A stretch of DNA of 64,000 nt from Candidatus Bathyarchaeia archaeon (GTDB lineage: Archaea; Thermoproteota; Bathyarchaeia; Bathyarchaeales; Bathycorpusculaceae): positions 1,082,490 to 1,146,489 of the forward strand of contig JAVZEV010000001.1 of assembly GCA_038873195.1 (NCBI GenBank), written 5' to 3'. How positions within the stretch are numbered: the first letter of the stretch is position 1; each line of letters opens with the position of its first letter. The translations under genes were made by a program, and so were the position numbers. Positions 1 to 64,000 of the stretch are shown here, one piece after another. The notes under the pieces were generated by a model. The model was not told the origin of the DNA. It saw only the letters and a list, made by a program, of their open reading frames with translations, and ran no database searches.

Positions 1-63
1 CCCTGAATATTTTTCTACAAAAAGATAATTAACAAATACAAACAACTATTTTAGTGAAAAATT

Positions 64-1119
64 TTGCGATTTAAGCAACACTTTGGGGAAAGGTCGCAAG
101 TGAACGGCGTAATAAGATTAGATTTGGATGAAATGGAAAAGAAACTCAGGTTTTACCTTGACAAAGGGAGAGTTACTGGTGTGACTGAGATGAGAGAGGA
201 ACCAGTAATATCCGCCAAACCGGACGTATCCTTAATAAAACCCTTAAAGAAAATGAACAGTTTTCCTGGAAGATTTATTGCAGTTGATTGCTCTACAAGA
301 ACTCTTAAGAGAGCAAATAACTGGGGAATCTACCTCATGCGAGTTGCATATGCCTCAGTGAAAGAACGGAATGTCGATTGGGGTTACCGCGAACGATTAT
401 GTACCGTGATTGGCGATGCACATACTCGTAGTAACTTCCTCACAGACGTAAGGATCGAGTTAGAAAGTCAAATGGGGCTTGATCTTCTTCAAGGCAAAAC
501 CAACTTTTCATACTACGAGCATGAGGATCCTCGTAGTAATTACCTTTTGCTTGATGGCGGCGGCTATTTTGGTGGGGAACGGAAGTTTCGTGTGGCTTTG
601 TATGAGAAATGCGAAAAGGAAGGGATTATCCTTCTGGCTGTTAGCAAAAATTCTCCTTCGCTTCACGATGAAAAAGGTAGAGATCTTATAGCTACTATAA
701 GCATTCTTTCCCCCTATGATATGTGGGTGTTTCATCCGGTGAGAGAAGCGGATAAGGATCAGAGTTTGTATGGCGATATATCGCTTGTTAAGTTGTGCAA
801 AGAGAGTCCACGCGTTTTTCGTTGTGATATCATGGAGTACCTGACTGAAGGTGATGTATGTGAATTGCTTGCGCCTCTAACTGTTGTGGCTGAAGATCCT
901 CGCTGTTTAGGATATCCTGTTCCTCTTTTGCTGGCTCATGAATTTTCGAAACCTTCTGATGCAATGCTCTTAGCTTACCATGATCAAGTAGAAAGCGTCC
1001 TTGCTGAAGCGGGATTATTGGAGACATTGCGTAGAGAAGAATTTTCTTGCCGGTTTGCAGACGAACTTCACGGGATAAAACACGCGTTTGAGTGGGAGTG
1101 GTGGGATGGACAAGTCTGA
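64..1119 (+). CDS. nurA: NurA-family 5'-3' DNA nuclease
   Basis: Single-domain NurA nuclease of about 350 residues, the usual size. NurA works with the HerA hexamer to resect DNA ends during archaeal recombination repair. The diagnostic region is near residues 68-100, where 'FIAVDCSTRTL' carries the conserved metal-binding Asp, followed by 'MRVAYASV'. The frame opens with TTG at 64, just after a stop. A GTG at 100, preceded by GGGGAAAGG, is an alternative start, and the N-terminus does not decide between them. The 3' end overlaps herA, implying translational coupling. The family call is firm; the start is not. Confidence 0.85.
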   Translation: MRFKQHFGERSQVNGVIRLDLDEMEKKLRFYLDKGRVTGVTEMREEPVISAKPDVSLIKPLKKMNSFPGRFIAVDCSTRTLKRANNWGIYLMRVAYASVKERNVDWGYRERLCTVIGDAHTRSNFLTDVRIELESQMGLDLLQGKTNFSYYEHEDPRSNYLLLDGGGYFGGERKFRVALYEKCEKEGIILLAVSKNSPSLHDEKGRDLIATISILSPYDMWVFHPVREADKDQSLYGDISLVKLCKESPRVFRCDIMEYLTEGDVCELLAPLTVVAEDPRCLGYPVPLLLAHEFSKPSDAMLLAYHDQVESVLAEAGLLETLRREEFSCRFADELHGIKHAFEWEWWDGQV

Positions 1120-2647
1120 CCCTATAGGGTTCATATGTGGAACAAAAGGAGACGCAGTCTCTTTTTTCCTCAATAAAGGAGTAACTCTTTCTTTTGGACA
1201 AATAGTTCGCATACACTCAGGCGAGAGAAGTTTCTATGCAAGAATTGTTAACGCTGAAAGCAGCTCAACGCTTGACACTATCGAACAATTACGTGAGGCA
1301 GAAGGCAAAGAATCCTTTGGACCCTACTCTGCCTACCGCTGTGTCGCCGCTATTCTCTTTTTAGAGAAAACAACTGGCAAGGTGCGCTCTCCAACGTTCA
1401 ATCCAAACTATAGAGACAAAGTATACACAGCAAGCGAAGAAGATTGCGCTGTCCTGAAACTTTCTGGAGAGTTAGAGTTAGGGCAGCTTCGTTCAGGCGT
1501 GCAATCTCTTGGCTCCGTAGGCATAAACATCGAGGCTATACCCCTAATGATGGGCATGTTCGGAATGACAGGCTCTGGAAAAACAAACACTGAACTTATT
1601 TTAAACGCGCAAATAATTGACAACAGCCCCAGAACAGTGGCCTTAATCTTTGACTTTGCCGGACAGCTTCTCGAAGGAAAAGGCATCAAACCCCAAAAGG
1701 GATTAAAAGATCATCCACTTTTTCACAGCAAGGTTCAGTATTATTCTTCACGCGATGGAAAAATGACTGTCGGTTTGCACACAATCAGTCCAGAAAAGCT
1801 TCTCACGCTTTTTCCTGACATAGGACTTCCTCAAATTAGGCTTGCAAGAAAGCTTTACAAAAAGCTCGGAAAACGCTGGATTGAAGAAACAAGAGAAGTT
1901 TATGGCGCTGAAGGACATGCCGGAGTGGGACGCGTTGCAGATTACAAAATGAAGCATGTAATTGATGCTCTAATGCTTAAGCTGTCTTCTCTTTCCCCTG
2001 ACCTGTTCCCCACTTCTGACTACAACTTCATTGACAACGTAACACAAAACCTATGCAACGGAATCACCTGCCTCATAGACATTTCAGGAATAAGCTCAGA
2101 AGACCAGAACAAAATCACTTGTCTCGTAGCGGCGACCGTTGCGCGTCATTACAAGCGCATGTGGGAAGAAAATTATACAGAATGGCAGAAACTTCCAACA
2201 CTTCTTATCACGCTCGAAGAAGCACACGAATTTCTCGACCCTAACAAGCCACGAACAATATTTTCCGACATCGCCCTGACATACCGCAAATACAGAGTTG
2301 GACTTAACGCTGTAACACCGCGACCATCAAGGATTAACTTTGACGTTTTCGCTGAATTATGGACAAAAGTTATAATGAAAACCGAGTTGCGAAAAGATAG
2401 AACATACTTAACTGAAAATACGCCTTACTTGGAATACAGCGATACCGAAATTAAAATGTTAGATGTCGGCGAGGCTCTGCTTATATCTGAACCTAAAATT
2501 CGATTTGCCGTACCGATAAAAGTTACACATTACCCCGAATATTTAGAGAGAAGAGGAAAAGAGGACTATGGGCTTGCTGAAACAAAGGGTCTTTCTGAAA
2601 TGGATGAGCGTCTCAAAAAACTGCGTGAACAAGAATCTCCTTTATGA
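1106..2647 (+). CDS. herA: HerA-family bipolar DNA helicase/translocase ATPase
   Basis: Hexameric FtsK/HerA-class ATPase that translocates on duplex DNA and drives NurA resection. An N-terminal HAS-barrel-like region spans about residues 1-125. The Walker A motif 'GMTGSGKT' lies near residue 155, and the Walker B motif 'LLITLEEAHEF' follows, with the catalytic Glu pair before Ala-His. The chosen ATG at 1106 lies inside the last codons of nurA and is preceded by GGGAGTGGTGGG. A TTG at 1088 is the longer alternative. About 513 residues is typical. Mre11 and Rad50, often in the same cluster, are not downstream; whether they lie upstream cannot be seen. Confidence 0.9.
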   Translation: MDKSDPIGFICGTKGDAVSFFLNKGVTLSFGQIVRIHSGERSFYARIVNAESSSTLDTIEQLREAEGKESFGPYSAYRCVAAILFLEKTTGKVRSPTFNPNYRDKVYTASEEDCAVLKLSGELELGQLRSGVQSLGSVGINIEAIPLMMGMFGMTGSGKTNTELILNAQIIDNSPRTVALIFDFAGQLLEGKGIKPQKGLKDHPLFHSKVQYYSSRDGKMTVGLHTISPEKLLTLFPDIGLPQIRLARKLYKKLGKRWIEETREVYGAEGHAGVGRVADYKMKHVIDALMLKLSSLSPDLFPTSDYNFIDNVTQNLCNGITCLIDISGISSEDQNKITCLVAATVARHYKRMWEENYTEWQKLPTLLITLEEAHEFLDPNKPRTIFSDIALTYRKYRVGLNAVTPRPSRINFDVFAELWTKVIMKTELRKDRTYLTENTPYLEYSDTEIKMLDVGEALLISEPKIRFAVPIKVTHYPEYLERRGKEDYGLAETKGLSEMDERLKKLREQESPL

Positions 2648-2649
2648 TA

Positions 2650-3384
2650 TCACGTTGCTTCGCTTTCTGTCTTTTTTAAAAGTTTCTCCATTTCTTTCTT
2701 AACACTGTATCTGAATGGAATCTTGTTTGTATCCCTTTCCAGATAGCCTTCCTCATACAACTTTTTCATTAACCGTGCCGTATGTTCTCTACTCAGCTTA
2801 ACTCTTTCTTTAATCTCCGGAGCCGTTTTTGCGCCTTCCATTGCAAGCATTTCCAACACAGCAATTTCAGTGTCAGTCAATGGAGCCATAACTTTGTCTC
2901 TCTTTATAGGTATCACCGCCTCAATTTTTGCTTCTGGAACTGCTGTGATGCGACGTGCTTGCTCTTCTATGGTTGAAACCTTAGCATTTAATGTCTCATG
3001 TGACGCGACAATATCACGCAGTTTCTTGTCAACCTCTTCTAGTCTTGCTAACATTTTATCCTTATCTTCTACAACCCCATTGAGCTTTGTTTCCAAAACA
3101 TGTAACTGTTTATCAACATTTTCCGCCTTGCTAACTGCGCTGTCACTTTTTGAAGAAATCGAATGAACCTTGTATGCAACAGTCTCCAATTTTCCTGCTT
3201 CCTGTCTAAGTTGCCTATTAAAACTCAGAACAATGTCTTCAACAACTTCTCGCGCCTTTTCATATTCTCTCTGAACTCTGCGAAGCTGCCTATAATATTC
3301 AATTGCAGCACCTACGGTCGCAGCAGACAACATGCCCACAAGAATTAGCAAAATATCAGTCAAGGGCATTCCTCTGTGATTCAC
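2650..3384 (-). CDS. membrane-anchored coiled-coil winged-helix regulator
   Basis: Not a family I can name. Architecture: one hydrophobic N-terminal segment (about residues 8-27, 'ILLILVGMLSAATVGAAIEY'), then a long charged heptad-like region (about 30-150) rich in K/E/L, then a C-terminal winged-helix domain (about 165-235) of MarR-like type with 'LTDTEIAVLEMLAMEG' and 'SREHTARLMKKLYEEGYLER'. The wing segment ends in 'PFRYSV'. This suggests a membrane-tethered DNA-binding protein with a coiled-coil oligomerisation stalk. It converges on herA with a 2-nt gap. Start GTG at 3384; ATG at 3369 is possible. The upstream region holds direct and inverted TCACA-type repeats that may be its own operators. 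Function is inferred from architecture only. Confidence 0.75.
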   Translation of the reverse strand: MNHRGMPLTDILLILVGMLSAATVGAAIEYYRQLRRVQREYEKAREVVEDIVLSFNRQLRQEAGKLETVAYKVHSISSKSDSAVSKAENVDKQLHVLETKLNGVVEDKDKMLARLEEVDKKLRDIVASHETLNAKVSTIEEQARRITAVPEAKIEAVIPIKRDKVMAPLTDTEIAVLEMLAMEGAKTAPEIKERVKLSREHTARLMKKLYEEGYLERDTNKIPFRYSVKKEMEKLLKKTESEAT

Positions 3385-3656
3385 ATGTGATTATGCATGA
3401 GTCAATCATGTTGCATCACACATCACATTTTTACCATAAAAGATTTAAAGATTATGGTCCTGCGCATGCACCTATGTTCCCATGACGTCACACATCACAG
3501 TTTATTGCAACACTCACGTCAAACGTCATTGTTGCTATGAAACCATAAATCGCCTTAACTATGGGTTATTTTCGAATTTCCCGCTGTTTTCTTCGCTAAC
3601 AGATTTTGGGTTCCGCGTCTTATAAGTTATGTTTCTTTTTGGTGTGATTTGTGACG
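3385..3656. promoter_or_regulatory. repeat-rich upstream region with 14-bp TCACA-type motif
   Basis: This 272-bp region precedes the membrane-tethered regulator. Three near-copies of a 14-bp motif, consensus CRTCACAMATCACA, occur at 3414-3427 and 3486-3499 (plus strand) and 3643-3656 (minus strand). Two of them overlap the palindrome TGACGTCA. An imperfect palindrome CATGA-N5-TCATG sits at 3396-3410. A minus-strand TATA-like CTTTAAAT at 3443-3450 would place transcription start near 3418, on top of the first motif copy. This layout is what an autoregulated promoter would look like; no binding data are implied. Confidence 0.55.
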
Positions 3657-4136
3657 TCACACTAAGCCTTCCGAGGCATTTGAAAGCTGTTTTAGGCTTG
3701 TTTCAAGCTCTTCTCTTATGATTTCTATGACTTTTAGATGCTCATTCAGTTCTCCACTTTTGTTTGGCATGTTCTTGTACGCGTCAACATACTCTTGCAA
3801 CTTGTTTGCTACTTCTAGATACGGGTCTAAAGTTGTGCTTTCGAAGACTCCTAAATATCCTAAGAGCAGTACCGTGTAGATTGCTTTTATTACGTTTTCT
3901 TTTGCCTGTTTTAGAGTCCTGTTAAAGGCTCCTCGACTTATTTTTGCCTTCATTAATCGTAATCTGGCTTTTTCATCGTATTTTAGCGGTTTACCTGCGA
4001 TATTTTCGGATAAAACGTCTATGAGCAGTGTTTCAAGCTGTGTTTTTGTTAAGTGGCTGTTTTTAGCGAGTATTTTCACAATAGGGTCGTTTAAGGAACT
4101 TGTAAGCCACGATTGTACACTTTCTTTTAACTTCAC
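3657..4136 (-). CDS. conserved-looking helical hypothetical protein
   Basis: 159-residue protein with no family I recognise. It is predicted to be mostly helical, soluble and rich in K, E and L. A central basic stretch ('KARLRLMKAKISRGAFNRT') precedes a hydrophobic helix ('VIKAIYTVLLLGYLGVFES'). The basic stretch could form a nucleic-acid-binding helix-turn-helix, but that is speculation. It is divergent from the downstream aminotransferase, and the two probably share the 115-bp region between them. Its 3' end abuts the repeat-rich regulatory region of the membrane-tethered regulator. Coding status is supported by length, composition and clean spacing, not by homology. Confidence 0.55.
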   Translation of the reverse strand: MKLKESVQSWLTSSLNDPIVKILAKNSHLTKTQLETLLIDVLSENIAGKPLKYDEKARLRLMKAKISRGAFNRTLKQAKENVIKAIYTVLLLGYLGVFESTTLDPYLEVANKLQEYVDAYKNMPNKSGELNEHLKVIEIIREELETSLKQLSNASEGLV

Positions 4137-4251
4137 ATCTTTCCCTCTGCGCGTTCTTGCTAATGAATACAGTTTTGTATACGAGGTAATTCTTTTAAGA
4201 CTATCGAATATTCTTCCATCATACTGGCTGATTTACGAACGTAAACATTTT

Positions 4252-5460
4252 ATGCTGAAGAAAATAATGCATACTGAGGATTACCTCTTGGTTTCACACT
4301 TCAAGCCAGCAGAACGCCTAAAAACCATAAAAAGCTCTGGAATACGCCGATTTTTCGCTTTAGCGCAAAAAACACCAGGAATTATTAATTTAACTGTTGG
4401 AGAACCTGATTTTACGCCTCCACCGCATGTTTTAGAGGCGTATTCTCGTGCTGCAAAAGAAGGAAAAACACATTACACACTAACTAACGGCATTCCAGAA
4501 CTTAGAGAAGCTCTCTCTCAAAAAGCTTACAAAGACTACAATCTCCGTTACGACCCAGACGCTGAAATACTAGTCACAGTTGGCGGAACAGAAGCAATCT
4601 TTCTTGCGTTATTTAGTTTAGTAAACCCTGGCGATGAAGTGTTAATTCCCAATCCTGGATTTGTGTGTTATGAACCAAGCATTTTGCTGGCTGGTGGTGT
4701 TCCTGTTTCTGTTCCTCTCTTTGAAGAAAGTGGGTTTAAGCCGTCGGTTGAAAATGTGACGTCACTAATCACAAAAAAGTCACGTGTGATAATTCTAAAC
4801 TATCCCAACAATCCCACAGGCGCCGTTCTTTCGCATGATGAGGCTGCCGCGCTGGCAAAAATCGCTGTCGAACATGATTTGATTGTGATTTCTGATGAGG
4901 TCTACGAGAAAATTCTCTATGACGAAGCGAAACACTGTTGCTTTGCTACTTTTCGTGGGATGCGCGAGCGTACGTTAGTTGTTAACTCGTTTTCTAAAAC
5001 TTATGCGATGACTGGATTGAGGGTTGGGTATGTTTATGGACCACGGGAACTTGTCGCTCCTTTGTGGCTGGCGCACCAGTATACCGTCGCTTGCGTAAAT
5101 ACTCCTGCACAGTATGCTGCGCTGGCTGCATTAAATGGTCCTCATGACTCTGTCGTGAGCATGGTTCAAGAATTTGATAGACGACGCCATCTAGTGTACG
5201 ATAGACTTAACGAGATTGAAGGCTTTGCTTGTAAACTTCCGAAAGGCGCGTTCTACGTTTTTCCAAACGTAAAGGACTTTGGCATGTCCTCTGAAGAAGT
5301 TGCAGAGTTTCTTGCCAAAGAATCCCGCGTAGCAACAGTTCCAGGCTCTGCCTTTGGCAGTCATGGAGAAGGGTACCTACGCATTTCTTACGCTGCATCT
5401 TATGAACAATTAGAAGAGGCGTTAACCAGAATAGAAAAAGCTGTGAAGAAACGTAGGTAG
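4252..5460 (+). CDS. class I/II PLP-dependent aminotransferase (AspAT-like)
   Basis: Fold-type I aminotransferase of the aspartate/alanine group, moving amino groups between an amino acid and a 2-oxoacid. The start at 4252 puts 'AERLKTIKSSGIRRFF' near the N-terminus, as in archaeal relatives; ATG 4267 is also possible. 'LTVGEPDF' is the substrate loop, 'NYPNNPTG' the conserved Asn-Pro segment, 'SDEVYEKI' the pyridine-N Asp region, and 'NSFSKTYAMTGLRVGY' holds the PLP lysine. About 402 residues is normal. The frame extends further upstream, but that part overlaps the opposite-strand gene and is unlikely to be translated. Exact substrate cannot be read from sequence. Confidence 0.85.
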   Translation: MLKKIMHTEDYLLVSHFKPAERLKTIKSSGIRRFFALAQKTPGIINLTVGEPDFTPPPHVLEAYSRAAKEGKTHYTLTNGIPELREALSQKAYKDYNLRYDPDAEILVTVGGTEAIFLALFSLVNPGDEVLIPNPGFVCYEPSILLAGGVPVSVPLFEESGFKPSVENVTSLITKKSRVIILNYPNNPTGAVLSHDEAAALAKIAVEHDLIVISDEVYEKILYDEAKHCCFATFRGMRERTLVVNSFSKTYAMTGLRVGYVYGPRELVAPLWLAHQYTVACVNTPAQYAALAALNGPHDSVVSMVQEFDRRRHLVYDRLNEIEGFACKLPKGAFYVFPNVKDFGMSSEEVAEFLAKESRVATVPGSAFGSHGEGYLRISYAASYEQLEEALTRIEKAVKKRR

Positions 5461-5465
5461 CTGTT

Positions 5466-6305
5466 CTAAAGGTTCTCTGCGGCTTCCTTCAGCTTGTCAA
5501 AAAGCTCTGGGCGCAAGTCTTTCAACGTGGGAACAAACGTCTCAACTGGTCTTATGTCCGTGTAGTCCACATCACATGTCACAAGGTCTTCATCATCATA
5601 CTTTGCTTGCACAAGAATTTTTCCGTTAGGGCCTATTAGTCTACTTCCGCCCCAAAACTGTAAACCATCTTCTATGCCTACCAAATTTACATACGCTAGA
5701 AAAGCCGTGTTTTCTATGGCTCTGGCAACTATTAATGCTTCAAAAAATGTTTTCCGCACTGCTGGCGAAGCAGAGATGCACACTATTAACTGCGCACCGG
5801 CAAGGCGTGCTAGTCTACTTACTTCTGGAAAGAAGATATCGTAACATATGATTAAACCTACTTTTCCAAGTTTGGTGTCAAATACTGCCGTTTGGTATCC
5901 AGGCCTGAAATATCTCTTTTCTTCGAAGACGCTATGAGTTGGAAGGTGCATTTTACGATATTTTCCGATAAAACCATCGGGGCCTACAAGAACTGCTGAA
6001 TTGTAGACAGTCGCTTGTGCTTTTTCACTTAGTTCTGGCATGCCGAAAACCATGTGCATTTTTGCCTTTCTAGTGATTCCTTCGATGATTTTGGTTGATG
6101 GTCCAGGTATTGTTTCCGCTAGCTCGTAAATTTGGTCTCTTACAACATAACCTGTTAATGAAAGTTCTGGAAAAATCACAAGGTCCGCCGCTTGTTCCTT
6201 CGCCTTAGAAACCAGTTTTTCTATTTTCTTTATGTTCGCTGCTTTGTCTCCGCATTTGCAGCTTATTTGTGCGAGAGATACTTTGAATTTTTCTTTCATG
6301 ATCAT
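5466..6305 (-). CDS. carbon-nitrogen hydrolase (nitrilase superfamily), possible NadE glutaminase partner
   Basis: Nitrilase-superfamily amidohydrolase with the full catalytic set: Glu in 'VIFPELSLTGY', Lys in 'KYRKMHLP', and nucleophile Cys in 'GLIICYDIFFPE'. The 279 residues make a single hydrolase domain. It lies 11 nt downstream of nadE on the same strand. In bacterial glutamine-dependent NAD synthetases a nitrilase domain is fused N-terminally and feeds ammonia to the synthetase. A two-gene version of that enzyme is therefore a reasonable inference here. An independent amidase, for example acting on carbamoyl-polyamines or omega-amides, cannot be excluded. Confidence 0.82.
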   Translation of the reverse strand: MIMKEKFKVSLAQISCKCGDKAANIKKIEKLVSKAKEQAADLVIFPELSLTGYVVRDQIYELAETIPGPSTKIIEGITRKAKMHMVFGMPELSEKAQATVYNSAVLVGPDGFIGKYRKMHLPTHSVFEEKRYFRPGYQTAVFDTKLGKVGLIICYDIFFPEVSRLARLAGAQLIVCISASPAVRKTFFEALIVARAIENTAFLAYVNLVGIEDGLQFWGGSRLIGPNGKILVQAKYDDEDLVTCDVDYTDIRPVETFVPTLKDLRPELFDKLKEAAENL

Positions 6306-6316
6306 CCTCTCGATGA

Positions 6317-7159
6317 CTAGGGCATATTGCGTGGGAGTCTAAAATCTGCTCCCACAGTTCGGTATTCGATTTTTGTTGTTAACAACATCCGCCTTTTATG
6401 TTCTGCGGCAAGCCATCTATGCTTTATCTTTTCCACAAGTTCTTTCTCTATTTTTAGTTGCTTTGCTATTTCTTCTGTTTTCATGAAATGTTCCAGTCCA
6501 TAAAGAACAAGGTCAAGTTTTTCATATTTTATGCCAAGCTCTGTTTCTGCAAACTGTCCTGGCCACAATGCTGGCGAAGATGGTTTTTTAACGATTTCTT
6601 TTGGTACCCCTATGTGATACGCAAGTTTTCGAACTTGAGTTTTGTAGAGGTCCATTATTGGTGATATATCTGCGGCAACGTCACCCCACTTTGTAAAGTA
6701 GCCCATCATTGTTTCTGATTTGTCCGAGCTTCCGCAAACGAGCATGTTAAGCCTGTTTGCATAGTAGTACGCGTAAATCATTCTGGCTCGTGCTTTTATG
6801 TTACCCTTGCAAAGGTTATCTGCTGGAGCAAAGATTGGTATTGAATTATAGAATGCTTCTAATACAGGAGTGATATCAATTAGTTCTTTTTTTAACCCGA
6901 ATTTTTTAGCGACAAGCTCTGCGTGTTTAACATCTTTAGCGTTGTAGGTTTCTTTTTCTGGTAGCATGAGTCCCAAAACTTTGCCTTTGCCAATAGCTAA
7001 GGCTGAAAGTACTGCGACTGTGCTGCTGTCAATTCCTCCAGATAGCGATACAATAATGCCCTTTGCTTTGGTTTTCTCAAAGTAATCCTTGATGAACCTA
7101 GTTATTTTGGCCTTTACTTCTTGCCAGTTCAAATCCAGAATTGAAGGCGTCAACTCCAA
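6317..7159 (-). CDS. nadE: NAD+ synthetase
   Basis: ATP-dependent amidation of deamido-NAD+ to NAD+, the last step of NAD synthesis. The PP-loop '[19 protein letters not shown]' lies near residues 40-60. '[19 protein letters not shown]' is the second signature, including substrate-binding residues, and '[13 protein letters not shown]' follows. The length of 280 matches ammonia-dependent NadE, which lacks a glutaminase domain. The gene starts with TTG at 7159 and is followed by a nitrilase-fold gene that could supply ammonia from glutamine. It is divergent from the Elf1-like gene at 7254. Confidence 0.92.
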
Positions 7160-7253
7160 ACAGCTACACCCTCAGTGTCTTATGCTTATAGGCAAGTATT
7201 TAAGGACAAATGTAAATATGAAAAGGTGTACTCTGGAATTTAGGCGGATGCAA

Positions 7254-7520
7254 ATGGGGAGAAGAAGACGAAAGGTTGTTCGTATCCCAAAGAAACGGTT
7301 GCCCAAATTCTTCTCTTGCCCAAAATGTGGAAAGGAAGCCGTGAGGGTCGAAATTTTCCGAGAGGAAAACCGCGCAGTGGTTGGGTGTGGTAGCTGCGGC
7401 TTGAAAGAAGAATTTCCCGCGAAACCTGCGCAAGGAGAAATTGACATTTACTGCATGTTTACTGACAAACTTTACGGAAGCTCACGAAAAACCTCTTTGC
7501 CCGAGAGTAAAAATGTTTAG
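7254..7520 (+). CDS. Elf1-like zinc-ribbon transcription elongation factor
   Basis: Small basic zinc-ribbon protein of about 88 residues. It opens with an Arg/Lys tail '[18 protein letters not shown]', then 'CPKCGKE' and '[10 protein letters not shown]' supply the four zinc ligands. The basic tail and C4 ribbon match archaeal Elf1, which associates with elongating RNA polymerase. The ATG at 7254 is chosen because TAGGCGG lies 6 nt upstream; the ATG at 7248 is too close to it. The longer upstream frame overlaps nadE and is rejected. GGGPS follows 15 nt downstream, so the two are probably co-transcribed. Confidence 0.75.
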
Positions 7521-7535
7521 CTGAGCTGGTTAGCC

Positions 7536-8288
7536 ATGATAGGGCGTGTTGAAAAATATCTCCTTGAAAAAATTGAGTCAGAAGGGTCAATTCACATGAC
7601 CCTTATAGACCCAGAAAAAGTGACACCTCCTCAAGCTTCTAGAATTGCCGCCAAAGCAAACTTAAGCGGCACCTCTGCTATAATGATTGGCGGATCAACA
7701 TTTACTTCCAGCACACACTTAGATCACGTTGTTAAAGCCGTCAAGCGTACAGTAAAGATTCCAGTAATCCTTTTTCCAAATAACGTAACAGGCATAACGC
7801 GTTACGCTGACGCTATCTGGTTTATGTCTCTCTTAAATTCTGTTGACCCTTATTTCTTAATGGGTGCGCAAGTTTTGGGGGCTCCCTTAGTTAAGAAGCA
7901 TAGGTTAGAGCCGATTCCCATGGGGTACATAATTGTTGGTGAGGGTGGCACAGCCGGCATCGTTGGCAGAGCGGTTCCAGTTCCCTACAATAAGCCAGAA
8001 CTGGCTGCGGCACATGCTTTAGCTGGGCAGTATCTGGGTATGCGCTTCATATATTTGGAAGCTGGCTCTGGCGCCAAAAAACCTGTTCCTCCTGAAATGA
8101 TTCATGCTGTTAAACATTACATTGATGTTCCCTTGATTGTTGGAGGCGGCATAAGATCCAGAACGCAAGCTTTAGCGGCAGCTTCGGCTGGTGCGGACAT
8201 AATCGTCACTGGTAATGTTGTCGAAAACAATGAAGTTAAGCAAAAAGTTTCTGAGATTGTAGAAGGCATAAGGCAAGGCAAGATGTGA
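7536..8288 (+). CDS. geranylgeranylglyceryl phosphate synthase
   Basis: Archaeal lipid enzyme joining geranylgeranyl diphosphate to sn-glycerol-1-phosphate by the first ether bond. It is a TIM-barrel protein of 250 residues. 'HMTLIDPEKV' carries the Mg/substrate Asp, 'MIGGST' follows, 'FIYLEAGSGAKKPV' is the phosphate-binding segment, and 'VGGGIRS' and 'GADIIVTGN' form the standard phosphate grip. The length is normal and all hallmark motifs are present. It lies downstream of the Elf1-like gene and 7 nt upstream of a cysteine-rich small gene. This is one of the clearest markers that the window is archaeal. Confidence 0.93.
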   Translation: MIGRVEKYLLEKIESEGSIHMTLIDPEKVTPPQASRIAAKANLSGTSAIMIGGSTFTSSTHLDHVVKAVKRTVKIPVILFPNNVTGITRYADAIWFMSLLNSVDPYFLMGAQVLGAPLVKKHRLEPIPMGYIIVGEGGTAGIVGRAVPVPYNKPELAAAHALAGQYLGMRFIYLEAGSGAKKPVPPEMIHAVKHYIDVPLIVGGGIRSRTQALAAASAGADIIVTGNVVENNEVKQKVSEIVEGIRQGKM

Positions 8289-8295
8289 AACGGGT

Positions 8296-8607
8296 TTGAC
8301 TGCCTTTGAAAACTATTTTTCTGCTTTGAAGAAAATTCTTGGAAACGAAAATGTCTATGATGTGTGGCCTGATTTTGAACCGCAATATGATGAATATGAA
8401 TATGTTTGGGCTACACTGAGAGGTTTAGGTGAGGTTTTGATACTTAACTGTGGCGTTTGTGATGGGCCTTCTGATTTGAGACATGGGCACTGTAAAGGGT
8501 GTGTTGAAAAGCGATGTAAACTTGCAGGGGACGCTTATCATAAAGCCACGGGACGCACAAAAGAAAAATGGTCAACAGTGTTTTTGTGTAGAATTCATAG
8601 GGAGTAG
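8296..8607 (+). CDS. cysteine-rich small protein of unknown function
   Basis: 103-residue protein, not recognised. The N-terminal half is acidic and aromatic ('VYDVWPDFEPQYDEYEYVW'). The C-terminal half has six cysteines in 'LNCGVCDGP', 'GHCKGCVEKRC' and 'VFLCRIH', with nearby histidines, suggesting a zinc or Fe-S cluster site. It starts with TTG at 8296, only 7 nt after GGGPS, in the same direction, so it is likely co-transcribed with it. The tight spacing, length and patterned cysteines support a real gene. No function is claimed. Confidence 0.6.
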   Translation: MTAFENYFSALKKILGNENVYDVWPDFEPQYDEYEYVWATLRGLGEVLILNCGVCDGPSDLRHGHCKGCVEKRCKLAGDAYHKATGRTKEKWSTVFLCRIHRE

Positions 8608-8693
8608 AAGTATTCTGCTTTAACATTTTTGCGTTTTTCGTGTTACAAAACCAAAATATACCATGGCAAAAAGAATTGTAGCCGGGAGAAAGT

Positions 8694-11600
8694 TTGAATG
8701 GTCCAATGAGCGAAGCTTATCGGCAATACATGGAGACTTTAGAAAGTAAACTAAACCAACTATACACCATAAGCGAAAAAGCCAGAGCAAAAGGTCTTGA
8801 CCCAACATTAAAACCCGAGTGCATAATTGCTAAAGATTTAGCCGATCTTGTAGAAGGTCTTGTTGGACCGAAAGGTGTTGCAGAAAGTATAAGAGAGTTA
8901 AGCAAAAGGCTACCAAGGGAAGAGATAGCGTTCAAAATCGCTGAAGAAATCGTTTATGGCAAATTTGGGCATATGGAAGCTGAAGCAGCAGCGGAGCAAT
9001 CAATACGCACCGCACTTGCAATTCTAACAGAAGGGCTGACAGCCGCGCCTCTTCAAGGGGTAGCAAAAGTAAAAATTAAAACAAACCGTGATCGAACACA
9101 ATATCTCGCAATCTATTTTGCCGGTCCCATCAGATCAGCAGGTGGAACAGACCAAGCTCTTACACTAGTTGTTGGAGACTTTGTGCGGCGATTGTTGGGT
9201 CTTGACCGTTATAAGCCTACAGAAGAAGAGATTTTACGTTTCATTGAGGAAGTTAGACTCTATGAACGTTCTGTAAGCCGCTTTCAATTTCATGTTTCAG
9301 ATGATGAATTGCGTAAGGCGCTTCAGTGGCTTCCAGTTGAAGTAACGGGCACGGAATCCGATCCTGTGGAAGTTTCTTCTTTTAGGAATCTTCCGCGGGT
9401 AGAGACTAACCGTGTAAGAGGTGGTGCATTAAGGGTTGTGAATGATGGTGTGGTTGGGCGTGCGCTTAAAGTCTTAACGATAATTGAGAAGCTTGGGATT
9501 CAAGGGTGGGATTGGCTTAAGGAGTTTCGTAAGAAATCTGAGAAAAAGTCTGCAGGGTTTATGGATGATGTTATTGCTGGGCGTCCAATCTTTTCATTTC
9601 CGTCGAGGCGTGGAGGGTTTCGTTTAAGATATGGTAGAGCTCGGAACACTGGTTTGTCTGCTGTGGGCATTCATCCTGCGACTATGCTAGTTCTTCAAGG
9701 TTTTCTGGCGGCTGGCACTCAACTTCGTTTGGAACTTCCCGGAAAAGGCGGCATTGCTGTTCCTGTGGATACTGTGGAGCCGCCTATTGTTCGGTTGAAA
9801 AATGGGTCTGTTATTCGAGTTACTCTTGAAAATTTCAATGCTATAAAAGGCGAAATAGAAAAAATTCTGTTTTTAGGAGACATGTTGATTGGTTATGGCG
9901 ATTTCTTGTATAGCAGTAAATCTCTTGCGCCTTCTGGATACGTTGAAGAGTGGTGGGTTGAAGATTTACGGAAAGCGATTTCAGAGCAATTTAATGGAAA
10001 TTTGGAGGTTATAACAGAAACTACGAAGATTCCATTTGAGAGGTTAACTGCTTTCTTGGCAGATCCGTTCTTTTACAAGCCCGATGTTAAGGAAGCTATT
10101 GTATTATCACTAGCTTTACGCGTACCCCTACACCCGTCTTTTACATTCTTCTGGCCGTACCTTTCTTCAGTTGAAGAGCTTAAACTATTAAGAAACTGGC
10201 TTCATAATGCAGAAGTACAATTTGAAAATAGCGTTTGCTGCGAAATTGTTGGAGAAATTGAGGCAAATGTCAAGCAAGCGTTGGAAACAATCTGTTTGCC
10301 ACATGAAGTTTTCAATAGCAAGATTCACATTAAAGATGAAGATGCCCATGCGTTTGCGTTTTGTCTTGGCTATGGGAAATCTTTCGATGAGAATTTTTCA
10401 TCCACGCAAACTATTCTCGGTGTGATTAAGTTACTCTCTGGCGTGGAAGTACGGGAAAAAGCTCCAACTCTCGTTGGTGCTAGGATGGGAAGACCCGAAA
10501 AAGCGAAAAGGCGGGAGATGAAACCTCTTGTCCACGTTCTTTTTCCTATAGGTTTGTCTGGTGGTTCTCAACGAGACATAGTTGAAGCGGCAAAAAAGGA
10601 ACCAGCATTTGTAGAAGTTGTCAAGCGTAAATGTCCTGTTTGCAAGACTTTCACATTTAGGATTATTTGTCCGGTATGCGGCTCTGAAACCATTCTCGAG
10701 AAAAGTTGTCCCAGATGCGGGAGAACTTTGAATGCAGAAGAATGTCCATCCTGTAAAGTGCTCGTGCAGTTCTATCAAAAGCAAGTAATTAACTTTAGAG
10801 AAATGCTTGAAGGCGCGTGTAGTCGTCTAGGTGTTTCCACACCCAAAATATTGAAATGCGTCAAAGGTTTAACGAATGAGAAAAAGGTTCCAGAAATCCT
10901 TGAAAAGGGCGTTTTGCGTGCAAGACATGGGTTGTCAGTCTACAAGGATGGAACAATTCGTTTTGATGTTACAAACGCTCCTTTGACGCATTTCAAACCT
11001 TCTGAAATTGGCGTTTCTGTGGAAAGGCTTAGGCAATTGGGCTACACTCACGCAGTTGATGGTGCAGAATTAACCGAGCCAAATCAAGTGTGCGAATTGA
11101 AACTTCAAGATGTTATAGTTCCGGTGAAATGTGCGGAGTACTTTGTGCATGTTGCAGACTTTATTGATGAGCTCTTAACGAAAGTCTATGGGCTTTCGCC
11201 TTACTATAACGTTAAGCGAGTGGAAGACCTTGTTGGACATTTAGTTGCAGGTCTAGCTCCACATACTTCTGTCAGTATTATAGGGCGCATTTTAGGCTTT
11301 ACCAACTTAAACGTGTGTTATGCGCATCCAATCTGGCATTCAGCCAAGCGTAGAGACTGCGACGGCGACGAAGACGCTTTAATGCTTGCTTTGGACACTC
11401 TGCTCAATTTTTCCAGAGAGTATTTGCCCGCGCAGATAGGCGGAATAATGGATGCTCCACTGCTTCTTATTCCAATTGTTAATCCACAAGAAGTGCAAAG
11501 GCAAGCGCACGATGTGGATGTCGCTAAAGCTTACCCCCTAGAATTTTATGAAAAAACATGGGAACATACAGAGGCTAGACAAGTAAGCCACCTCATTGAC

Positions 11601-12110
11601 ATCATCGAATACCGTCTTGGTTCAGAGGCACAATTTGAAGGGTTCGGCTTCACGACTCCGGTGTCAAATGTTAACATGGGAAATGTTGATAGTGCGTATA
11701 AATTGTTCAAAACGATGGTTGAAAAACTAAATAGTCAGCTTGAGTTAGCTGAGAAAATTGAGGCTGTGGATGCTAGGAAGGTAGCCTTAAAGGTTTTAAC
11801 TAAACATTTTATTCGAGATATTGCTGGAAACTTACGTGCTTTCTCGACACAAGGTTTCAGATGCAAATCGTGCAACAAGCATTTTCGACGGTTGCCTCTT
11901 CGCGGTAAGTGCCCCTCTTGTGGAGGGCAATTAACTCTCACTGTCTATCGTGGTGGAATTGAGAAGTATCTTGAGGCAGCGGAGCACCTTGTCAAGAAGT
12001 ATCGGTTGCCGCGGTATTATTCTCAGAGAATTTCACTTGTAAGAGAGGAAATTAACGCTTTGTTTAAGGGGCAAAAGCCAAAGCAGATAAGCCTAATGGA
12101 TTTTGCTTAA
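8694..12110 (+). CDS. polC: DNA polymerase II (PolD) large subunit DP2
   Basis: Catalytic subunit of the archaeal family D replicative polymerase. At 1138 residues it is normal for an intein-free DP2. The N-terminal domain contains 'GPIRSAGGTDQAL'. A Cys-rich segment near residues 645-690 has several CxxC pairs. The catalytic motif 'RRDCDGDEDALML' lies near residue 890, and a final zinc finger 'CKSCNKHF...CPSCGGQ' near 1060-1080. The C-terminal tail 'QISLMDFA' fits a PIP box for PCNA. TTG 8694 is chosen because GGGAGA lies 4 nt upstream; ATG 8706 is too far from it. The small subunit DP1 is not in the window. Confidence 0.95.
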   Translation: MNGPMSEAYRQYMETLESKLNQLYTISEKARAKGLDPTLKPECIIAKDLADLVEGLVGPKGVAESIRELSKRLPREEIAFKIAEEIVYGKFGHMEAEAAAEQSIRTALAILTEGLTAAPLQGVAKVKIKTNRDRTQYLAIYFAGPIRSAGGTDQALTLVVGDFVRRLLGLDRYKPTEEEILRFIEEVRLYERSVSRFQFHVSDDELRKALQWLPVEVTGTESDPVEVSSFRNLPRVETNRVRGGALRVVNDGVVGRALKVLTIIEKLGIQGWDWLKEFRKKSEKKSAGFMDDVIAGRPIFSFPSRRGGFRLRYGRARNTGLSAVGIHPATMLVLQGFLAAGTQLRLELPGKGGIAVPVDTVEPPIVRLKNGSVIRVTLENFNAIKGEIEKILFLGDMLIGYGDFLYSSKSLAPSGYVEEWWVEDLRKAISEQFNGNLEVITETTKIPFERLTAFLADPFFYKPDVKEAIVLSLALRVPLHPSFTFFWPYLSSVEELKLLRNWLHNAEVQFENSVCCEIVGEIEANVKQALETICLPHEVFNSKIHIKDEDAHAFAFCLGYGKSFDENFSSTQTILGVIKLLSGVEVREKAPTLVGARMGRPEKAKRREMKPLVHVLFPIGLSGGSQRDIVEAAKKEPAFVEVVKRKCPVCKTFTFRIICPVCGSETILEKSCPRCGRTLNAEECPSCKVLVQFYQKQVINFREMLEGACSRLGVSTPKILKCVKGLTNEKKVPEILEKGVLRARHGLSVYKDGTIRFDVTNAPLTHFKPSEIGVSVERLRQLGYTHAVDGAELTEPNQVCELKLQDVIVPVKCAEYFVHVADFIDELLTKVYGLSPYYNVKRVEDLVGHLVAGLAPHTSVSIIGRILGFTNLNVCYAHPIWHSAKRRDCDGDEDALMLALDTLLNFSREYLPAQIGGIMDAPLLLIPIVNPQEVQRQAHDVDVAKAYPLEFYEKTWEHTEARQVSHLIDIIEYRLGSEAQFEGFGFTTPVSNVNMGNVDSAYKLFKTMVEKLNSQLELAEKIEAVDARKVALKVLTKHFIRDIAGNLRAFSTQGFRCKSCNKHFRRLPLRGKCPSCGGQLTLTVYRGGIEKYLEAAEHLVKKYRLPRYYSQRISLVREEINALFKGQKPKQISLMDFA

Positions 12111-12153
12111 GAAACTTTTTCTATTTTAACGGCGTAATTAATATGCGGTGGAC

Positions 12154-12426
12154 ATGCTAAAAGAGATTTATCATCCTAATGCCTACTTGACACGTATAAG
12201 AAACGTCAAGCTTGGGCTTAAAGCTAGAACACGAATTTTGAATACTCTTGAGGGGCGTTCCCTCGACGTTAGAGCCATTATGAAAGAGGCGGGAATGCGT
12301 TATGGTGTTGTTATGCATCATTTGAAGCTTCTTGAGGTTGAAGGGATAGTTGAGAGAAAAGGCAATAAACCGCGCGTTTGGGGTCTCACGGGTTTAGGGC
12401 AGAAGCGATTGGAAAATTTAGGTTAA
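12154..12426 (+). CDS. small winged-helix transcriptional regulator
   Basis: About 90-residue single-domain ArsR-like HTH protein. 'RTRILNTLEGRSLDVRAIMKEAGMRYGVVMHHLKLLEVEGIVERK' gives helix-turn-helix plus wing, split here as helix 1 (RTRILNTL), recognition helix (RYGVVMHHLKLLE) and wing (IVERKGNKPRVWGLT). There are no effector-binding cysteines, so it is not a metal sensor of the classic ArsR type. ATG 12154 is preferred; GTG 12148 adds two residues. It converges on the MazG gene, with 3' ends overlapping by 4 nt. The target is unknown. Confidence 0.75.
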   Translation: MLKEIYHPNAYLTRIRNVKLGLKARTRILNTLEGRSLDVRAIMKEAGMRYGVVMHHLKLLEVEGIVERKGNKPRVWGLTGLGQKRLENLG

Positions 12427-12749
12427 AAAGTGCACTTGCATGGTGTGCGTTTACATTTTGGGCATTGATTAGGATATTTGTTTAGTGCTGCTTGTTCTAG
12501 GTCTACGTTGGCGACGTTTGCGAGTGAAGCTAACCATGCAATGACATCTGCAAATTCGTCTTCTAACGCTTTTTTGTTGTTTGCTTTTAACGCTTCGCCT
12601 AATTCTTTCACTTCGTCTGCAAGCCAATTATATGTTCCATCTATTCCACGTTTGGAATCTCTATGAAAGTATATTTGGCGCATCATTTTTTGAAACCTTG
12701 ATATGTGCAAAATTTTTTCACCTTGGTTCACGTAGAGAGCGTTGTTCAT
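12423..12749 (-). CDS. MazG-like nucleotide pyrophosphohydrolase
   Basis: All-alpha NTP pyrophosphatase domain of the MazG type, likely cleaning noncanonical or stress nucleotides. The metal-binding pattern is visible as 'DEVKELGEAL' followed by 'EDEFADVIAWLASLA' (ExxE...ExxD). 'YFHRDSKRGI' is typical of archaeal members. The C-terminus carries a CxxC...CxC zinc-knuckle ('CPKCKRTPCKC'). The 108-residue frame probably starts nearer 'MMRQIYFHRD', about 20 residues in, because the first part has no family counterpart that I recall. Single-domain size is normal. Confidence 0.78.
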   Translation of the reverse strand: MNNALYVNQGEKILHISRFQKMMRQIYFHRDSKRGIDGTYNWLADEVKELGEALKANNKKALEDEFADVIAWLASLANVANVDLEQAALNKYPNQCPKCKRTPCKCTF

Positions 12750-12819
12750 TTATTAAAATAGAGAAGATGAAATTATTATAGATAAAATTAGTGTAGGCTT
12801 AATTGAGGTTAAAGTGTTA

Positions 12820-13317
12820 ATGTCTATCACTATTCGTAAATACCGAGATACTGACCGAGAAGAATGCCGCTCTTTATGGCGCGAATTAATAGAATGGCAT
12901 CGTGAAATTTACCAAGATTCCACAATCGGTGGAGAGCATCCAAAAGACTATTTTGATAAATATCTTACAAAGTTTGGATGCGAGCAGCTTTGGGTGGCGG
13001 TTGCTGTTTCTAAAGTGGTTGGGCTTGTAGGATTGATTGTTGAAGGGAATGAGGCGGAAATAGAGCCCCTCATTGTTAGTAGAAGTTATCGTGGCAAGGG
13101 AATTGGAAGAAAACTAGTAGAACGGGCTGTTTCGGAAGCGCGATTATTGAGAGTGCGATTTTTATCTGTAAGACCTGTGGCACGAAACATCCAAGCTATT
13201 CGATTCCTTCACAAGCAAGGCTTTCAGAATCTTGGGCATGTTGAGCTCTTCATAGATTTCTCAGAATATGTTTGGAAGCAAAAAGTTGACCTCTTTGGAT
13301 GTTGTTTTAAGTTCTGA
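12820..13317 (+). CDS. GNAT-family N-acetyltransferase
   Basis: Acetyl-CoA-dependent N-acetyltransferase of unknown substrate. The fold is evident from 'ITIRKYRDTDREECRSLW' (strand 1/helix 1), 'EIEPLIVSRSYRGKGIGRKLVE' (motif A with RGKGIG pyrophosphate loop) and 'NIQAIRFLHKQGF' (motif B). ATG 12820 is chosen because GAGGTT ends 9 nt upstream; GTG 12814 is too close to it. It is a stand-alone gene between MazG and DUF488, both on the opposite strand. No substrate can be inferred. Confidence 0.8.
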   Translation: MSITIRKYRDTDREECRSLWRELIEWHREIYQDSTIGGEHPKDYFDKYLTKFGCEQLWVAVAVSKVVGLVGLIVEGNEAEIEPLIVSRSYRGKGIGRKLVERAVSEARLLRVRFLSVRPVARNIQAIRFLHKQGFQNLGHVELFIDFSEYVWKQKVDLFGCCFKF

Positions 13318-13344
13318 GCGGCTGTGAGTGCCTTTATCGCCAAC

Positions 13345-13785
13345 TTAAACGGTAAGGCTCTTTTGTCCCTTTTCAATGATGTGAATTAGTTTGGCACCTT
13401 TTCTTTCTAAATTTGTGGAGATAAATCGGCGGTGACAATATTTCGGGTTTTTCTCCATGCACATGAGGCAAACACGCTTGCTTGCCGCGAGTCCACAAAG
13501 CTTCTTTATTCCTTTTTTGAAAAGTTTAGTTCGCATGTGCTTTTTGTATCCTCCTTGTCGGTATCCGCCTAATTCATTGCCAAGCCAAATATATTCTATG
13601 CCATGCTCCGAGAGCCACTTTTGCATTTGTTCTTTTTTGAAATGTTCGATTTTTGATGTTGGAAATCTACGGATGTCTATGAGCACTTGAATTTGGTATT
13701 CATTCAGTAATTCGAGAAAAGTGTCTATTGAACGGCTGCTGTGTCCAATAGTCCATACTTGTATTTTCTCTTTTATCATAAGCAT
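13345..13785 (-). CDS. DUF488 family protein
   Basis: Compact 146-residue DUF488 member. Hallmarks are 'VWTIGHSSRSIDTFLELL' at the N-terminus, 'LIDIRRFPTSK', 'WLGNELGG' and the C-terminal Cys-rich 'VCLMCMEKNPKYCHRRFI'. The CxxC and CHR residues are conserved in the family and suggest a metal or redox site; the biochemical role is unknown. It lies 9 nt downstream of glyA on the same strand and is probably co-transcribed with it. Confidence 0.82.
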   Translation of the reverse strand: MLMIKEKIQVWTIGHSSRSIDTFLELLNEYQIQVLIDIRRFPTSKIEHFKKEQMQKWLSEHGIEYIWLGNELGGYRQGGYKKHMRTKLFKKGIKKLCGLAASKRVCLMCMEKNPKYCHRRFISTNLERKGAKLIHIIEKGQKSLTV

Positions 13786-13794
13786 TAAACGCGT

Positions 13795-15132
13795 TTACCG
13801 AATTTTTATGTACTTGTAGGCTTCAGTTGCGTTTTCAAAGCAGTAATGTACTTTTTGGTAGTCTCTTCGAAATTCTGCCACGTCCGTTTTCACTTTTTCT
13901 AAAGGCTCCTTGTCCATTACCACGCGCTTAATGAACTCTGCTATTTCATCCATTTCGGATTCTTTCATTCCAAGTCTTGTAACTTCTGACACGCCCAATC
14001 TTATGCCGCCCGGGTGCATGAAGTGACGTCCTTCTTTGATATCCCATGGTAGCAAGTTTCTATTAATTATGATGTTCGCTTTTTCCAAAGTCTCTTCGAT
14101 TGTTCCGCCGTCTCCTTGTTTCGTTATGTCGATTAGAATCACATGCGACTGCGTGAAACCTTTATGTTCTGCTAATACATTGAAGCCTCTCTCGTAAAGT
14201 GCTTGGGCTAATGCTTTAGCGTTTTTCACTATTTGGCTTGCATATTCCTGTCCGAACTCAAGCATTTCCGCGCATGCTATTGTGACGCCTGCAACTGCAT
14301 GTAAGTGGTGATTGCTTACCATTCCTGGAAATGTTGCACGCTTTATCTTATCGGCATATTTATTCCATGAAAGAACTCCGCCATGTTGTGGTCCAAAGAA
14401 TGTTTTATGTGTGCTTAAGCTTACTACATCTGCGCCCTCTCTAAGTGGGTCTTGGAATTGTTTTCCCGCAATTAATCCTGCTACGTGGGCTGCGTCGTAT
14501 GCTACTGTTCCGCCTACTGAATGAATCATATCTTCCAGTTCCTTAATTGGATGCGGAAATGGAAAAACACTCGCGCCAAACATGACAAGTTTAGGTGGTC
14601 TTCCTTCTGCTGCTAGTTTTTGAATTCTCTCCTTTGCCTTGTCAATATCAATATTTAATTCCTTATAATCCAACGGAAGATACTCAACTACTAGACCGCG
14701 GACAGCTCCAGCTGTTCCTCCCAGCTCCTTCTTGCCTGTCGTGATGTGTCCACCGCACGGAATGGACAAAGCCATCATAGTGTCGCCAGGTTCTGTGAAC
14801 GCGGTATAAACAACCAAGTTTGCTACGACGCCAGAAATGGGTCTGACATCCACAAACTCTGCATCAAAAAGCCTTTTCATAAGTTCAATGCATTTGAATT
14901 CTACTTGGTCAATGAAGCGGCATCCGGCGTACACGCGTTCTCCGGGCCATCCTTCTGCGTAGCGGTTTCCAAAGTCAGACATTATTGCTTCGCGAACGGC
15001 TGGGCTTGGAACATTTTCGCTGGCTATGAGTGGGATACTTTCTTGGAACCATTTGTGATGTTGTTGTAGAAGATTAATCACGTGATTATATTCATCATGT
15101 GGAGTAGTCATCATCAACACCCTTTGCATCAC
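13795..15132 (-). CDS. glyA: serine hydroxymethyltransferase
   Basis: PLP enzyme interconverting serine and glycine with transfer of a one-carbon unit to the pterin carrier. The N-terminus 'SIPLIASENVPSPAVREA', 'GNRYAEGWPGERVYAG', and the PLP lysine in 'STHKTFFGPQHGG' are diagnostic. 'PWDIKEGRHFMHPGGIRLG' closes the C-terminal domain. About 440 residues is normal for the archaeal type. Several starts lie close together: ATG 15132, and ATG 15111, which has AAAGGGTG about 6 nt upstream and may be the true one. It is transcribed divergently from the SecG gene. Confidence 0.94.
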   Translation of the reverse strand: MMQRVLMMTTPHDEYNHVINLLQQHHKWFQESIPLIASENVPSPAVREAIMSDFGNRYAEGWPGERVYAGCRFIDQVEFKCIELMKRLFDAEFVDVRPISGVVANLVVYTAFTEPGDTMMALSIPCGGHITTGKKELGGTAGAVRGLVVEYLPLDYKELNIDIDKAKERIQKLAAEGRPPKLVMFGASVFPFPHPIKELEDMIHSVGGTVAYDAAHVAGLIAGKQFQDPLREGADVVSLSTHKTFFGPQHGGVLSWNKYADKIKRATFPGMVSNHHLHAVAGVTIACAEMLEFGQEYASQIVKNAKALAQALYERGFNVLAEHKGFTQSHVILIDITKQGDGGTIEETLEKANIIINRNLLPWDIKEGRHFMHPGGIRLGVSEVTRLGMKESEMDEIAEFIKRVVMDKEPLEKVKTDVAEFRRDYQKVHYCFENATEAYKYIKIR

Positions 15133-15237
15133 AGTATCCTTTACTCACAAATAAAAACTCTTTTGAGACAACATAACATTAATAATAGAGAAACTTGTAA
15201 AGTTACTTACACTCTTGATTGAGAAAGGTTGGCTCAG

Positions 15238-15408
15238 ATGAGCAAGAAAAAGAAGAAGAAAGAGTCAGCGCCAATGCCTGCTGCAAGTGCAGGGTTGCTC
15301 CGGTTCTTTGAGGAGGAGACGGAAGGGGTCAAGGTTAAACCTGAGATACTTGTGGCTTTGGCAATAACCTTAATCGTTGTTTGTGTTTTGGCAAATGTCT
15401 TTTTCTAA
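15238..15408 (+). CDS. preprotein translocase subunit SecG/Sec61-beta
   Basis: A 56-residue tail-anchored protein. It begins 'MSKKKKKKESAPMPAAS', continues 'GLLRFFEEETEGVKVKPE' and ends with one membrane helix 'ILVALAITLIVVCVLANVF'. Lys-rich N-terminus, 'AGLxRFFEEE...VKPE' and a single C-terminal helix are characteristic of the archaeal Sec61-beta subunit of the SecYE channel. ATG is at 15238 and the stop ends at 15408. Its short length makes it easy to miss. It is monocistronic, divergent from glyA and convergent with the LSm-like gene. Confidence 0.9.
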   Translation: MSKKKKKKESAPMPAASAGLLRFFEEETEGVKVKPEILVALAITLIVVCVLANVFF

Positions 15409-15418
15409 AAGTGCCATT

Positions 15419-15706
15419 CTAGCGTCGAGAAGGCGGATGTAAAACTTCTATTCGTTGAACAGAGTTAAGGTGAACGAATATTTCGCTTCTTTCTTCCCTT
15501 CCTGCGACTTGTGGTATGGGTTGCGCGATTGTTGCACGTAATATTATAGCTTCTGCATCGGAAAGCCATATCCCCGCGGGTTCACGCGTAATTGCTGCTA
15601 ATGTCCCCTCAAAGCCATATGCTGGGTCTAAAATTACACGTATTTGTTTACCCAGATTTTTCTCGAGCATGTGAAATATGGTTGGAGGGACGTTTTGTTC
15701 TGGCAT
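15419..15706 (-). CDS. LSm/Sm-like small RNA-binding protein
   Basis: 95-residue protein that reads like an Sm fold: an N-terminal helix ('PPTIFHMLEKNLGKQ'), then 'RVILDPAYGFEGTLAAI' corresponding to Sm1 strands, an acidic-aromatic 'IWLSDAEAI' segment, and a final strand 'EIFVHLNSVQRIEVL' corresponding to Sm2. The match is by pattern, not by an unmistakable signature, so the call is tentative. It converges on the SecG gene with 10 nt between ends. If it is an LSm protein it would bind U-rich RNA as a ring. Confidence 0.5.
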   Translation of the reverse strand: MPEQNVPPTIFHMLEKNLGKQIRVILDPAYGFEGTLAAITREPAGIWLSDAEAIILRATIAQPIPQVAGREERSEIFVHLNSVQRIEVLHPPSRR

Positions 15707-15875
15707 AAGGTTCGCAAAATCCTATAATAGATATTTGGTAAATAAAACCGTTGCCCCTAATGAGGCAATGTTCACTCACCGTTTTCGCCATGATAGCCTT
15801 TTGATTTATGTGTTCCCATTTTTTCAGTGTTTATGTAAAAATTTTGGGTCTCTCTTGTGAATGATTATTCCTAAG

Positions 15876-15928
15876 AGTGTCTTAACTCTCCGTGGTGATT
15901 ATGCGGAGCTTCGCGACACTTTAAAATA
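15876..15928 (+). promoter_or_regulatory. nested inverted repeats and TATA element upstream of DUF2070
   Basis: Outer arms AGTGTC (15876-15881) and GACACT (15915-15920) enclose inner arms CTCCG (15888-15892) and CGGAG (15904-15908), so the segment can fold as a two-step hairpin. A TATA-like TTTAAAATA at 15920-15928 follows directly, placing transcription start near 15950 and the TTG start at 15954 on an almost leaderless mRNA. The hairpin then lies upstream of the promoter, so it is either an operator in DNA or part of a separate transcript. A second small hairpin, TTGCC/GGCAA, lies near 15763-15780. Confidence 0.4.
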
Positions 15929-15953
15929 TGCCTAATAATGTTTCATAGGAAAT

Positions 15954-17789
15954 TTGAACGAGAGGATGATTGTGGCAAGCAGCGACCCATTAACTATATC
16001 CATGGACAAGGCGGTTAAGCATTATTCTTCGTTGTTTAAGCTTCCGCCTTATGGAAAGATGGTTTTGCTTCTTGCCTTGCTTTGCATGGGCAGTGGTATA
16101 TTTTCTGCAATTATCCTTTTTCCTTCTCTTTACGGATTAATAATGGGAATGCTTCTCGGCATTTCTTTATTACTTACGAACATCGTTCTTGACCATGTTA
16201 TAAGCGCTCTAATTTTGAAAGGCGACCCCATTTACGATTTGAGAAGAACTACTGGACTTTCACTTTTCAGTTGGGTTTTCTGGCTTTTTTTCATTTTTAC
16301 AGGAGCTATTGTCGCTGTCTGGTTTGGTTCAATTTGGTGGATTAGATTATGCCTTTTGGGATTTTCTGCCGTGCTTATCTTTCGGTTAACGGTTCTTAAC
16401 GCGACATCATTCAAAAGTTACAGCAAACTCCTCGCAGCTTCTTTCCTTCAACCAATCCCTTGCGTACTTCAATTGATGATAATTTGGACGAAACTTGATT
16501 ATCTCTTCTTTTTGTTGTTTTTAGTGTTCGCGTGTGTTGTAAGCATTATTTCAAGTTGGCTTTTCCTTTCCCCTTTGAATCGTGTAGGCGAAAAAACGCT
16601 TAAAGTTCCTTCCTTATCTCTTTTAAAGGCTTTCTTGTTGAATTGGGTTGCGGACTTAAATGCCCCGTTTGAAAGTTTTCTTGAACAGCTGGGTGAAGAA
16701 CAAAACGTGGAAGTTTCTCTCATAAAATTTGATTCCGCCAAACCCAAAGCAGTAATTGCCGTGCCATCTATTCATCCTGGGCCCTTCAAAAACATTGGAA
16801 GCAGCCCTCTGCCCTCGATGCTTAAAACATCATTAGAAAATGCGCTGAAGTGTGTCGCATGCATCCCCCATGGATTGCTTGGGCACGAGTTTGACTTGGC
16901 TTCGCAGTCTCAAAACCAAAAAGTAATCAGTCAAGTTATTGACTCACTAAACTTTGAGGGTTCAGAGGCAAAAGCAACGCCATTTGTTAAAGTTAGTAAT
17001 GGCATAGCCACGGCGTGTTGCCAAATTTTCGGTAAATCAGCTTTCATCTCTTTCAGTCTTGCACCTGGAACCACTGAAGATTTTCCTCAAGAATTGGGTT
17101 CTTTTGTTAGTCAAGAAGCAGAAAGACATGGAATAGCATGCTATACGGTTGTTAACGCCCATAATAGTATCAACGGAAATGCAGGTACAGAAGAAGTCTT
17201 AAGGTCATTGAAAGCTGTCGCGGTGGAATGCTTAGAAAAAGCGGTTTCCCTCAAACAGTTACCTTTCGAAGTCGGCATAGCCACTGTTCAGCCTAAAGAA
17301 TTCAGTCTCAGAGATGGCATGGGACCGGGAGGAATCACCGCCTTGGTTGTCAAAGTGGGAGTTCAAAAGACTGCTTACTTAGTCATTGACGGCAACAACA
17401 TGGTCACTGGGTTACGTGAAAAAATCCTCTCTGCCCTATCTTCTATAGGAATAAATGAAGGCGAAATCTTCACAACAGATACACATTTAGTAAATGCTAT
17501 AGTGCTAGTTGAACGCGGATATCACCCTATCGGCGAGGTTATAGACCACGAAAAACTCATTGAGTATATAAAAGAGGCCATAGTTGCTGCCACATCAAAT
17601 TTAGAACGCGTTAAAGTTGCATGCCGTAAAGTGGAAATCCACAACGTTAAAGTTATAGGAGAAAAAGCACTAGAAACCCTCTGTCTTCTTATAGATAAGG
17701 CTAAACGAAGAGCAAAGAGAATAGTTGCCCCAGTTTTTGTGTCAAGCGGCATCATTTTAATGTTGTTTTTGGTGTTTTTTCTAAGCTAA
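15954..17789 (+). CDS. DUF2070 family multi-spanning membrane protein
   Basis: 611-residue archaeal membrane protein of the DUF2070 family. About seven N-terminal hydrophobic helices (residues 35-215) precede a long soluble domain, and one C-terminal helix ends the protein ('[17 protein letters not shown]'). The soluble part carries the conserved '[18 protein letters not shown]', '[15 protein letters not shown]' and 'VNAHNSI' segments, whose His/Asp/Asn residues look like a metal or catalytic site. Function is unknown. The TTG start at 15954 agrees with a TATA at 15920-15928; ATG 15966 is possible. It precedes the oxidoreductase operon but is separated from it by a 52-nt gap. Confidence 0.82.
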
Positions 17790-17841
17790 ACTAATAAGTC
17801 TGAAACAAACTCTTCTCTCTTCTCAATGGAAGGAAAGAGCC

Positions 17842-18399
17842 GTGCTTAAGGAAATCAGAATTCATGGGCGCGGAGGACAAGGCAGCGTAACAGCAGCAGA
17901 GTTGTTGGCGCATGCCGCTTTTATTGAGGGCAAATGGGTTCAAGCTTTTCCCTATTTTGGAGCAGAACGACGTGGCGCTCCAGTCAAAGCCTTTGCAAGG
18001 ATAAGTGACGAATCAATTCTTATACATAGTCAAGTGTACAATCCCGATTATGTAATTGTGCTTGACCCTGCAATTTACAAAACTGTGGATGTAACTGAAG
18101 GATTGAAGAAAGATGGGGTAATAATCCTAAACACGACAAAGCACCCTGATGAAACTGGAATAAAAAATTATAAGGTTGCAACTGTTGACGCAACAGGAAT
18201 CGCCCTCGAACTAAATCTCCTAGTCGCTGGTTCGCCCGTGGTTAACACGTCGATAATAGGTGCTTTCGCTAAGGCCACCGAAGAAGTTAAACTGGAAAGT
18301 GTCGTGAAAGCCATAAAAGAAACTTGGTCAGGCGCAGCTGGAGAAAAGAATTCTCGGGCTGCAGAATTGGCTTATGAGCGTCTAATAAAAGGATGGTGA
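17842..18399 (+). CDS. porG: 2-oxoacid:ferredoxin oxidoreductase gamma subunit (pyruvate type likely)
   Basis: First gene of a four-gene operon for CoA-dependent oxidation of pyruvate or a related 2-oxoacid to acyl-CoA, CO2 and reduced ferredoxin. '[19 protein letters not shown]' is the signature N-terminal segment, and '[16 protein letters not shown]' follows. The length of 185 is normal. It starts with GTG 17842 after GGAAGGAAAGAG. The delta subunit follows at a 6-nt gap. The four separate subunits are the ancestral archaeal form, unlike fused PFOR. Confidence 0.92.
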
Positions 18400-18405
18400 A
18401 AACGC

Positions 18406-18690
18406 ATGAGTAGCTCCTCAAAAACTCGTAAGGAAATGCCTCTTACGCCGTTATCTCAACCTACAGTGGGCAGCATGGGAAAAACAGGAACTTGGAGAAC
18501 ATTCCGGCCTGAAGTTAATTATTCCAAATGTACTCGCTGCACTTTATGCTGGATTTACTGTCCAGACGCAGCCATTGCACGTCAAGAAGACGACTCGCCA
18601 AAGATAGATTACGACTACTGCAAAGGCTGCGGAATATGCGCTAATGAGTGCCCAGTCAAAGCGATAACGATGAAACGGGAGGAAGAATAA
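18406..18690 (+). CDS. porD: 2-oxoacid:ferredoxin oxidoreductase delta subunit (2x[4Fe-4S] ferredoxin)
   Basis: Ferredoxin-like subunit that moves electrons from the TPP site to external ferredoxin. Two clusters are visible: 'CTRCTLCWIYCP' and 'CKGCGICANECP', each CxxCxxCxxxCP. 94 residues is normal. The N-terminus 'GSMGKTGTWRTFRPEV' is typical of PorD. The ATG at 18406 is preceded by a GGATGGTGA ribosome-binding site inside the end of porG. The alpha subunit starts 2 nt downstream. Confidence 0.93.
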   Translation: MSSSSKTRKEMPLTPLSQPTVGSMGKTGTWRTFRPEVNYSKCTRCTLCWIYCPDAAIARQEDDSPKIDYDYCKGCGICANECPVKAITMKREEE

Positions 18691-18692
18691 AA

Positions 18693-19871
18693 ATGGCGCA
18701 AATGATTATTGATACTGCAAATCACATCGCTGGATACGCTGCAAAGGCAGCAAGAGTAAAGGTTGTAGCTGCATACCCAATAACTCCTCAAACAACCGTG
18801 GTAGAAAAAATAGCTGACTTTGTTGAAAACGGAGAGATGGACGCCGAATACATACGAGTGGAATCCGAACACAGCGCCATGGTTGCGTGTATTGCCGCAG
18901 CGGCTGCGGGAGTCAGAACTTTCACGGCGACCTCTGCCCACGGATTAGCACTTATGCATGAGGCATTACATTGGGCTTCTGGCTCTCGTTTGCCTGTGGT
19001 TATGGCTGTTGTTAACCGTGCTATGGGCGCCCCTTGGAGCATTTGGTCCGACTTTAGTGACTCTCTTTCGCAGCGCGACACTGGTTGGATTCAGTTCTAC
19101 TGCGCTGATAATCAAGAAGTTTTTGACACGATTATTCAAGCTTACAAACTCTGCGAAGACGAACGAGTCTTTTTGCCTGCCATGGTGTGCTTAGAAGGCT
19201 TTATTTTATCGCACACTTACATGCCTGTAAAAATTCCTGAACAAAAGGAGATTGACGATTTTCTGCCTCCCTACAGATGTGGGTGGATTTTAGATGTTAA
19301 TCGTCCTTTGTCTCATGCGAATTTGGTTTCGCCTGATTGGTATATGGAGTTTCGTTACATGATTCAAGAAGCTATGGAGAACGCGAAGCAGTTGATTCCG
19401 AAAATCGATAAGGACTACGGTAAACGTTTTGGGTTTGAGTATGGCGGGTTGCTTGAGAAGTACAAGTGTGATGATGCGGATTTAGTATTGGTTACTATGG
19501 GTACCATGGCAAGCGACGCAAAAATAGCCGTTGACAGCCTTCGCAAAGAAGGTTTAAAAGTGGGCGTGGCAAGGGTTAGAGTTTTTCGTCCGTTCCCAAC
19601 GGAAGAAATAGCAAAGCTTGCTGAACAAACTAAAATGTTAGCAACAATAGACCGTCACATATCCTTTGGAATGGAAGGCTTTCTTTCGTCGGAGATCAAA
19701 GCGTCTCTTTACAACAAAAAAAACAGACCATTGCTTACGGGCTTTATTGCGGGCTTAGGAGGAAGAGATGTCACTTCAGAAACTATCAAGAAAATTGCTA
19801 AGAAATCGCTAAAACAGATGCACGCTGGAAAAGTTGAGAAAGAAACTGAATGGGTTGATTTGAGAGAGTGA
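18693..19871 (+). CDS. porA: 2-oxoacid:ferredoxin oxidoreductase alpha subunit
   Basis: Pyrimidine-domain and transketolase-C-type subunit. 'AYPITPQTTVVEKIADF' near residue 28 is the substrate and interface motif, and 'YIRVESEHSAMVACIAAAAAG' follows with the conserved Glu. 'MGAPWSIWSDFSDSL' and the C-terminal 'VGVARVRVFRPFPTEEI' complete the family pattern. ATG 18693 is chosen; the frame continues upstream into porD but has no counterpart there. 392 residues is normal. Pyruvate is the most likely substrate, but 2-ketoisovalerate-type enzymes share these motifs. Codon use turns markedly T/G-rich between about 19240 and 19500. Confidence 0.92.
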   Translation: MAQMIIDTANHIAGYAAKAARVKVVAAYPITPQTTVVEKIADFVENGEMDAEYIRVESEHSAMVACIAAAAAGVRTFTATSAHGLALMHEALHWASGSRLPVVMAVVNRAMGAPWSIWSDFSDSLSQRDTGWIQFYCADNQEVFDTIIQAYKLCEDERVFLPAMVCLEGFILSHTYMPVKIPEQKEIDDFLPPYRCGWILDVNRPLSHANLVSPDWYMEFRYMIQEAMENAKQLIPKIDKDYGKRFGFEYGGLLEKYKCDDADLVLVTMGTMASDAKIAVDSLRKEGLKVGVARVRVFRPFPTEEIAKLAEQTKMLATIDRHISFGMEGFLSSEIKASLYNKKNRPLLTGFIAGLGGRDVTSETIKKIAKKSLKQMHAGKVEKETEWVDLRE

Positions 19872-19876
19872 GAATA

Positions 19877-20803
19877 ATGGTGACCATAAAAGAACTTCCA
19901 AGAGAAGAATACTTACTTAAGGGCCATGCAGCTTGTGCTGGTTGTGGTCCATCTATCGCAATTCGTCTACTCTTCAAAGCGTTAGGAAACAAGGTCATAA
20001 TGGTTGTTCCAGCATGCTGTACGACTGTAATTCAAGGACCTTACCCATACACTTCCGTTGCTGTTCCTCTCCAAAACATTCTTTTTGAGTCTACCGCTGC
20101 CGCAGCTTCTGGAATTGTTGCTGCATTACGTCAGCGAAAAATGGAAGACATAACGGTTATCGGTTGGGCTGGTGACGGTGGAACGGTTGATATTGGAATT
20201 CAAGCATTATCTGGGGCTGCAGAAAGAGAAACAAACTTCATTTACATCTGCTATGATAACGAGGCTTACGGCAATACTGGGATGCAGCGAAGCGGAGCGA
20301 CACCTTATGGTGCGTGGACAACAACTACTCCGTCAGGAAAAAGAGAAAGGAAAAAAGACATGCCTTTCATAATGGCGGCGCACCGAATACCTTATGTTGC
20401 AACCGCTTGTCCGTCATATCCTATAGATTTTGTAGAAAAGATGAGAAAGGCAAGAGACATCAAAGGTACAAAATATATTCATATTTTAGCACCGTGTCCT
20501 ACAGGATGGCGTTATGACGCAAACAAGACAGTAGAGCTTGGGCGCCTCGCCGTTCAAACGGGCTTGTGGGCTTTATACGAAATTGAGTATGGCAAGTTCA
20601 AGCTTAATTCTCCAAGCGACCGTTTGGTTGATAAAGCAAAACGAAAACCTGTTAAGGAATACCTACAATTGCAAGGCAGATTCCGTAACTTGACAGAAGA
20701 AGACATCAACAGAATCCAACAGTGGGTTGATGAAGACTGGGAACGCTACCGCAAATTGACTTCAAACAGTCTGTCTGACGCTACACTGCACGGAAAAATA
20801 TAA
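19877..20803 (+). CDS. porB: 2-oxoacid:ferredoxin oxidoreductase beta subunit
   Basis: Thiamine-diphosphate-binding subunit. 'GHAACAGCGPSIAIRL' holds two cluster cysteines, 'GWAGDGGTVDIGIQALSGA' is the TPP-binding GDG motif, 'YDNEAYGNTGMQRSGATP' closes the TPP/Mg site, and the later Cys in 'APCPTGW' is the fourth cluster ligand. It starts with ATG 19877, preceded by GAGAGTGAG at the end of porA; GTG 19868 is the alternative. 308 residues is normal. This completes the gamma-delta-alpha-beta set, which should be one transcript. Confidence 0.92.
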   Translation: MVTIKELPREEYLLKGHAACAGCGPSIAIRLLFKALGNKVIMVVPACCTTVIQGPYPYTSVAVPLQNILFESTAAAASGIVAALRQRKMEDITVIGWAGDGGTVDIGIQALSGAAERETNFIYICYDNEAYGNTGMQRSGATPYGAWTTTTPSGKRERKKDMPFIMAAHRIPYVATACPSYPIDFVEKMRKARDIKGTKYIHILAPCPTGWRYDANKTVELGRLAVQTGLWALYEIEYGKFKLNSPSDRLVDKAKRKPVKEYLQLQGRFRNLTEEDINRIQQWVDEDWERYRKLTSNSLSDATLHGKI

Positions 20804-20875
20804 GAATCTCAAAAACCATGTATACTCCGCTTTACGATGCCATCCATTTGCAATCAGCGAAAAAGGAGGTAAAAT

Positions 20876-21214
20876 ATGACAGAAAAGAAGCGAAAGGAGG
20901 AAACCGCCCAAAAACCAGCGAAACCACAACGGAACCCAGAATCAAACGATAACGTTGTATTCATCGGCAAAAAACCAGTGATGAACTACGTAGTCGCTTG
21001 CTTAACCTTCTTCAACTCAGGCGCCAAAAAAGTCACAGTTAAAGCAAGGGGACGAGTGATAAGCAGAGCTGTTGACACTGTTGAGTTGCTACGGCGAGCG
21101 TTTCTGAAGGATTTGCAGCTTCAAGGTATCAACATATCTACAGAGGAAGTAACGCGCGGTGAAGGCCAAAAGTCTAATGTTTCAGCGATTGAGATTACAG
21201 TGACGCGACCATAA
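20876..21214 (+). CDS. albA: Alba chromatin protein
   Basis: DNA/RNA-binding chromatin protein of the Alba family, forming dimers that coat DNA. A charged N-terminal tail (about residues 1-26, rich in K, E, P, Q) precedes the core 'NVVFIGKKPVMNYVVACL' with the conserved Lys pair that is the acetylation site in relatives, then 'KVTVKARGRVISRAVDTVELL'. The start at 20876 has a near-perfect AGGAGGT six nucleotides upstream, the strongest ribosome-binding site in the window, consistent with an abundant protein. It lies 72 nt after porB. Confidence 0.93.
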   Translation: MTEKKRKEETAQKPAKPQRNPESNDNVVFIGKKPVMNYVVACLTFFNSGAKKVTVKARGRVISRAVDTVELLRRAFLKDLQLQGINISTEEVTRGEGQKSNVSAIEITVTRP

Positions 21215-21262
21215 ACCGTCTTAATTTCCTCCAAAGTACTAATAAAATGTGCAACTAGCCTA

Positions 21263-21301
21263 TTTTGGACCATTTATCTAATCATTATTTTTTGTCCAAA
21301 A
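21263..21301. promoter_or_regulatory. inverted repeat TTTTGGAC/GTCCAAAA, candidate operator
   Basis: Two 8-bp arms, TTTTGGAC at 21263-21270 and GTCCAAAA at 21294-21301, are separated by 23 bp of AT-rich DNA. The right arm ends about 10 bp before the TATA-like ATTATATAAA. Position just upstream of a core promoter suits an activator or Lrp-type regulator site for the class III aminotransferase. It might instead be a transcription-termination hairpin for alba, though the long spacer makes that less attractive. Confidence 0.4.
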
Positions 21302-21310
21302 AGATAGGTA

Positions 21311-21320
21311 ATTATATAAA
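21311..21320 (+). promoter_or_regulatory. TATA element for class III aminotransferase
   Basis: ATTATATAAA at 21311-21320 predicts transcription start near 21343, giving an mRNA leader of about 19 nt before ATG 21362. Confidence 0.55.
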
Positions 21321-21361
21321 ACCCTCTTTTCTAATCCTTATCCTCCTATTGGTGATTTAGG

Positions 21362-22693
21362 ATGAATTACCCAAAAATCGTTGTCACTCCACCTGGACCA
21401 AAAGCTAGAGCGCTCGTAAAAAAAGACGAGGAACTGATTTCGCCGTCATACGTGCGGTTTTACCCGCTTGTTGTTGAATCTGGAAAAGGCTGTATCGTGA
21501 AAGATGTGGATGGAAACGAATACATAGATTTCAACTCTGGCTTGGTATGCCTAAACGTTGGTCATAACCATCCAAAGGTTATTGCAGCAATAAAGAATCA
21601 ATGTGACCGATTTTTGCATTATTCAAACACTGACTTCTTCTATAAGGAAGTGATTGACCTCGCAGAAAACCTTTCATCAATTACGCCAGGAAAAGACGCC
21701 AAAAAAGTCTACTTTGGTAACAGCGGAACCGAAGCAATTGAAGCAGCAATCAAACTTGCAAAATGGCACACTCGTAAGCAACTTTTCATCGGGTTCATAA
21801 GCGCGTTTCACGGGCGTACAATTGGCTCTTTATCTTTTACTGCTAGTAAACCCGCTCAAATGCGTTATTTCTTCCCGCTTATGCCAGGCGTCACTCATGT
21901 GCCTTATGCGTACTGTTACCGTTGCCCTTTCAAACTTAACTATCCAGAGTGTAACTATTGGTGCGTAGACTTTATTGACGAGTTTGTCCTTCAGAAGTAT
22001 GTGCCTCCAGAAGATGTTGCTGCCATTGTTTTTGAGTCTATTCAAGGCGAAGGAGGATACGTGGTTCCGCCACCAGAATATTTCCAGCGGCTAAAGAAAC
22101 TCGCAGACAAATATGGCATTCTACTCATTGATGACGAAGTTCAGTCTGGTATAGGCAGAACTGGGAAGTGGTTTGCAATCGAACACTGGAACGTTGAACC
22201 TGACATCATCTGTAGTGCCAAAGCATTAGCTTCGGGACTACCCTTAGGCGCAACTATAGCTAAAGCGAAAATTATGGACTGGGTTGGCGGTTCTCATGCA
22301 AGCACTTTCGGTGGTAATCCACTCTCATGCGTTGCTGCAAACGCTGTAATCGAAATAATCAAGGAAGAAAGACTTCTGGAAAACGCAACCAAACAAGGCG
22401 CGTACATTCTTAAAAGACTTGAGGAGTTAAAAGAGAAAAGCGAGATAGTCGGCGACGTAAGGGGCAAAGGCTTAATGATTGGAATGGAAATCGTGGAAAA
22501 CAAAGAAAACAAAAAACCCGAATCTAAAAAAGCTTCGGAAATTATGATGCGCGCTTGGAAACGAGGAGTTGCCGTGATAACCTGTGGGGCTTCCACAGTT
22601 AGGATTGCGCCTCCACTTAATATTACGCGAGAACTCGTTGATTCTGCATTAGACATAATTGTAGATGTCGTAAAAGAGGTCGAAAAAGAATAG
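21362..22693 (+). CDS. class III PLP aminotransferase/racemase (GabT-ArgD-like)
   Basis: 443-residue class III PLP enzyme. 'KIVVTPPGPKARALV' at the N-terminus is shared with archaeal enzymes variously called 4-aminobutyrate or acetylornithine aminotransferase, some of which were shown in Thermococcales to be amino-acid racemases. 'YFGNSGTEAIEAAIKLAK' is the phosphate-binding region, 'AFHGRTIGSLSFT' follows, 'LIDDEVQSGIGRTGKWF' holds the PLP Asp, and 'SAKALASGLPLGA' holds the Schiff-base Lys. A cysteine cluster near residues 185-200 is notable. Substrate and reaction (transamination or racemisation) cannot be settled from sequence. Confidence 0.85.
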   Translation: MNYPKIVVTPPGPKARALVKKDEELISPSYVRFYPLVVESGKGCIVKDVDGNEYIDFNSGLVCLNVGHNHPKVIAAIKNQCDRFLHYSNTDFFYKEVIDLAENLSSITPGKDAKKVYFGNSGTEAIEAAIKLAKWHTRKQLFIGFISAFHGRTIGSLSFTASKPAQMRYFFPLMPGVTHVPYAYCYRCPFKLNYPECNYWCVDFIDEFVLQKYVPPEDVAAIVFESIQGEGGYVVPPPEYFQRLKKLADKYGILLIDDEVQSGIGRTGKWFAIEHWNVEPDIICSAKALASGLPLGATIAKAKIMDWVGGSHASTFGGNPLSCVAANAVIEIIKEERLLENATKQGAYILKRLEELKEKSEIVGDVRGKGLMIGMEIVENKENKKPESKKASEIMMRAWKRGVAVITCGASTVRIAPPLNITRELVDSALDIIVDVVKEVEKE

Positions 22694-22721
22694 GGGCTTC
22701 TGTTGCTCTCTGTGTGGTTGC

Positions 22722-23150
22722 ATGGAAATTCGAAAACTAACCATAGAGAACTATGAAGAAATAGTACGGCTTTGGCGCAAAGCAGACTTGCCTTTTAAAC
22801 CTAACGGAAGAGATAGCAAAGAAGCAATAGCCGTGCAAATGAGGGCGAACCCGGAATTTTTTCTTGGAGTTTTTGAGAATAACCGCCTTGTAGGCGTCGC
22901 GGTTCTAAGCAGTGACATGCGAAGAGGTTGGATAAACCGATTAGCAATTGATCCGGACTATAGAAACCGCGGTTTTGCCAAAGCACTGATTTCTGAATCA
23001 GAGCGAATATTTAGAAAGCATGGTTTAGGAATTTTCTGCGCCTTAATCGAAGATTATAATATTGCGTCAAAAAAGTTGTTCAAGAAATGCGGGTATGTGG
23101 AACACCGTGACATATTATACTTCAGCAAACGCGATAGTGAGGAAGTGTAG
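22722..23150 (+). CDS. GNAT-family N-acetyltransferase
   Basis: 142-residue acetyltransferase. 'MEIRKLTIENYEEIVRLWRKA' is the N-terminal strand and helix, 'INRLAIDPDYRNRGFAKALI' is motif A with an RNRGFA pyrophosphate loop, and 'NIASKKLFKKCGYVEHRDI' is motif B. It lies 28 nt after the class III aminotransferase in the same direction, so it may act on a product of that enzyme or simply be co-transcribed. No substrate specificity is visible. Confidence 0.82.
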   Translation: MEIRKLTIENYEEIVRLWRKADLPFKPNGRDSKEAIAVQMRANPEFFLGVFENNRLVGVAVLSSDMRRGWINRLAIDPDYRNRGFAKALISESERIFRKHGLGIFCALIEDYNIASKKLFKKCGYVEHRDILYFSKRDSEEV

Positions 23151-23274
23151 CAGAAGTTTCTCCACCTAATGTTTTAACAACCATGACCTACATCTTCGTC
23201 GTTTTTCTTCTAACATAACTTTCTTTTCATCTTTTCTTTTAATGAAGCAGTTGATCATGTCAAGATTATGTGAA

Positions 23275-24549
23275 TCATGCTTGCCTTTCTTCGGGCTTCG
23301 GTTCATGTACAAATAATATCAAAACTGTAGAAGGAATTGCAAAAGTAGCTGTAAGTAGAAACGGAAGCATAGGAGATACAGCATCATACAAGATTCCGCC
23401 CAAACCTGCGCCTAAAGCCATGAATATGTAAGCGAAAAAGTTCGCTGAACCCGTTATTTTTCCTCGTTTTGATTGCGGAACAAGGTCAGCATACATTGTT
23501 TGATAAGACGAAAAGCCGAGAAGCATCGAAAATCCAACAAGTGGCATGGCTATGAAGAGCGTCAAGTAATTTCCGAGAATGAACAATAATATGGCTGGAA
23601 TCATCAGAAGATTTGCAGTTAGTAAAGGTTTTTTCCTGCCAATTTTGTCAATCAATCTACCTACGGGCAAAGACAAAAATATCATGCAGACGAAAAGGGC
23701 AATCATGGCATAACCCCAATTTATGCGAGCAAGCTGGAATGTTGGGTCGACTTCGCGTGGGCCTCCTATTTGGAGAACGTAGAAAGCGTAGACCATGAAT
23801 AATGTCTGGGTCATTGCAATCGAGAAACGCATAATTAATTCAGAGAAAAATAGAAACCGTGTTGAATGCGGCACTGTTTTCCAGACGTTTATTCCTTCTT
23901 TTATGGCTTTTGGGTATGCTCGTAGTGCTTCTCTTATGTTTATTTTCTCGGGGGTTTTGATGCTTTCCTTCAATTTTAGGCGCACGATTGCGGCTGCGAG
24001 ATATAGGAATATAACAATAGTATAGGCGATTCTCATGCCCGTTATGGAACTATAAGCAGTCACCAAAAATAGTGCAACAACAGGTCCAGGTGTGGTTGAA
24101 ACGCTCATTATTAAATTAAGCACAGAAAATCCCATTCCACGTTTTTCCGGCGGTAGCGAATCAGCCATTAACGCGTTTAAGGCTGGCTGGTATAGTAGGC
24201 ATAGGTTTTGTATGGCGGCTCCGACTAGAATGAGTTCCCAGCTTGGAGCAATCGCGTAAAAAATGAATGAAAGGGCAACTCCGAAGGTTAAGCTTGAGAC
24301 AAGCCATCGTCTTCCATATTTGTCCGCTAAGTATCCTCCCAAAAACTGAACGGAAGCTAATGCTAACAGAGAAACAAGCATTATTATTCCCAGGATTGTC
24401 GCGCTTCCGCCGAGTTGAATGACATAGTCGGGATAGTATGTTCCTGGCAGTTCATGGGCGAAATCTATTAGAATCCAGCTTATGATAAGTATTAGGTAGT
24501 TTCCTCGAAAAAATGAAAATTCTTGCCTCAGCTTTTCCGCAAAATTCAA
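23275..24549 (-). CDS. major facilitator superfamily transporter
   Basis: 424-residue polytopic carrier with about 12 hydrophobic helices. The MFS loop 2-3 signature is 'GGYLADKYGRRWLVSSL', and its second-half counterpart is 'VGRLIDKIGRKKPLLT'. The central cytoplasmic loop is charged ('LKESIKTPEKINIREALRAYPKA'). It starts with TTG at 24549. Substrate unknown: family membership gives only secondary transport across the cell membrane. It is flanked by a short gap on each side and appears monocistronic. Confidence 0.88.
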   Translation of the reverse strand: MNFAEKLRQEFSFFRGNYLILIISWILIDFAHELPGTYYPDYVIQLGGSATILGIIMLVSLLALASVQFLGGYLADKYGRRWLVSSLTFGVALSFIFYAIAPSWELILVGAAIQNLCLLYQPALNALMADSLPPEKRGMGFSVLNLIMSVSTTPGPVVALFLVTAYSSITGMRIAYTIVIFLYLAAAIVRLKLKESIKTPEKINIREALRAYPKAIKEGINVWKTVPHSTRFLFFSELIMRFSIAMTQTLFMVYAFYVLQIGGPREVDPTFQLARINWGYAMIALFVCMIFLSLPVGRLIDKIGRKKPLLTANLLMIPAILLFILGNYLTLFIAMPLVGFSMLLGFSSYQTMYADLVPQSKRGKITGSANFFAYIFMALGAGLGGILYDAVSPMLPFLLTATFAIPSTVLILFVHEPKPEERQA

Positions 24550-24632
24550 TGGTTAAACGCTTCCTTTGGAGTTCATTCTTACAACAAGCGGAATTAATAA
24601 AGGTTGATTGAAACTTTTGTTCTAATGTTTGT

Positions 24633-25208
24633 TTAGAACTCATGTGGTTTTGCTATTACTTCTCTGATTTTTAGTTCAAAGAACCTCGCGGCATTTGCGG
24701 GCTGAATTCGTAATGCTGTGTCTGCGCCTCTTCCAGTTCCAGCAATAGCTACAATGTCCTTGTCAACTTGAATTAAACCAGCATCTGCAGCCATCAAGGC
24801 GATTTCTACGCATACTTTTGTTCCTTCTCCCATAAGTCTAAGCGCGTTTGCAATAAGCTCTAAAGATTGGATAGTACCGAAATCTTTGCGAATTGCTCGT
24901 TCTACACTGCTTAAGGCATGAATGCCCGTGAAGATTTTCGCTCCATTCGCCAAAATTTCCTTCTTATATTCTTCTATTAGCTCAGTTTCTCCGGGTTGAC
25001 GAAAGCCGTGGCAATGCGTTACCACAACGACATTGTAACCTTTGAAGATTTTGGATGCTTTTGCCCCTGTTTCGCCGGTTGTTGATGCAACAACTATGTC
25101 TTTTATGCCTTCTTTTTCTACGTACTCTTTAACAAGTTTGAGCAATGCATCTGTGTTCTTAGCGCCTGCTTCCTTGAAGTAAATGGTTTTACGTTCGATC
25201 GTGCTCAT
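24633..25208 (-). CDS. stand-alone pyruvate kinase C-terminal-like domain protein
   Basis: 191-residue protein corresponding to the alpha/beta C-terminal domain of pyruvate kinase (PK_C), with no catalytic barrel. 'IKDIVVASTTGETGAKASKIFKG' resembles the effector-binding first strand and loop of that domain, and 'GTGRGADTALRIQPANA' is a conserved glycine-rich loop. Such lone domains occur in archaea; their role is unknown, possibly ligand sensing. It is the last gene of a NadK-Nob1-PK_C run, with 58 nt before it. Confidence 0.78.
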   Translation of the reverse strand: MSTIERKTIYFKEAGAKNTDALLKLVKEYVEKEGIKDIVVASTTGETGAKASKIFKGYNVVVVTHCHGFRQPGETELIEEYKKEILANGAKIFTGIHALSSVERAIRKDFGTIQSLELIANALRLMGEGTKVCVEIALMAADAGLIQVDKDIVAIAGTGRGADTALRIQPANAARFFELKIREVIAKPHEF

Positions 25209-25266
25209 AACTAAACCTCAACAATTTTCAAATTTTAAACTATCTGCTTTCTTATATTGTTGATGA

Positions 25267-25797
25267 TTATTCTTGGTCTAAGTTCTTTTTCCTTAATGGT
25301 TTTCTTTTCAACCCTGTACCGCATACCTCGCATTTTTCGTATTTGTAATCAGCCGGGTATCTCTTATGGCACGCTGGGCAATATCTTATCCATTGTAATC
25401 GGAAGCGTATGCCAAATGTCGCTAGAGAAGTAAATGGTATACCCATTTGGTTTGCTACATTCTGTATAGAGTAATCGTCTGTAGCAACTAACGGATTATA
25501 ACCTTGCGACTTAAGCTCTAGAGCCAAAGCCAAAACTTGAAGGTCCGCATCTGAAAGGAAAAATGCGTCGCCGATAAGATTTGCCGACGCTTTAACTTTA
25601 TTGAGAAAGTTCTCGTCTGGCATTTTCACTTTTAACTTTCCGCTTTCCATTGCCGTTTTAAATCTAACCCAAGACATTGAGCTTCCAAATATTTCTTCTC
25701 TAACCATCGGCACAGTATATTGTTCCTCGCTTATAGAAAATGGGTCGAAGCCGGCCACGAAAGCCGATGTGTCCAAAACTATAACTTTTCTATTCAC
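25267..25797 (-). CDS. Nob1-like rRNA-processing endonuclease (PIN + zinc ribbon)
   Basis: Archaeal Nob1 orthologue, the PIN-domain nuclease that trims the 3' end of 16S rRNA. The PIN motif begins 'VIVLDTSAFVAGFDPF' with the first catalytic Asp, 'FLSDADLQVLALALEL' has the second acidic pair, and 'PLVATDDYSIQNVANQMGI' the third. A C-terminal zinc ribbon has 'CPACHKRYP' and 'CEVCGTGL'. 176 residues is normal. It starts with GTG at 25797, 8 nt after nadK, so it is co-transcribed with it. Confidence 0.9.
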   Translation of the reverse strand: MNRKVIVLDTSAFVAGFDPFSISEEQYTVPMVREEIFGSSMSWVRFKTAMESGKLKVKMPDENFLNKVKASANLIGDAFFLSDADLQVLALALELKSQGYNPLVATDDYSIQNVANQMGIPFTSLATFGIRFRLQWIRYCPACHKRYPADYKYEKCEVCGTGLKRKPLRKKNLDQE

Positions 25798-25805
25798 GTT
25801 GTCAG

Positions 25806-26651
25806 TCAGACTCCTTTAAAGAGAAGTCTGCTTCTGAGGCGATGGTAAAAGTTCTCTCTGAACCTTATAAAAGAGGTTTCATATTTTGAACGTGTGACTG
25901 TAATGCGTGGAAGTTTAGAATTTATAATTTTCCGATACTGTCCGTCAATTATTGCTAGAATCTTTCTCGGTCTAACAACTTCAACAGTTAAATTGGAATT
26001 TGCTGGGAAGACAATCGAGCGAAAAACGCTTAAGGCGCATATAGAAGTCAAAACAAACGCGTCTACATTCGGGTCCAACACTGGTCCACCAGCCGAAAGC
26101 GAATATCCCGTGGAGCCGGTTTGTGTTGAAACCATTAATCCGTCTGCTTGGGAGCCTAAAATTGGCTGTCCATCTTTTAGGATGCGCGTGTAAAGCAGTT
26201 TTACTGGTTCATCAGCTACAATTAATACTTCATTTAAGGCGTCGGGAAACTTTGTGCCGTCCGCCATTACTGAAAGCTTCATGCACTTTTCAATGTCAAA
26301 TTCTTTCTTTAAGCACTTGTCTATGGCGGCAAAGGCTTGTTTTGGTTCGACTTCTGTTAGGAAACCTCGAATGCCCATGTTTATTGTGAGTATTGGTGGT
26401 TCTGGCTTTGGAATAGCGACGCATGTTCGTAGGATGGTTCCGTCGCCACCAATTGTTATTATGAAATCGGTTTTCATTTTCTCAAGCGGAATGGTTTTCC
26501 CTTTTATGCTTGCCTTGTTTGCCAATGTGTCCTCTACAAATACTTCTAATCCTTTTTCTATCAAGTAATTAGCCAAGTCTTCAGTAAGTTTTATGGCTGC
26601 TTTTTTGTCAAAACGGGCAACCAATCCGACGCTTTTGAACAACTGCTTCAC
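25806..26651 (-). CDS. nadK: NAD kinase
   Basis: ATP (or polyphosphate)-dependent phosphorylation of NAD+ to NADP+. The signature 'IITIGGDGTILR' contains the catalytic GGDG, and 'STQTGSTGYSLSAGGPVLDP' is the second conserved block with the NAD-binding loop. 281 residues is normal. It starts with GTG at 26651. A minus-strand TATA at about 26675-26684 would place transcription start at or next to the start codon, so the mRNA is probably leaderless. It shares a divergent promoter region with aIF5A. Confidence 0.92.
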   Translation of the reverse strand: MKQLFKSVGLVARFDKKAAIKLTEDLANYLIEKGLEVFVEDTLANKASIKGKTIPLEKMKTDFIITIGGDGTILRTCVAIPKPEPPILTINMGIRGFLTEVEPKQAFAAIDKCLKKEFDIEKCMKLSVMADGTKFPDALNEVLIVADEPVKLLYTRILKDGQPILGSQADGLMVSTQTGSTGYSLSAGGPVLDPNVDAFVLTSICALSVFRSIVFPANSNLTVEVVRPRKILAIIDGQYRKIINSKLPRITVTRSKYETSFIRFRENFYHRLRSRLLFKGV

Positions 26652-26674
26652 CGTTTTGTATTAGCGACACCTTA

Positions 26675-26700
26675 ATCTATATATGGGTGTTGTTTAAAAT
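26675..26700. promoter_or_regulatory. divergent TATA elements for nadK and aIF5A
   Basis: TATATAGAT on the minus strand (26675-26684) serves nadK, and GTTTAAAAT on the plus strand (26692-26700) serves aIF5A. Predicted start sites are near 26652 (minus) and 26725 (plus). The two core promoters are back to back in 86 bp. Confidence 0.5.
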
Positions 26701-26736
26701 TGCTGTGGATGAAAACCGTGAGCAGTTGGTGAGTAA

Positions 26737-27129
26737 ATGAGCAAACCAGTTGATGTTGGAAGTTTACGCGTAGGCGGATATATGATTGTTGACAACGAAC
26801 CGTGCCGAATAGTTGACATAACCAAATCAAAACCAGGAAAACATGGCTCTGCCAAAGCAAGAATCGTGGCCATCGGCGTTTTTGACGGCGTAAAAAGGAG
26901 CATTGTAAAACCTGTGGATGCTAACGCGGAGGTTCCAATAATCGAAAAGCGCAGTGGACAAGTTTACGCTGTCACTCCCTCAAGCATTCAAATAATGGAC
27001 CTGGAAACCTACGAATATTTTGATGCTCCTTATCCAGAAGAGGAAGAGTTGAAGGCGAAAATTGCTGCTGGCGTTGAGATTGAGTATTGGCGGATAATGG
27101 GCAAAATCAAGATAGTAAGAACAAAATAA
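26737..27129 (+). CDS. translation factor aIF5A
   Basis: 130-residue factor that relieves ribosome stalling; the protein carries hypusine. The modified-lysine loop is 'SKPGKHGSAK', with the predicted target Lys35. The N-terminal SH3-like barrel is followed by an OB fold ('VIEKRSGQVYAVTPSSIQIMDLETYEYFDA'). The length is normal. It is preceded by a TATA at 26692-26700. A GNAT gene follows in the same direction. Confidence 0.94.
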   Translation: MSKPVDVGSLRVGGYMIVDNEPCRIVDITKSKPGKHGSAKARIVAIGVFDGVKRSIVKPVDANAEVPIIEKRSGQVYAVTPSSIQIMDLETYEYFDAPYPEEEELKAKIAAGVEIEYWRIMGKIKIVRTK

Positions 27130-27206
27130 AGTGAAAGATCGAAATTTTGACATCAAACGAAAATGAGCTCATCTGACAGTTGCTCCTTATTGGAGGTTAC
27201 TCCTTC

Positions 27207-27731
27207 TTGACAGCTGAAAAGGTCAAGTTAAAAGATGGCAGAACCGTACTTATAAGAAAGTTTCAGATGGACGATAAAGAGAAACTTATCCACATGTACG
27301 CATCTTTTTCGAACGACGCTGTACGTTGGGGAATGCCTCCTTACAATCGGGAAAAGCTTGAAAGAGATTGGTTTAGCAATTTTCAAAACATTATAGCTAT
27401 AATCGCTTTATATAAAGGCGATATTATCGGACACATGCAGATTTTCAAGGGTCCTCATGTACGAAGAAAAGGAACAGGCGATTTGGTGATGTATCTTCAC
27501 CAAAGCTTTCATAACGTGGGATTAGGAACCGCAATGCTTGCTAGGCTCATGGAACTTGCGAAAGAGGAAGGACTGCACCGAGTAGGCTTACATGTTGTCG
27601 CTGATAACAAAATTGCTGTTCACCTTTATCAGAACTTTGGCTTTAAAATTGAGGGAATACTGAAGGATGCATACTTTGGCGAAGACGGTAAATATCATGA
27701 TGAACTGGTGATGGGCGTGTTACTTAACTAA
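27207..27731 (+). CDS. GNAT-family N-acetyltransferase (RimI/RimJ-like)
   Basis: Acetyltransferase with 'VLIRKFQMDDKEKLIHMYASF' at the N-terminus, motif A 'MYLHQSFHNVGLGTAMLARLM' and motif B 'NKIAVHLYQNFGFKIEGILKDAY'. The last part resembles enzymes acting on protein or amino-acid amines. Start TTG 27207 is chosen because a clean GGAGGT lies at 27192-27197, nine nucleotides upstream. The open frame extends to a TTG at 27180, but that would place the ribosome-binding site inside the gene. About 174 residues. Substrate unknown. Confidence 0.82.
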   Translation: MTAEKVKLKDGRTVLIRKFQMDDKEKLIHMYASFSNDAVRWGMPPYNREKLERDWFSNFQNIIAIIALYKGDIIGHMQIFKGPHVRRKGTGDLVMYLHQSFHNVGLGTAMLARLMELAKEEGLHRVGLHVVADNKIAVHLYQNFGFKIEGILKDAYFGEDGKYHDELVMGVLLN

Positions 27732-27925
27732 CTCCACCACTCCCAATTGAGCTTTTTGAAGCCTAAATAAAGGACCAGCAGAATTATTCCCCAACTTAAT
27801 GCTATACCAGCGAATTTTAAGACATCAGGTGAGACGTAAGTATAGCTTGCCCAAGCGCTAACACCACCTAATCCTACAAGCAAAAGTGCGAACACGGCAA
27901 ATTGGATAGCACGTTCGGTTGCCAT
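27728..27925 (-). CDS. small two-helix membrane protein
   Basis: 65-residue hydrophobic protein, not recognised. Two membrane segments are clear: 'QFAVFALLLVGLGGVSAW' and 'FAGIALSWGIILLVLYLGF', joined by a short 'TYVSPDVLK' loop, with a C-terminal aromatic 'KKLNWEWWS'. The ATG at 27925 has GGTGA seven nucleotides upstream, which supports translation. It ends by overlapping the stop of the GNAT gene by 4 nt. No function can be assigned. Confidence 0.6.
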   Translation of the reverse strand: MATERAIQFAVFALLLVGLGGVSAWASYTYVSPDVLKFAGIALSWGIILLVLYLGFKKLNWEWWS

Positions 27926-28021
27926 GAATTTTCACCATCAAGCTGTTTCTAGAAGTTGGCGTATCTTATTGTTAAAACTTTCCATCAAAGTTTATTTTCT
28001 CGTTTAGTGCTTGTGTTTATT

Positions 28022-28081
28022 GAAGCCGATGATGCGAGAAGAGCCGTCGGATTTGTGAAGACATTTATGGGCTGAGGCTTC
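28022..28081 (+). ncRNA. C/D-box guide RNA candidate
   Basis: This 60-nt stretch has the complete archaeal C/D sRNA layout: terminal stem GAAGCC/GGCTTC (28022-28027 with 28076-28081), box C ATGATGC (28029-28035, one mismatch to RTGATGA), a 12-nt guide (28036-28047), box D' CGGA (28048-28051), a 3-nt spacer, box C' GTGAAGA (28055-28061, one mismatch), a 10-nt guide (28062-28071) and a perfect box D CTGA (28072-28075). It lies in the intergenic gap beside hsp20. By the N+5 rule the guides would direct 2'-O-methylation at C in ACGGC... and U in CCCAU.... Targets were not identified. Confidence 0.75.
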
Positions 28082-28086
28082 TGCAC

Positions 28087-28530
28087 TTATTCCACTGGAA
28101 TTGTATATTCGTGTTTGCGGGGAATGCGCACTTCTAGCACTCCCTTTTTGAAACGCACTGCCATTTTATCCATCTGTACGGGCACTGGAATGCGCGTTTG
28201 ACAATGGAATGTTTGGAATTCGCCTTTGTAATGTGTTATGCCAAGTTCTTCGAGGCGTATTTTCCGTTTCATTCTCGCTGATATCTCGAGAGTATCCTCA
28301 TCTAACGCTTTAACTTGCACGGTGCTTTCTTCTGTGTAGGGCAAATCAACAGTTACGATCACTTCTGTCGGCGTTACCATTATGTCACGAAGTGGTTCAA
28401 CGGCACAAGTTTTATGGTTCCAGCTTGGTCTTTCTGTTAATCGTTCTCCAAACCTTTCGAACCATTCTTCCCACTCGTCAAAGTATTCATCAATCAAGTC
28501 AAAGATTGAACGTCTTCTTCTACTAGACAT
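28087..28530 (-). CDS. Hsp20/alpha-crystallin small heat-shock protein
   Basis: 147-residue ATP-independent chaperone. The alpha-crystallin domain begins 'EPLRDIMVTPTEVIVTVDLP' and closes with 'RFKKGVLEVRIPRKHEY', which contains the usual 'GVLEV' strand. The N-terminal arm is rich in Trp, Arg and Glu ('FDEWEEWFERFGERL'). There is no obvious C-terminal I-x-I tail beyond 'YTIPVE', which may serve that role. It lies 12 nt downstream of the PAC2 gene on the same strand. Confidence 0.86.
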   Translation of the reverse strand: MSSRRRRSIFDLIDEYFDEWEEWFERFGERLTERPSWNHKTCAVEPLRDIMVTPTEVIVTVDLPYTEESTVQVKALDEDTLEISARMKRKIRLEELGITHYKGEFQTFHCQTRIPVPVQMDKMAVRFKKGVLEVRIPRKHEYTIPVE

Positions 28531-28542
28531 TTACATTCCTCC

Positions 28543-29292
28543 TTACGAAACGTACAATGGAATGTCGTACTCTTGCGTTTTCTTCATTTTAGTCATCTCC
28601 TGCTGTGTTCGTCTCATAACGTCTCTGGCTCTCAAACGAATTTCTTCGCCTTTCTCAAGAAGTTTTGAAACATCCACTTTTATTCCAGTGACGCTTGCTA
28701 ATCCTTTTAGTACTTCTGCTGCGGCTTCTGGGTCTGGATAGTTAAGGAAACATTGCGCAAGCAATGCTATGGCTGGTAAACCCATAGTCGCGCATCGTTG
28801 GAGCATAAGTGCTTGGGGACCAACCATGTATCCTTCCTTCAATATTTCTATGCCTTTTTCTTGCACCATTTTCAGCATATCTGGACTTGATGCTGCAGCA
28901 AAAACTTTCAACTCCTGAACATCTTGTCTGTCCTGTATTGGAATACCGCTTAATGAGATCATCATCTTAACATTCTTGCTTTTTCCCCATTCAATTAACG
29001 CGTTCATTACTGGATAAATAATGTCTGCAGATATTGCAGTTTCAGAAACAGCTAACAAGACTTCATTGTTTCCAAAGATTCTTATCGGAGAATGCGGCAA
29101 GCCCTCATGCAAGACAATTATCGGCGGCAGCAACTTTGAATCCATAAACGCAACTTCCTCAAAATCTTTAAGTTCTTCTATCAAATGCGACGCTGCAATA
29201 ACGCCGACCAACCCAACATCTGGAAAACCAAACAACATCGTAGTGCCAGACGGAATCTCTTTCTTCTCTACAATTTTAACTTCGTCACTCAA
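28543..29292 (-). CDS. proteasome assembly chaperone (PAC2) family protein
   Basis: 249-residue PAC2/ATP-grasp-neighbour type protein, related to archaeal PbaA/PbaB proteasome assembly chaperones. 'LFGFPDVGLVGVIAASHLIEEL' is the signature N-terminus, 'LSGIPIQDRQDV' and 'YMVGPQALMLQRC' follow, and a charged coiled tail ends the protein. TTG start at 29292 with GAGGGTT upstream. Together with hsp20 downstream it makes a small protein-quality-control pair. A second, shorter-related PAC2 gene is at 56946. Confidence 0.83.
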   Translation of the reverse strand: MSDEVKIVEKKEIPSGTTMLFGFPDVGLVGVIAASHLIEELKDFEEVAFMDSKLLPPIIVLHEGLPHSPIRIFGNNEVLLAVSETAISADIIYPVMNALIEWGKSKNVKMMISLSGIPIQDRQDVQELKVFAAASSPDMLKMVQEKGIEILKEGYMVGPQALMLQRCATMGLPAIALLAQCFLNYPDPEAAAEVLKGLASVTGIKVDVSKLLEKGEEIRLRARDVMRRTQQEMTKMKKTQEYDIPLYVS

Positions 29293-29372
29293 ACTTTAAC
29301 CCTCAACTTCATCTTTTTTTAAATTAGCCGTAAAAAGGTTATGCAAGTTAAGCTTAAAGAGCAGAATACCTA

Positions 29373-29380
29373 TTTAAAAG
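29373..29380 (+). promoter_or_regulatory. TATA element for srp54
   Basis: TTTAAAAG at 29373-29380 predicts a start near 29402, about 9 nt before the ATG, with GGAG inside the short leader. Confidence 0.5.
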
Positions 29381-29410
29381 CATAAACTGTTTAAAATCTG
29401 GAGAAACAAC

Positions 29411-30745
29411 ATGGCACTAGAACGCTTGGGCTCCACACTTTACGAAGCCCTAAAAAAAGTTTTCAAAGCATCCATCGTAGATGAGGCTACAGTCAAAGAG
29501 CTTGTGCGCGACATACAAAGGGCTCTGCTGCAAGCAGACGTCAACGTTAAACTTGTACTAGACATTTCCAAACAAATAGAAGAAAGAGCCCTAAAAGAAA
29601 AAGTCCCTCCAGGCATTTCACGCCGCGAACACGTAATAAAAGTTGTTTATGAAGAATTAACTCGTTTCCTCGGAGAAAAACCAGCACCAATAAAAGTGGA
29701 ACCCGGAAAACGCAACGTGATAATGCTTGTTGGAATTCAAGGTTCAGGAAAAACAACCGCGGCGGCTAAACTTGCAAGATACTACCAAAAGAGAGGATTA
29801 AAACCAGCGCTAATATGCGTTGACACGTACAGACCCGGAGCGTATGCGCAATTGCAACAATTAGCAAATAGAATAAATGTGCCATTATACGGCGACCCAA
29901 AAGCAAAAGACCCTGTTAAAATCGCACTTGACGGTTTAAAACAATTCCACAACAAGGAAATTGTGATAATCGATACGGCAGGACGCCACAAAGAGGAACA
30001 AGAACTAATTAAAGAAATGAAAATGCTTGAAAAAAACATTAAACCCGACGAAATTGTGCTTGTAATTGATGGAACAATCGGACAACAAGCAACAGTTCAA
30101 GCGAAAGCTTTCAATGAAGCCACACCTTTAGGCTCAATTATCGTTACAAAATTGGACGGTTCTGCGCGAGGTGGCGGTGCTCTTTCCGCGGTTGCTGCTA
30201 CTGGTGCTCCTATAAAATTCATCAGCACCGGCGAGAAAGTGGAAGACATAGAAGCCTTCATTCCTTCCCGTTTCGTTGGCAGGCTCTTAGGCATGGGTGA
30301 CCTTGAAACTCTGTTGGAGAAAGTTCGCGAAGCAGAGATTAAAGTGCCAGAGAAGAAAGCCAAAGCTATTCTGAGTGGCAAGTTCACGTTGACAGACATG
30401 TATGAGCAGTTCGAAGCCATGAAAGGCATGGGAACTTTTCGGAAGCTTTTGAAAATGGTTCCAGGCATGTCTTACGATATACCTGAGGATATGTTGAACA
30501 CTGCTGAAGACCGTCTGGAAAAGTGGCGTGTAATGATTCAGTCTATGACGCCGGAAGAAAAGAATAATCCAAAAATTTTCAACGCCTCCAGAATAAAGCG
30601 TGTTGCAAGGGGTTCTGGAACAAGCGAGAAGGAAGTGAAAGAACTTCTGAAACAATACGTGATGATGCGTAAAATGTTAAAGTCGCTTAGACGAAAGAAG
30701 AAGTTGCCGTTCTTTGGGAAAGGCTTACCGCTTGATTTTAAGTAA
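29411..30745 (+). CDS. srp54: signal recognition particle GTPase SRP54
   Basis: GTPase of the signal recognition particle, binding SRP RNA and signal peptides and docking with FtsY. The N domain occupies about residues 1-90. The G domain has 'LVGIQGSGKTTAAAKLARYY' (G1), 'VDTYRPGAYAQLQ' (G2), 'IIDTAGRH' (G3), 'TKLDGSARGGGALS' (G4). The methionine-rich M domain begins near residue 300 with 'FTLTDMYEQFEAMKGMG' and runs to a basic C-terminus. 444 residues is normal. The first half uses A/C-ending codons and the second half more T/G-ending ones, with the change near 30180. Confidence 0.95.
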   Translation: MALERLGSTLYEALKKVFKASIVDEATVKELVRDIQRALLQADVNVKLVLDISKQIEERALKEKVPPGISRREHVIKVVYEELTRFLGEKPAPIKVEPGKRNVIMLVGIQGSGKTTAAAKLARYYQKRGLKPALICVDTYRPGAYAQLQQLANRINVPLYGDPKAKDPVKIALDGLKQFHNKEIVIIDTAGRHKEEQELIKEMKMLEKNIKPDEIVLVIDGTIGQQATVQAKAFNEATPLGSIIVTKLDGSARGGGALSAVAATGAPIKFISTGEKVEDIEAFIPSRFVGRLLGMGDLETLLEKVREAEIKVPEKKAKAILSGKFTLTDMYEQFEAMKGMGTFRKLLKMVPGMSYDIPEDMLNTAEDRLEKWRVMIQSMTPEEKNNPKIFNASRIKRVARGSGTSEKEVKELLKQYVMMRKMLKSLRRKKKLPFFGKGLPLDFK

Positions 30746-30775
30746 TGTGCACAGTGATTTGGAAAGGACCTTACA

Positions 30776-32116
30776 ATGGGGTTTAACATTTTAAAAAAAG
30801 CGTTAAAAATGCTTGAAAAGTATCCTTTGTGCGACCATTGTTTAGGAAGACAATTCGCTCTACTTGGGCATGGAGTAGAAAACGACGAACGAGGAAAAAC
30901 AATAAAACTTGCATTAACTTTGGAAGCGCACGCATTAGCCATTTCTAAAACTAAAGAAGGCATCAGAATCCTCAAAATTCTTGCGACAAACGGTTTTTTT
31001 GAAACAGCCAAAGAAATATTGCATAAAATGAAAAGGCGAGTGCCGGAAAAGAATCTGCCTAAGGCATGTTTTTTGTGCGAAAACAAATTTGAAATGACTG
31101 AAGATTTGGCAAAAAAAGCATTAAAGTGGCTTAGGGAATATGAATATAACAACTTTTTGGTGGGCGTAGAATTACCTCTTTTTGTAGAGGAGCGAGAGGA
31201 CGAGTTTAGGGCTGAGTTTGAGGCGGTATATGCTGAAAGTATGCGAACCGCATTTGGAAGGATGTTGGGTAAAAAGATTGCTTTGTATAGTGAGAAGGTT
31301 GTGGAACATAAGAAGCCCGATGTGGTTGTGCTTGTTAATCCATTCACTGACAAGATAGTGCTTCAAGTGAACCCTCTTTTCATTTCTGGGCGCTACAAGA
31401 AACTTGCCAGAGGCATACCGCAGTCAAAATGGTTCTGTTCGAACTGCAGAGGAAAAGGTTGCGAAAAATGTAATTGGACTGGGAAGATGTATCCGGAATC
31501 GGTTGAGGAGATTATTGGGAAATTGTTTTTGGACACGACATGTGGTGCAAAAACATCGTTTCATGCTTCTGGAAGGGAAGACATTGATGCTCGTATGCTT
31601 GGCAAAGGTAGACCTTTCGTGATTGAAATTTCGAGACCTAAGAAGCGGTTCTTGGACCTTAAGAAATTAGAAAACGAAGTGAATGCTTATGCAAAAGGTA
31701 AGGTTGAAGTCTCGAATCTAAAATTTTCAAGCAAAGATGCGATTCGAAGGTTGAAGAGGGCTGAATCTTCTCAGAAAGAATACCGTGTAATAGTCGAGTT
31801 TGAGGATGAAATCACGGAAGAAGAAATGCGGCTTCTTGAAGATAAATTAACAAATGCAATTATCAAACAAAAGACGCCAACCCGTGTTTTGCATAGGCGA
31901 GCAGATTTGACACGGGAAAAGTACATATATGACGTGAAAGTAAAGGTTTTGTCGCCTAAAAAGGCTGAGATGAAAATACGATGCCAAGGAGGGCTTTACG
32001 TTAAAGAATTGGTGACTGGGGATGATGGAAGAACAACTCCGAGCGTTTCAGAACTTCTCAAGAACAGAGCGAAGCCTATAAAACTTGATGTTTTGAACGT
32101 GGTTATGAAAGATTGA
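30776..32116 (+). CDS. pus10: tRNA pseudouridine synthase Pus10
   Basis: Archaeal Pus10 forms pseudouridine at positions 54/55 of tRNA. The N-terminal THUMP-like part has a zinc site: 'CDHCLGRQFALLGHG' (residues 19-33) and a second pair 'CFLCENKFEM'. The catalytic domain has 'GREDIDARMLGKGRPFVIEI' with the catalytic Asp. A central 'CSNCRGKGCEKCNWTG' block is unusually Cys-rich for a Pus10 and may be an added zinc finger. 446 residues. It starts 31 nt after srp54 and leads a conserved run with L21e and RpoF. Confidence 0.9.
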   Translation: MGFNILKKALKMLEKYPLCDHCLGRQFALLGHGVENDERGKTIKLALTLEAHALAISKTKEGIRILKILATNGFFETAKEILHKMKRRVPEKNLPKACFLCENKFEMTEDLAKKALKWLREYEYNNFLVGVELPLFVEEREDEFRAEFEAVYAESMRTAFGRMLGKKIALYSEKVVEHKKPDVVVLVNPFTDKIVLQVNPLFISGRYKKLARGIPQSKWFCSNCRGKGCEKCNWTGKMYPESVEEIIGKLFLDTTCGAKTSFHASGREDIDARMLGKGRPFVIEISRPKKRFLDLKKLENEVNAYAKGKVEVSNLKFSSKDAIRRLKRAESSQKEYRVIVEFEDEITEEEMRLLEDKLTNAIIKQKTPTRVLHRRADLTREKYIYDVKVKVLSPKKAEMKIRCQGGLYVKELVTGDDGRTTPSVSELLKNRAKPIKLDVLNVVMKD

Positions 32117-32131
32117 AAAGGTGAAGAATGG

Positions 32132-32425
32132 ATGAAGAAGTCAAAGGGATATCGTTCAGGGACTCGGCGTTTGCTACGTAAGGAACCGCGTGAACGTGGG
32201 AAAACGAAGTTGAGCAAGCTTCTGTATGAGTATCCTTCTGGAAGTAGTGTGGTTATAAAGATAGACCCAAGTGTTCAGAAAGGCATGCCGCATAGACGTT
32301 ACCATGGAAAGGTTGGCACGATAGTTGATAAACGCGGGCGAAGTTATGTCGTAAGCGTTATGCAAGGGGATGCGGTTAAGGAGATTATTGTTAGACCGGA
32401 ACATTTGGAGCCGTTTAAAGCGTGA
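32132..32425 (+). CDS. rpl21e: 50S ribosomal protein L21e
   Basis: 97-residue ribosomal protein. 'KSKGYRSGTRRLLRKEPRERG' is the characteristic N-terminus, 'YPSGSSVVIKIDPSVQKGMPH' the central block, and 'YHGKVGTIVDKRGRSYVV' the KOW-like segment. The ATG at 32132 is chosen because AAAGGTGA lies seven nucleotides upstream. It is followed by RpoF with a start inside or just after its stop. Confidence 0.95.
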   Translation: MKKSKGYRSGTRRLLRKEPRERGKTKLSKLLYEYPSGSSVVIKIDPSVQKGMPHRRYHGKVGTIVDKRGRSYVVSVMQGDAVKEIIVRPEHLEPFKA

Positions 32426-32430
32426 TTGAG

Positions 32431-32769
32431 ATGGCGGGAAAAAGTGAGAAGGAAAAGAAGCTTACTCTTCCCGAAGTTAAGAAGATGCTGGAGTCTATTG
32501 GCGAGGAGAATCTGGATCAGTTCCAGCGGCGCACTTATGATTATGTTTCTAAGTTTTCGAAGGTAGATGCGGAGGCTGCTGGAAAGCTTGTAGAAAGGCT
32601 TGTGAAGGAGTTTGGTTTGGATGAGGAGGAAGCGGTTCAGATAGTTAACTGTATGCCGAAGAGTGTTGATGAGTTAAGGGTTTTTCTTGCTGCTGGACGC
32701 AAGATTATTGAGACTTCAAAATTGGAAGCCATAGTTGCCCTTTTGGATGAACATCGAAAAGTTGAATGA
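32431..32769 (+). CDS. rpoF: DNA-directed RNA polymerase subunit F (Rpb4)
   Basis: Rpb4-like subunit of the archaeal RNA polymerase stalk, partnering RpoE. 'LTLPEVKKMLESIGEENLDQFQRRTYDYVSKF' begins the helical domain (shown in part), and 'MPKSVDELRVFLAAGRKIIE' is the conserved C-terminal HRDC-like segment. The ATG at 32431 gives 112 residues; GTG 32422 overlaps the L21e stop and is an alternative. The L21e-RpoF-DUF655-KsgA order is conserved widely among archaea. Confidence 0.9.
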   Translation: MAGKSEKEKKLTLPEVKKMLESIGEENLDQFQRRTYDYVSKFSKVDAEAAGKLVERLVKEFGLDEEEAVQIVNCMPKSVDELRVFLAAGRKIIETSKLEAIVALLDEHRKVE

Positions 32770-32821
32770 ACCTTTTTAGCAACTATTTTTTAAGCAAAAA
32801 GAGTGTAAGATAAAGGCGAAC

Positions 32822-33391
32822 ATGATGGAGAAAAGATACGAAGAATACGCTTACGTCTTAGACTTCTTGCCCCATGGGCGTCCTGGGATTCGTCCTACTG
32901 GCAGGGCTGGTTACCGAGCGGGAGCGCTTGTGCAGTTGATAGGTGAAGAGTTTTTTACGCTTTTGGAGGCTTTGGCTAAGGAAGGTGTTACGCTTAAGCT
33001 TCATGACCGTGTTTATGTGGGTAAGGATGCGCGTGAGGAGATTACGTATATTATTGGGAGGGTGAGTTATGAGGAGTTGACGGCTGCTGCGAAGATGGAA
33101 CTTCCCACAGCTATTAGTAGGATAGTTTTGAATCGTGAAAAGTGGTTTGTTAACTTTTTTAATACTGCAAGGGCTATAACGCCTCGGATGCATGCGTTGG
33201 AGTTGATTCCTGGTATTGGTAAGAAGTATATGTGGCAAGTTATTAATGAGCGTGAGAGGAAGCCTTTTGAGAGTTTTGATGATTTGCAGAAGCGTACGGA
33301 GTTGCCTAATCCGGTTAAGTTGATTACTAAGCGTGTTTTGGAGGAGTTGTCGGGCGAGAGTAAGTATCGGTTGTTTACGAGGGCTCAATAG
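32822..33391 (+). CDS. DUF655 family helix-hairpin-helix protein
   Basis: 189-residue archaeal DUF655 member. The N-terminus has an OB-like segment 'YAYVLDFLPHGRPGIRP', and 'LELIPGIGKKYMWQVINERE' near residue 135 is a helix-hairpin-helix motif for nucleic-acid binding. Genetic proximity to KsgA, L21e and RpoF across archaea suggests an RNA- or ribosome-related task, but the role is not established. It lies 52 nt after rpoF and 15 nt before ksgA. Confidence 0.86.
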   Translation: MMEKRYEEYAYVLDFLPHGRPGIRPTGRAGYRAGALVQLIGEEFFTLLEALAKEGVTLKLHDRVYVGKDAREEITYIIGRVSYEELTAAAKMELPTAISRIVLNREKWFVNFFNTARAITPRMHALELIPGIGKKYMWQVINERERKPFESFDDLQKRTELPNPVKLITKRVLEELSGESKYRLFTRAQ

Positions 33392-33406
33392 TTTATTTGT
33401 GGTAGT

Positions 33407-34201
33407 ATGGACTTGTTGGCTGAGACGAAGTTTTTGCTTCGAGCGCATCGAATTTTTCCGAAGAAGCGTCTAGGACAGAATTTTTTGGTTGAGCCATCGG
33501 TTTTTCGGCGGATGATTGATTATGCGATGGTGTGCAATAGGGATGTGGTGTTAGATGTTGGTGCTGGGCTTGGTTTTTTGACGCGTTTTCTTGCTGGCAA
33601 GTGTGGGCGTGTTTTGGCTGTTGAATTTGATGCGAGGCTTGTTAGGGTTTTGCGTGAGCAGCTTAAGGATTTGATGAATGTTCAGGTTATTGAGGGTGAT
33701 GTTCTTAAGGTGGCAGTTCCAGAATTTAATAAGGTTGTTTCTGTTCCTCCTTATCGTATTTCTTCTCGTTTGTTTTTGTGGCTTTTGAATAGAAGTTTTG
33801 ATTGTGCGGTTTTGGTTTTTCAGAGGGAATTTGCGGATAGGCTTGTGGCTTCTGTGGGGAGTGATGGTTATGGTTGGTTGGCTGTTTTTGCGTATTATTT
33901 TGTGGAAGTGGAGTTGTTGGATGATGTTTCGAAGGGGATGTTTTTTCCGCAGCCGAAGGTTGATTCGGTTGTTGTGCGTTTGAAGCCGAAAAAGCCTAAG
34001 CCATTCAAGTTAAAGAATGAGGAATTGTTCAAGCGGCTGGTGCGTATGCTGTTTACGCAGCGTAATAGGAAGGTTAGGAATGCTGTGTCGGTTTTTTTGA
34101 GGGGTGTGTCCTCTGATGTGGTTGTTCCTTTTGGTGATAGGCGTGTTAGGGAGTTGGCGCCTGAAGATTTTGGAGTGTTAGCTAATGCGTTTTGCGTGTA
34201 A
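33407..34201 (+). CDS. ksgA: 16S rRNA dimethyladenosine transferase KsgA/Dim1
   Basis: SAM-dependent dimethylation of two adjacent adenosines near the 3' end of 16S rRNA. 'KKRLGQNFLVEPSVFRRMIDY' is the N-terminal signature, 'VLDVGAGLGFLTRFLA' is SAM motif I, and 'VVSVPPYRISSRLFLWLL' is the active-site motif IV, here VPPY in place of the usual NIPY or NLPY. 264 residues is normal. G/T-rich codons throughout. The downstream methyltransferase starts 17 nt before the ksgA stop. Confidence 0.92.
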   Translation: MDLLAETKFLLRAHRIFPKKRLGQNFLVEPSVFRRMIDYAMVCNRDVVLDVGAGLGFLTRFLAGKCGRVLAVEFDARLVRVLREQLKDLMNVQVIEGDVLKVAVPEFNKVVSVPPYRISSRLFLWLLNRSFDCAVLVFQREFADRLVASVGSDGYGWLAVFAYYFVEVELLDDVSKGMFFPQPKVDSVVVRLKPKKPKPFKLKNEELFKRLVRMLFTQRNRKVRNAVSVFLRGVSSDVVVPFGDRRVRELAPEDFGVLANAFCV

Positions 34202-34799
34202 AAAAGTGTTTTTTGGAGATTATGCTTTTGTTGTTTGGGAGAATGTCTATGAGCCTTGTGAGGATTCGTTTCTTTTTGCTGAGAATTTGGTTGTTAAGAA
34301 AGGCGATTTTGTTCTTGATGTGGGTGCAGGCTGTGGCTTTTTGGGCATAATTGCTGCGGAGAAAGCGTCTGGTGTCGTTGCGGTTGATGTGAACCCGTAT
34401 GCTGTGCGTTGTGCGAAGGAAAATTCTGAGTTGAATGGGGTTATGGATAAAATGTTTTTTGTGCGAGGAGATTTGTTTTCGCCGTTTAAGCCGAATGAGA
34501 GATTTGATTTGGTTCTTTTTAATGCTCCTTATTTGCCTGTTGAGTTTAGTGAAGGGGCGTTTTGGATTGAGCGTGCTTGGGCTGGTGGGAAGAGTGGTAG
34601 AAGGGTTATTGACCGTTTTATTCGTGAAGTGCCAGGTTATCTTAGGCGTGGTGGGCGTGTGTTGCTTATGCAGTCTACTTTGGCTGGAGTTGAAGAGACT
34701 TTGGAAGATTTTGCGAGGGAAGGGTTGAGGGCGAATGTTGTTGCGAGGCGTGATTTGCCTTTTTTTGAGACGTTGGTGCTTGTTGAAGCGAAGCGGTAG
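34185..34799 (+). CDS. HemK2/Mtq2-like methyltransferase
   Basis: 204-residue class I methyltransferase. 'VYEPCEDSFLFAENL' at the N-terminus is the substrate-binding 'EPxxDSFLF' signature of Mtq2/HemK2. 'VLDVGAGCGFLGIIAAEKA' is SAM motif I, and 'FNAPYLPVE' is the NPPY-type active site, with Ala in place of the first Pro. The family methylates the GGQ glutamine of release factor, usually with a Trm112 partner, so aRF1 is the likely substrate. The A replacement is common enough in archaeal members not to argue against activity. Confidence 0.82.
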   Translation: MRFACKKVFFGDYAFVVWENVYEPCEDSFLFAENLVVKKGDFVLDVGAGCGFLGIIAAEKASGVVAVDVNPYAVRCAKENSELNGVMDKMFFVRGDLFSPFKPNERFDLVLFNAPYLPVEFSEGAFWIERAWAGGKSGRRVIDRFIREVPGYLRRGGRVLLMQSTLAGVEETLEDFAREGLRANVVARRDLPFFETLVLVEAKR

Positions 34800-34822
34800 G
34801 TTAATCTGTTTATGGTTCTAAT

Positions 34823-35203
34823 ATGGTGTTGGAGAGAACTTGTTTGGTTAGGGTTGTTGGTTATTGTGGGATAGTCTGCTCTGATTGTCCTGTTTTTGTT
34901 GCTACGCAGAAGGATAATGATGCAGAGCGGAAGCGTGTAGCTGAAATTTTTACCAAGCAGTATGAGCGGGAATACAAGTTAGAGGATATTAATTGTGATG
35001 GTTGTGTAGGCGATGGTGCGCGGATTTTTTGGTATTGTAATGAGTGTGGGATAAGGAAGTGTGGTAGAGCGAAGAAGGTTGAGAATTGTGGTTTTTGTGT
35101 GGAGTATCCTTGTGAGCGGCTTTCTGAGTTGTTTGGTAAGTATGGTGTGGCGAAGGAAGTGTTGGATGGTATTAGGCGTGAACGTGGTATTGTTAAGGGA
35201 TGA
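34823..35203 (+). CDS. DUF3795 cysteine-rich protein
   Basis: 126-residue DUF3795 member. It opens 'VVGYCGIVCSDCPVFVATQ', the family hallmark with three spaced cysteines, and continues with 'CDGCVGDGARIFWYCNECGIRKC' (two metal-type knuckles, given in part) and 'NCGFCVEYPCERLSELF'. About ten cysteines suggest zinc or Fe-S binding. Function unknown. It lies 23 nt after the HemK-like gene and shares its G/T-rich codon use. Its 3' end overlaps the convergent zinc-finger GNAT by 11 nt. Confidence 0.82.
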   Translation: MVLERTCLVRVVGYCGIVCSDCPVFVATQKDNDAERKRVAEIFTKQYEREYKLEDINCDGCVGDGARIFWYCNECGIRKCGRAKKVENCGFCVEYPCERLSELFGKYGVAKEVLDGIRRERGIVKG

Positions 35204-35792
35204 TTTTTCGCAGTCTTAGTTCGTCTCTTACTGGCAATTCGCTTATTCCTTTTATTGTTTTGCCGTGTTTCTCTGCTATGGCGTTTGGTTTTACTTCATA
35301 AATTTGGAAGCCTAGGCTTTGGTAGAATGCTAATGCTGGTAAATCGTCGTTTGACGTTGAAACAAGTAGTTGTTTTTTGTTTGATTGTTTGGTTTTTGTT
35401 TCGACTTTTTTGATTAGTGCTTTGCCTATTCCAGCGTTTTGGTATTTTGGTAGTATGCCCAATGCTACGATTATGATGGCGTTTTGTGTTTCGGCGAATG
35501 AGACGAAGCCAGCAATGGTGTTTTTTGTTTTTGCGATGTAGGCTGGGAGTTCGGTGACGATGAATTTTTTGTTAAAGGTTAGTTGTTCTTGTTCTCCCCA
35601 GAAGCGTTCTACAAACTTTCGGATTTTGTCTTTTTCTTTTTTTGTTTTTGCTATTGTGATGGTATAGTTCTGTGTGGGTTTCTTTTGGCATGTTGGGCAT
35701 ACGGTTCGCAATCGAGTGTGTTGTGGGCATAGTGGTTTTCCGCAGACTGTGCATGTGTAAACTGCTTGGTTATGACAGTGTTTGCAACTCAT
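35193..35792 (-). CDS. zinc-finger/GNAT acetyltransferase fusion
   Basis: 199 residues in two parts. Residues 1-36 form a small B-box/AN1-like zinc finger: 'CKHCHNQAVYTCTVCGKPLC' then 'HTRLRTVCPTC'. The rest is a GNAT domain with 'AIIIVALGILPKYQNAGIGKAL' (motif A, QNAGIG loop) and 'DLPALAFYQSLGFQIYEV' (motif B). The finger may direct the enzyme to a protein or RNA partner, but this is inference. The ATG at 35792 has AAGGAGA upstream. Substrate unknown. Confidence 0.78.
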   Translation of the reverse strand: MSCKHCHNQAVYTCTVCGKPLCPQHTRLRTVCPTCQKKPTQNYTITIAKTKKEKDKIRKFVERFWGEQEQLTFNKKFIVTELPAYIAKTKNTIAGFVSFAETQNAIIIVALGILPKYQNAGIGKALIKKVETKTKQSNKKQLLVSTSNDDLPALAFYQSLGFQIYEVKPNAIAEKHGKTIKGISELPVRDELRLRKIIP

Positions 35793-36170
35793 TTTTTGGT
35801 TTCTCCTTGGGTTGGGTTATTGTTTGTGTGAGAAGTTTTACTTAACTATGCGTGTTCGTGGTTATGAGAAACTATTGCGCTCTGCGAAAACTATACCCCT
35901 CCCTTATAAATAGGTTGAACCTTTAGTCTGAAAGTGTTTATGGTATAGAGTTTGTTTCTCCATTTTTTATTAGAGGGGCTTAAGCATGGTTAGGATTTAA
36001 TGGTGACATTGCTAGTAACTTGCTGTATGCTTACTGAAACTTCCAGGCGTGTTAGGGCGCAAAAATATTTCATTTAACAGCAAATGGTTGTTCTGCTTCT
36101 ATGTTCCACGTTTCATGCACATAATAATCGATAAACTACGTAGCCAAAAACGCTGATTATTCCCTTACAA
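35793..36170. other. 378-bp gene-free region
   Basis: No credible coding frame longer than a few dozen codons is visible on either strand, and no tRNA-like sequence. A strong TATA element sits on the plus strand at 35903-35912, about 950 bp from the next plus-strand gene. No convincing C/D boxes or long hairpin was found downstream of it. The plus-strand composition changes from G/T-rich before this gap to A/C-rich after it. Confidence 0.5.
35903..35912 (+). promoter_or_regulatory. orphan archaeal promoter (TTATAAATA)
   Basis: CTTATAAATA at 35903-35912, preceded by a pyrimidine/C-rich BRE-like stretch, matches the archaeal TATA consensus. Transcription would start near 35935, with no ORF to express, so a noncoding transcript is possible. 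Confidence 0.4.
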
Positions 36171-36386
36171 TTATGCTGTTTCTGTTGTGGCTTTTGCTAT
36201 TTGCTTTATGAGACCGCGTTTGCCAGCATTCCAAATCTCTATGCCGATAACTTTGCCCTTCTCATTAAGTTCCAAATGAACATCAGGGTCCACCTCGACA
36301 ATCTCGTGACTTGGGCCCTCTTCAAATAGCATATACAATATGTCAACCGATTTGTCATACCATGCTCTCACTTTATTCTCTTCCAT
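36171..36386 (-). CDS. DUF2283 family protein
   Basis: 71-residue DUF2283 member. 'VRAWYDKSVDILYMLFEEG' is the typical N-terminal strand-loop-strand with the 'YDKxxDILYI' pattern, followed by 'VHLELNEKGKVIGIEIWNA'. The family is often paired with a DUF4258 gene and both are discussed as toxin-antitoxin-like, though activity is not established. The ATG at 36386 lies within the end of the upstream DUF4258 gene (19-nt overlap), so translation is coupled. Confidence 0.82.
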   Translation of the reverse strand: MEENKVRAWYDKSVDILYMLFEEGPSHEIVEVDPDVHLELNEKGKVIGIEIWNAGKRGLIKQIAKATTETA

Positions 36387-36646
36387 GCCCCTCTCACCAT
36401 TTTAGACTTCACAAGTCTCTCAAATTTAGTAGTGTAGTAGAGTGTAATAACCTTAACTACACCGTCCTCTTCCCTAAAAACTACTATAACAAATTTGTCG
36501 TCAACTTTCTTAATCGCTACCATCACATCATGCTCTATATCCTCAAAAAGCTCTTTCGGGCTCTCTAACGTATTATAGACATGTGCCACGTTTACGCCTC
36601 TCTTTCGCATTTTCTCCATTGCATGACCACTAAACTCCACTTTCAA
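36368..36646 (-). CDS. DUF4258 family protein
   Basis: 92-residue DUF4258 member. 'VEFSGHAMEKMRKRGVN' holds the conserved 'HA..RM..R.I'-type basic motif at the N-terminus, and 'DDKFVIVVFREEDGVVKVITLYY' forms the C-terminal strands. The fold is considered related to RelE/ParE-like or nuclease folds, which is the basis for a possible toxin role. Start TTG 36646. It is divergent from the dCTP deaminase-like gene, with a palindrome between them. Confidence 0.78.
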   Translation of the reverse strand: MKVEFSGHAMEKMRKRGVNVAHVYNTLESPKELFEDIEHDVMVAIKKVDDKFVIVVFREEDGVVKVITLYYTTKFERLVKSKMVRGAWKRIK

Positions 36647-36745
36647 ACTAAAAACCTCAAACTTGCAAGTTAATGAAATAGTAACCCAATAAACTTATAG
36701 AACTATCTCTATTCACAAGTAACCAAAACAATTCAACAGAACATA

Positions 36746-36757
36746 TTTGGTTCCAAA
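36746..36757. promoter_or_regulatory. palindrome TTTGGTTCCAAA, candidate operator
   Basis: A 12-bp palindrome lies between the minus-strand TATA-like CTATAAG near 36692-36698 (DUF4258 side) and the plus-strand TATA at 36807-36815 (deaminase side). A shared operator for the divergent pair would be placed here. Confidence 0.4.
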
Positions 36758-36806
36758 CAAATAGGTTATTCGCTGTTTCACGCGCACACATCTTTGTGTT
36801 AAAAAG

Positions 36807-36815
36807 CTATATAAC
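36807..36815 (+). promoter_or_regulatory. TATA element for the Dcd/dUTPase-like gene
   Basis: CTATATAAC at 36807-36815 predicts a start near 36838, which supports ATG 36862 and rules out the longer frame beginning at 36796. Confidence 0.55.
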
Positions 36816-36861
36816 AAAAGAACTTCAGTATTTCTACAAAACTCAACGAGGCGCATACAAC

Positions 36862-37383
36862 ATGTGCATACTCGGTAAGGACAAACTCAAAGAACTCATC
36901 GAAAAATACAAGTGTATATACCCATACGACCACAACCTCCTCGACGGAGACGGCTACATCCTAACGGTAAAAGAAGAAACCACACTGCACTATCTCGAAC
37001 ACAAAAACCTAACAACATATGAAATAGTCTTCACACCACCAAACTACGTGGCACACCTAACCGCCAAAAGCAAATACGGACGCATGGGCTTAAGCTTCCT
37101 AAACGCAGCAAAAGTCCACAGCGGCTTCATCGGGCGTCTAGCCCTAGAACTAGTAAACCTCAGCAACGACCGTTGCCCAATAACAATAAAACGCGGCGAC
37201 CCCTTCATGCACGTGGAATTCGTAACAAGAGACGGCGAAGCATCACCATACATGGGCGAATACCAATTCCAATACCTAACCCAAGAAGAAATACAAATGT
37301 ACATTCCAATACTCAAAAACGTCTTCCCAAACTACGAGGAACTAGCAAAAACATGGTTCAAAAACAAACCATTACCACCATAA
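36862..37383 (+). CDS. dCTP deaminase/dUTPase-superfamily protein
   Basis: 173-residue member of the dCTP deaminase/dUTPase beta-fold, which keeps dUTP low. 'TAKSKYGRMGLSFLNAAKVH' corresponds to the 'RSSLxRLGL' phosphate motif, and 'SGFIGRLALELVNLSN' to 'DPGFEGxxTLELxN' with the catalytic Glu kept. The usual Asp-Pro of that segment is replaced by His-Ser, so it may differ in substrate or in the deaminase/phosphatase split. ATG 36862 is chosen using the TATA at 36807. Codons are markedly A/C-rich. Confidence 0.75.
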   Translation: MCILGKDKLKELIEKYKCIYPYDHNLLDGDGYILTVKEETTLHYLEHKNLTTYEIVFTPPNYVAHLTAKSKYGRMGLSFLNAAKVHSGFIGRLALELVNLSNDRCPITIKRGDPFMHVEFVTRDGEASPYMGEYQFQYLTQEEIQMYIPILKNVFPNYEELAKTWFKNKPLPP

Positions 37384-37462
37384 AAACATGAACCGTCATT
37401 CTGAATTTTCAAAACTAATTCCAAATTCATAACTTTAATCAAAAGGCAACGTCAACAAATCG

Positions 37463-37470
37463 TTTAAATA
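37463..37470 (+). promoter_or_regulatory. TATA element for rpl10e
   Basis: TTTAAATA at 37463-37470 predicts a start near 37492, between the ATG at 37483 and the ATG at 37504, and so favours the latter as translation start. Confidence 0.5.
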
Positions 37471-37503
37471 TTGCGCTTATGTATGCAGAAAAGGGAACCC
37501 AAA

Positions 37504-38022
37504 ATGCGTGCACGCAATTACAGAGCCGTTAAAGGACAACCCTACGCAAGAAAAGACTTCGTAAAAGGCTTTCCACCACCAAAAATCACCAAATTCACTA
37601 TGGGAGATACCAAAACCAAGTTTGCATACGCAGTCAAACTAATCGCGTTAGAAAGAGCCCAAGTCCGCCACAACGCCCTAGAAGCCGCACGTGTGGCAGC
37701 AAACCGTCCTTTAATGGATAAATTCCAAAACAATTACCGCTTACACGTTCATCCGTACCCTCACATAATCCTTAGAGAAAACAAAATGATTTTTGGCGCC
37801 CACGCAGACCGTCTGCAAGATGGCATGCGCAGGTCCTTTGGAAAACCAATCGGAACCGCCGCGCGCGTTGAACCAAACCAGACAATAATAACAATCAACG
37901 TGAACGCAGACGGCGTTGAAGTAGCAAAAGAAGCATTAAAACGCGGAAGCGCCAAGCTCCCAATTCCATGCCGCATAATTGTAGAAAAACTACAAACAGA
38001 AGAGGCGAAAACAGTTGAATGA
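37504..38022 (+). CDS. rpl10e: 50S ribosomal protein L10e (L16 homologue)
   Basis: Archaeal/eukaryotic-type L10e. 'MRARNYRAVKGQPYARKDF' starts the protein at the preferred ATG, 'NRPLMDKFQNNYRLHVHPYPHIILRENK' is the conserved middle (given in pieces: NYRLHVHPYPH, ILRENKM), and 'GMRRSFGKPIGTAARV' is the tRNA-proximal loop. 172 residues. ATG 37483 would add seven residues but lies before the predicted mRNA start. The ppsA start overlaps the last 8 nt. Confidence 0.93.
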   Translation: MRARNYRAVKGQPYARKDFVKGFPPPKITKFTMGDTKTKFAYAVKLIALERAQVRHNALEAARVAANRPLMDKFQNNYRLHVHPYPHIILRENKMIFGAHADRLQDGMRRSFGKPIGTAARVEPNQTIITINVNADGVEVAKEALKRGSAKLPIPCRIIVEKLQTEEAKTVE

Positions 38023-40492
38023 AGCAAAAAAAGATTTAGTAATATGGTTTGAAAACCTTCGAAAAACCGACATCCCACTAGTAGGAGGCAAAAACGCAAA
38101 CCTCGGCGAAATGACAAGCGCTGGAATACCAATTCCACCGGGCTTCGCAATAACCGCCTACTCCTACAAAAAATTCATTGAAGAAACCGGCATAGCAGCA
38201 AAAATCTACGAAATAATAAAAGAAACCGTAACCGACCCCAGCGACCCCAAACAATATGAAATAGCTTCCAAAAAAATTCGCGCCTTAATAGAATCCACGC
38301 CGATGCCAAAAGAAATCGAGAACGCAATAAGACTTGCTTATGAAGAACTATCCAAAAGGCTCAACATAAAAGATGTTTTCGTCGCAGTGCGCTCAAGCGC
38401 AACCGCTGAAGACTTACCAGACGCCTCTTTTGCGGGACAACAAGAAACATACTTGAACGTCAGAGGCGTCAACGATGTTCTAGAAAAAACCGTGAAATGC
38501 TGGTCAAGCCTCTTCACTCCACGCGCAATCTTTTACCGCACCGAGAAAGGCTTCGCCCACGAAAAAGTGCTCATAAGCGTCGGCGTCCAAAAAATGGTAA
38601 ATTCCAAAGCTGCCGGCGTAATGTTCACAATAAACCCTGTCATAGGCGACCCTAACCAAATTGTTATCGAAGGCAACTATGGTTTAGGCGAAGCAGTGGT
38701 TTCTGGAGCAGTCACCCCAGACCACTTCGTCGTCGACAAAAAAACCATGAAAATAGTCGAACGAAATATTGCCAAAAAAACAATTGCTTATGTGCGTGAC
38801 CCAAACACTGGAAAAACAGTACACTTGCAAGTCCATCCGGAACATCAAGAAAAACCATGCATAAGCGACGAAGAAATTCTCAAACTTGCAGAATTAGCCA
38901 ACCGCATCGAACAACATTATGGTAAACCACAAGACATTGAATGGGCAATTGACGGAGACTTGCAATTTCCAAACAGCGTCTTCATAACACAATCCAGACC
39001 AGAAACCGTTTGGAGCCTAAAACTTGCAGAGAAACCTGAAAAGCCAGAAGCCGAAGCAATGAAACCCGCAGAAACCTTAAAAGTTGTTGTGAGGGGAATC
39101 GCAGCAGGCAAAAGAGGCTTTGGAGTAGGCAAAGCAAAAGTCGTGTTAAACCCAGACGAAGCAGCAAAAGTCATGCAGAAAGGCGACATACTCGTCACAG
39201 ACATGACAAACCCCGACTTCGTGCCATTCATGAAACTCGCAGGCGCCATAGTCACCGATAAAGGCGGCGTAACATGCCACGCAGCAATCGTAAGCCGCGA
39301 ACTCGGCATCCCATGCATCGTCGGAACAGAACACGCCACAAAACTGATGGAAACCGGAAAAGAATACACAGTCGACGCAAGAAGCGGCGTTGTTTACGAA
39401 GGCATAATGGCAACATTAACCGAACAGCTTTCATCCGCTTCCGGAGCTTCAACACCATCCCCAACAGTTGTCGGCGGCACCTTCCAATCCGTACCCGTAA
39501 CCGCAACAAAAATTTACATGAACCTAGGCGTTCCCGAAAAAATCGAAGAGTACAAGGACCTGCCTTTCGAAGGCATAGGGCTGATGCGAATAGAATTCAT
39601 CTTAGCCAGCTATATAGGCGAACACCCACTATACCTTATAGAAACCGGGCAAGGACAAAAATTCGTGGACAAACTTGCCGAAGGCATATCCACAGTCGCG
39701 AGAGCCATCCAACCCCGCCCAGTTGTCGTCCGCTTCAGCGACTTCAAAACAAACGAGTACCGCGAATTGAAGGGCGGCGAAAAATACGAAATTGTCGAAG
39801 CCAACCCCATGCTTGGCTGGCGTGGATGCAGCCGCTACATAAGCCAATGGTACGAGAAGGCTTTTCGACTTGAGTGTCAAGCAATCCAGAAGTGCCGCAG
39901 AGAATGGGGCTTGAAAAACGTTTGGGTGATGCTCCCAGTAGTACGTACAGTGTGGGAAGCCAAAAGATGCCTCCAAATCATGAAAGAAGAAGGTTTAGAA
40001 AGGTCAAGAGACTTCCAAGTGTGGTTCATGGCTGAAACGCCGTCAATCGCCATACTTGCCGACGAATTCTCGAAACTCTGCGACGGCTTCTCCATAGGCT
40101 CAAACGACATGACCCAAGGCATATTAATGATTGACCGAGATTCTGAAAGGCTAGGACAGATGGGATACTTCGACGAAAGAGACCTAGCTGTAAAGCGTAT
40201 AATTGCTCACTTAATCAAAGTAGCTCATGAAAACGGCTGCACAGTCTCCATCTGCGGAGAAGGACCATCAAACCTACCAGACTTTGCAGAATTTCTCGTA
40301 AGAGCCGGAATCGACAGCATATCAGTAAACAACGACGCAGTAATATCCACCAAAAAACTTGTCGCAAGCATAGAACGCAAAATAATACTTGAAAGACTCG
40401 CCGAGCAAAGCGAAAGAGCTCTTGGGCGCGGAAACCGAAAACCAAAGCCGGACTGGGAATGGACGCCCAGATGGAACGAAACAGAAGAATAA
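38015..40492 (+). CDS. ppsA: phosphoenolpyruvate synthase
   Basis: ATP-dependent conversion of pyruvate to PEP, linking the POR pathway to gluconeogenesis. 'LVGGKNANLGEMTSAGIPIPPGF' (given as LVGGKNANLGEM and GIPIPPGFA) is the ATP-grasp N-terminus, 'GGVTCHAAIVSRELGIPCIV' contains the phosphohistidine, and 'IGSNDMTQGILMIDRD' with 'CTVSICGEGPSN' form the PEP-binding barrel end. 825 residues is normal. TTG start 38015 overlaps rpl10e by 8 nt, so coupling is likely. A/C-rich codons. Confidence 0.94.
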   Translation: MNEAKKDLVIWFENLRKTDIPLVGGKNANLGEMTSAGIPIPPGFAITAYSYKKFIEETGIAAKIYEIIKETVTDPSDPKQYEIASKKIRALIESTPMPKEIENAIRLAYEELSKRLNIKDVFVAVRSSATAEDLPDASFAGQQETYLNVRGVNDVLEKTVKCWSSLFTPRAIFYRTEKGFAHEKVLISVGVQKMVNSKAAGVMFTINPVIGDPNQIVIEGNYGLGEAVVSGAVTPDHFVVDKKTMKIVERNIAKKTIAYVRDPNTGKTVHLQVHPEHQEKPCISDEEILKLAELANRIEQHYGKPQDIEWAIDGDLQFPNSVFITQSRPETVWSLKLAEKPEKPEAEAMKPAETLKVVVRGIAAGKRGFGVGKAKVVLNPDEAAKVMQKGDILVTDMTNPDFVPFMKLAGAIVTDKGGVTCHAAIVSRELGIPCIVGTEHATKLMETGKEYTVDARSGVVYEGIMATLTEQLSSASGASTPSPTVVGGTFQSVPVTATKIYMNLGVPEKIEEYKDLPFEGIGLMRIEFILASYIGEHPLYLIETGQGQKFVDKLAEGISTVARAIQPRPVVVRFSDFKTNEYRELKGGEKYEIVEANPMLGWRGCSRYISQWYEKAFRLECQAIQKCRREWGLKNVWVMLPVVRTVWEAKRCLQIMKEEGLERSRDFQVWFMAETPSIAILADEFSKLCDGFSIGSNDMTQGILMIDRDSERLGQMGYFDERDLAVKRIIAHLIKVAHENGCTVSICGEGPSNLPDFAEFLVRAGIDSISVNNDAVISTKKLVASIERKIILERLAEQSERALGRGNRKPKPDWEWTPRWNETEE

Positions 40493-40553
40493 ACCTCGCT
40501 TTCTCTTTTCTAAATTAAACATTCTTACTTTCCGGTTTAGAGAGTGTCCAAAA

Positions 40554-41555
40554 TTGAAACAATTCGATTTTGAAGAAGAAAGAATCAAACAGGAGATACT
40601 CAAACTAGGAGCGAAACACGTCTTAATACAACTTCCAGAAGGTCTAAAACCCGAAGCGCCACGACTAGCCAAAACCATTGAAAAATTTGGTGCATTACCG
40701 ATAATTTCTGCAGACCCATGCTATGGCGCATGCGACTTAGCCACAGCCGAAGCAAAAACACTCGGCGTGGACCTAATCATCCATTATGGACATGCAAAAC
40801 TGTTAAAATACGAACGAGTTCCAACAATCTACATCGAAGCTAGAGCAACCATAAATGTGGACAGCGCCATCGAAAAAGCCCTACCCATAATAGAAAAATG
40901 GCGTAAGATAGGTTTAACAACAACCGTCCAGCATGTGCAAGCCCTCGACAGCGTCAGAGAAATCCTACTCCGCGCCGGAAAAATTGTCGTCTTAGGCGAC
41001 GCTGGACGATTGAATTATCCCGGGCAAGTAATCGGATGCGATTACAGCAACGCTAAATCAATAGCAAAAGATGTTGAAGCCTTTATTTTTGTTGGCGGCG
41101 GGCGCTTTCATGCATTAGGCGTTGCGCTTTCTACGTCTAAGCCCACAATAGTTGCGGACCCTTACGAAAACCGCGCCTATCCGATTGATGAGGAAGCAGC
41201 GAAAATTCTGAAACAACGATGGGCAAGCATAGAAGAAGCCCAAAAGGCAAAATCCACGGCAGTTTTAATTGGATTGAAGCCTGGGCAAAGAAGATTTGAT
41301 GAAGCATTGAATTTGAAACGTAAACTTGAAGAAAACGGGAAAACAGCATTTCTCTTTGTCGTTAGAGAGGTCACGCCAGAAGTGCTCATGGAGTTTCCCA
41401 CGGTAGACGCTTACGTGAACACTGCATGTCCAAGAATTTCTCTCGATGACGCCTCGAAATTCCCGAAACCCGTGCTCACAATTAATGAAGCTCGCGTGGT
41501 TGTTGACGAGTTGTCTTGGGAAGAATTATGCAGAAAAGGATTATTCGAAAATTAG
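40554..41555 (+). CDS. dph2: diphthamide synthase subunit Dph2
   Basis: Noncanonical radical-SAM enzyme that starts diphthamide formation on elongation factor 2. Three cluster cysteines are visible in 'DPCYGACD', 'VIGCDYSNAKSI' and 'NTACPRISLDD'. 'VLIQLPEGLKPEAPRLA' is the typical N-terminus. Start TTG 40554 gives 333 residues, the normal size; the open frame further upstream lies inside ppsA and has no family counterpart. It overlaps the METTL5-like gene by 28 nt. Confidence 0.92.
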   Translation: MKQFDFEEERIKQEILKLGAKHVLIQLPEGLKPEAPRLAKTIEKFGALPIISADPCYGACDLATAEAKTLGVDLIIHYGHAKLLKYERVPTIYIEARATINVDSAIEKALPIIEKWRKIGLTTTVQHVQALDSVREILLRAGKIVVLGDAGRLNYPGQVIGCDYSNAKSIAKDVEAFIFVGGGRFHALGVALSTSKPTIVADPYENRAYPIDEEAAKILKQRWASIEEAQKAKSTAVLIGLKPGQRRFDEALNLKRKLEENGKTAFLFVVREVTPEVLMEFPTVDAYVNTACPRISLDDASKFPKPVLTINEARVVVDELSWEELCRKGLFEN

Positions 41556-42217
41556 ACTTGGAAATGCTGCTTTCACAAGTGAAGCCGCATCCTTCACCTA
41601 AACCAAGCCTTGAACAATACACAATTCCAGCAGATGTTGCAGCAACAATCCTTTACACGGCAGCCTACACATACAACGGCATTATTGGTAAATCGGTTTT
41701 GGATTTAGGATGCGGCACTGGAAGACTCGCGTTAGGCGCCGCGTTTTTAGGTGCAAACCAAGTCGTAGGCGTAGATTTAGATAAGACCGCAATAAAAGTT
41801 GCATACGAAAATGCAAGACATGTAGGCCTGCGAGAAAAAGTGGAATGGATTATTGCGGACATAGACGCTATCCGCGGAAACTTTGATACCATCCTACAAA
41901 ATCCGCCCTATGGCGTACAAAGACAACATGCAGACCGAAAATTTCTCGAAAAAGCTCTTAAAACAAGCAAAATCATTTACTCGCTACACAAAAGCACACA
42001 AAAAGACAAAGCACTCATTAAAAGACTGAAACGCAACAAAGTAGCTTTGGAACCAGTAGCGCCTAACTCTTTTTTAGAAAAATTCATCGAAGAACATGAC
42101 GGACGAATCAAAGCAGTTTATGCCATGCTTATGACGATTCCGCACATGTTTGAGTTCCACACGAAAAGGAAGCATGAGTTTCTAGTAGACCTATATGTTA
42201 TAGAAAGAAAGAGATGA
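41528..42217 (+). CDS. METTL5-like RNA N6-adenine methyltransferase
   Basis: 229-residue class I methyltransferase. SAM motif I is 'VLDLGCGTGRLALGAAFLGA', motif II 'VGVDLDKTAIKVA', and the active site 'LQNPPYGVQRQHADRKFLE' with NPPY as in METTL5, which methylates an adenosine in small-subunit rRNA. The length and the 'YTIPADVAATILYTAAYTY' N-terminus fit archaeal members. ATG 41528 lies inside the end of dph2. A possible 49-codon frame begins by ATGA overlap at its stop. Confidence 0.87.
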   Translation: MQKRIIRKLDLEMLLSQVKPHPSPKPSLEQYTIPADVAATILYTAAYTYNGIIGKSVLDLGCGTGRLALGAAFLGANQVVGVDLDKTAIKVAYENARHVGLREKVEWIIADIDAIRGNFDTILQNPPYGVQRQHADRKFLEKALKTSKIIYSLHKSTQKDKALIKRLKRNKVALEPVAPNSFLEKFIEEHDGRIKAVYAMLMTIPHMFEFHTKRKHEFLVDLYVIERKR

Positions 42218-42363
42218 ACTTAGCAAAAAGTAACTGTGGCATGCCTTACTGCCAGCACCAATCAAAAGGTTTATTGAGCGGCACAGAAAACTACACATAT
42301 CACATTGGCGAACATTTATCCCTCGCTTCGTCCAAATCTATGCACAAGCCATGCAGAAAGTGA
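42214..42363 (+). CDS. possible small Cys/His protein (low confidence)
   Basis: A 49-codon frame starts with ATG overlapping the methyltransferase stop (ATGA, the usual mark of coupled translation) and ends 6 nt before csl4. Its product has 'NCGMPYCQHQ' near the N-terminus and 'HKPCRK' at the end, which could make a small metal site. A frame this short can arise by chance, and I recognise no family, so I give it as a candidate only. Confidence 0.3.
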   Translation: MNLAKSNCGMPYCQHQSKGLLSGTENYTYHIGEHLSLASSKSMHKPCRK

Positions 42364-42369
42364 ATTTAA

Positions 42370-42951
42370 ATGAATCCACAACCCTCCAAACAAGAAAGCG
42401 GCCAATTTGTGCTGCCCGGAGAACGCTTAGGCGTTATTGAAGAGTTTATTCCAGATGCTGGAACCTACGTTAAGGACGGCGTAATTTATTCTAAGGTTGT
42501 TGGGCGCGCTCTGCTTGACCTTGTGAATAGGCGTGTTTCAGTTTTTCCATTAATTCGGGGGGCACTAGTTCCTAGAGTTGGAAACACGGTTCTTGGGCAA
42601 GTTTCAAATGTCCAGTCTGAAAGTGCAAGTGTACGAATTTTCAAAATAAATAATAAACGACTTTCCGGCATTTTCACTGGTGTCCTGCACATTTCTGACG
42701 TGCAAATGCGTTATGTGGATTCGATGTTTGATGTGTGCAAGCCAGGCGACATCATAAGAGCTGAAGTAATAAGCGAAAAGAACAAAGTCTACCATTTGTC
42801 AACCAAAGATAAAAATTTAGGAGTGGTTTACGCTTTTTGTTCTCAGTGCGGCTTCTTATTAGAGCAGAGACGGCAAGCTATGCATTGTCCGAGATGTGGG
42901 AAAATTGAAAAGCGCAAGACAGCTTTAGATTATGGAAAAGGACCGTTGTAA
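42370..42951 (+). CDS. csl4: exosome subunit Csl4
   Basis: RNA-binding cap protein of the archaeal exosome. 'FVLPGERLGVIEEFIPDAGTYV' is the N-terminal domain, the S1 RNA-binding fold covers about residues 65-150 ('VLGQVSNVQ', 'GVLHISDVQ'), and a zinc ribbon ends the protein: 'CSQCGFLLEQ' and 'CPRCGKIEKRK'. 193 residues is normal. It is followed by rpoL 20 nt downstream, a common archaeal pairing. Confidence 0.92.
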   Translation: MNPQPSKQESGQFVLPGERLGVIEEFIPDAGTYVKDGVIYSKVVGRALLDLVNRRVSVFPLIRGALVPRVGNTVLGQVSNVQSESASVRIFKINNKRLSGIFTGVLHISDVQMRYVDSMFDVCKPGDIIRAEVISEKNKVYHLSTKDKNLGVVYAFCSQCGFLLEQRRQAMHCPRCGKIEKRKTALDYGKGPL

Positions 42952-42971
42952 TGTAAAAGGAGAGACTAGAG

Positions 42972-43256
42972 ATGAAAGTTAAAGTATTAAAGAAAACGTC
43001 AAACGAGATAAAAATAGAAGTTGAAGGCATAGGACACACCATTTGCAACCTACTGCAAAAGAGACTTTTAGAAGACGAAAATGTTGATTTAGCAGGCTAT
43101 GACATGCCACACCCCTTAGCATCAAGCTCCATAATTTACGTTCGCACAAAGGGCAAAGCAAAACCCGAAACCATCTTACATAACGCATTAGAAAAAACAC
43201 GTGACATGAACAAACTTTTCGGTAAAGAGTTCGAGAAAGCCCTCAAGAAAGCCTAA
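42972..43256 (+). CDS. rpoL: DNA-directed RNA polymerase subunit L (Rpb11)
   Basis: 94-residue Rpb11-like assembly subunit, partner of RpoD. 'EIKIEVEGIGHTICNLLQKRL' and 'VDLAGYDMPHPLASSSIIYV' are the family core, with the 'HTxxNLL' dimerisation motif. The length is normal. The last 14 nt overlap the opposite-strand RNase III-like gene. Confidence 0.94.
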   Translation: MKVKVLKKTSNEIKIEVEGIGHTICNLLQKRLLEDENVDLAGYDMPHPLASSSIIYVRTKGKAKPETILHNALEKTRDMNKLFGKEFEKALKKA

Positions 43257-43626
43257 TTCTCTTCTTTATTGCCGAAAGTAACTGGCTAAAACCTTCTACT
43301 GAGTCTTCTGTGCTTGTCAATATTGTAATACTCTCTTCTATTGTAATGTACCCTTGAAGCCACGCGTACGCTATTAGTGCCTCAGCAGCATCAGCCATCA
43401 AATGCCGCGTCATTCTTGAAGGCAACTTTTCTCTTAACCCAGTTCTTCTTATTGCCTCAGCAAGTACGCTTCCTTTAACCTTTTCACCGCAAGGTGCACC
43501 CTTTCTAGCCGATATTGCCACGGAATATACGAAGTTTACGTAAGCATCTCCAAGAGAAGCCAACCCATGGTCTGTTAACACTTCGGTCATGTTGCCATAG
43601 TTCTTAATGGAAGACTTAATCTTCAC
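43243..43626 (-). CDS. single-domain RNase III/Mini-III-like protein
   Basis: 127-residue all-helical RNase III endonuclease-type domain with no double-stranded RNA-binding domain. 'HGLASLGDAYVNFVYSVA' corresponds to the ERLEFLGD signature: the second Asp is kept, the Glu of LEFLGD is Ala as in bacterial Mini-III enzymes. 'MADAAEALIAYAWLQGY' keeps the later Asp and Glu. Three of four classic acidic residues are therefore present, so activity on structured RNA is plausible. It lies opposite rpoL and before DUF99. Confidence 0.72.
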   Translation of the reverse strand: MKIKSSIKNYGNMTEVLTDHGLASLGDAYVNFVYSVAISARKGAPCGEKVKGSVLAEAIRRTGLREKLPSRMTRHLMADAAEALIAYAWLQGYITIEESITILTSTEDSVEGFSQLLSAIKKRIRLS

Positions 43627-43734
43627 ACGCTTCCCCCGTACTCTGATAATTCCTACATTACTCTTGGTTTTTCGCTAAACTTATAATGAATGTAGTCCTA
43701 TATTTCATGATTGCCACCTCTCCAGGGAGATATT

Positions 43735-44322
43735 TTGGTTTCAAAAAAATTCCGCGTAATCAAACCCGAAATTCGCGTTCTCGGAATCGACGATGGCATG
43801 TTCACACCCCGCACCAAGGGACTTATACCTGTTGTGGGAGTTGTTTTTCGCGGTGGATACTTCCTCGACGGCGTAATGCATACGAAAGTGAAAATTGACG
43901 GTTTTGACGCTACAAGAAAAATAGCTTCCATGATAATTAACTCGCCTCACTATAAACAGTTAAGGGTCATAATGCTTAATGGAGTAACCTTTGCAGGCTT
44001 CAACATTGTCGACATTAAGAAGTTAAATGCGAAAACAAAGCTTCCAGCGATAGCAGTTACACGCGAAAAACCAAACCTTGCAAAAATCCGCAAGGCTTTG
44101 AAAAATCTACCAAAAAGCGAAGAACGCTGGGAAGCAATACAGAACGCGGGAGAAATATTCAAAGTTTTCACACGAAACAAAAACGAGAAAGTCTACATGC
44201 AAATCTCCGGAATCCTCAAGGATGACGCAGAAAAAATTTTACAGTTAACTTCAACAAGAAGTAACATTCCTGAGGCACTACGTGTAGCACATCTTATTGC
44301 TTCTGGAATAAGTTTCGTTTAG
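43735..44322 (+). CDS. DUF99 (endonuclease V-like fold) family protein
   Basis: 195-residue DUF99 member, related to endonuclease V. 'KPEIRVLGIDDGMF' near the N-terminus is the core strand with the conserved Asp pair, then 'GVVFRGGYFLDGVMHTKV' and 'RVIMLNGVTFAGFNIVDI'. Activity is unknown. TTG 43735 is chosen because relatives start just before the 'KPEIRV' strand and GGGAGAT precedes it; TTG 43711 is an alternative. Confidence 0.82.
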   Translation: MVSKKFRVIKPEIRVLGIDDGMFTPRTKGLIPVVGVVFRGGYFLDGVMHTKVKIDGFDATRKIASMIINSPHYKQLRVIMLNGVTFAGFNIVDIKKLNAKTKLPAIAVTREKPNLAKIRKALKNLPKSEERWEAIQNAGEIFKVFTRNKNEKVYMQISGILKDDAEKILQLTSTRSNIPEALRVAHLIASGISFV

Positions 44323-44350
44323 CCCTAATATTTATTCCAATAAGAAAAAG

Positions 44351-44358
44351 TTTAAAAG
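44351..44358 (+). promoter_or_regulatory. TATA element for tfs
   Basis: TTTAAAAG at 44351-44358 predicts a start near 44380, about 22 nt before the ATG at 44403. Confidence 0.5.
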
Positions 44359-44402
44359 GGACAATGATAAGGGAAAACAAACGGACATCGGAGTAAAAAC
44401 AC

Positions 44403-44756
44403 ATGGAATTTTGTCCCAAATGTGGTTCTCGCCTTGTACCTAAAAAAGGAAAAACCGGCAAAGAAGCATCATTGATGATGGTTTGTCCCAAGTGCGGCTA
44501 CAAAAAGAAACCCGCAGAAAAGAGGGTGACGCCAAAAGTTGCCAAAGTAATACAGCATAACCCGCAAAAACTTGTCGCGGTAATAAGCAAGGAAGAACAA
44601 AAACTTCGAACATTACCAACGGTTAGGATTGAGTGTCCCAAATGCGGAAATAACACAGCTTATGTTTGGCAAGTGCAAACGAGAGGCGCTGATGAATCTT
44701 CCACGCAGTTTCTGCGATGCACAAAATGTAGTTACACATTCAGAGAATACAGCTAA
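44403..44756 (+). CDS. tfs: transcription factor S (TFS/RPB9-like)
   Basis: 117-residue two-zinc-ribbon protein that triggers transcript cleavage by stalled RNA polymerase. The N-terminal ribbon is 'CPKCGSRLVPKKG' and 'CPKCGYKKKP'. The C-terminal ribbon is 'CPKCGNNTAYVWQVQTRGAD' with the acidic 'ADE' tip that reaches the catalytic centre, then 'CTKCSYTFREY'. This tip makes TFS function more likely than an inert RPB9-like paralogue. Normal length. PCNA and PriL follow. Confidence 0.93.
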   Translation: MEFCPKCGSRLVPKKGKTGKEASLMMVCPKCGYKKKPAEKRVTPKVAKVIQHNPQKLVAVISKEEQKLRTLPTVRIECPKCGNNTAYVWQVQTRGADESSTQFLRCTKCSYTFREYS

Positions 44757-44830
44757 ATCTGTTTATGACGTGATACTCTCTTTTCAAATCCACCGTCTTC
44801 ATTCAGCAACCTCTCTAATTCAGCATCACG

Positions 44831-44838
44831 CTTAAATG
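44831..44838 (+). promoter_or_regulatory. TATA element for pcn
   Basis: CTTAAATG at 44831-44838 predicts a start near 44860 ahead of ATG 44889, with AAAGGTGA as ribosome-binding site. Confidence 0.4.
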
Positions 44839-44888
44839 CGCAAAGGCTTTATTCACAGCTAACAATATCCAATAAAAAGGTGACTACA

Positions 44889-45644
44889 ATGTTCAAACTC
44901 AAAGTAGCCGACGCAAAACTTCTGCGAGACATGGTCACATCCATATCAATCCTCGTAGACGAAGCCACATTCAAACTCGACCCAGAAGGAATGAAACTAC
45001 GCGCCATGGACCCATCACGCGTCGCCATGGTAGACTTCGAATGGCCAAAAACAGTTTTCGAAGAATACATGTGCACAGAACCAACGAAAATGTGCATAAA
45101 CATAAGCGAACTGCTAAAACTGCTTAAGAGAGCCGGCAAAGACGAAGTAGTCGAACTCTCGCTAGATGAAAAGACTGCACGTTTACAACTAAAAATAACC
45201 GGAAAATACTCAAGAAACTTTACAATGCCAACTCTCGAAGCCTCAGAAGAAGAAGTACCCACGCCAAAACTCACATTCAACGTAAAAGCCAAAACCACAA
45301 CCCAAGGCTTAAGCCAAGCAATCGAAGACGCACAACTCGTAAGCGACCACGTGCGAATCGAAGCAGACGCTGAAAAAATAGTTTTCAACGCCACAGGTGA
45401 CCTCATGGGAGCTACAATAACGCTTCAAAAAGGAAGCGACACCCTCCTAGACTTAGAAGCCAAAGAACCATCAAAATCAACATTCAGCCTAAGCTACCTC
45501 TCCGAAATCATAAAAACAGCGTCAGCAACATCTGACATTGCAACTATGGAATTCTCCACAGACATGCCCATAAAAATAGACTTTCAACAAACAAAAGAAG
45601 GAAAACTCACGTTCTATTTAGCACCAAGAATCGAAACAGAATAA
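44889..45644 (+). CDS. pcn: DNA polymerase sliding clamp PCNA
   Basis: 251-residue ring clamp that tethers PolD, FEN1 and others. 'MFKLKVADAKLLRDMVTSIS' is the N-terminus, 'FKLDPEGMKLRAMDPSRVAMVDF' (in pieces) includes the first-domain signature 'LRAMDPSRVAMV', and 'DFQQTKEGKLTFYLAPRIE' the C-terminal loop and tail. ATG 44889 is chosen because AAAGGTGA sits 5 nt upstream; GTG 44880 is inside that ribosome-binding site. PriL follows with 1 nt between stop and start. Confidence 0.95.
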   Translation: MFKLKVADAKLLRDMVTSISILVDEATFKLDPEGMKLRAMDPSRVAMVDFEWPKTVFEEYMCTEPTKMCINISELLKLLKRAGKDEVVELSLDEKTARLQLKITGKYSRNFTMPTLEASEEEVPTPKLTFNVKAKTTTQGLSQAIEDAQLVSDHVRIEADAEKIVFNATGDLMGATITLQKGSDTLLDLEAKEPSKSTFSLSYLSEIIKTASATSDIATMEFSTDMPIKIDFQQTKEGKLTFYLAPRIETE

Positions 45645-45645
45645 C

Positions 45646-46692
45646 GTGAAAAACAAAATGCAAGTTACCGCTGCCAAATTCACCCTTTCTGACTTAGCAA
45701 AATATCCTTTTCTCAAAGAAACCACAGACTATGTAAAAAAATTGGATTTAAAAATTCAAGATTTAACAAGCCCCGAATTTGCGGAAATTCTGAAACGCGC
45801 CGAAACGAGAGTTGAAGAAGCAATTTTATTCGCTTTAGTAAGTCGAGACCTCCGAAGGCCTGAAGTTGAAATCTTATCCTTCCCAGTCGCTACAATGCTG
45901 GCTATTGCAACGGAAAATTCCTTCATCAAAAAAAGATACGCTTTGGCAGAGGCAGAACAAGTTCTCAACGACATGCAAGACGAACCGAAAGAAAAAATCT
46001 TGGCAATTGCACAGAATTTTGGATGGAAACTTGAAATAAACCGTAATGACAAGCTTCCCTACGAATTCACGTTACACTTTACAGACTATCTTAAAAACAC
46101 GACACACTTGCGAGAGAAAGAATGGAAACTCGTAAACTGCTTACTATCCAACGGAAAGGTTTACTTAAACACAAACAAGATAGTGAGGCTACTGAAGGAA
46201 GAAATTCGCAAGTACATCGAGAAAAGATTAGAAATAAAAGAAGCCAAATTCCCCCCAGAATTTTCAACAATCGCTGAAAAACTAAAGAAACTAACCTTAG
46301 ACCGTATAGGCAAAATGGAAATGGAAGGATTTCCAAAGGCTGTCATCCGAGAAGCTTTTCCACCATGCATAGACACACTTTATAAAGCCGTATCTTCTGG
46401 GCGTCACTTATCACACATAGGCAGATTCACCTTAACATCCTTTCTCGTCAACATAGGAATGTCTCCAGAAAGCGTAATTGAACTGTTTAGAAACTTCTCT
46501 GATTTTAACGAGAGACTAACACGCTACCAAGTCGAGCACATCGCTGGAGAAAGAGGCTCCAGAACGCAATACACGTCACCCAAATGTGAAACACTAAAAA
46601 CCCACGGTGTATGCACAAACCCGGACGCCCTATGCGAAAAAATTCATCACCCGCTCACTTATTACCGCAGAAAAGCAAAAAACGTGAAATAA
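45646..46692 (+). CDS. priL: DNA primase large subunit PriL
   Basis: 348-residue primase regulatory subunit with a C-terminal Fe-S cluster domain. The four conserved cysteines lie at about 249 ('FPPCIDTLY'), 317 ('SPKCETL'), 325 ('HGVCTNPD') and 332 ('ALCEKIHHPLTYY'). The N-terminal helical domain begins after 'FTLSDLAKYPFLKET'. Start GTG 45646 or ATG 45658. It is coupled to PCNA, an arrangement seen in other archaea. PriS is 5 kb downstream. Confidence 0.92.
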   Translation: MKNKMQVTAAKFTLSDLAKYPFLKETTDYVKKLDLKIQDLTSPEFAEILKRAETRVEEAILFALVSRDLRRPEVEILSFPVATMLAIATENSFIKKRYALAEAEQVLNDMQDEPKEKILAIAQNFGWKLEINRNDKLPYEFTLHFTDYLKNTTHLREKEWKLVNCLLSNGKVYLNTNKIVRLLKEEIRKYIEKRLEIKEAKFPPEFSTIAEKLKKLTLDRIGKMEMEGFPKAVIREAFPPCIDTLYKAVSSGRHLSHIGRFTLTSFLVNIGMSPESVIELFRNFSDFNERLTRYQVEHIAGERGSRTQYTSPKCETLKTHGVCTNPDALCEKIHHPLTYYRRKAKNVK

Positions 46693-46693
46693 G

Positions 46694-46701
46694 CTTATAA
46701 G
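46694..46701 (+). promoter_or_regulatory. TATA element for GT2 gene
   Basis: CTTATAAG at 46694-46701 predicts a start near 46724 and a 59-nt leader before ATG 46783. Confidence 0.4.
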
Positions 46702-46782
46702 TTGAAAACGCGGTAAGTATGTTCGGCATGATAAGAGATAACTCTCTCTTTAATAAGATAATTAGAAGGTTGAAACATAAAA

Positions 46783-47703
46783 ATGAAATCTGAAGTTTCC
46801 TTCACTACAAGTGTGGAAAACTGGAGACACGTAGGAGACACTATTCTCCAAACAAGTTCTCCAAAAATACTTGAAGGAAACTTTGAACTAAACGCAGATA
46901 TAGGAATAATCCTTCCAACTTACTGCGAAGCAGCAAACATCCAGCAAATAATAAACGAGATTGAAAACCTAAACCTAAACGTTTCAATAATGGTGATTGA
47001 CGATTCCAGCCCTGATGGAACAGCAAACATTGTACGGGCACTTCAGAAGAAATACGATAACATTCTACTTCTTGTGAGACCTGAAAAATCCGGTCTTGGA
47101 ACGGCAATTACTGATGGAATGAAAATATTTCTTTCAATGGAAACTCCTCCCAAATACGTAATTACGATGGATGCAGATTACTCACACAACCCAAAAGACA
47201 TACCTAGACTTGTGCGGGTCGCAAAAAGGGGCTACGACTTGGTGATAGGTAGTAGGTACTTTCCAGGAGGAAAAATCACCGACTGGAGCCCCATAAGAAT
47301 AATGATAAGTAAGGTAGCTAACAAATTCGCGTCTGTAATAATTGGAGCAAAGATAAAAGATTGTACCAGTGGATTACGATGTTACTCCCTAAACATGTTA
47401 AAAAAAGTAATAGGCGAACTTCACAGCCAAACATATGAAATACAAATAGAAACTATACGGCAAGCTGTTAAGAAAGGATGCTACATAACCGAGATGCCAA
47501 TAGTATTCACTAACAGAAAACTGGGGAAGTCCAAACTGACTTTGAACGAGATAAAACAGTTCCTTTTCTACATAGGAAAGGCAAATTTCGAAGATTATCT
47601 TAGAATCCCAAGGTATATCTTTTACGACAATGTAGAATTCTCCAATGAAACTCTCATTGAATTCTTCAACGCCCGTGTTCATACACGATTGAGAGAAGCC
47701 TAA
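46783..47703 (+). CDS. GT2 glycosyltransferase, polyprenyl-phosphate mannosyltransferase-like
   Basis: 306-residue family 2 glycosyltransferase similar to dolichyl-phosphate mannose/glucose synthases, which load sugar onto a polyprenyl phosphate for glycan assembly. 'GIILPTYCEAANIQQIINEI' and 'VMVIDDSSPDGTANIV' (given as IMVIDDSSPDGTANI) form the nucleotide-binding start, 'YVITMDADYSHNPKDIPRL' is the DxD region, and 'DLVIGSRYFPGG' is the acceptor-side motif. No C-terminal membrane domain, so it is probably the soluble catalytic form. Confidence 0.86.
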   Translation: MKSEVSFTTSVENWRHVGDTILQTSSPKILEGNFELNADIGIILPTYCEAANIQQIINEIENLNLNVSIMVIDDSSPDGTANIVRALQKKYDNILLLVRPEKSGLGTAITDGMKIFLSMETPPKYVITMDADYSHNPKDIPRLVRVAKRGYDLVIGSRYFPGGKITDWSPIRIMISKVANKFASVIIGAKIKDCTSGLRCYSLNMLKKVIGELHSQTYEIQIETIRQAVKKGCYITEMPIVFTNRKLGKSKLTLNEIKQFLFYIGKANFEDYLRIPRYIFYDNVEFSNETLIEFFNARVHTRLREA

Positions 47704-47714
47704 AACCTTTTTAA

Positions 47715-48818
47715 TCATGCTTTATTGTCGATCTCGCTAATCCATTGTTTCGCGATTGCTTTAATGTCAAATGCCAAAGCTCTTTTCCTACATTCTTCTC
47801 TTACATCTTTGGAGTATCCCGTGTTCCATATTTTCAAGGCAATATCCACAATTTCGTTTTCATTATATGTAAGCCACCCAGTTATTCCATCAATAACCGT
47901 TTCTCCTGGCCCTTGATTGCCAAAAGTTACGACAGGCGTGCCGCATGCCATGCTTTCAACTGGGATGTATCCAAATGGTTCATCAATGTATGGAAAGAGT
48001 GTGAATGCGGCATTTGAATAAAGGTCGACGAGTTTATGGTTGCTGATTCTGCCCAAGAATTCCAAGTTTGGATGCTTTAAAGTTTCTTTAGATGCCGTCA
48101 CTATTTTTCCTCCGAAAGCCTTTATTTTGATTCCTTTGTCCAAAGCTTTCTTGATGACTCTGAAGTTTGTTTCTTTTCCAAAGTATGTCACTACATAGTT
48201 TCCTTTTGGCGTGGTTGTTGTGGGTTTAAATATTTGACAATCAATAGGCGGATAGATAACGGCCTCGACTTTTGTTTCCATTTGTTCGTAAATTCTAGCT
48301 AAATATTTAGAATTAGCGAATACTTTTTCCGATAATTTGGAAAATTTGTTGGTCATTTTTCTGTCTATTCTTCTAAGGACGGGTGCAGAAAAAAGGTAAA
48401 CTGTTCTATAATGTAATGCTAAGTAATCTTTGGTTTTATCCAGCAAGACTGTTGGTGGACCTTGAGCGTACCAAATCTTGCATGGAAAAATTATTGTGTT
48501 AGAGAAATTCAGCACAGGTCCGTCTAGTGCTGATCTTAATCCCTTTAGCTTTTTTGAGTTCGCGGAGAAGAATCCTTCTAACAACCAAAAATAAAACCAT
48601 GCTAACGATTCGCTCTTGAAAGGCGTTCTACCGCCAATCACGTTAACGCTAATTCCTTCCAATTCAAGATTCTGCCTTACTTTTTGGCTTGCAATAATCG
48701 ATACCAATGTTACTTGGTAACCACGTCTTTTTAGTTCCCTTGCTATTAGCGTTGGTGGGCGTGTTGGACCGTACTCGCTGAGTAAGGGGTCACAGATTAT
48801 TGTTATTTTTTCCTTCAA
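47715..48818 (-). CDS. GT4-family glycosyltransferase
   Basis: 367-residue retaining GT-B enzyme. The N-terminal Rossmann half has 'YGPTRPPTLIARELKRRGYQ', and the C-terminal half 'NLEFLGRISNHKLVDLYSNA' plus 'EPFGYIPVESMACGTPVVTF', the E-x7-E region that binds the sugar nucleotide. It starts with TTG at 48818. Likely role: adding a sugar to a cell-surface or lipid-linked glycan, together with the nearby GT2 and WecB. Substrate unknown. It is convergent with the GT2 gene. Confidence 0.87.
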   Translation of the reverse strand: MKEKITIICDPLLSEYGPTRPPTLIARELKRRGYQVTLVSIIASQKVRQNLELEGISVNVIGGRTPFKSESLAWFYFWLLEGFFSANSKKLKGLRSALDGPVLNFSNTIIFPCKIWYAQGPPTVLLDKTKDYLALHYRTVYLFSAPVLRRIDRKMTNKFSKLSEKVFANSKYLARIYEQMETKVEAVIYPPIDCQIFKPTTTTPKGNYVVTYFGKETNFRVIKKALDKGIKIKAFGGKIVTASKETLKHPNLEFLGRISNHKLVDLYSNAAFTLFPYIDEPFGYIPVESMACGTPVVTFGNQGPGETVIDGITGWLTYNENEIVDIALKIWNTGYSKDVREECRKRALAFDIKAIAKQWISEIDNKA

Positions 48819-49013
48819 TAGGAACTCACTTCTTCTTATTCTTAACTTTTCTATTTTGAGATAATCAAGGAATTGTCGTCATTATTTTTCTATGTTGCTC
48901 CTTGAGAAGGTTTTGTTGCTTGAGCCTATTTTACATTTTCTTAGCGTATCTTTTTTATGATTTAGATAAAAATAAGAACAAGCTCTAGATATACCTAGTT
49001 CGTCTGAAGGTGC

Positions 49014-51428
49014 ATGCGCTTTAAGTTGATGGAAAAAATTGGGAGTTATGTACGATTTCGCAAGCTTCCGGTGCTGCTCCTAGTCTCTATCTTAACGTAC
49101 GTTATAGTGCTCTCTTATTTATCAATACTCAAGCATGGTCTTTTTTTGACGACCGCTTGGGATTTAGGCATTTACGAACAAGGCATTTGGTCCACAGCAA
49201 ATGCCGGCAGATTTTTCTGGTACACTGTTGAGCTGCCTATAAACCCCAACGGGTGTTTTTTTGGAATACACTTTTCTCCGGTGCTTTTCCTTGCGGTTCC
49301 AGTGTATAAGATTTTTCAAAGCACTGCGTATTTGTTGGTTTTGCAATCTTTTGTGATTGCTTTGGGTGCTGTTCCGCTTTATTTGATTGGTTTAAAAGAA
49401 ACCCGTAGTCCGAAATACGCCTATCTATTCTCTTTGTTATATTTAATTTATCCGCCCTTGATAGGTGTAAACCTCTTTGATTTTCACACACAAGCATTTC
49501 TACCACTCTTTTTCTTTTTTGCGTTTTACTACTTCAGCGAAAAGAAGTTTCTAAACTATTTCTTGTTCATAATTCTAGCATTGTCGGTTGTGGAATTTGT
49601 CCCGTTTATTGTCATATTTTTTGGTTTATACGGCTTTTGGAGCGAAAGAAAAGAAATTAAACATTCAATTAAAAATCTCAATTACAAGTTTTTATTTAAC
49701 AAGACGGTAGTTGCCTCCATATTAACGATAATTTTAGGAATTTCTTGGTACCTACTCGCGAGAACTGTTCTCTTTATCTGTAACCCCACAGTGCGTCCTA
49801 ACCTAAATTGGGCTCAGTTTGGAGATCCCGTGCATAATCCGTTGGGACTGTTATGGAATACTATTGTTAATCCGTTGCGAACTTTACAGTTGATATTACC
49901 TACTCTGGGCGACAAGATTCTCTACATGTTTGGGCTGCTGATTCCGGTGGGCTTGTTGTCTTTGTTGGATATTCCCTCTCTTCTTATTGGCGCTCCGTGG
50001 TTTTTGGCTGTGATCTTATCTAATTATCCGCCTTACTATACAGTTATAGGCTATCAGTATGTCGCGTTTGCCGTGCCATTTGTATTTATATCCGCTGTAC
50101 GAGGAAGCAGAAGACTCTCCTTTTTGAAAGACAAGGTTAGATCTTTCTTTTCGTTTAATCTTTCTTTTGGAAGCTTAGGTAAGAAGGTGTTGGCGATATT
50201 TTACACATCAGTGCTGGTAATTTCTTACAGTATCCTCTTCTATCAGCCCCACTTTGGTGCTCTTGCAAACAAAGTCAACTGGTGCTCTTCTCAACATCTT
50301 ACAGCGTTAAACAAAATCTTAGAATTAGTGCCGTCTGATGCGTCAATAATGACTCAAAACAATATACATCCCCATTTGAGCCAACGGATGTACGCGTATG
50401 CAATGTGGGAATGGAATGTCTTATCGAGTGCAGGCAACGTTAGTGCAGTGGAGTTTTTCCTCCAAAATATTTCTCCTGATTTCATCTTGTTTGATACGGT
50501 ATCTGAATGGTACTTTGAGAATATGGAAAAATATGCTTTGAGCTTGATTGAGAATGGAAGTTATGGCGTATACGCTTCTGCGGATTATGTTTGGCTTCTT
50601 AAAAAGGAATTTGTGGGCGATTCTATTCGTCTTTTTGACAGTGGTTTTAATATCAGTTTGTATAATCAAGGCTTGCTGATGACTGTTTATAATGGTTCGT
50701 TTACTGGTGATGTGCCCCTTTTTAATGAAACCGTGTTGAACGTGACTGTTTCTTCTACTTTGTTTGAAAAACTGAATCCTCACAGGGATGGTTCTGAATT
50801 GAGTGTGGTGTGGGATGGGCAACTGTTCATTCCCGTGAGTGGGGAGTACAGTTTCTATATCGTGTCAAATTCAAGTAACTATAGACGTTTGTCAATTAAA
50901 AATGAAACAGTAATAGATTTTCAAGACAGTTCAGCAAAACTTGTGTTAGAAGAAGGTTTCCGCCCAATTCAGTTCGAGTACAATGTAACTGAAGAAAATG
51001 AGACTCTATTTTTGTTCTGGAAGCCTCCGTGGGAAACAGTGCCCAAACTCCTTACTTCTGACTTTCTGTATCTCTCCAGCATTCCAACAGTTTCGTCGGT
51101 GGTTCTTGCGCCTTCATTTAATTTTCGGTATATGTCACCATTTCCCACGATACACAGAGACTATTTCTCCTCATTTATTGACGGGTTCTTTAACGTGGAA
51201 ACCTCGGGCAATTACAAGTTTAAGGTAATTGTAGATAATTGTACTATGATTTTTATTGATGACGAGCTAGTTTACGATTCATACACTTCCGATTCGGGTT
51301 ATTTTGATGTGGAGTTAACTGCTGGCAAGCATAAAATTTCTATTTTGTATTTCGAGTTTGTGGGTGACGCTTTTCTTAAGCTTATGTGGTTGCCTCCGGA
51401 GAAATTTGTTTTTGATGAGTTTCCTTAG
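49014..51428 (+). CDS. DUF2079 membrane protein with C-terminal PA14-like domains
   Basis: 804-residue protein with two halves. Residues 1-425 hold about ten hydrophobic helices of the DUF2079 family (GT-C-like polytopic proteins), with 'WDLGIYEQGIWS' and 'FGIHFSPVLFLAVP' near the N-terminus as hallmarks, including the early acidic residue typical of GT-C enzymes. The outer half has two PA14-like beta units near residues 580-665 and 695-795 ('HRDGSELSVVWDGQLF', 'GEYSFYIVSNSSNYRRLSI', 'SGNYKFKVIVDNCTMIFIDD'), and many N-x-S/T sites. A glycan transferase with a carbohydrate-binding tail is a sensible inference. Confidence 0.78.
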   Translation: MRFKLMEKIGSYVRFRKLPVLLLVSILTYVIVLSYLSILKHGLFLTTAWDLGIYEQGIWSTANAGRFFWYTVELPINPNGCFFGIHFSPVLFLAVPVYKIFQSTAYLLVLQSFVIALGAVPLYLIGLKETRSPKYAYLFSLLYLIYPPLIGVNLFDFHTQAFLPLFFFFAFYYFSEKKFLNYFLFIILALSVVEFVPFIVIFFGLYGFWSERKEIKHSIKNLNYKFLFNKTVVASILTIILGISWYLLARTVLFICNPTVRPNLNWAQFGDPVHNPLGLLWNTIVNPLRTLQLILPTLGDKILYMFGLLIPVGLLSLLDIPSLLIGAPWFLAVILSNYPPYYTVIGYQYVAFAVPFVFISAVRGSRRLSFLKDKVRSFFSFNLSFGSLGKKVLAIFYTSVLVISYSILFYQPHFGALANKVNWCSSQHLTALNKILELVPSDASIMTQNNIHPHLSQRMYAYAMWEWNVLSSAGNVSAVEFFLQNISPDFILFDTVSEWYFENMEKYALSLIENGSYGVYASADYVWLLKKEFVGDSIRLFDSGFNISLYNQGLLMTVYNGSFTGDVPLFNETVLNVTVSSTLFEKLNPHRDGSELSVVWDGQLFIPVSGEYSFYIVSNSSNYRRLSIKNETVIDFQDSSAKLVLEEGFRPIQFEYNVTEENETLFLFWKPPWETVPKLLTSDFLYLSSIPTVSSVVLAPSFNFRYMSPFPTIHRDYFSSFIDGFFNVETSGNYKFKVIVDNCTMIFIDDELVYDSYTSDSGYFDVELTAGKHKISILYFEFVGDAFLKLMWLPPEKFVFDEFP

Positions 51429-51514
51429 CATGTTGCATAAAGTGTTTATCTTGGTTTCTGTCGAATATTGTTACATATAAGTGGCTAGTCCATCCCTATA
51501 AAAGAGGATGTCAA

Positions 51515-52744
51515 GTGCAGTCAAAACTGTTCATCAACAAGTTATTCCATGATTATTATAGTAGCGAGAATTGCGAAGTTGCAACTCCACGTATGATTGA
51601 AAAGAGAGAGTTCGGCTTTATCTCATTTGACAACGTTATGGTGCGCCACAAGGCTTTCGCAAATCAAAACGAATTGCGGAATTTTCTGAAAGAATTCGTT
51701 CCATCTGACGCATATTATTCTTGTGCTTATTATGACGACCCTAAAGCTGAAATGGACAAGAAAGGCTGGCTAGGCGCCGACTTGATTTTCGACATCGACG
51801 CAGACCACATACCCACTCCATGCGATAAAGTGCATGACGAATGGGCTTGCGGGGCTTGTGGATTTTCTGGAAAAGGAATTGTGCCTGATAAATGCCCTGT
51901 TTGTGGAAAGGAAAAGTTTGAGGTTAACACGTGGCTTTGTGAGGTTTGTTTGCAATCTGCTAGGGAAGAAACCATTAAAGTCTTGGACATGTTGATGACT
52001 GATTTTGGTTTTTCCACGAAGGAAACGCATGTGTTTTTTTCGGGTCACCGGGGCTATCACGTGCATGTAGAAAACGAAACGGTTCAAACGTTGGACACGG
52101 TTGCCCGTAAGGAAATTGTTGATTACTTTTCTGGTTTAGGATTCAATTTCCCCTTTCACGGTTTAGATGAGAAACACGGAGAAACGTCATCCGCCTTTCC
52201 CACCCAACTAGGTGATTTTGGTTGGCGTAAACGCCTAGCCTCGGGACTGCAACGGTTCATTCAGAAAGCTGAGGAAGATGACCTCAAGAGAATCGGACTT
52301 AAGAGTAATGTTTCAAATGCAATATTAAGGAATAAAGCGTTGGTGTTAAAAGATTGGTCTGACATGAAGGCTTTGGGTCGAGTCAAGGGCGTTGGTGCAG
52401 AAAGTTGGCGAAAAATAATGGAGCATGTTGTTAAACTTGAATCTGCAAAAATTGACACCGTCGTCACTACAGACGTGCATCGACTGATTCGTTTGTCTGG
52501 CACCTTGCATGGTAAGACTGGCTTGAAAAAAGTTGAGTTTCCAGCATCAGCCATAGACAGTTTTGACCCGTTCAAAGACGCTGTGGCCTTTAAAAGCGGA
52601 ACAGTGAAAGTTCATGTTTCAGATGCGCCTTCCTTCAGAATCGGCGATGAAACATTTGGTCCTTACAAGAATCAAGAAGTGGAGCTGTCCACAGCTGCTG
52701 CTGTGTTGCTTGTCTGCAAAAATCGAGCAGAGACTGTAGGTTAA
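51515..52744 (+). CDS. priS: DNA primase small (catalytic) subunit PriS
   Basis: 409-residue archaeal primase catalytic subunit. 'GADLIFDIDADHIPTPC' holds the catalytic Asp pair, 'SGHRGYHVHV' the His-Arg-Gly motif, and zinc ligands lie in 'CGACGFSG', 'CPVCGKEK' and 'CEVCLQSA'. 'RLIRLSGTLHGKTGLKK' is the nucleotide-binding block. GTG start 51515 has GAGGATG four nucleotides upstream. It normally neighbours gins51; here a glycosyltransferase lies between the two. Confidence 0.95.
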   Translation: MQSKLFINKLFHDYYSSENCEVATPRMIEKREFGFISFDNVMVRHKAFANQNELRNFLKEFVPSDAYYSCAYYDDPKAEMDKKGWLGADLIFDIDADHIPTPCDKVHDEWACGACGFSGKGIVPDKCPVCGKEKFEVNTWLCEVCLQSAREETIKVLDMLMTDFGFSTKETHVFFSGHRGYHVHVENETVQTLDTVARKEIVDYFSGLGFNFPFHGLDEKHGETSSAFPTQLGDFGWRKRLASGLQRFIQKAEEDDLKRIGLKSNVSNAILRNKALVLKDWSDMKALGRVKGVGAESWRKIMEHVVKLESAKIDTVVTTDVHRLIRLSGTLHGKTGLKKVEFPASAIDSFDPFKDAVAFKSGTVKVHVSDAPSFRIGDETFGPYKNQEVELSTAAAVLLVCKNRAETVG

Positions 52745-52766
52745 ATGTTGTTGAGGTGAGCTGCAG

Positions 52767-53690
52767 CTGACAATCAAAGTATCAACCGTAATCGTTACCT
52801 ACAACAGATGCTCAGATCTGCAGGAATGTTTAACCTCACTCTTTAATTTGAAGGATGAACTACACGAAGTTATCGTTGTGGACAGCAACTCTACGGATGA
52901 CACTAAAAAATTGAGTGATCGTTTTCCAATACGGTACATTTCTATACGCGAAAGAAACAGGCAACATGCTAGGAATGTGGGGGTCTCCGAAGCTGAGGGG
53001 GATGTTGTTGCCTTTTTGGATGATGATGTTGTCGTTCATAACGAGTGGTTAAGGCATATTTGTGGACCTTACTTAGACAATAGTGTTGGTGGAGTTGGGG
53101 GAAGAGTAATTCCCTACGGGAAACCTAGCAAGTTTTATGTAGAAATAGGCAGGAGCGAAGTGGGGAAGGTTCTTGACAGCGGGTTTGTTGTTGGAAACTT
53201 TGACATTCCTTTCGATAACCTACGGGAAGTTGATTCTTTCATTGGATGCAACATGTCGTTTCGGCGAGACTTGCTTCTGGAAGTAGGAGGATTTGACGAA
53301 AATTACATGGGGACAAGCTACAGAGATGACACGGACATTTGCATGTGCATCAAAAGGCTTGGCTACAAGTTAATTTATAATTCGAAGGCGCTGGTTTGGC
53401 ACAAGTTTAAAGGCAAGCAAGTAGGCACAGAATGGCTATATTGGTACATTCGCAACCAAACCTACTTCTACTTCAAAAATTTCTTCGCCCAATCAAAAAC
53501 TACTTTTCCACAATTCTTGCGCTATACATTTTTTCCGCCGAGAGATTACGTTTTAAAATCTAATGTTCGAGTTAAAGTGGAACCCTTATCAGTGGTTAAT
53601 GCGTTAAAAGGGTTATGCGATGGATATAAAGCATGGCGAAGATTTGTTACCACAAAAAGCACGTTGAAAACATGCAGAGGGCGTGAATAA
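52767..53690 (+). CDS. GT2 glycosyltransferase with probable CTG start
   Basis: Family 2 glycosyltransferase. The first strand 'IKVSTVIVTYNRCSDLQEC' is fully in frame upstream of the first usual start at 52848, but the frame from the stop at 52752-52754 to that point has no ATG, GTG or TTG. GAGGTGA at 52753-52759 sits seven nucleotides before CTG 52767, so CTG is the likely start, giving 307 residues. 'VVDSNSTDDTKKL', 'VAFLDDDVVVHNEW' (DDD motif) and 'YRDDTDICMCIKRLGY' are standard. The hydrolytic role is excluded; the acceptor is unknown. Confidence 0.82.
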   Translation: MTIKVSTVIVTYNRCSDLQECLTSLFNLKDELHEVIVVDSNSTDDTKKLSDRFPIRYISIRERNRQHARNVGVSEAEGDVVAFLDDDVVVHNEWLRHICGPYLDNSVGGVGGRVIPYGKPSKFYVEIGRSEVGKVLDSGFVVGNFDIPFDNLREVDSFIGCNMSFRRDLLLEVGGFDENYMGTSYRDDTDICMCIKRLGYKLIYNSKALVWHKFKGKQVGTEWLYWYIRNQTYFYFKNFFAQSKTTFPQFLRYTFFPPRDYVLKSNVRVKVEPLSVVNALKGLCDGYKAWRRFVTTKSTLKTCRGRE

Positions 53691-53692
53691 AA

Positions 53693-54241
53693 ATGTACAA
53701 TGAACTCTACGAAATCTGGAAAATAGAAACAGAAACTACCGAATTGGGCAAGCTTCCCTCCGATTTTTACTTTAGAATCACTGATTATATGCGAAAACTT
53801 AGAGAAGAAAGCCGAATGCTCGACAAGAAAACGGCAAGAGCAAGGCTTCTGTTTAGAGAAATGCAAAATGTTAAGCGCATGTTCCGTGAAGTGACTCATG
53901 CACGTTACAGAAAATTGGTCAATATGATTGCGAAAGGCAACGTGGTTCCTTCTGATTTGTTAACTGCTGAGGAAGAGAGTTTTCTCAAGGGCGCTCTACC
54001 TTACGCTGAGGCTTTTCGAAAGCTTACAGAAGATGTTCTTCACGGGCACACGCCAAAAGTCAATGTTGGAAAGGAGCGTAAGAGGGCTGTCTTGCGTTTT
54101 CTTAAGGACGTTCCTGCCATAATTGGTGCGGATATGAAACTTTATGGTCCTTTTAAAGTTGAGGATGTTGCTTCTCTGCCTATGGAAAATGCTAAAATAT
54201 TGGTTAAACAGGGTTTAGCGGAGAAAGTTGAAGTTAACTAA
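53693..54241 (+). CDS. gins51: GINS complex subunit Gins51 (Sld5-like)
   Basis: 182-residue GINS subunit of the CMG-like replicative helicase. The helical A domain covers about residues 1-110 ('KLPSDFYFRITDYMRKLREES'), and a small B domain ends the protein ('LYGPFKVEDVASLPMENAKI', 'LVKQGLAEKVEV'). B domain at the C-terminus marks the Gins51 type. ATG 53693 lies 2 nt after the glycosyltransferase stop, so the two are co-transcribed. Gins23 is at 61690 beside mcm. Confidence 0.88.
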   Translation: MYNELYEIWKIETETTELGKLPSDFYFRITDYMRKLREESRMLDKKTARARLLFREMQNVKRMFREVTHARYRKLVNMIAKGNVVPSDLLTAEEESFLKGALPYAEAFRKLTEDVLHGHTPKVNVGKERKRAVLRFLKDVPAIIGADMKLYGPFKVEDVASLPMENAKILVKQGLAEKVEVN

Positions 54242-54259
54242 ATGTGACAGTTAAGGGCT

Positions 54260-55348
54260 TCACGTTGAAGGTTTTGTTTGATGCGAGAAACCAGCCGTGT
54301 TATTTGCGACCGTTTTCCAGCTTCTAATTTTGCTCCACAAAGCACGGGTTCCAATTATTATTAATGGATACGATATAATCCACGTTATTGAGTATAATTG
54401 TCCATAAAAGTTATGGAAAGCTTCCCAATCGCCGCCGTTTACTCCAATAATGAAAATGGTTGCTATTCTAATAATGTTGATGAAGTAGGTAACAGCAGCG
54501 CCTATCACAAAATAGATTATCCGTTGTTTTGTTGGAATGGCGCTTCTTTTTAGGAATAAGAGAATCGTAACTGAGTAAATTATTAGGCTGTCTATTCCCG
54601 AGCACGCCCATGCTATAACTGCATTCCAACTGTTCGTTGAATTGCTAACTTCAAGATGTGGCATTCCTTCTGTGGGTGTTAGAAATGTGGTTCGGTATCC
54701 CAGCAAGTTTAGGACGTTTGCCGCAAGCATTGATGTTGTAGGAACAAGAATTTGAAATGGCGTAAATTGTCCTTTTGGATATAAATTGTCTATTGTGTAT
54801 ATTAGCCCAATAATTCCTAGAAAGGTTATCGAAATGGAGTAATTCATTAAGCCTATAATTCCATATCCAACAAGAATTGTTAATGCAAAAAGAACGGTGA
54901 GAACCAGGTATTCTGTTGAAAGCGGCATCCAGTCGGGTGGGCGTTCTGGAGGATGCATCCCTCTGTTATAAGTCCAATCAACTATTGCCTTGTTAAATCC
55001 GTAGAAATTGGCAACGATTATGTACACAGTAGGAAGCAAGAGCGTTATAACAAATATGGCTGTCTTTATGGATTTTAACTTCCACTTTATTGTTTTGAGT
55101 GCTTCCCAGCCGAGTATCATTTCTAAGGCGAACAGCCAGAGAAAGAAGAGGTAGAAGGTTCTGCCCTTCCATGTGGCTTCGAACGTGTTTGTGTACACTT
55201 TATAGTAGTATGGATATGGTGGGTATGCCACGTCTTGATAGAGATATAGTATCGCAAATGGAGCGATGATTGAGAATAAAGGTAACAGTATCATTATGGT
55301 AACGCTGTTTTTCTTAATAGTTTGACTTAGCATGAGTCCTTTCCACAT
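54260..55348 (-). CDS. archaeosortase/exosortase family membrane protein
   Basis: 362-residue protein with about eight hydrophobic helices. The three catalytic positions of the archaeosortase family are present: Cys in 'AWACSGIDSLIIYSVT', Arg in 'YFINIIRIATIFIIG', and His in 'AFHNFYGQLYSITW'. Members cleave a C-terminal sorting tail (tripartite motif, membrane helix, basic end) and link the substrate to a lipid anchor. No protein with such a tail was found in this window. The extended N-terminal part, with a large loop 'NRGMHPPERPPDWMPL', is unlike the shortest members. Confidence 0.82.
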   Translation of the reverse strand: MWKGLMLSQTIKKNSVTIMILLPLFSIIAPFAILYLYQDVAYPPYPYYYKVYTNTFEATWKGRTFYLFFLWLFALEMILGWEALKTIKWKLKSIKTAIFVITLLLPTVYIIVANFYGFNKAIVDWTYNRGMHPPERPPDWMPLSTEYLVLTVLFALTILVGYGIIGLMNYSISITFLGIIGLIYTIDNLYPKGQFTPFQILVPTTSMLAANVLNLLGYRTTFLTPTEGMPHLEVSNSTNSWNAVIAWACSGIDSLIIYSVTILLFLKRSAIPTKQRIIYFVIGAAVTYFINIIRIATIFIIGVNGGDWEAFHNFYGQLYSITWIISYPLIIIGTRALWSKIRSWKTVANNTAGFSHQTKPST

Positions 55349-55435
55349 CTATCCTTAACGTCTCGTTATATCCAATTAAATAATGCTTAACACACGCCGA
55401 TTAGTTAAACATTTATTTCGGGGACATAGCGAAAA

Positions 55436-55444
55436 AGTATAAGA
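55436..55444 (+). promoter_or_regulatory. TATA element for rpl44e operon
   Basis: AGTATAAGA at 55436-55444, preceded by an A-rich BRE-like stretch, predicts a start near 55465, about 10 nt before GTG 55476. Confidence 0.5.
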
Positions 55445-55475
55445 ACGTGTTTGTTTTCTTTATGGAAGGCTGGTC

Positions 55476-55760
55476 GTGGTTAAAGTGAATGTTCCTAAAG
55501 AAATCAGAACATACTGTCCAAGATGCAAACAGCATCAAGCTCACGCAGTATCTCTTTACAAGGCTGGAAAGCGAAGAGCCTTAGCCAAAGGCGAACGCCA
55601 TCACGAACGCGAGAAGAAAGGTTATGGCGGACAGAAGTATCCTCTTCAAAGAGAATTTTCAAAGACAACAAAAAAGCAAACCTTAAAGTTGAAATGCAAA
55701 GTTTGCGGTTACACTAGGCATAAAGACGGTGTACGATTAAGAAAATTGGCAATTGTGTAG
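55476..55760 (+). CDS. rpl44e: 50S ribosomal protein L44e
   Basis: 94-residue ribosomal protein. 'VPKEIRTYCPRCKQHQAHAV' begins the zinc site (CxxC), 'RRALAKGERHHEREKKGYGG' is the basic middle, and 'LKCKVCGYTRH' gives the second CxxC. GTG start 55476. It opens the L44e-S27e-aIF2-alpha-Nop10-PAC2 operon that is conserved across archaea. Confidence 0.95.
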   Translation: MVKVNVPKEIRTYCPRCKQHQAHAVSLYKAGKRRALAKGERHHEREKKGYGGQKYPLQREFSKTTKKQTLKLKCKVCGYTRHKDGVRLRKLAIV

Positions 55761-55779
55761 ATTTTGAGGTGAGCAAGAA

Positions 55780-55983
55780 ATGGCTGAATGGGAAAAACTT
55801 ATTCCGAGACCGAGAAGCAGTTTCCTCAGAGTGAAATGTCAAAAGTGCGGAAATGAACAACTAGTTTTCAATCGTGCCGTAAACAAGGTCAACTGCAATG
55901 TCTGCGGAACCGAATTGGCTTCACCATCAGGTGGAAAAGCAATAATCAAAGGTGAGATAGTCGCGGTTTTTGAAAGAGGATGA
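55780..55983 (+). CDS. rps27e: 30S ribosomal protein S27e
   Basis: 67-residue zinc-ribbon ribosomal protein. 'LIPRPRSSFLRVKCQKCGNE' then 'VNCNVCGTELASPSGGKA' give the C4 site, and 'AIIKGEIVAVFERG' is the end. ATG 55780 with GAGGTGAG upstream. Its stop overlaps the earliest possible start of aIF2-alpha. Confidence 0.95.
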   Translation: MAEWEKLIPRPRSSFLRVKCQKCGNEQLVFNRAVNKVNCNVCGTELASPSGGKAIIKGEIVAVFERG

Positions 55984-55991
55984 ACACCAAA

Positions 55992-56780
55992 ATGGCTTTT
56001 AAAAAACAAGAATGGCCTGAAGTGGGCGACTTAGTGATAGCCACGGTAGAAGCCGTAACAGATTACGGTGCTTACGTAAAACTAGATGAGTACGATAAAA
56101 AAGGGTTGCTTCACATTTCTGAAGTTTCTTCTTCTTGGATTCGGAACATCCGAGACTTCGTTCGGGAAGGGCAAAAAGTTGTTTTGAAAGTTTTGCGGGT
56201 GGACGTAGAAAAAGGACACATTGATTTGTCTCTTAGAAGAGTTACAAAAAGAGAGAAAATCGAGAAAATCATGTCATGGAAAAAGGAAAGAAAAGCAGAA
56301 GCCCTACTCAGAAGCGTCGCCGAAAAAACTGGGCAACCGCTGGAAAGTATTTATGAAAAAGTTGGTGCGCCAATCGAAAAAGAATATGGACTTTATGAGG
56401 GGTTCGAAAAGGGTTTGAAAGAAGGCATAGAAGCTCTGACAAAAATAGGTGTGCCCGAAGACCTTGCAAAGGTTCTTGTTGAGGTTGCAAAAGAAAGAAT
56501 CCGTGTTCCAATGGTTCGTGTAAAAGGCGTGGTTGAGCTTCGTTGCATGAAACCTAACGGAGTAAAAGTTATCAAAGAAGCCTTTCTAAACGCCAAAAAG
56601 GCTGAAAAATCCCGTGACGCAAAGCTTCGCTTTTATGTTGTTGCAGCGCCCAAATATTGTATTGAGGTTATGGCGGAAAATTACAAGCGCGCAGAGGATG
56701 TTCTGCAGAGAGTTGCTCAAAATGTTATCTCTAACGTTTCTAAAGCTGGCGGGCAAGGCGTCTTTAGAAGGGAGAAGTAG
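55992..56780 (+). CDS. translation initiation factor aIF2 subunit alpha
   Basis: 262-residue alpha subunit of the ternary-complex factor that brings initiator tRNA. The S1 domain 'WPEVGDLVIATVEAVTDYGAYV' with 'GLLHISEVSSSWIRNIRDFV' covers residues 1-85, a helical domain follows, and the C-terminal alpha-beta domain contacts gamma ('VVELRCMKPNGVKVIKEAF'). ATG 55992 is chosen because AGAGGATGA sits about 8 nt upstream; ATG 55980 is too close to it. Its stop shares one base with the Nop10 start. Confidence 0.92.
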   Translation: MAFKKQEWPEVGDLVIATVEAVTDYGAYVKLDEYDKKGLLHISEVSSSWIRNIRDFVREGQKVVLKVLRVDVEKGHIDLSLRRVTKREKIEKIMSWKKERKAEALLRSVAEKTGQPLESIYEKVGAPIEKEYGLYEGFEKGLKEGIEALTKIGVPEDLAKVLVEVAKERIRVPMVRVKGVVELRCMKPNGVKVIKEAFLNAKKAEKSRDAKLRFYVVAAPKYCIEVMAENYKRAEDVLQRVAQNVISNVSKAGGQGVFRREK

Positions 56781-56941
56781 TGGTTTGGCTCTTAAGAAAA
56801 TGTGAAAAATGCGGAAAATACACATTGAAAAGTGATGGATGCCCCTATTGCGGTGGAAAAGTTCGTGTACCACATCCACCAAAGTTCTCTCCTGACGATA
56901 AATACCTCAAGTATAGGATGGCTTTGAAGAGGAAGGATTGA
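56780..56941 (+). CDS. nop10: H/ACA ribonucleoprotein protein Nop10
   Basis: 53-residue protein of the H/ACA pseudouridylation complex. 'LLRKCEKCGKYTLKSDGCPYCGG' (given as KCEKCGKYTLKSDGCPYC) forms the C4 zinc ribbon, and 'PHPPKFSPDDKYLKYRM' is the Cbf5-binding tail, both diagnostic. Start GTG 56780 overlaps the aIF2-alpha stop by one base, and stop ends at 56941. Too short for many gene callers, but the motifs are unmistakable. Confidence 0.93.
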   Translation: MVWLLRKCEKCGKYTLKSDGCPYCGGKVRVPHPPKFSPDDKYLKYRMALKRKD

Positions 56942-56945
56942 CAAA

Positions 56946-57719
56946 ATGAAGGAGACAGTCATTAAAGAATTTGTCACGGTTCAGTTGGATAATCCCATTC
57001 TAATTGAGGGTCTTCCGGGATTAGGGATTGTCGGCAAAATCGCCATACGCTATTTAATTAAACAGTTGAAGGCTGAAAAATTCGCATACTTGTACTCTCC
57101 ACATTTTCCCTATTTCGTGCTCGTTAACAAAAAAGGAGGGATTCGACTCTTACGTGGAACATTCTATTTTTGGAAGAACAGAAATGGGAAAAACGACCTT
57201 ATTCTTTTCACAGGCGACAGCCAAGCACAAACAATTGAAGGTCAATACGAAATATCAGACCGCATTCTCAACTTTGCTGAGCAACACAAAGTAAGCTTGA
57301 TAATAACGATTGGCGGTTACCGCGTCGAGGTAAAAGATAAACCTAAAGTAATTGCTGCTGCGACAGGTCCAGAACTTTTGAATAAGGCATTACAGGCCAA
57401 AGCCATGCTCAGCCCTATGGGAAGTCCTATCGTCGGCACTGCCGGCTTGATTCTTGGTTTAGCGCGTTTGAAGAAAATGGATGCGCTTTGTCTTTTAGGC
57501 GAAACGCGCGGGTACCTACCCGACCCGAAGGCTGCTAAGAGTGTTTTGGAAGTTTTGCAGTCGATATTAAATCTTGATGTGAATTTAGATGGTTTAGACG
57601 AAGAAATCGCAAAAGCAGAGAAGATGGTTGTTCGTTTGCAGAAGATAGAAGAGAAAAGAGCTTTACAAGCAGAGGAAACCCGTAAAGAAGAAGATAAAAA
57701 AGTCACATACATTTCATAA
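56946..57719 (+). CDS. proteasome assembly chaperone (PAC2) family protein
   Basis: 257-residue PAC2 protein, probably a PbaA/PbaB-type proteasome assembly chaperone. 'ILIEGLPGLGIVGKIAIRYL' is the N-terminal signature, 'FTGDSQAQTIEGQYEISDRI' and 'IITIGGYRVEVKDKPKV' the core, and 'SPMGSPIVGTAGLILGLARL' with 'LLGETRGYLPDPKAAK' the end. A charged tail (from about 215) looks helical. It closes the L44e operon, as in many archaea, 4 nt after Nop10. Confidence 0.88.
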   Translation: MKETVIKEFVTVQLDNPILIEGLPGLGIVGKIAIRYLIKQLKAEKFAYLYSPHFPYFVLVNKKGGIRLLRGTFYFWKNRNGKNDLILFTGDSQAQTIEGQYEISDRILNFAEQHKVSLIITIGGYRVEVKDKPKVIAAATGPELLNKALQAKAMLSPMGSPIVGTAGLILGLARLKKMDALCLLGETRGYLPDPKAAKSVLEVLQSILNLDVNLDGLDEEIAKAEKMVVRLQKIEEKRALQAEETRKEEDKKVTYIS

Positions 57720-57722
57720 ACA

Positions 57723-58814
57723 CTAAAAACTCATTTCTTCCCTGATTATTTTGACAATTTTTTCAGCTGCATTTCCGTCTCCGTAAGGCGATTTTTCTGG
57801 AAGTTCTTTTTGTTGCTCCAGCGTTCTTATGATAGCGTTCAATATTTGTTTCTTTTCTACCCCAACAACCGTGGCGAAACCTGCTTCGACGGCTTCTGGT
57901 CTCTCGGTGGAAAGGCGAATAACCAAGACTGGTTTGCGTATAGATGGCGCTGTTGCCTCTTCTTGGATGCCACCTGAATCGGTCACTATCATCTCACATC
58001 TCTTCATTAGAACCAAGAAGTCTAAATAGCCAAGCGGTGGCAAAATATGCAGATTTCCTGTTTTTTTGATTTTAGCGTATATCTTGTTCTGTTTCAGTCT
58101 CTTTTTTGTGCGAGGGTGCATTGGATAAACCACTGAGATTGGTGCTTCTGCGAAGGCTTCCATAAAATTCTTGAGAACCTTGAGGTCATCTACGTTTTCT
58201 GCTCTGTGGGCTGTTGCTAAAGCGAATCTTTTAAAGCGAATAGTTTCCAATATTTTTGATTTTCTTTCTGCTATTGGCAAGTGCTGAGCTACTGCGTCTA
58301 TCACAGTGTTTCCAGTAATGTAGATTTTTCCCCACACATTCTCTTTTTTTAAGTTGTTTTCCGCTGTTTTTGTTGGTGCGAACAGGTAGGTAGAAACATG
58401 GTCTGTTAAGCGTCTGTTATGTTCTTCGGGCATGCGCAAATCAAAACTTCTCAAACCTGCTTCTACATGTCCCACTGGTATTCTCAGCTTGACTGCTGCC
58501 AAAGCGGTTGCTAAAACTCCGTTTGTGTCTCCTTCCACCAAAACAAGAGCGGGCTGCACTTTTTTCAATAATCGTTCCATGTGGACTATTATGCGTGCAG
58601 TTTGCGCTCCTTGCGAGTAAGCTTTGAGTTTGTATCCGTAATCTGGCATTGGCAGCTCAAGCTCTTCAATAAACTGCTGAGACATGTTGTAATCGTAATG
58701 TTGACCGCAGTGAACAAAAACTGACGGTATCTTGTTCTTACGTAAAGCTCTGATAACCGGTGCCATCTTTATTATTTCTGGTCTTGTGCCAACAACAACC
58801 ATCACTGGCTTCAT
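57723..58814 (-). CDS. wecB: UDP-N-acetylglucosamine 2-epimerase (non-hydrolysing)
   Basis: 363-residue GT-B-fold epimerase giving UDP-ManNAc for surface glycans. 'VVGTRPEIIKMAPVIRALRK' is the N-terminus, 'VLVEGDTNGVLATALAA' has the catalytic Asp region, 'GHVEAGLRSFDLRMPEEHNR' and 'VTDSGGIQEEATAPSIRKPV' are the active-site and UDP-binding motifs. The dehydrogenase WecC that usually follows is not here. It converges with the PAC2 gene, with 3 nt between ends. Confidence 0.93.
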   Translation of the reverse strand: MKPVMVVVGTRPEIIKMAPVIRALRKNKIPSVFVHCGQHYDYNMSQQFIEELELPMPDYGYKLKAYSQGAQTARIIVHMERLLKKVQPALVLVEGDTNGVLATALAAVKLRIPVGHVEAGLRSFDLRMPEEHNRRLTDHVSTYLFAPTKTAENNLKKENVWGKIYITGNTVIDAVAQHLPIAERKSKILETIRFKRFALATAHRAENVDDLKVLKNFMEAFAEAPISVVYPMHPRTKKRLKQNKIYAKIKKTGNLHILPPLGYLDFLVLMKRCEMIVTDSGGIQEEATAPSIRKPVLVIRLSTERPEAVEAGFATVVGVEKKQILNAIIRTLEQQKELPEKSPYGDGNAAEKIVKIIREEMSF

Positions 58815-59028
58815 GAAACATTCACAACTGCTATCTAACGCTACTGGATTTTTAACGTTTGTTCACGAATCGAGACTGAATCGTTAGAATTTACTTCAAA
58901 TATTTTTGTTAAGTTCTAAATTTTAATCAGCTACTTTAATCATAATCGTTAAATTGCGTTAGTTTCTATGACATACAAATGCTATTACTTTTCATTTTCA
59001 ATTACTTTTTCAAACAATTCAGGTAGGA

Positions 59029-59595
59029 ATGAATGCTATGCGTATGTTAAAGAATAAAAAAGGACTAAGCGTTGTAGTAACAACACTAATCATACTAGTC
59101 GTTTCAGTGTTGCTCGCGACCGTTGTCACTTTTTACGCCATTAACGTAACCACAACAAGAGTTCAAGAGGAAAGTCTCCAAGTATACAAGCTGCATACGT
59201 GGCATAATGGCACAACCTTTGCTGAAACAGCCTTCTTGATAATTAACACAGGCGGTCGTGACATCGTCATTGACAAAATATCTGTAAGAGGTCAAGAGTG
59301 CGGCTGGAGCACTATATATTACAATAAAACACAAGACACAATAAACGATGACTTACCATATATCGCTCCAAACAGTGACGGTTCGCTTTCTGGCAAGCAA
59401 GTGCCACTAACTGTGAATTATGACCTTGTCCAGGCCAATGACGACTTGATTCTGAAGTCAGGCTGGAGCATGATAGTCTACGTAACCAATCCAGACCACG
59501 TTTCAGTCAGCGACATCGGCGTAACCGTAGGCGTAACAGTGTTCACTGCAAACGCACAATACTACAAAGAAGCCAACGTTGAAGCTTCCGAGTGA
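59029..59595 (+). CDS. archaeal type IV pilin-like protein
   Basis: 188-residue secreted filament-type protein. The class III signal is 'KNKKGLSVVVTTLIILVVS', with cleavage by a PibD-type peptidase predicted after KNKKG, and the following hydrophobic helix 'LSVVVTTLIILVVSVLLATV' is the assembly domain. The rest is a beta-rich, Thr/Asn-rich head with several N-x-S/T sites ('NVTTTRV', 'NGTTFAET', 'YNKTQDT'). No assembly ATPase or platform gene is nearby, so it relies on machinery elsewhere. ATG 59029 or 59038. Confidence 0.8.
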   Translation: MNAMRMLKNKKGLSVVVTTLIILVVSVLLATVVTFYAINVTTTRVQEESLQVYKLHTWHNGTTFAETAFLIINTGGRDIVIDKISVRGQECGWSTIYYNKTQDTINDDLPYIAPNSDGSLSGKQVPLTVNYDLVQANDDLILKSGWSMIVYVTNPDHVSVSDIGVTVGVTVFTANAQYYKEANVEASE

Positions 59596-59644
59596 CAGCG
59601 CACAGTCCTCCCTTTTATTACCTGTTAAGCCCTTTACGTTTACT

Positions 59645-61693
59645 CTATGTCTTTTTTAGGTAACCTTCTCTAGGTTCGTAAATTGTTCCTTCACGTAACA
59701 GTTGTGTGATTAGGCGTTCTGCGTCTCCTTTTGGAATCTTATATTTTGCTTCCAACTCGTTCTGAAGTGCTGCTTTCTCGACCATTCCAGTTTCCCTTTC
59801 CATCTCCGCCAAAGTCGAAAGAATCACTTGCAGCTTGTCTCTCATGCTTTTTGATTTTCCCGTCATTATAATGTCTATATCATACTTGTACGAGGACACG
59901 TCTATTCCGACTTCTGCCAGAGACTTCTTCATTATATTAATCGCTGCTTCTGCATCCTCACTTGTAACTTCTTTTCTGAGAGCTGCACGGGCTCGTGCCT
60001 CTGCTATACGCACTAATGATTCAAGTTGCCGCGCAGTTATTGCAACCGGTGAACCTTCCGCCTCGCTTGCTGAACGCATTGTTAAATAGAAATCTTTGAG
60101 ACGGTTTAATGCGTCTGGAGTTAGGACTGGCTTGATTCCTTTTGCGTAACTTATGTATTTTCTCAATAATTCTAATGGTATTGGAGGCTCAACGGGGCTC
60201 AAGCCTTTTCTGTGGATTTCGAGAATGTGTTCGGACATTTTACTGTCTGTATCTTTGTCGGGCACATCTCTCAATACGAAAATAAGGTCGAACCTTGAAA
60301 GTATCGTAACCGGCAAGGAAATGTTCTCTGCCACGGTACGATGCGGCTCATATCTTCCTAAGGAGGGGTTGGCGGCTGCGAGTATTGCGGTTCTCGCGTT
60401 GAGTGTTGCGACGATGCCGCCTTTTGCAACGGAAACCGTGTGCTGTTCCATTGCCTCGTGAATTGCAACTCTATCTTCCGGACGCATTTTATCCATCTCG
60501 TCGATGCATGCAATTCCCTTGTCAGCCAATACTAGTGCTCCAGCTTCGAGGCTCATTCCGCCTCCTTTCTCTCTTATTACTGCTGCAGTCAAACCGGCGG
60601 CTGTTGTGCCGCGTCCAGAAGTATACAATCCTCGTGGTGCAATTCTAGCTACATACTGTAATAGTTGTGATTTTGCTGTTCCCGGGTCTCCAATGAAAAG
60701 AGCGTTTAGTTCTCCTCTTACTGTTATGTCTGGAAGAGTTTTTGGCACTCCTCCAAAGAGAAGGTACATTATTGCTTCTTTCACGTGGTCGTAGCCATAG
60801 ATTGAAGGTGCTATTGAGTTCATGATTTTTCGGTGTATCCACGGGTCTTTTGCAAGTTCGAGAATTTTTTCTTCTTCTTCAGGTGACGGGATCGCTGTTT
60901 CTGGTTCTTTACCTAAAACTTCTATTGAGTTAGCGTCTAAATGCAACATGAACACTCTAAGCTTTCCTACGCCTCGAAGCGTCGGCGCGAATGCGCGAAT
61001 TATTCCCACTATAGAAACGTGGTCTCCGGGTCTCGCTACATCTACTATTTCGCTTCCTACGAGCTTGACATGTAATGTTCTCGGAAGCTGCCCTGGCGGT
61101 AGGTCTTCGGGTCTTTCTTGGAGACGTAGGTCTTGTGAGTCTATAAATGTGGATTCTTCTTGTATGAAGTCGAAGGGGCCTTTTCCTTCGCATGTTGGGT
61201 CTCTACATTTAAGCGGCGGTCTGAGGAATTGTCCAGTCTGGTCCAAGTATGTTATGTTTCCGCATCTTCTGCATTTGAAGGCTGCTCTCATGACCATTGG
61301 GCGGACGGGTGTTGAACGGACAACGATGCCTTCAACCATGACGAGTTTTCCAATGTGGTTTGAGCCGAGTTTTCTTAGCGGTGTCGACTCCCAAAGTCGC
61401 ACAATTCTGACAGTTACTGTTTCCATCTTGTCTGCCAGTTTTTCAGCATATTCCGCATCTTCTATTTGAAGTTGAGAGAAAGCCGCGTTATTCGCATGTT
61501 TCATGTACTCTTCTGGCTTTTCCAATAGTTCCTCGCTGAGTCGCCGGTCAAAAGTTGCAAGGTCTTCAAAATCAACTATTAAAGAGGTTTTACCAGCCAC
61601 AGCAAGCTGCGATATTGCTTGGCGGTATTTCTCGATCTTGAAAAATTCTTGAAAACGCTCTTGCGGATCTATCGCTTCTAATTCTTCCGTCAT
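59645..61693 (-). CDS. mcm: MCM replicative helicase
   Basis: 682-residue hexameric replicative helicase, intein-free. The N-terminal zinc finger has 'CRRCGNITYLDQ' and 'CRDPTCEG', Walker A is 'GDPGTAKSQLLQY', Walker B 'IACIDEMDKM', arginine finger 'LSRFDLIFVLRD', and sensor/lid segments follow ('GSPVAITARQLESLVRIAE'). A winged-helix domain closes the protein. ATG 61693 overlaps the Gins23 stop (ATGA), so the pair is coupled, as in Sulfolobales. Confidence 0.95.
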   Translation of the reverse strand: MTEELEAIDPQERFQEFFKIEKYRQAISQLAVAGKTSLIVDFEDLATFDRRLSEELLEKPEEYMKHANNAAFSQLQIEDAEYAEKLADKMETVTVRIVRLWESTPLRKLGSNHIGKLVMVEGIVVRSTPVRPMVMRAAFKCRRCGNITYLDQTGQFLRPPLKCRDPTCEGKGPFDFIQEESTFIDSQDLRLQERPEDLPPGQLPRTLHVKLVGSEIVDVARPGDHVSIVGIIRAFAPTLRGVGKLRVFMLHLDANSIEVLGKEPETAIPSPEEEEKILELAKDPWIHRKIMNSIAPSIYGYDHVKEAIMYLLFGGVPKTLPDITVRGELNALFIGDPGTAKSQLLQYVARIAPRGLYTSGRGTTAAGLTAAVIREKGGGMSLEAGALVLADKGIACIDEMDKMRPEDRVAIHEAMEQHTVSVAKGGIVATLNARTAILAAANPSLGRYEPHRTVAENISLPVTILSRFDLIFVLRDVPDKDTDSKMSEHILEIHRKGLSPVEPPIPLELLRKYISYAKGIKPVLTPDALNRLKDFYLTMRSASEAEGSPVAITARQLESLVRIAEARARAALRKEVTSEDAEAAINIMKKSLAEVGIDVSSYKYDIDIIMTGKSKSMRDKLQVILSTLAEMERETGMVEKAALQNELEAKYKIPKGDAERLITQLLREGTIYEPREGYLKKT

Positions 61694-62259
61694 TGTTCCA
61701 TCACCTTACATTCTAATATTTGCGTTCTCCATTCTTGGATACGCATGTAAAGTTGTTCATAAAGAAACCGTTCCTCTCCAGTAAAATTTTTGAGCATGTG
61801 CTCAGTACGGGTCGGAGACGACGCCAACGAAACAATTTTCTTTAACCTTGCATTTACAATGTCCTGTGTCACCTGTCTAGTTTTTTCATACTCCCGCGTT
61901 TTCTCTGGGGTTTTGGCAATTTCCGCCTTAAGCTGTGTTAAGTATCTTCGCAGTTCTGGATAGAAATTCTCAGGCAATTTTGAGATTTGTCCTGCCGTTT
62001 GAACGCGTTCTGTCCATTGAATTTTGTAAAGCTTATTTGCGTCTAAACGTTCTTCTTCGCGAAAACGCACTATTCCAGTTTTTTCAAGCTCGCTTGCTAT
62101 CCAATGTTGAATCTCATATTCATTTCCTTCCTCAAAAGGTCCCACAGCGAGTCCTGCAAGCTTTATTTCTGGACAGTTTCTGTTCGCAATGACTTTTACG
62201 GGTGAATGTTCAAATTGAAAGTCTAAACTTTCAATTTTCGTAGACAACGTTTTGTGCAT
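61690..62259 (-). CDS. gins23: GINS complex subunit Gins23
   Basis: 189-residue GINS subunit. Here a B-type domain is N-terminal ('VKVIANRNCPEIKLAGLAVG', 'EYEIQHWIASELEKTGIVRF') and the helical A domain C-terminal ('ISKLPENFYPELRRYLTQLK'), the order that distinguishes Gins23 from Gins51. The call relies on this order and on coupling to mcm, since primary sequence is weakly conserved. A TATA-like TTATAAG at 62303-62309 (minus strand) suits its promoter. Confidence 0.82.
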   Translation of the reverse strand: MHKTLSTKIESLDFQFEHSPVKVIANRNCPEIKLAGLAVGPFEEGNEYEIQHWIASELEKTGIVRFREEERLDANKLYKIQWTERVQTAGQISKLPENFYPELRRYLTQLKAEIAKTPEKTREYEKTRQVTQDIVNARLKKIVSLASSPTRTEHMLKNFTGEERFLYEQLYMRIQEWRTQILECKVMEQ

Positions 62260-62302
62260 TCGTTATCCTTTCTCCGTTTCTGAGTTTATTGGTGCGAAGT
62301 AG

Positions 62303-62309
62303 TTATAAG
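62303..62309 (-). promoter_or_regulatory. TATA element for gins23-mcm operon
   Basis: CTTATAA read on the minus strand at 62309-62303 predicts a start near 62279, about 20 nt ahead of the ATG at 62259. Confidence 0.45.
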
Positions 62310-62412
62310 AGCAGTAGTTTAAAAACTTAGATTAGAAGTTTAAGAAAATTCTAGAGCGCTGCTTCAATTGTGATGTATAAATGAGATGGAAGTGGAAATT
62401 TGTCCTTTTTTG

Positions 62413-63663
62413 TTACGGCCATAAGCCCAGCGTCTTTATTGCATCTGCAACTCTTCCTACGCCAAGCATCAACGCTGCAGTTCGCATGTCACTTTTTTCT
62501 TTTTTCGCCAGTTTATGAACGTCATTGAAGGCTTTGACCATTTTATCTTCTAATTTCCGATTTACTTCTTCTACTGTCCAATGTTCTCTTGTAAGGTTTT
62601 GAACCCACTCGTAATAGCTTGCGGTTACTCCGCCTGAGTTAGCTAGGATGTCTGGAACTAGGAGTATTCCTTTTTCATGAAGTGCCTTGTCTGCATCTGG
62701 GGTTGTTGGTCCGTTGGCGCCTTCCGCAATTATTTTTGCTTTTATTTTGTTTGCGTTCTTTTTGGTTATCTGATTTTCCAATGCTGCTGGTATTAGTATG
62801 TCACATTTTGTTTCGAGCAGTTCCTCATTTGTTATGTTTTCGCATTTTTCATAACTGGTTACCGAACACGTTTTTGATTTGTGTTCGTATATCTTGTAGG
62901 GGTTGAGACCTTTCTCGCAGTAAATTCCTCCAGTTGAGTCGCTTACCGCCACGATTTTGCAGCCCATGTCGTAGGCTATTTTTGCCGCGTTCCAACCAAC
63001 GTTTCCGTAGCCTTGCACTGCCACCGTCGCCCCTTTTAGCTTTAGTCCCAAATTTTTGGCAGCTTCCCTCGCGCAGACCACAACACCAAGCGATGTGGCT
63101 TCAGCTCTTCCTTCTGAACCGCCAACACTTATGGGCTTGCCGGTGACGCATTCTGGAACACTGTAGCCTTTGAATTGACTGTAGGTGTCCATTATCCATG
63201 CCATTGTCTGTGCATCTGTGTAAACGTCTGGTGCTGGCACATCACGGTACGGTCCAATTATGTCCAAAATTAGGGTCGTGTATCGTCTTGTTAGGCGTTC
63301 CAGTTCTGCTTTCGACATTTCCTTAGGGTTGCAGCATACTCCTCCTTTTGCGCCGCCATATGGGATGTCCACAACTGCGCATTTCCATGTCATCCACATT
63401 GCCAAAGCCGTAACTTCATCTAAGGAGACGTTTGGGTGGTAGCGTATTCCACCTTTGAATGGTCCTCTTGCATCGTTATGTTGCACGCGACAACCTAAGA
63501 AAGTGCAAACGTTACCGTTATCCATCTTTACATTAATAGAGACTATGAGCGACCTTTTTGGGTGTCGAAGCATCTCGTGAATGTCGGGGTCTAGTTTTAA
63601 TTTTTCCGCAGCTATTTTCAATTGTTCGCATGCAACGCTTAGTGCTGATTGAGTTTCTACCAT
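62413..63663 (-). CDS. gdhA: glutamate dehydrogenase
   Basis: 416-residue hexameric enzyme interconverting glutamate and 2-oxoglutarate plus ammonia. 'FKGGIRYHPNVSLDEVTALA' is the substrate-binding start, 'PYGGAKGGVCCNPKEMS' contains the catalytic Lys, 'PAPDVYTDAQTMAWIMDTYS' the catalytic Asp region, and 'VAVQGYGNVGWNAAKIAYDM' is the dinucleotide-binding glycine loop. The residue after the second strand ('VAVSDSTGGI') is an acidic-Ser pair, which favours NAD(H) over NADP(H), but this is only suggestive. Normal length, monocistronic. Confidence 0.95.
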   Translation of the reverse strand: MVETQSALSVACEQLKIAAEKLKLDPDIHEMLRHPKRSLIVSINVKMDNGNVCTFLGCRVQHNDARGPFKGGIRYHPNVSLDEVTALAMWMTWKCAVVDIPYGGAKGGVCCNPKEMSKAELERLTRRYTTLILDIIGPYRDVPAPDVYTDAQTMAWIMDTYSQFKGYSVPECVTGKPISVGGSEGRAEATSLGVVVCAREAAKNLGLKLKGATVAVQGYGNVGWNAAKIAYDMGCKIVAVSDSTGGIYCEKGLNPYKIYEHKSKTCSVTSYEKCENITNEELLETKCDILIPAALENQITKKNANKIKAKIIAEGANGPTTPDADKALHEKGILLVPDILANSGGVTASYYEWVQNLTREHWTVEEVNRKLEDKMVKAFNDVHKLAKKEKSDMRTAALMLGVGRVADAIKTLGLWP

Positions 63664-63753
63664 AGACCATTTTCCTCCACAGTAGTCTATCTGCTTGTCT
63701 ATTCTTAAATTTAAGGATTTAACTGAAAACTAAAAAAAGAGAAGAAGGTGCTG

Positions 63754-64000
63754 TTAGCCCAGTATTCTTTCCACTGCATCTTTTTCTGCTTCGTGCGCCA
63801 AAGGTATGCCTGTAACTTGCGCGGCAAGTTCGGACAAGCTCATCAAATCGTTTCTGTTGATAAGTTCCAGTTTCCACTTTCTGTTGCCTGCTAGAAGCTG
63901 CTTTAGTCCTACGCCTATGCGGTCAGTTAAGTACGTGTAAAGCGCCACTGCTTCCCATGGTATTTCTTTGAATCTGGCACCATATTTTTCTTTCAATTCT
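63754..64000 (-). CDS. C-terminal part of an unidentified protein (5' end beyond window)
   Basis: The reading frame is still open at the window edge, so only the last 81 residues or so are seen. 'FKEIPWEAVALYTYLTDRIG' and 'LAAQVTGIPLAHEAEKDAVE' are the most distinctive parts. They faintly recall the archaeal DUF1512 family, but this is from memory and unverified. The fragment ends 90 nt upstream of gdhA on the same strand, so the two could be separate transcripts. A TTG at 63996 is an internal codon rather than a start as far as can be seen. Confidence 0.55.
   Translation of the reverse strand, partial: ELKEKYGARFKEIPWEAVALYTYLTDRIGVGLKQLLAGNRKWKLELINRNDLMSLSELAAQVTGIPLAHEAEKDAVERILG

Follow-up and report, generated by a model that had tools for sequence, protein, structure and literature searches.

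The 60-base element between an hsp20 gene and a small open reading frame in the window (here, the whole 64,000-nucleotide stretch of DNA that was analysed) is, with a probability of roughly 0.9, the gene of an archaeal C/D-box sRNA that would have its own TATA-type promoter, a D′ guide directing 2′-O-methylation of C2639 in 23S rRNA, and a D guide that would be a drifted remnant. The kind of RNA is a known one; what is new is a conserved, lineage-wide member with a definite predicted site near the peptidyl transferase centre. In the mechanism that we propose, the sRNA would be transcribed on the + strand from its own TATA-type promoter, and L7Ae, Nop5, and fibrillarin would assemble on its two motifs, C/D and C′/D′ (k-turn/k-loop). 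The D′ guide would base-pair with positions 2636–2644 of 23S rRNA (CGGCUCUUC), which lie in the GAUGUCGGCUCUUCC segment next to the peptidyl transferase centre. The 2′-OH of C2639, the base that faces the fifth nucleotide of the guide counted from box D′, would then be methylated by fibrillarin. Transcription, RNP assembly, and methylation are steps that we infer from sequence. The features are as follows:

27728–27925 (−): 65-aa ORF, flanking the sRNA on the other side from hsp20
27991–27998 (+): TATA-like element TTTATTTT, after an A-rich CAAAG; putative archaeal promoter of the sRNA
28022–28081 (+): C/D-box sRNA, whole element, 60 bases (from the sequence, homologues, and covariance model)
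28022–28027 (+): terminal stem, 5′ half GAAGCC, pairing with 28076–28081
(+): single G between the 5′ stem half GAAGCC and box C (AUGAUGC)
28029–28035 (+): box C, AUGAUGC (6/7 of the consensus RUGAUGA); GAUGA and the following G are invariant
28036–28047 (+): D′ guide GAGAAGAGCCGU, 12 nt; positions 2–10 face 23S 2636–2644, predicted site C2639
28048–28051 (+): box D′, CGGA (3/4); CUGA in the sister species and many homologues
(+): D′–C′ spacer, UUU, between CGGA and GUGAAGA
28055–28061 (+): box C′, GUGAAGA (6/7 of the consensus RUGAUGA)
28062–28071 (+): D guide CAUUUAUGGG, 10 nt, an orphan with no convincing target
28072–28075 (+): box D, CUGA, perfect
28076–28081 (+): terminal stem, 3′ half GGCUUC
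28087–28530 (−): hsp20 ORF, with a Pfam HSP20 match

The boxes follow one another in the order C, D′, C′, D with the k-turn G-A pairs, and C, D′, and C′ are each one base off the consensus. The guides measure 12 and 10 nt with a spacer of 3, compared to 12 and 9–20 nt with a spacer of 3–5 in the homologues. Direct reading of the sequence bore out the anatomy that the initial annotation had given (coordinates, spacings, and box mismatches), as well as its placing of the element between hsp20, identified by Pfam, and a small ORF, which is the 65-aa one and has no Pfam match. Both neighbours lie on the strand opposite to the sRNA.

That annotation had also judged a chance arrangement unlikely, and the comparison with relatives agrees: a blastn search with 28000–28090 found homologues in 24 of 40 relatives, at E values from 1e-5 to 1e-34 and down to the order level, and a covariance model built from 39 distinct homologues gives the window copy 80 bits. 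At E ≤ 1e-6, this model detected the sRNA in nearly 100 of the 257 genomes of the class, almost always as one copy; the search was run with strict filters, so that absences are soft. A pattern scan of named genomes added one Njordarchaeota MAG and more than 30 Bathyarchaeota MAGs, the group to which the window is thereby assigned; pattern matches in Prevotella and in an “uncultured bacterium” were rejected, the rest of the C/D architecture being missing there. In the only clear case of two strong copies in a single genome, both have an equal model score (L308; G096:C1:79258-79320 and 633650-633712).

Across the 39 homologues, the terminal stem is 96% paired and four of its six pairs have changed on both sides, a level of covariation that was reached in none of 500 shuffles. 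The GA dinucleotides of the boxes are invariant and the boxes as a whole are invariant or nearly so, unlike the spacers and the D guide, which vary in length and sequence. The boxes are thus kept in relatives, which the initial annotation had put forward as a check of its reading. Moreover, a TATA-like motif, [TCA]TTAT[TCA], lies 27–32 nt before the stem at all 25 of 25 loci, versus 21% in shuffles, and the genes for Nop5 and fibrillarin stand side by side in the same genome (G000:C1:438918). Given the homologues, the stem covariation, the TATA-like motif, and the Nop5 and fibrillarin genes together, a chance element is untenable, and these facts are most naturally explained by a C/D sRNA transcribed in its own right. 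The class first assigned, an archaeal C/D-box 2′-O-methylation guide, is retained on the same grounds, and that the element is a real, and presumably transcribed, C/D sRNA of Bathyarchaeia is well supported by sequence.

A sequence lying directly past the hsp20 stop codon, with ends that form an inverted repeat, might be imagined to be non-RNA, e.g., a terminator for hsp20 on the other strand. Such an origin is extremely improbable: the arms are nearly 50 nt apart, no terminator-like site was found, and it is in the + reading that the boxes and guide are conserved; furthermore, hsp20 is near only 70 of the 121 loci, and homologues also occur without hsp20 and outside the class.

In C/D RNPs, the fifth-nucleotide rule sets the methylated base. 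Positions 2–10 of the D′ guide form nine uninterrupted Watson-Crick pairs with 23S 2636–2644, a complement in a stable RNA of at least 9 nt and in the D+5 register, which, by that rule, predicts a methyl group on C2639. Position 1 is mismatched in the window copy and positions 11–12 are without Watson-Crick pairing. The rRNA complement of the D′ guide that the initial annotation proposed to look for therefore exists, and its prediction of a methylated C in ACGGC holds as to the register and the C itself; the base opposite guide position 1 is, however, U, and the site reads UCGGC. Conservation of the guide follows the duplex, since its extent matches that of the nine 23S pairs: all 38 homologues agree at positions 4–9, variation is almost absent at positions 2, 3, and 10, and positions 11–12 drift. 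Some of these homologues came from a pattern containing the guide, but D′ conservation is no different among the 24 that blastn found. A few relatives (G020, G022) have a degraded guide. On the target side, every archaeal LSU of the relatives that spans the GAUGUCGGCUCUUCC segment has the identical sequence there; the exception is a bacterial-type 23S in a Bathyarchaeia MAG (L246, G019), a probable contamination.

A perfect rRNA 9-mer is found for about 2% of permuted guides, and the 9-bp match alone has a p of only about 0.02–0.03. On its own, the match between the D′ guide and 23S rRNA is moderate evidence; it becomes strong through its recurrence in other lineages. Outside the class, the D′ guide occurs within C/D architecture in G454, in L213 of the Njordarchaeota MAG, and in G423, G473, G486, and G544, four genomes that belong to one further family of the phylum (f58). 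These guides make 9–11 pairs to the GAUGUCGGCUCUUCC segment, as computed against the 23S of the window genome, and their D guides are unrelated. A reversed control pattern gave zero matches in 398 genomes. The Njordarchaeota copy lies between ORFs that read as tatD-like and trm5-like.

Could a genuine C/D sRNA have a D′ target other than 23S C2639? Three candidates might be considered, and it is very improbable that any of them is the true one. The 16S site C432 pairs with the guide over 10 positions (16S 428–437), but two of the pairs are G:U, and the one at position 7 is a G:U in every genome, the guides never carrying the A that would fix it; unbroken Watson-Crick pairing over positions 2–10 is found only at the 23S site. 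The tRNA-Lys(CUU) offers GGCUCUU in the C32 register, with 7 bp; this site does not track changes in the guide, and the pairing is lost in relatives that have no intron and yet retain the guide (GCGGACUCUU). A glnA-like ORF contains ACGGCUCUUCCA in sense, giving 10 bp to the mRNA, but this is one of about 20 ten-mer matches in the genome, close to the rate of the control pattern and hence at chance level. Finally, a cmscan of the loci containing RYGGCTCTTC revealed no SRP, RNase P, or 5S RNA among them. The 23S site C2639 thus remains the preferred target of the D′ guide.

The predicted site can be placed on the human map. C2639 precedes the A-loop U by 42 nt, and the distance is the same in human 28S rRNA, the sequence of which is printed in PMC12477938 with an identical GAUGUCGGCUCUUCC segment. 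Human Cm4456 and Um4498, like Arabidopsis Cm2880 and Um2922, are 42 apart, the A-loop U being Um2552 in E. coli (PMC11542601, Table 2). This spacing to the A-loop U equates C2639 with E. coli C2510 and with Cm4456 of human 28S rRNA. For yeast and Pyrococcus abyssi, the same table lists no Nm here. Cm4456 has been assigned to SNORD49A/B (PMC9941101), so that, by homology of position, SNORD49 (Rfam RF00277) and the window sRNA address the same nucleotide in identical rRNA sequence. SNORD49 is, however, a eukaryotic C/D snoRNA, and its model gives the window sRNA 10.8 bits (E 3.8) versus a gathering score of 37, which is not a significant match. The score being trivial, the comparison establishes a shared site and not shared descent. 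It is conceivable, but unlikely, that the D′ guide, which occurs in Njordarchaeota, Bathyarchaeia, and a second lineage of the bathyarchaeal phylum, is of old archaeal origin and vertical inheritance, and that the SNORD49 guide derives from it; if this were true, the D′ guide would be among the few methylation guides traceable across the archaeal–eukaryotic boundary.

The D guide has a different history. In the window copy (CATTTATGGG), it has no target in the 16S, the 23S, or the 44 tRNA candidates of the genome that scores above those of permuted guides, 48 of 150 of which do as well, and the sequence CAUUUAUGGG is seen only in its own genus. The initial annotation had predicted from this guide a methylated U in CCCAU, with a complement to be sought in the rRNA and tRNA of the genome; in view of these permutations and of the lack of conservation outside the genus, that prediction is unsupported. 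The D guide would therefore best be described as a drifted remnant without a recognisable target here, and the window copy as a double-guide sRNA with, as far as its sequence tells, one guide conserved and one drifted. A second guide with a target is usual rather than required, and orphan guides are common (PMC7994747).

What the remnant may derive from is suggested by its relatives. Deep-branching Bathyarchaeia have CUAUGAGUG as D guide, which matches that of Rfam sR41 and sR-tMet (Cm34 of elongator tRNA-Met). The D guide of families f16, f17, f19, f21, and f22, (C)CUAUGAGU or CUUAUGAGU, pairs with the CAU anticodon loop, as tested on the tRNAs of the window genome, and places C34 in register for methylation; in family f6, where it is UUUAUGAGCG or UUUAUGAGGG, the C34 register is kept. 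The complement to the CAU loop of tRNA-Met in the C34 register is present at L290, L291, L295, L297, and L299 but not in the window copy. The UUUAUGGG of the window looks like the CAU-loop guide string minus two bases, a loss that breaks the C34 register. Several other genera have AAACCCAGCG as D guide, which forms ten Watson-Crick pairs with 23S 2707–2716 and has its site at G2710 (E. coli G2581). Deep Bathyarchaeia may thus have kept the elongator tRNA-Met Cm34 guide, which other genera would have replaced with the 23S G2710 guide; this succession of D guides (tRNA-Met, then 23S, then none) is inferred from sequence similarity and not from a tree. For the D guides GAGGAGAG, GGUGAAG, and AUGGGGAA of still other genera, no convincing target was found. 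At L310–L326 (genera g11 and g18), the stretch from C′ to D is 16–31 nt long and has a conserved AUGGGGAA core, whose variable distance from box D means that it is not a normal D-anchored guide. This core has a 7-nt complement, UCCCCAU, at 23S 2602–2608, about 30 nt before the D′ target, and might make a second, holding contact.

A two-base deletion could also have shifted the old Cm34 register in such a way that the window D guide is active and methylates the tRNA-Ile2(CAU) precursor, which contains an intron, at U36, or else another CAU tRNA. The guide makes 9 bp, one of them G:U, to CUCAUAAAU of that precursor (L057), and the intermediate guides UUUAUGAGCG and UUUAUGAGGG still keep C34 in register. 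Yet the same score is attained in the 48 of 150 permutation trials mentioned above, only isolated pairs form in the C34 register, and we know of no U36 modification of this kind. Activity on U36 is, consequently, very improbable, and a drifted D guide is preferred.

An Rfam scan of the window gave no family at its gathering score. With permissive settings, all the matches on the element were to C/D snoRNA models, the best being sR41 (22.6 bits, E 0.002). sR-tMet guides Cm34 in haloarchaea (PMC4033218). Both sR41 (RF01126) and sR-tMet (RF02163) have the same box architecture as the window sRNA and nearly the same D guide as the deep-branching homologues (GAGCCCUAUGAGUG in L291); the deep-branching loci score 27–48 bits against sR41 (best 47.6, E down to 1e-9) and up to 37.7 against sR-tMet. 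However, the window copy and its homologues all fall below the gathering scores (22.6 versus 54 bits for the window copy), the two Rfam consensus sequences are without the conserved D′ guide AAGAGCCGU of this family, and the tRNA-Met register is lost in the window D guide.

The likeness to archaeal double-guide C/D sRNAs (Dennis et al. 2015, PMC4644070) extends to the C/D′/C′/D boxes, the guides of about 12 nt, the short D′–C′ spacer, the hotspot in domain V of 23S rRNA, and the fact that one guide is often empty or fast-evolving. The window sRNA differs from archaeal C/D sRNAs in general in its own promoter-like element, a feature that precedes only about 20% of archaeal C/D genes (PMC7994747), and in its absence from the Rfam catalogue. 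A further difference lies in the tempo of change. Archaeal guides are usually thought quick to turn over, and most do so, whereas the D′ guide of this family is conserved across the class and beyond. One apparently orthologous family would thus combine a fixed guide with another that moved from tRNA-Met to 23S rRNA to no target. For Bathyarchaeia, for which no RNA-modification data were found, a concrete site is now predicted next to the peptidyl transferase centre; human and plant ribosomes are methylated at the corresponding nucleotide too.

Several stable RNA genes seen in the course of this work are unusual. The tRNA-Lys(CUU) gene (L096, G000:C1:513954-514056, and L159–L180) has a short intron, 28 nt long in the window genome, that fits the anticodon stem (about 30/31) and not 37/38; G002, G013, G018, and G024 are intronless. 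A tRNA-Lys(UUU) (L104, G000:C1:192024-192097) ends abruptly within the T-arm, and a tRNA-Leu (L105, G000:C1:840835-840898) and a tRNA-Arg(UCU) (L106, G000:C1:1345121-1345191) show up as 3′ parts only, which we read as additional cases of atypical introns or of split tRNAs. The same may explain why neither tRNA-Trp nor tRNA-Tyr was recognised. Two rRNAs run well beyond their family models, the 16S of G029 (L115, 1684 nt) by about 200 nt and the 23S of G038 (L240, 3409 nt) by about 400 nt, which suggests an intron or expansion in each.
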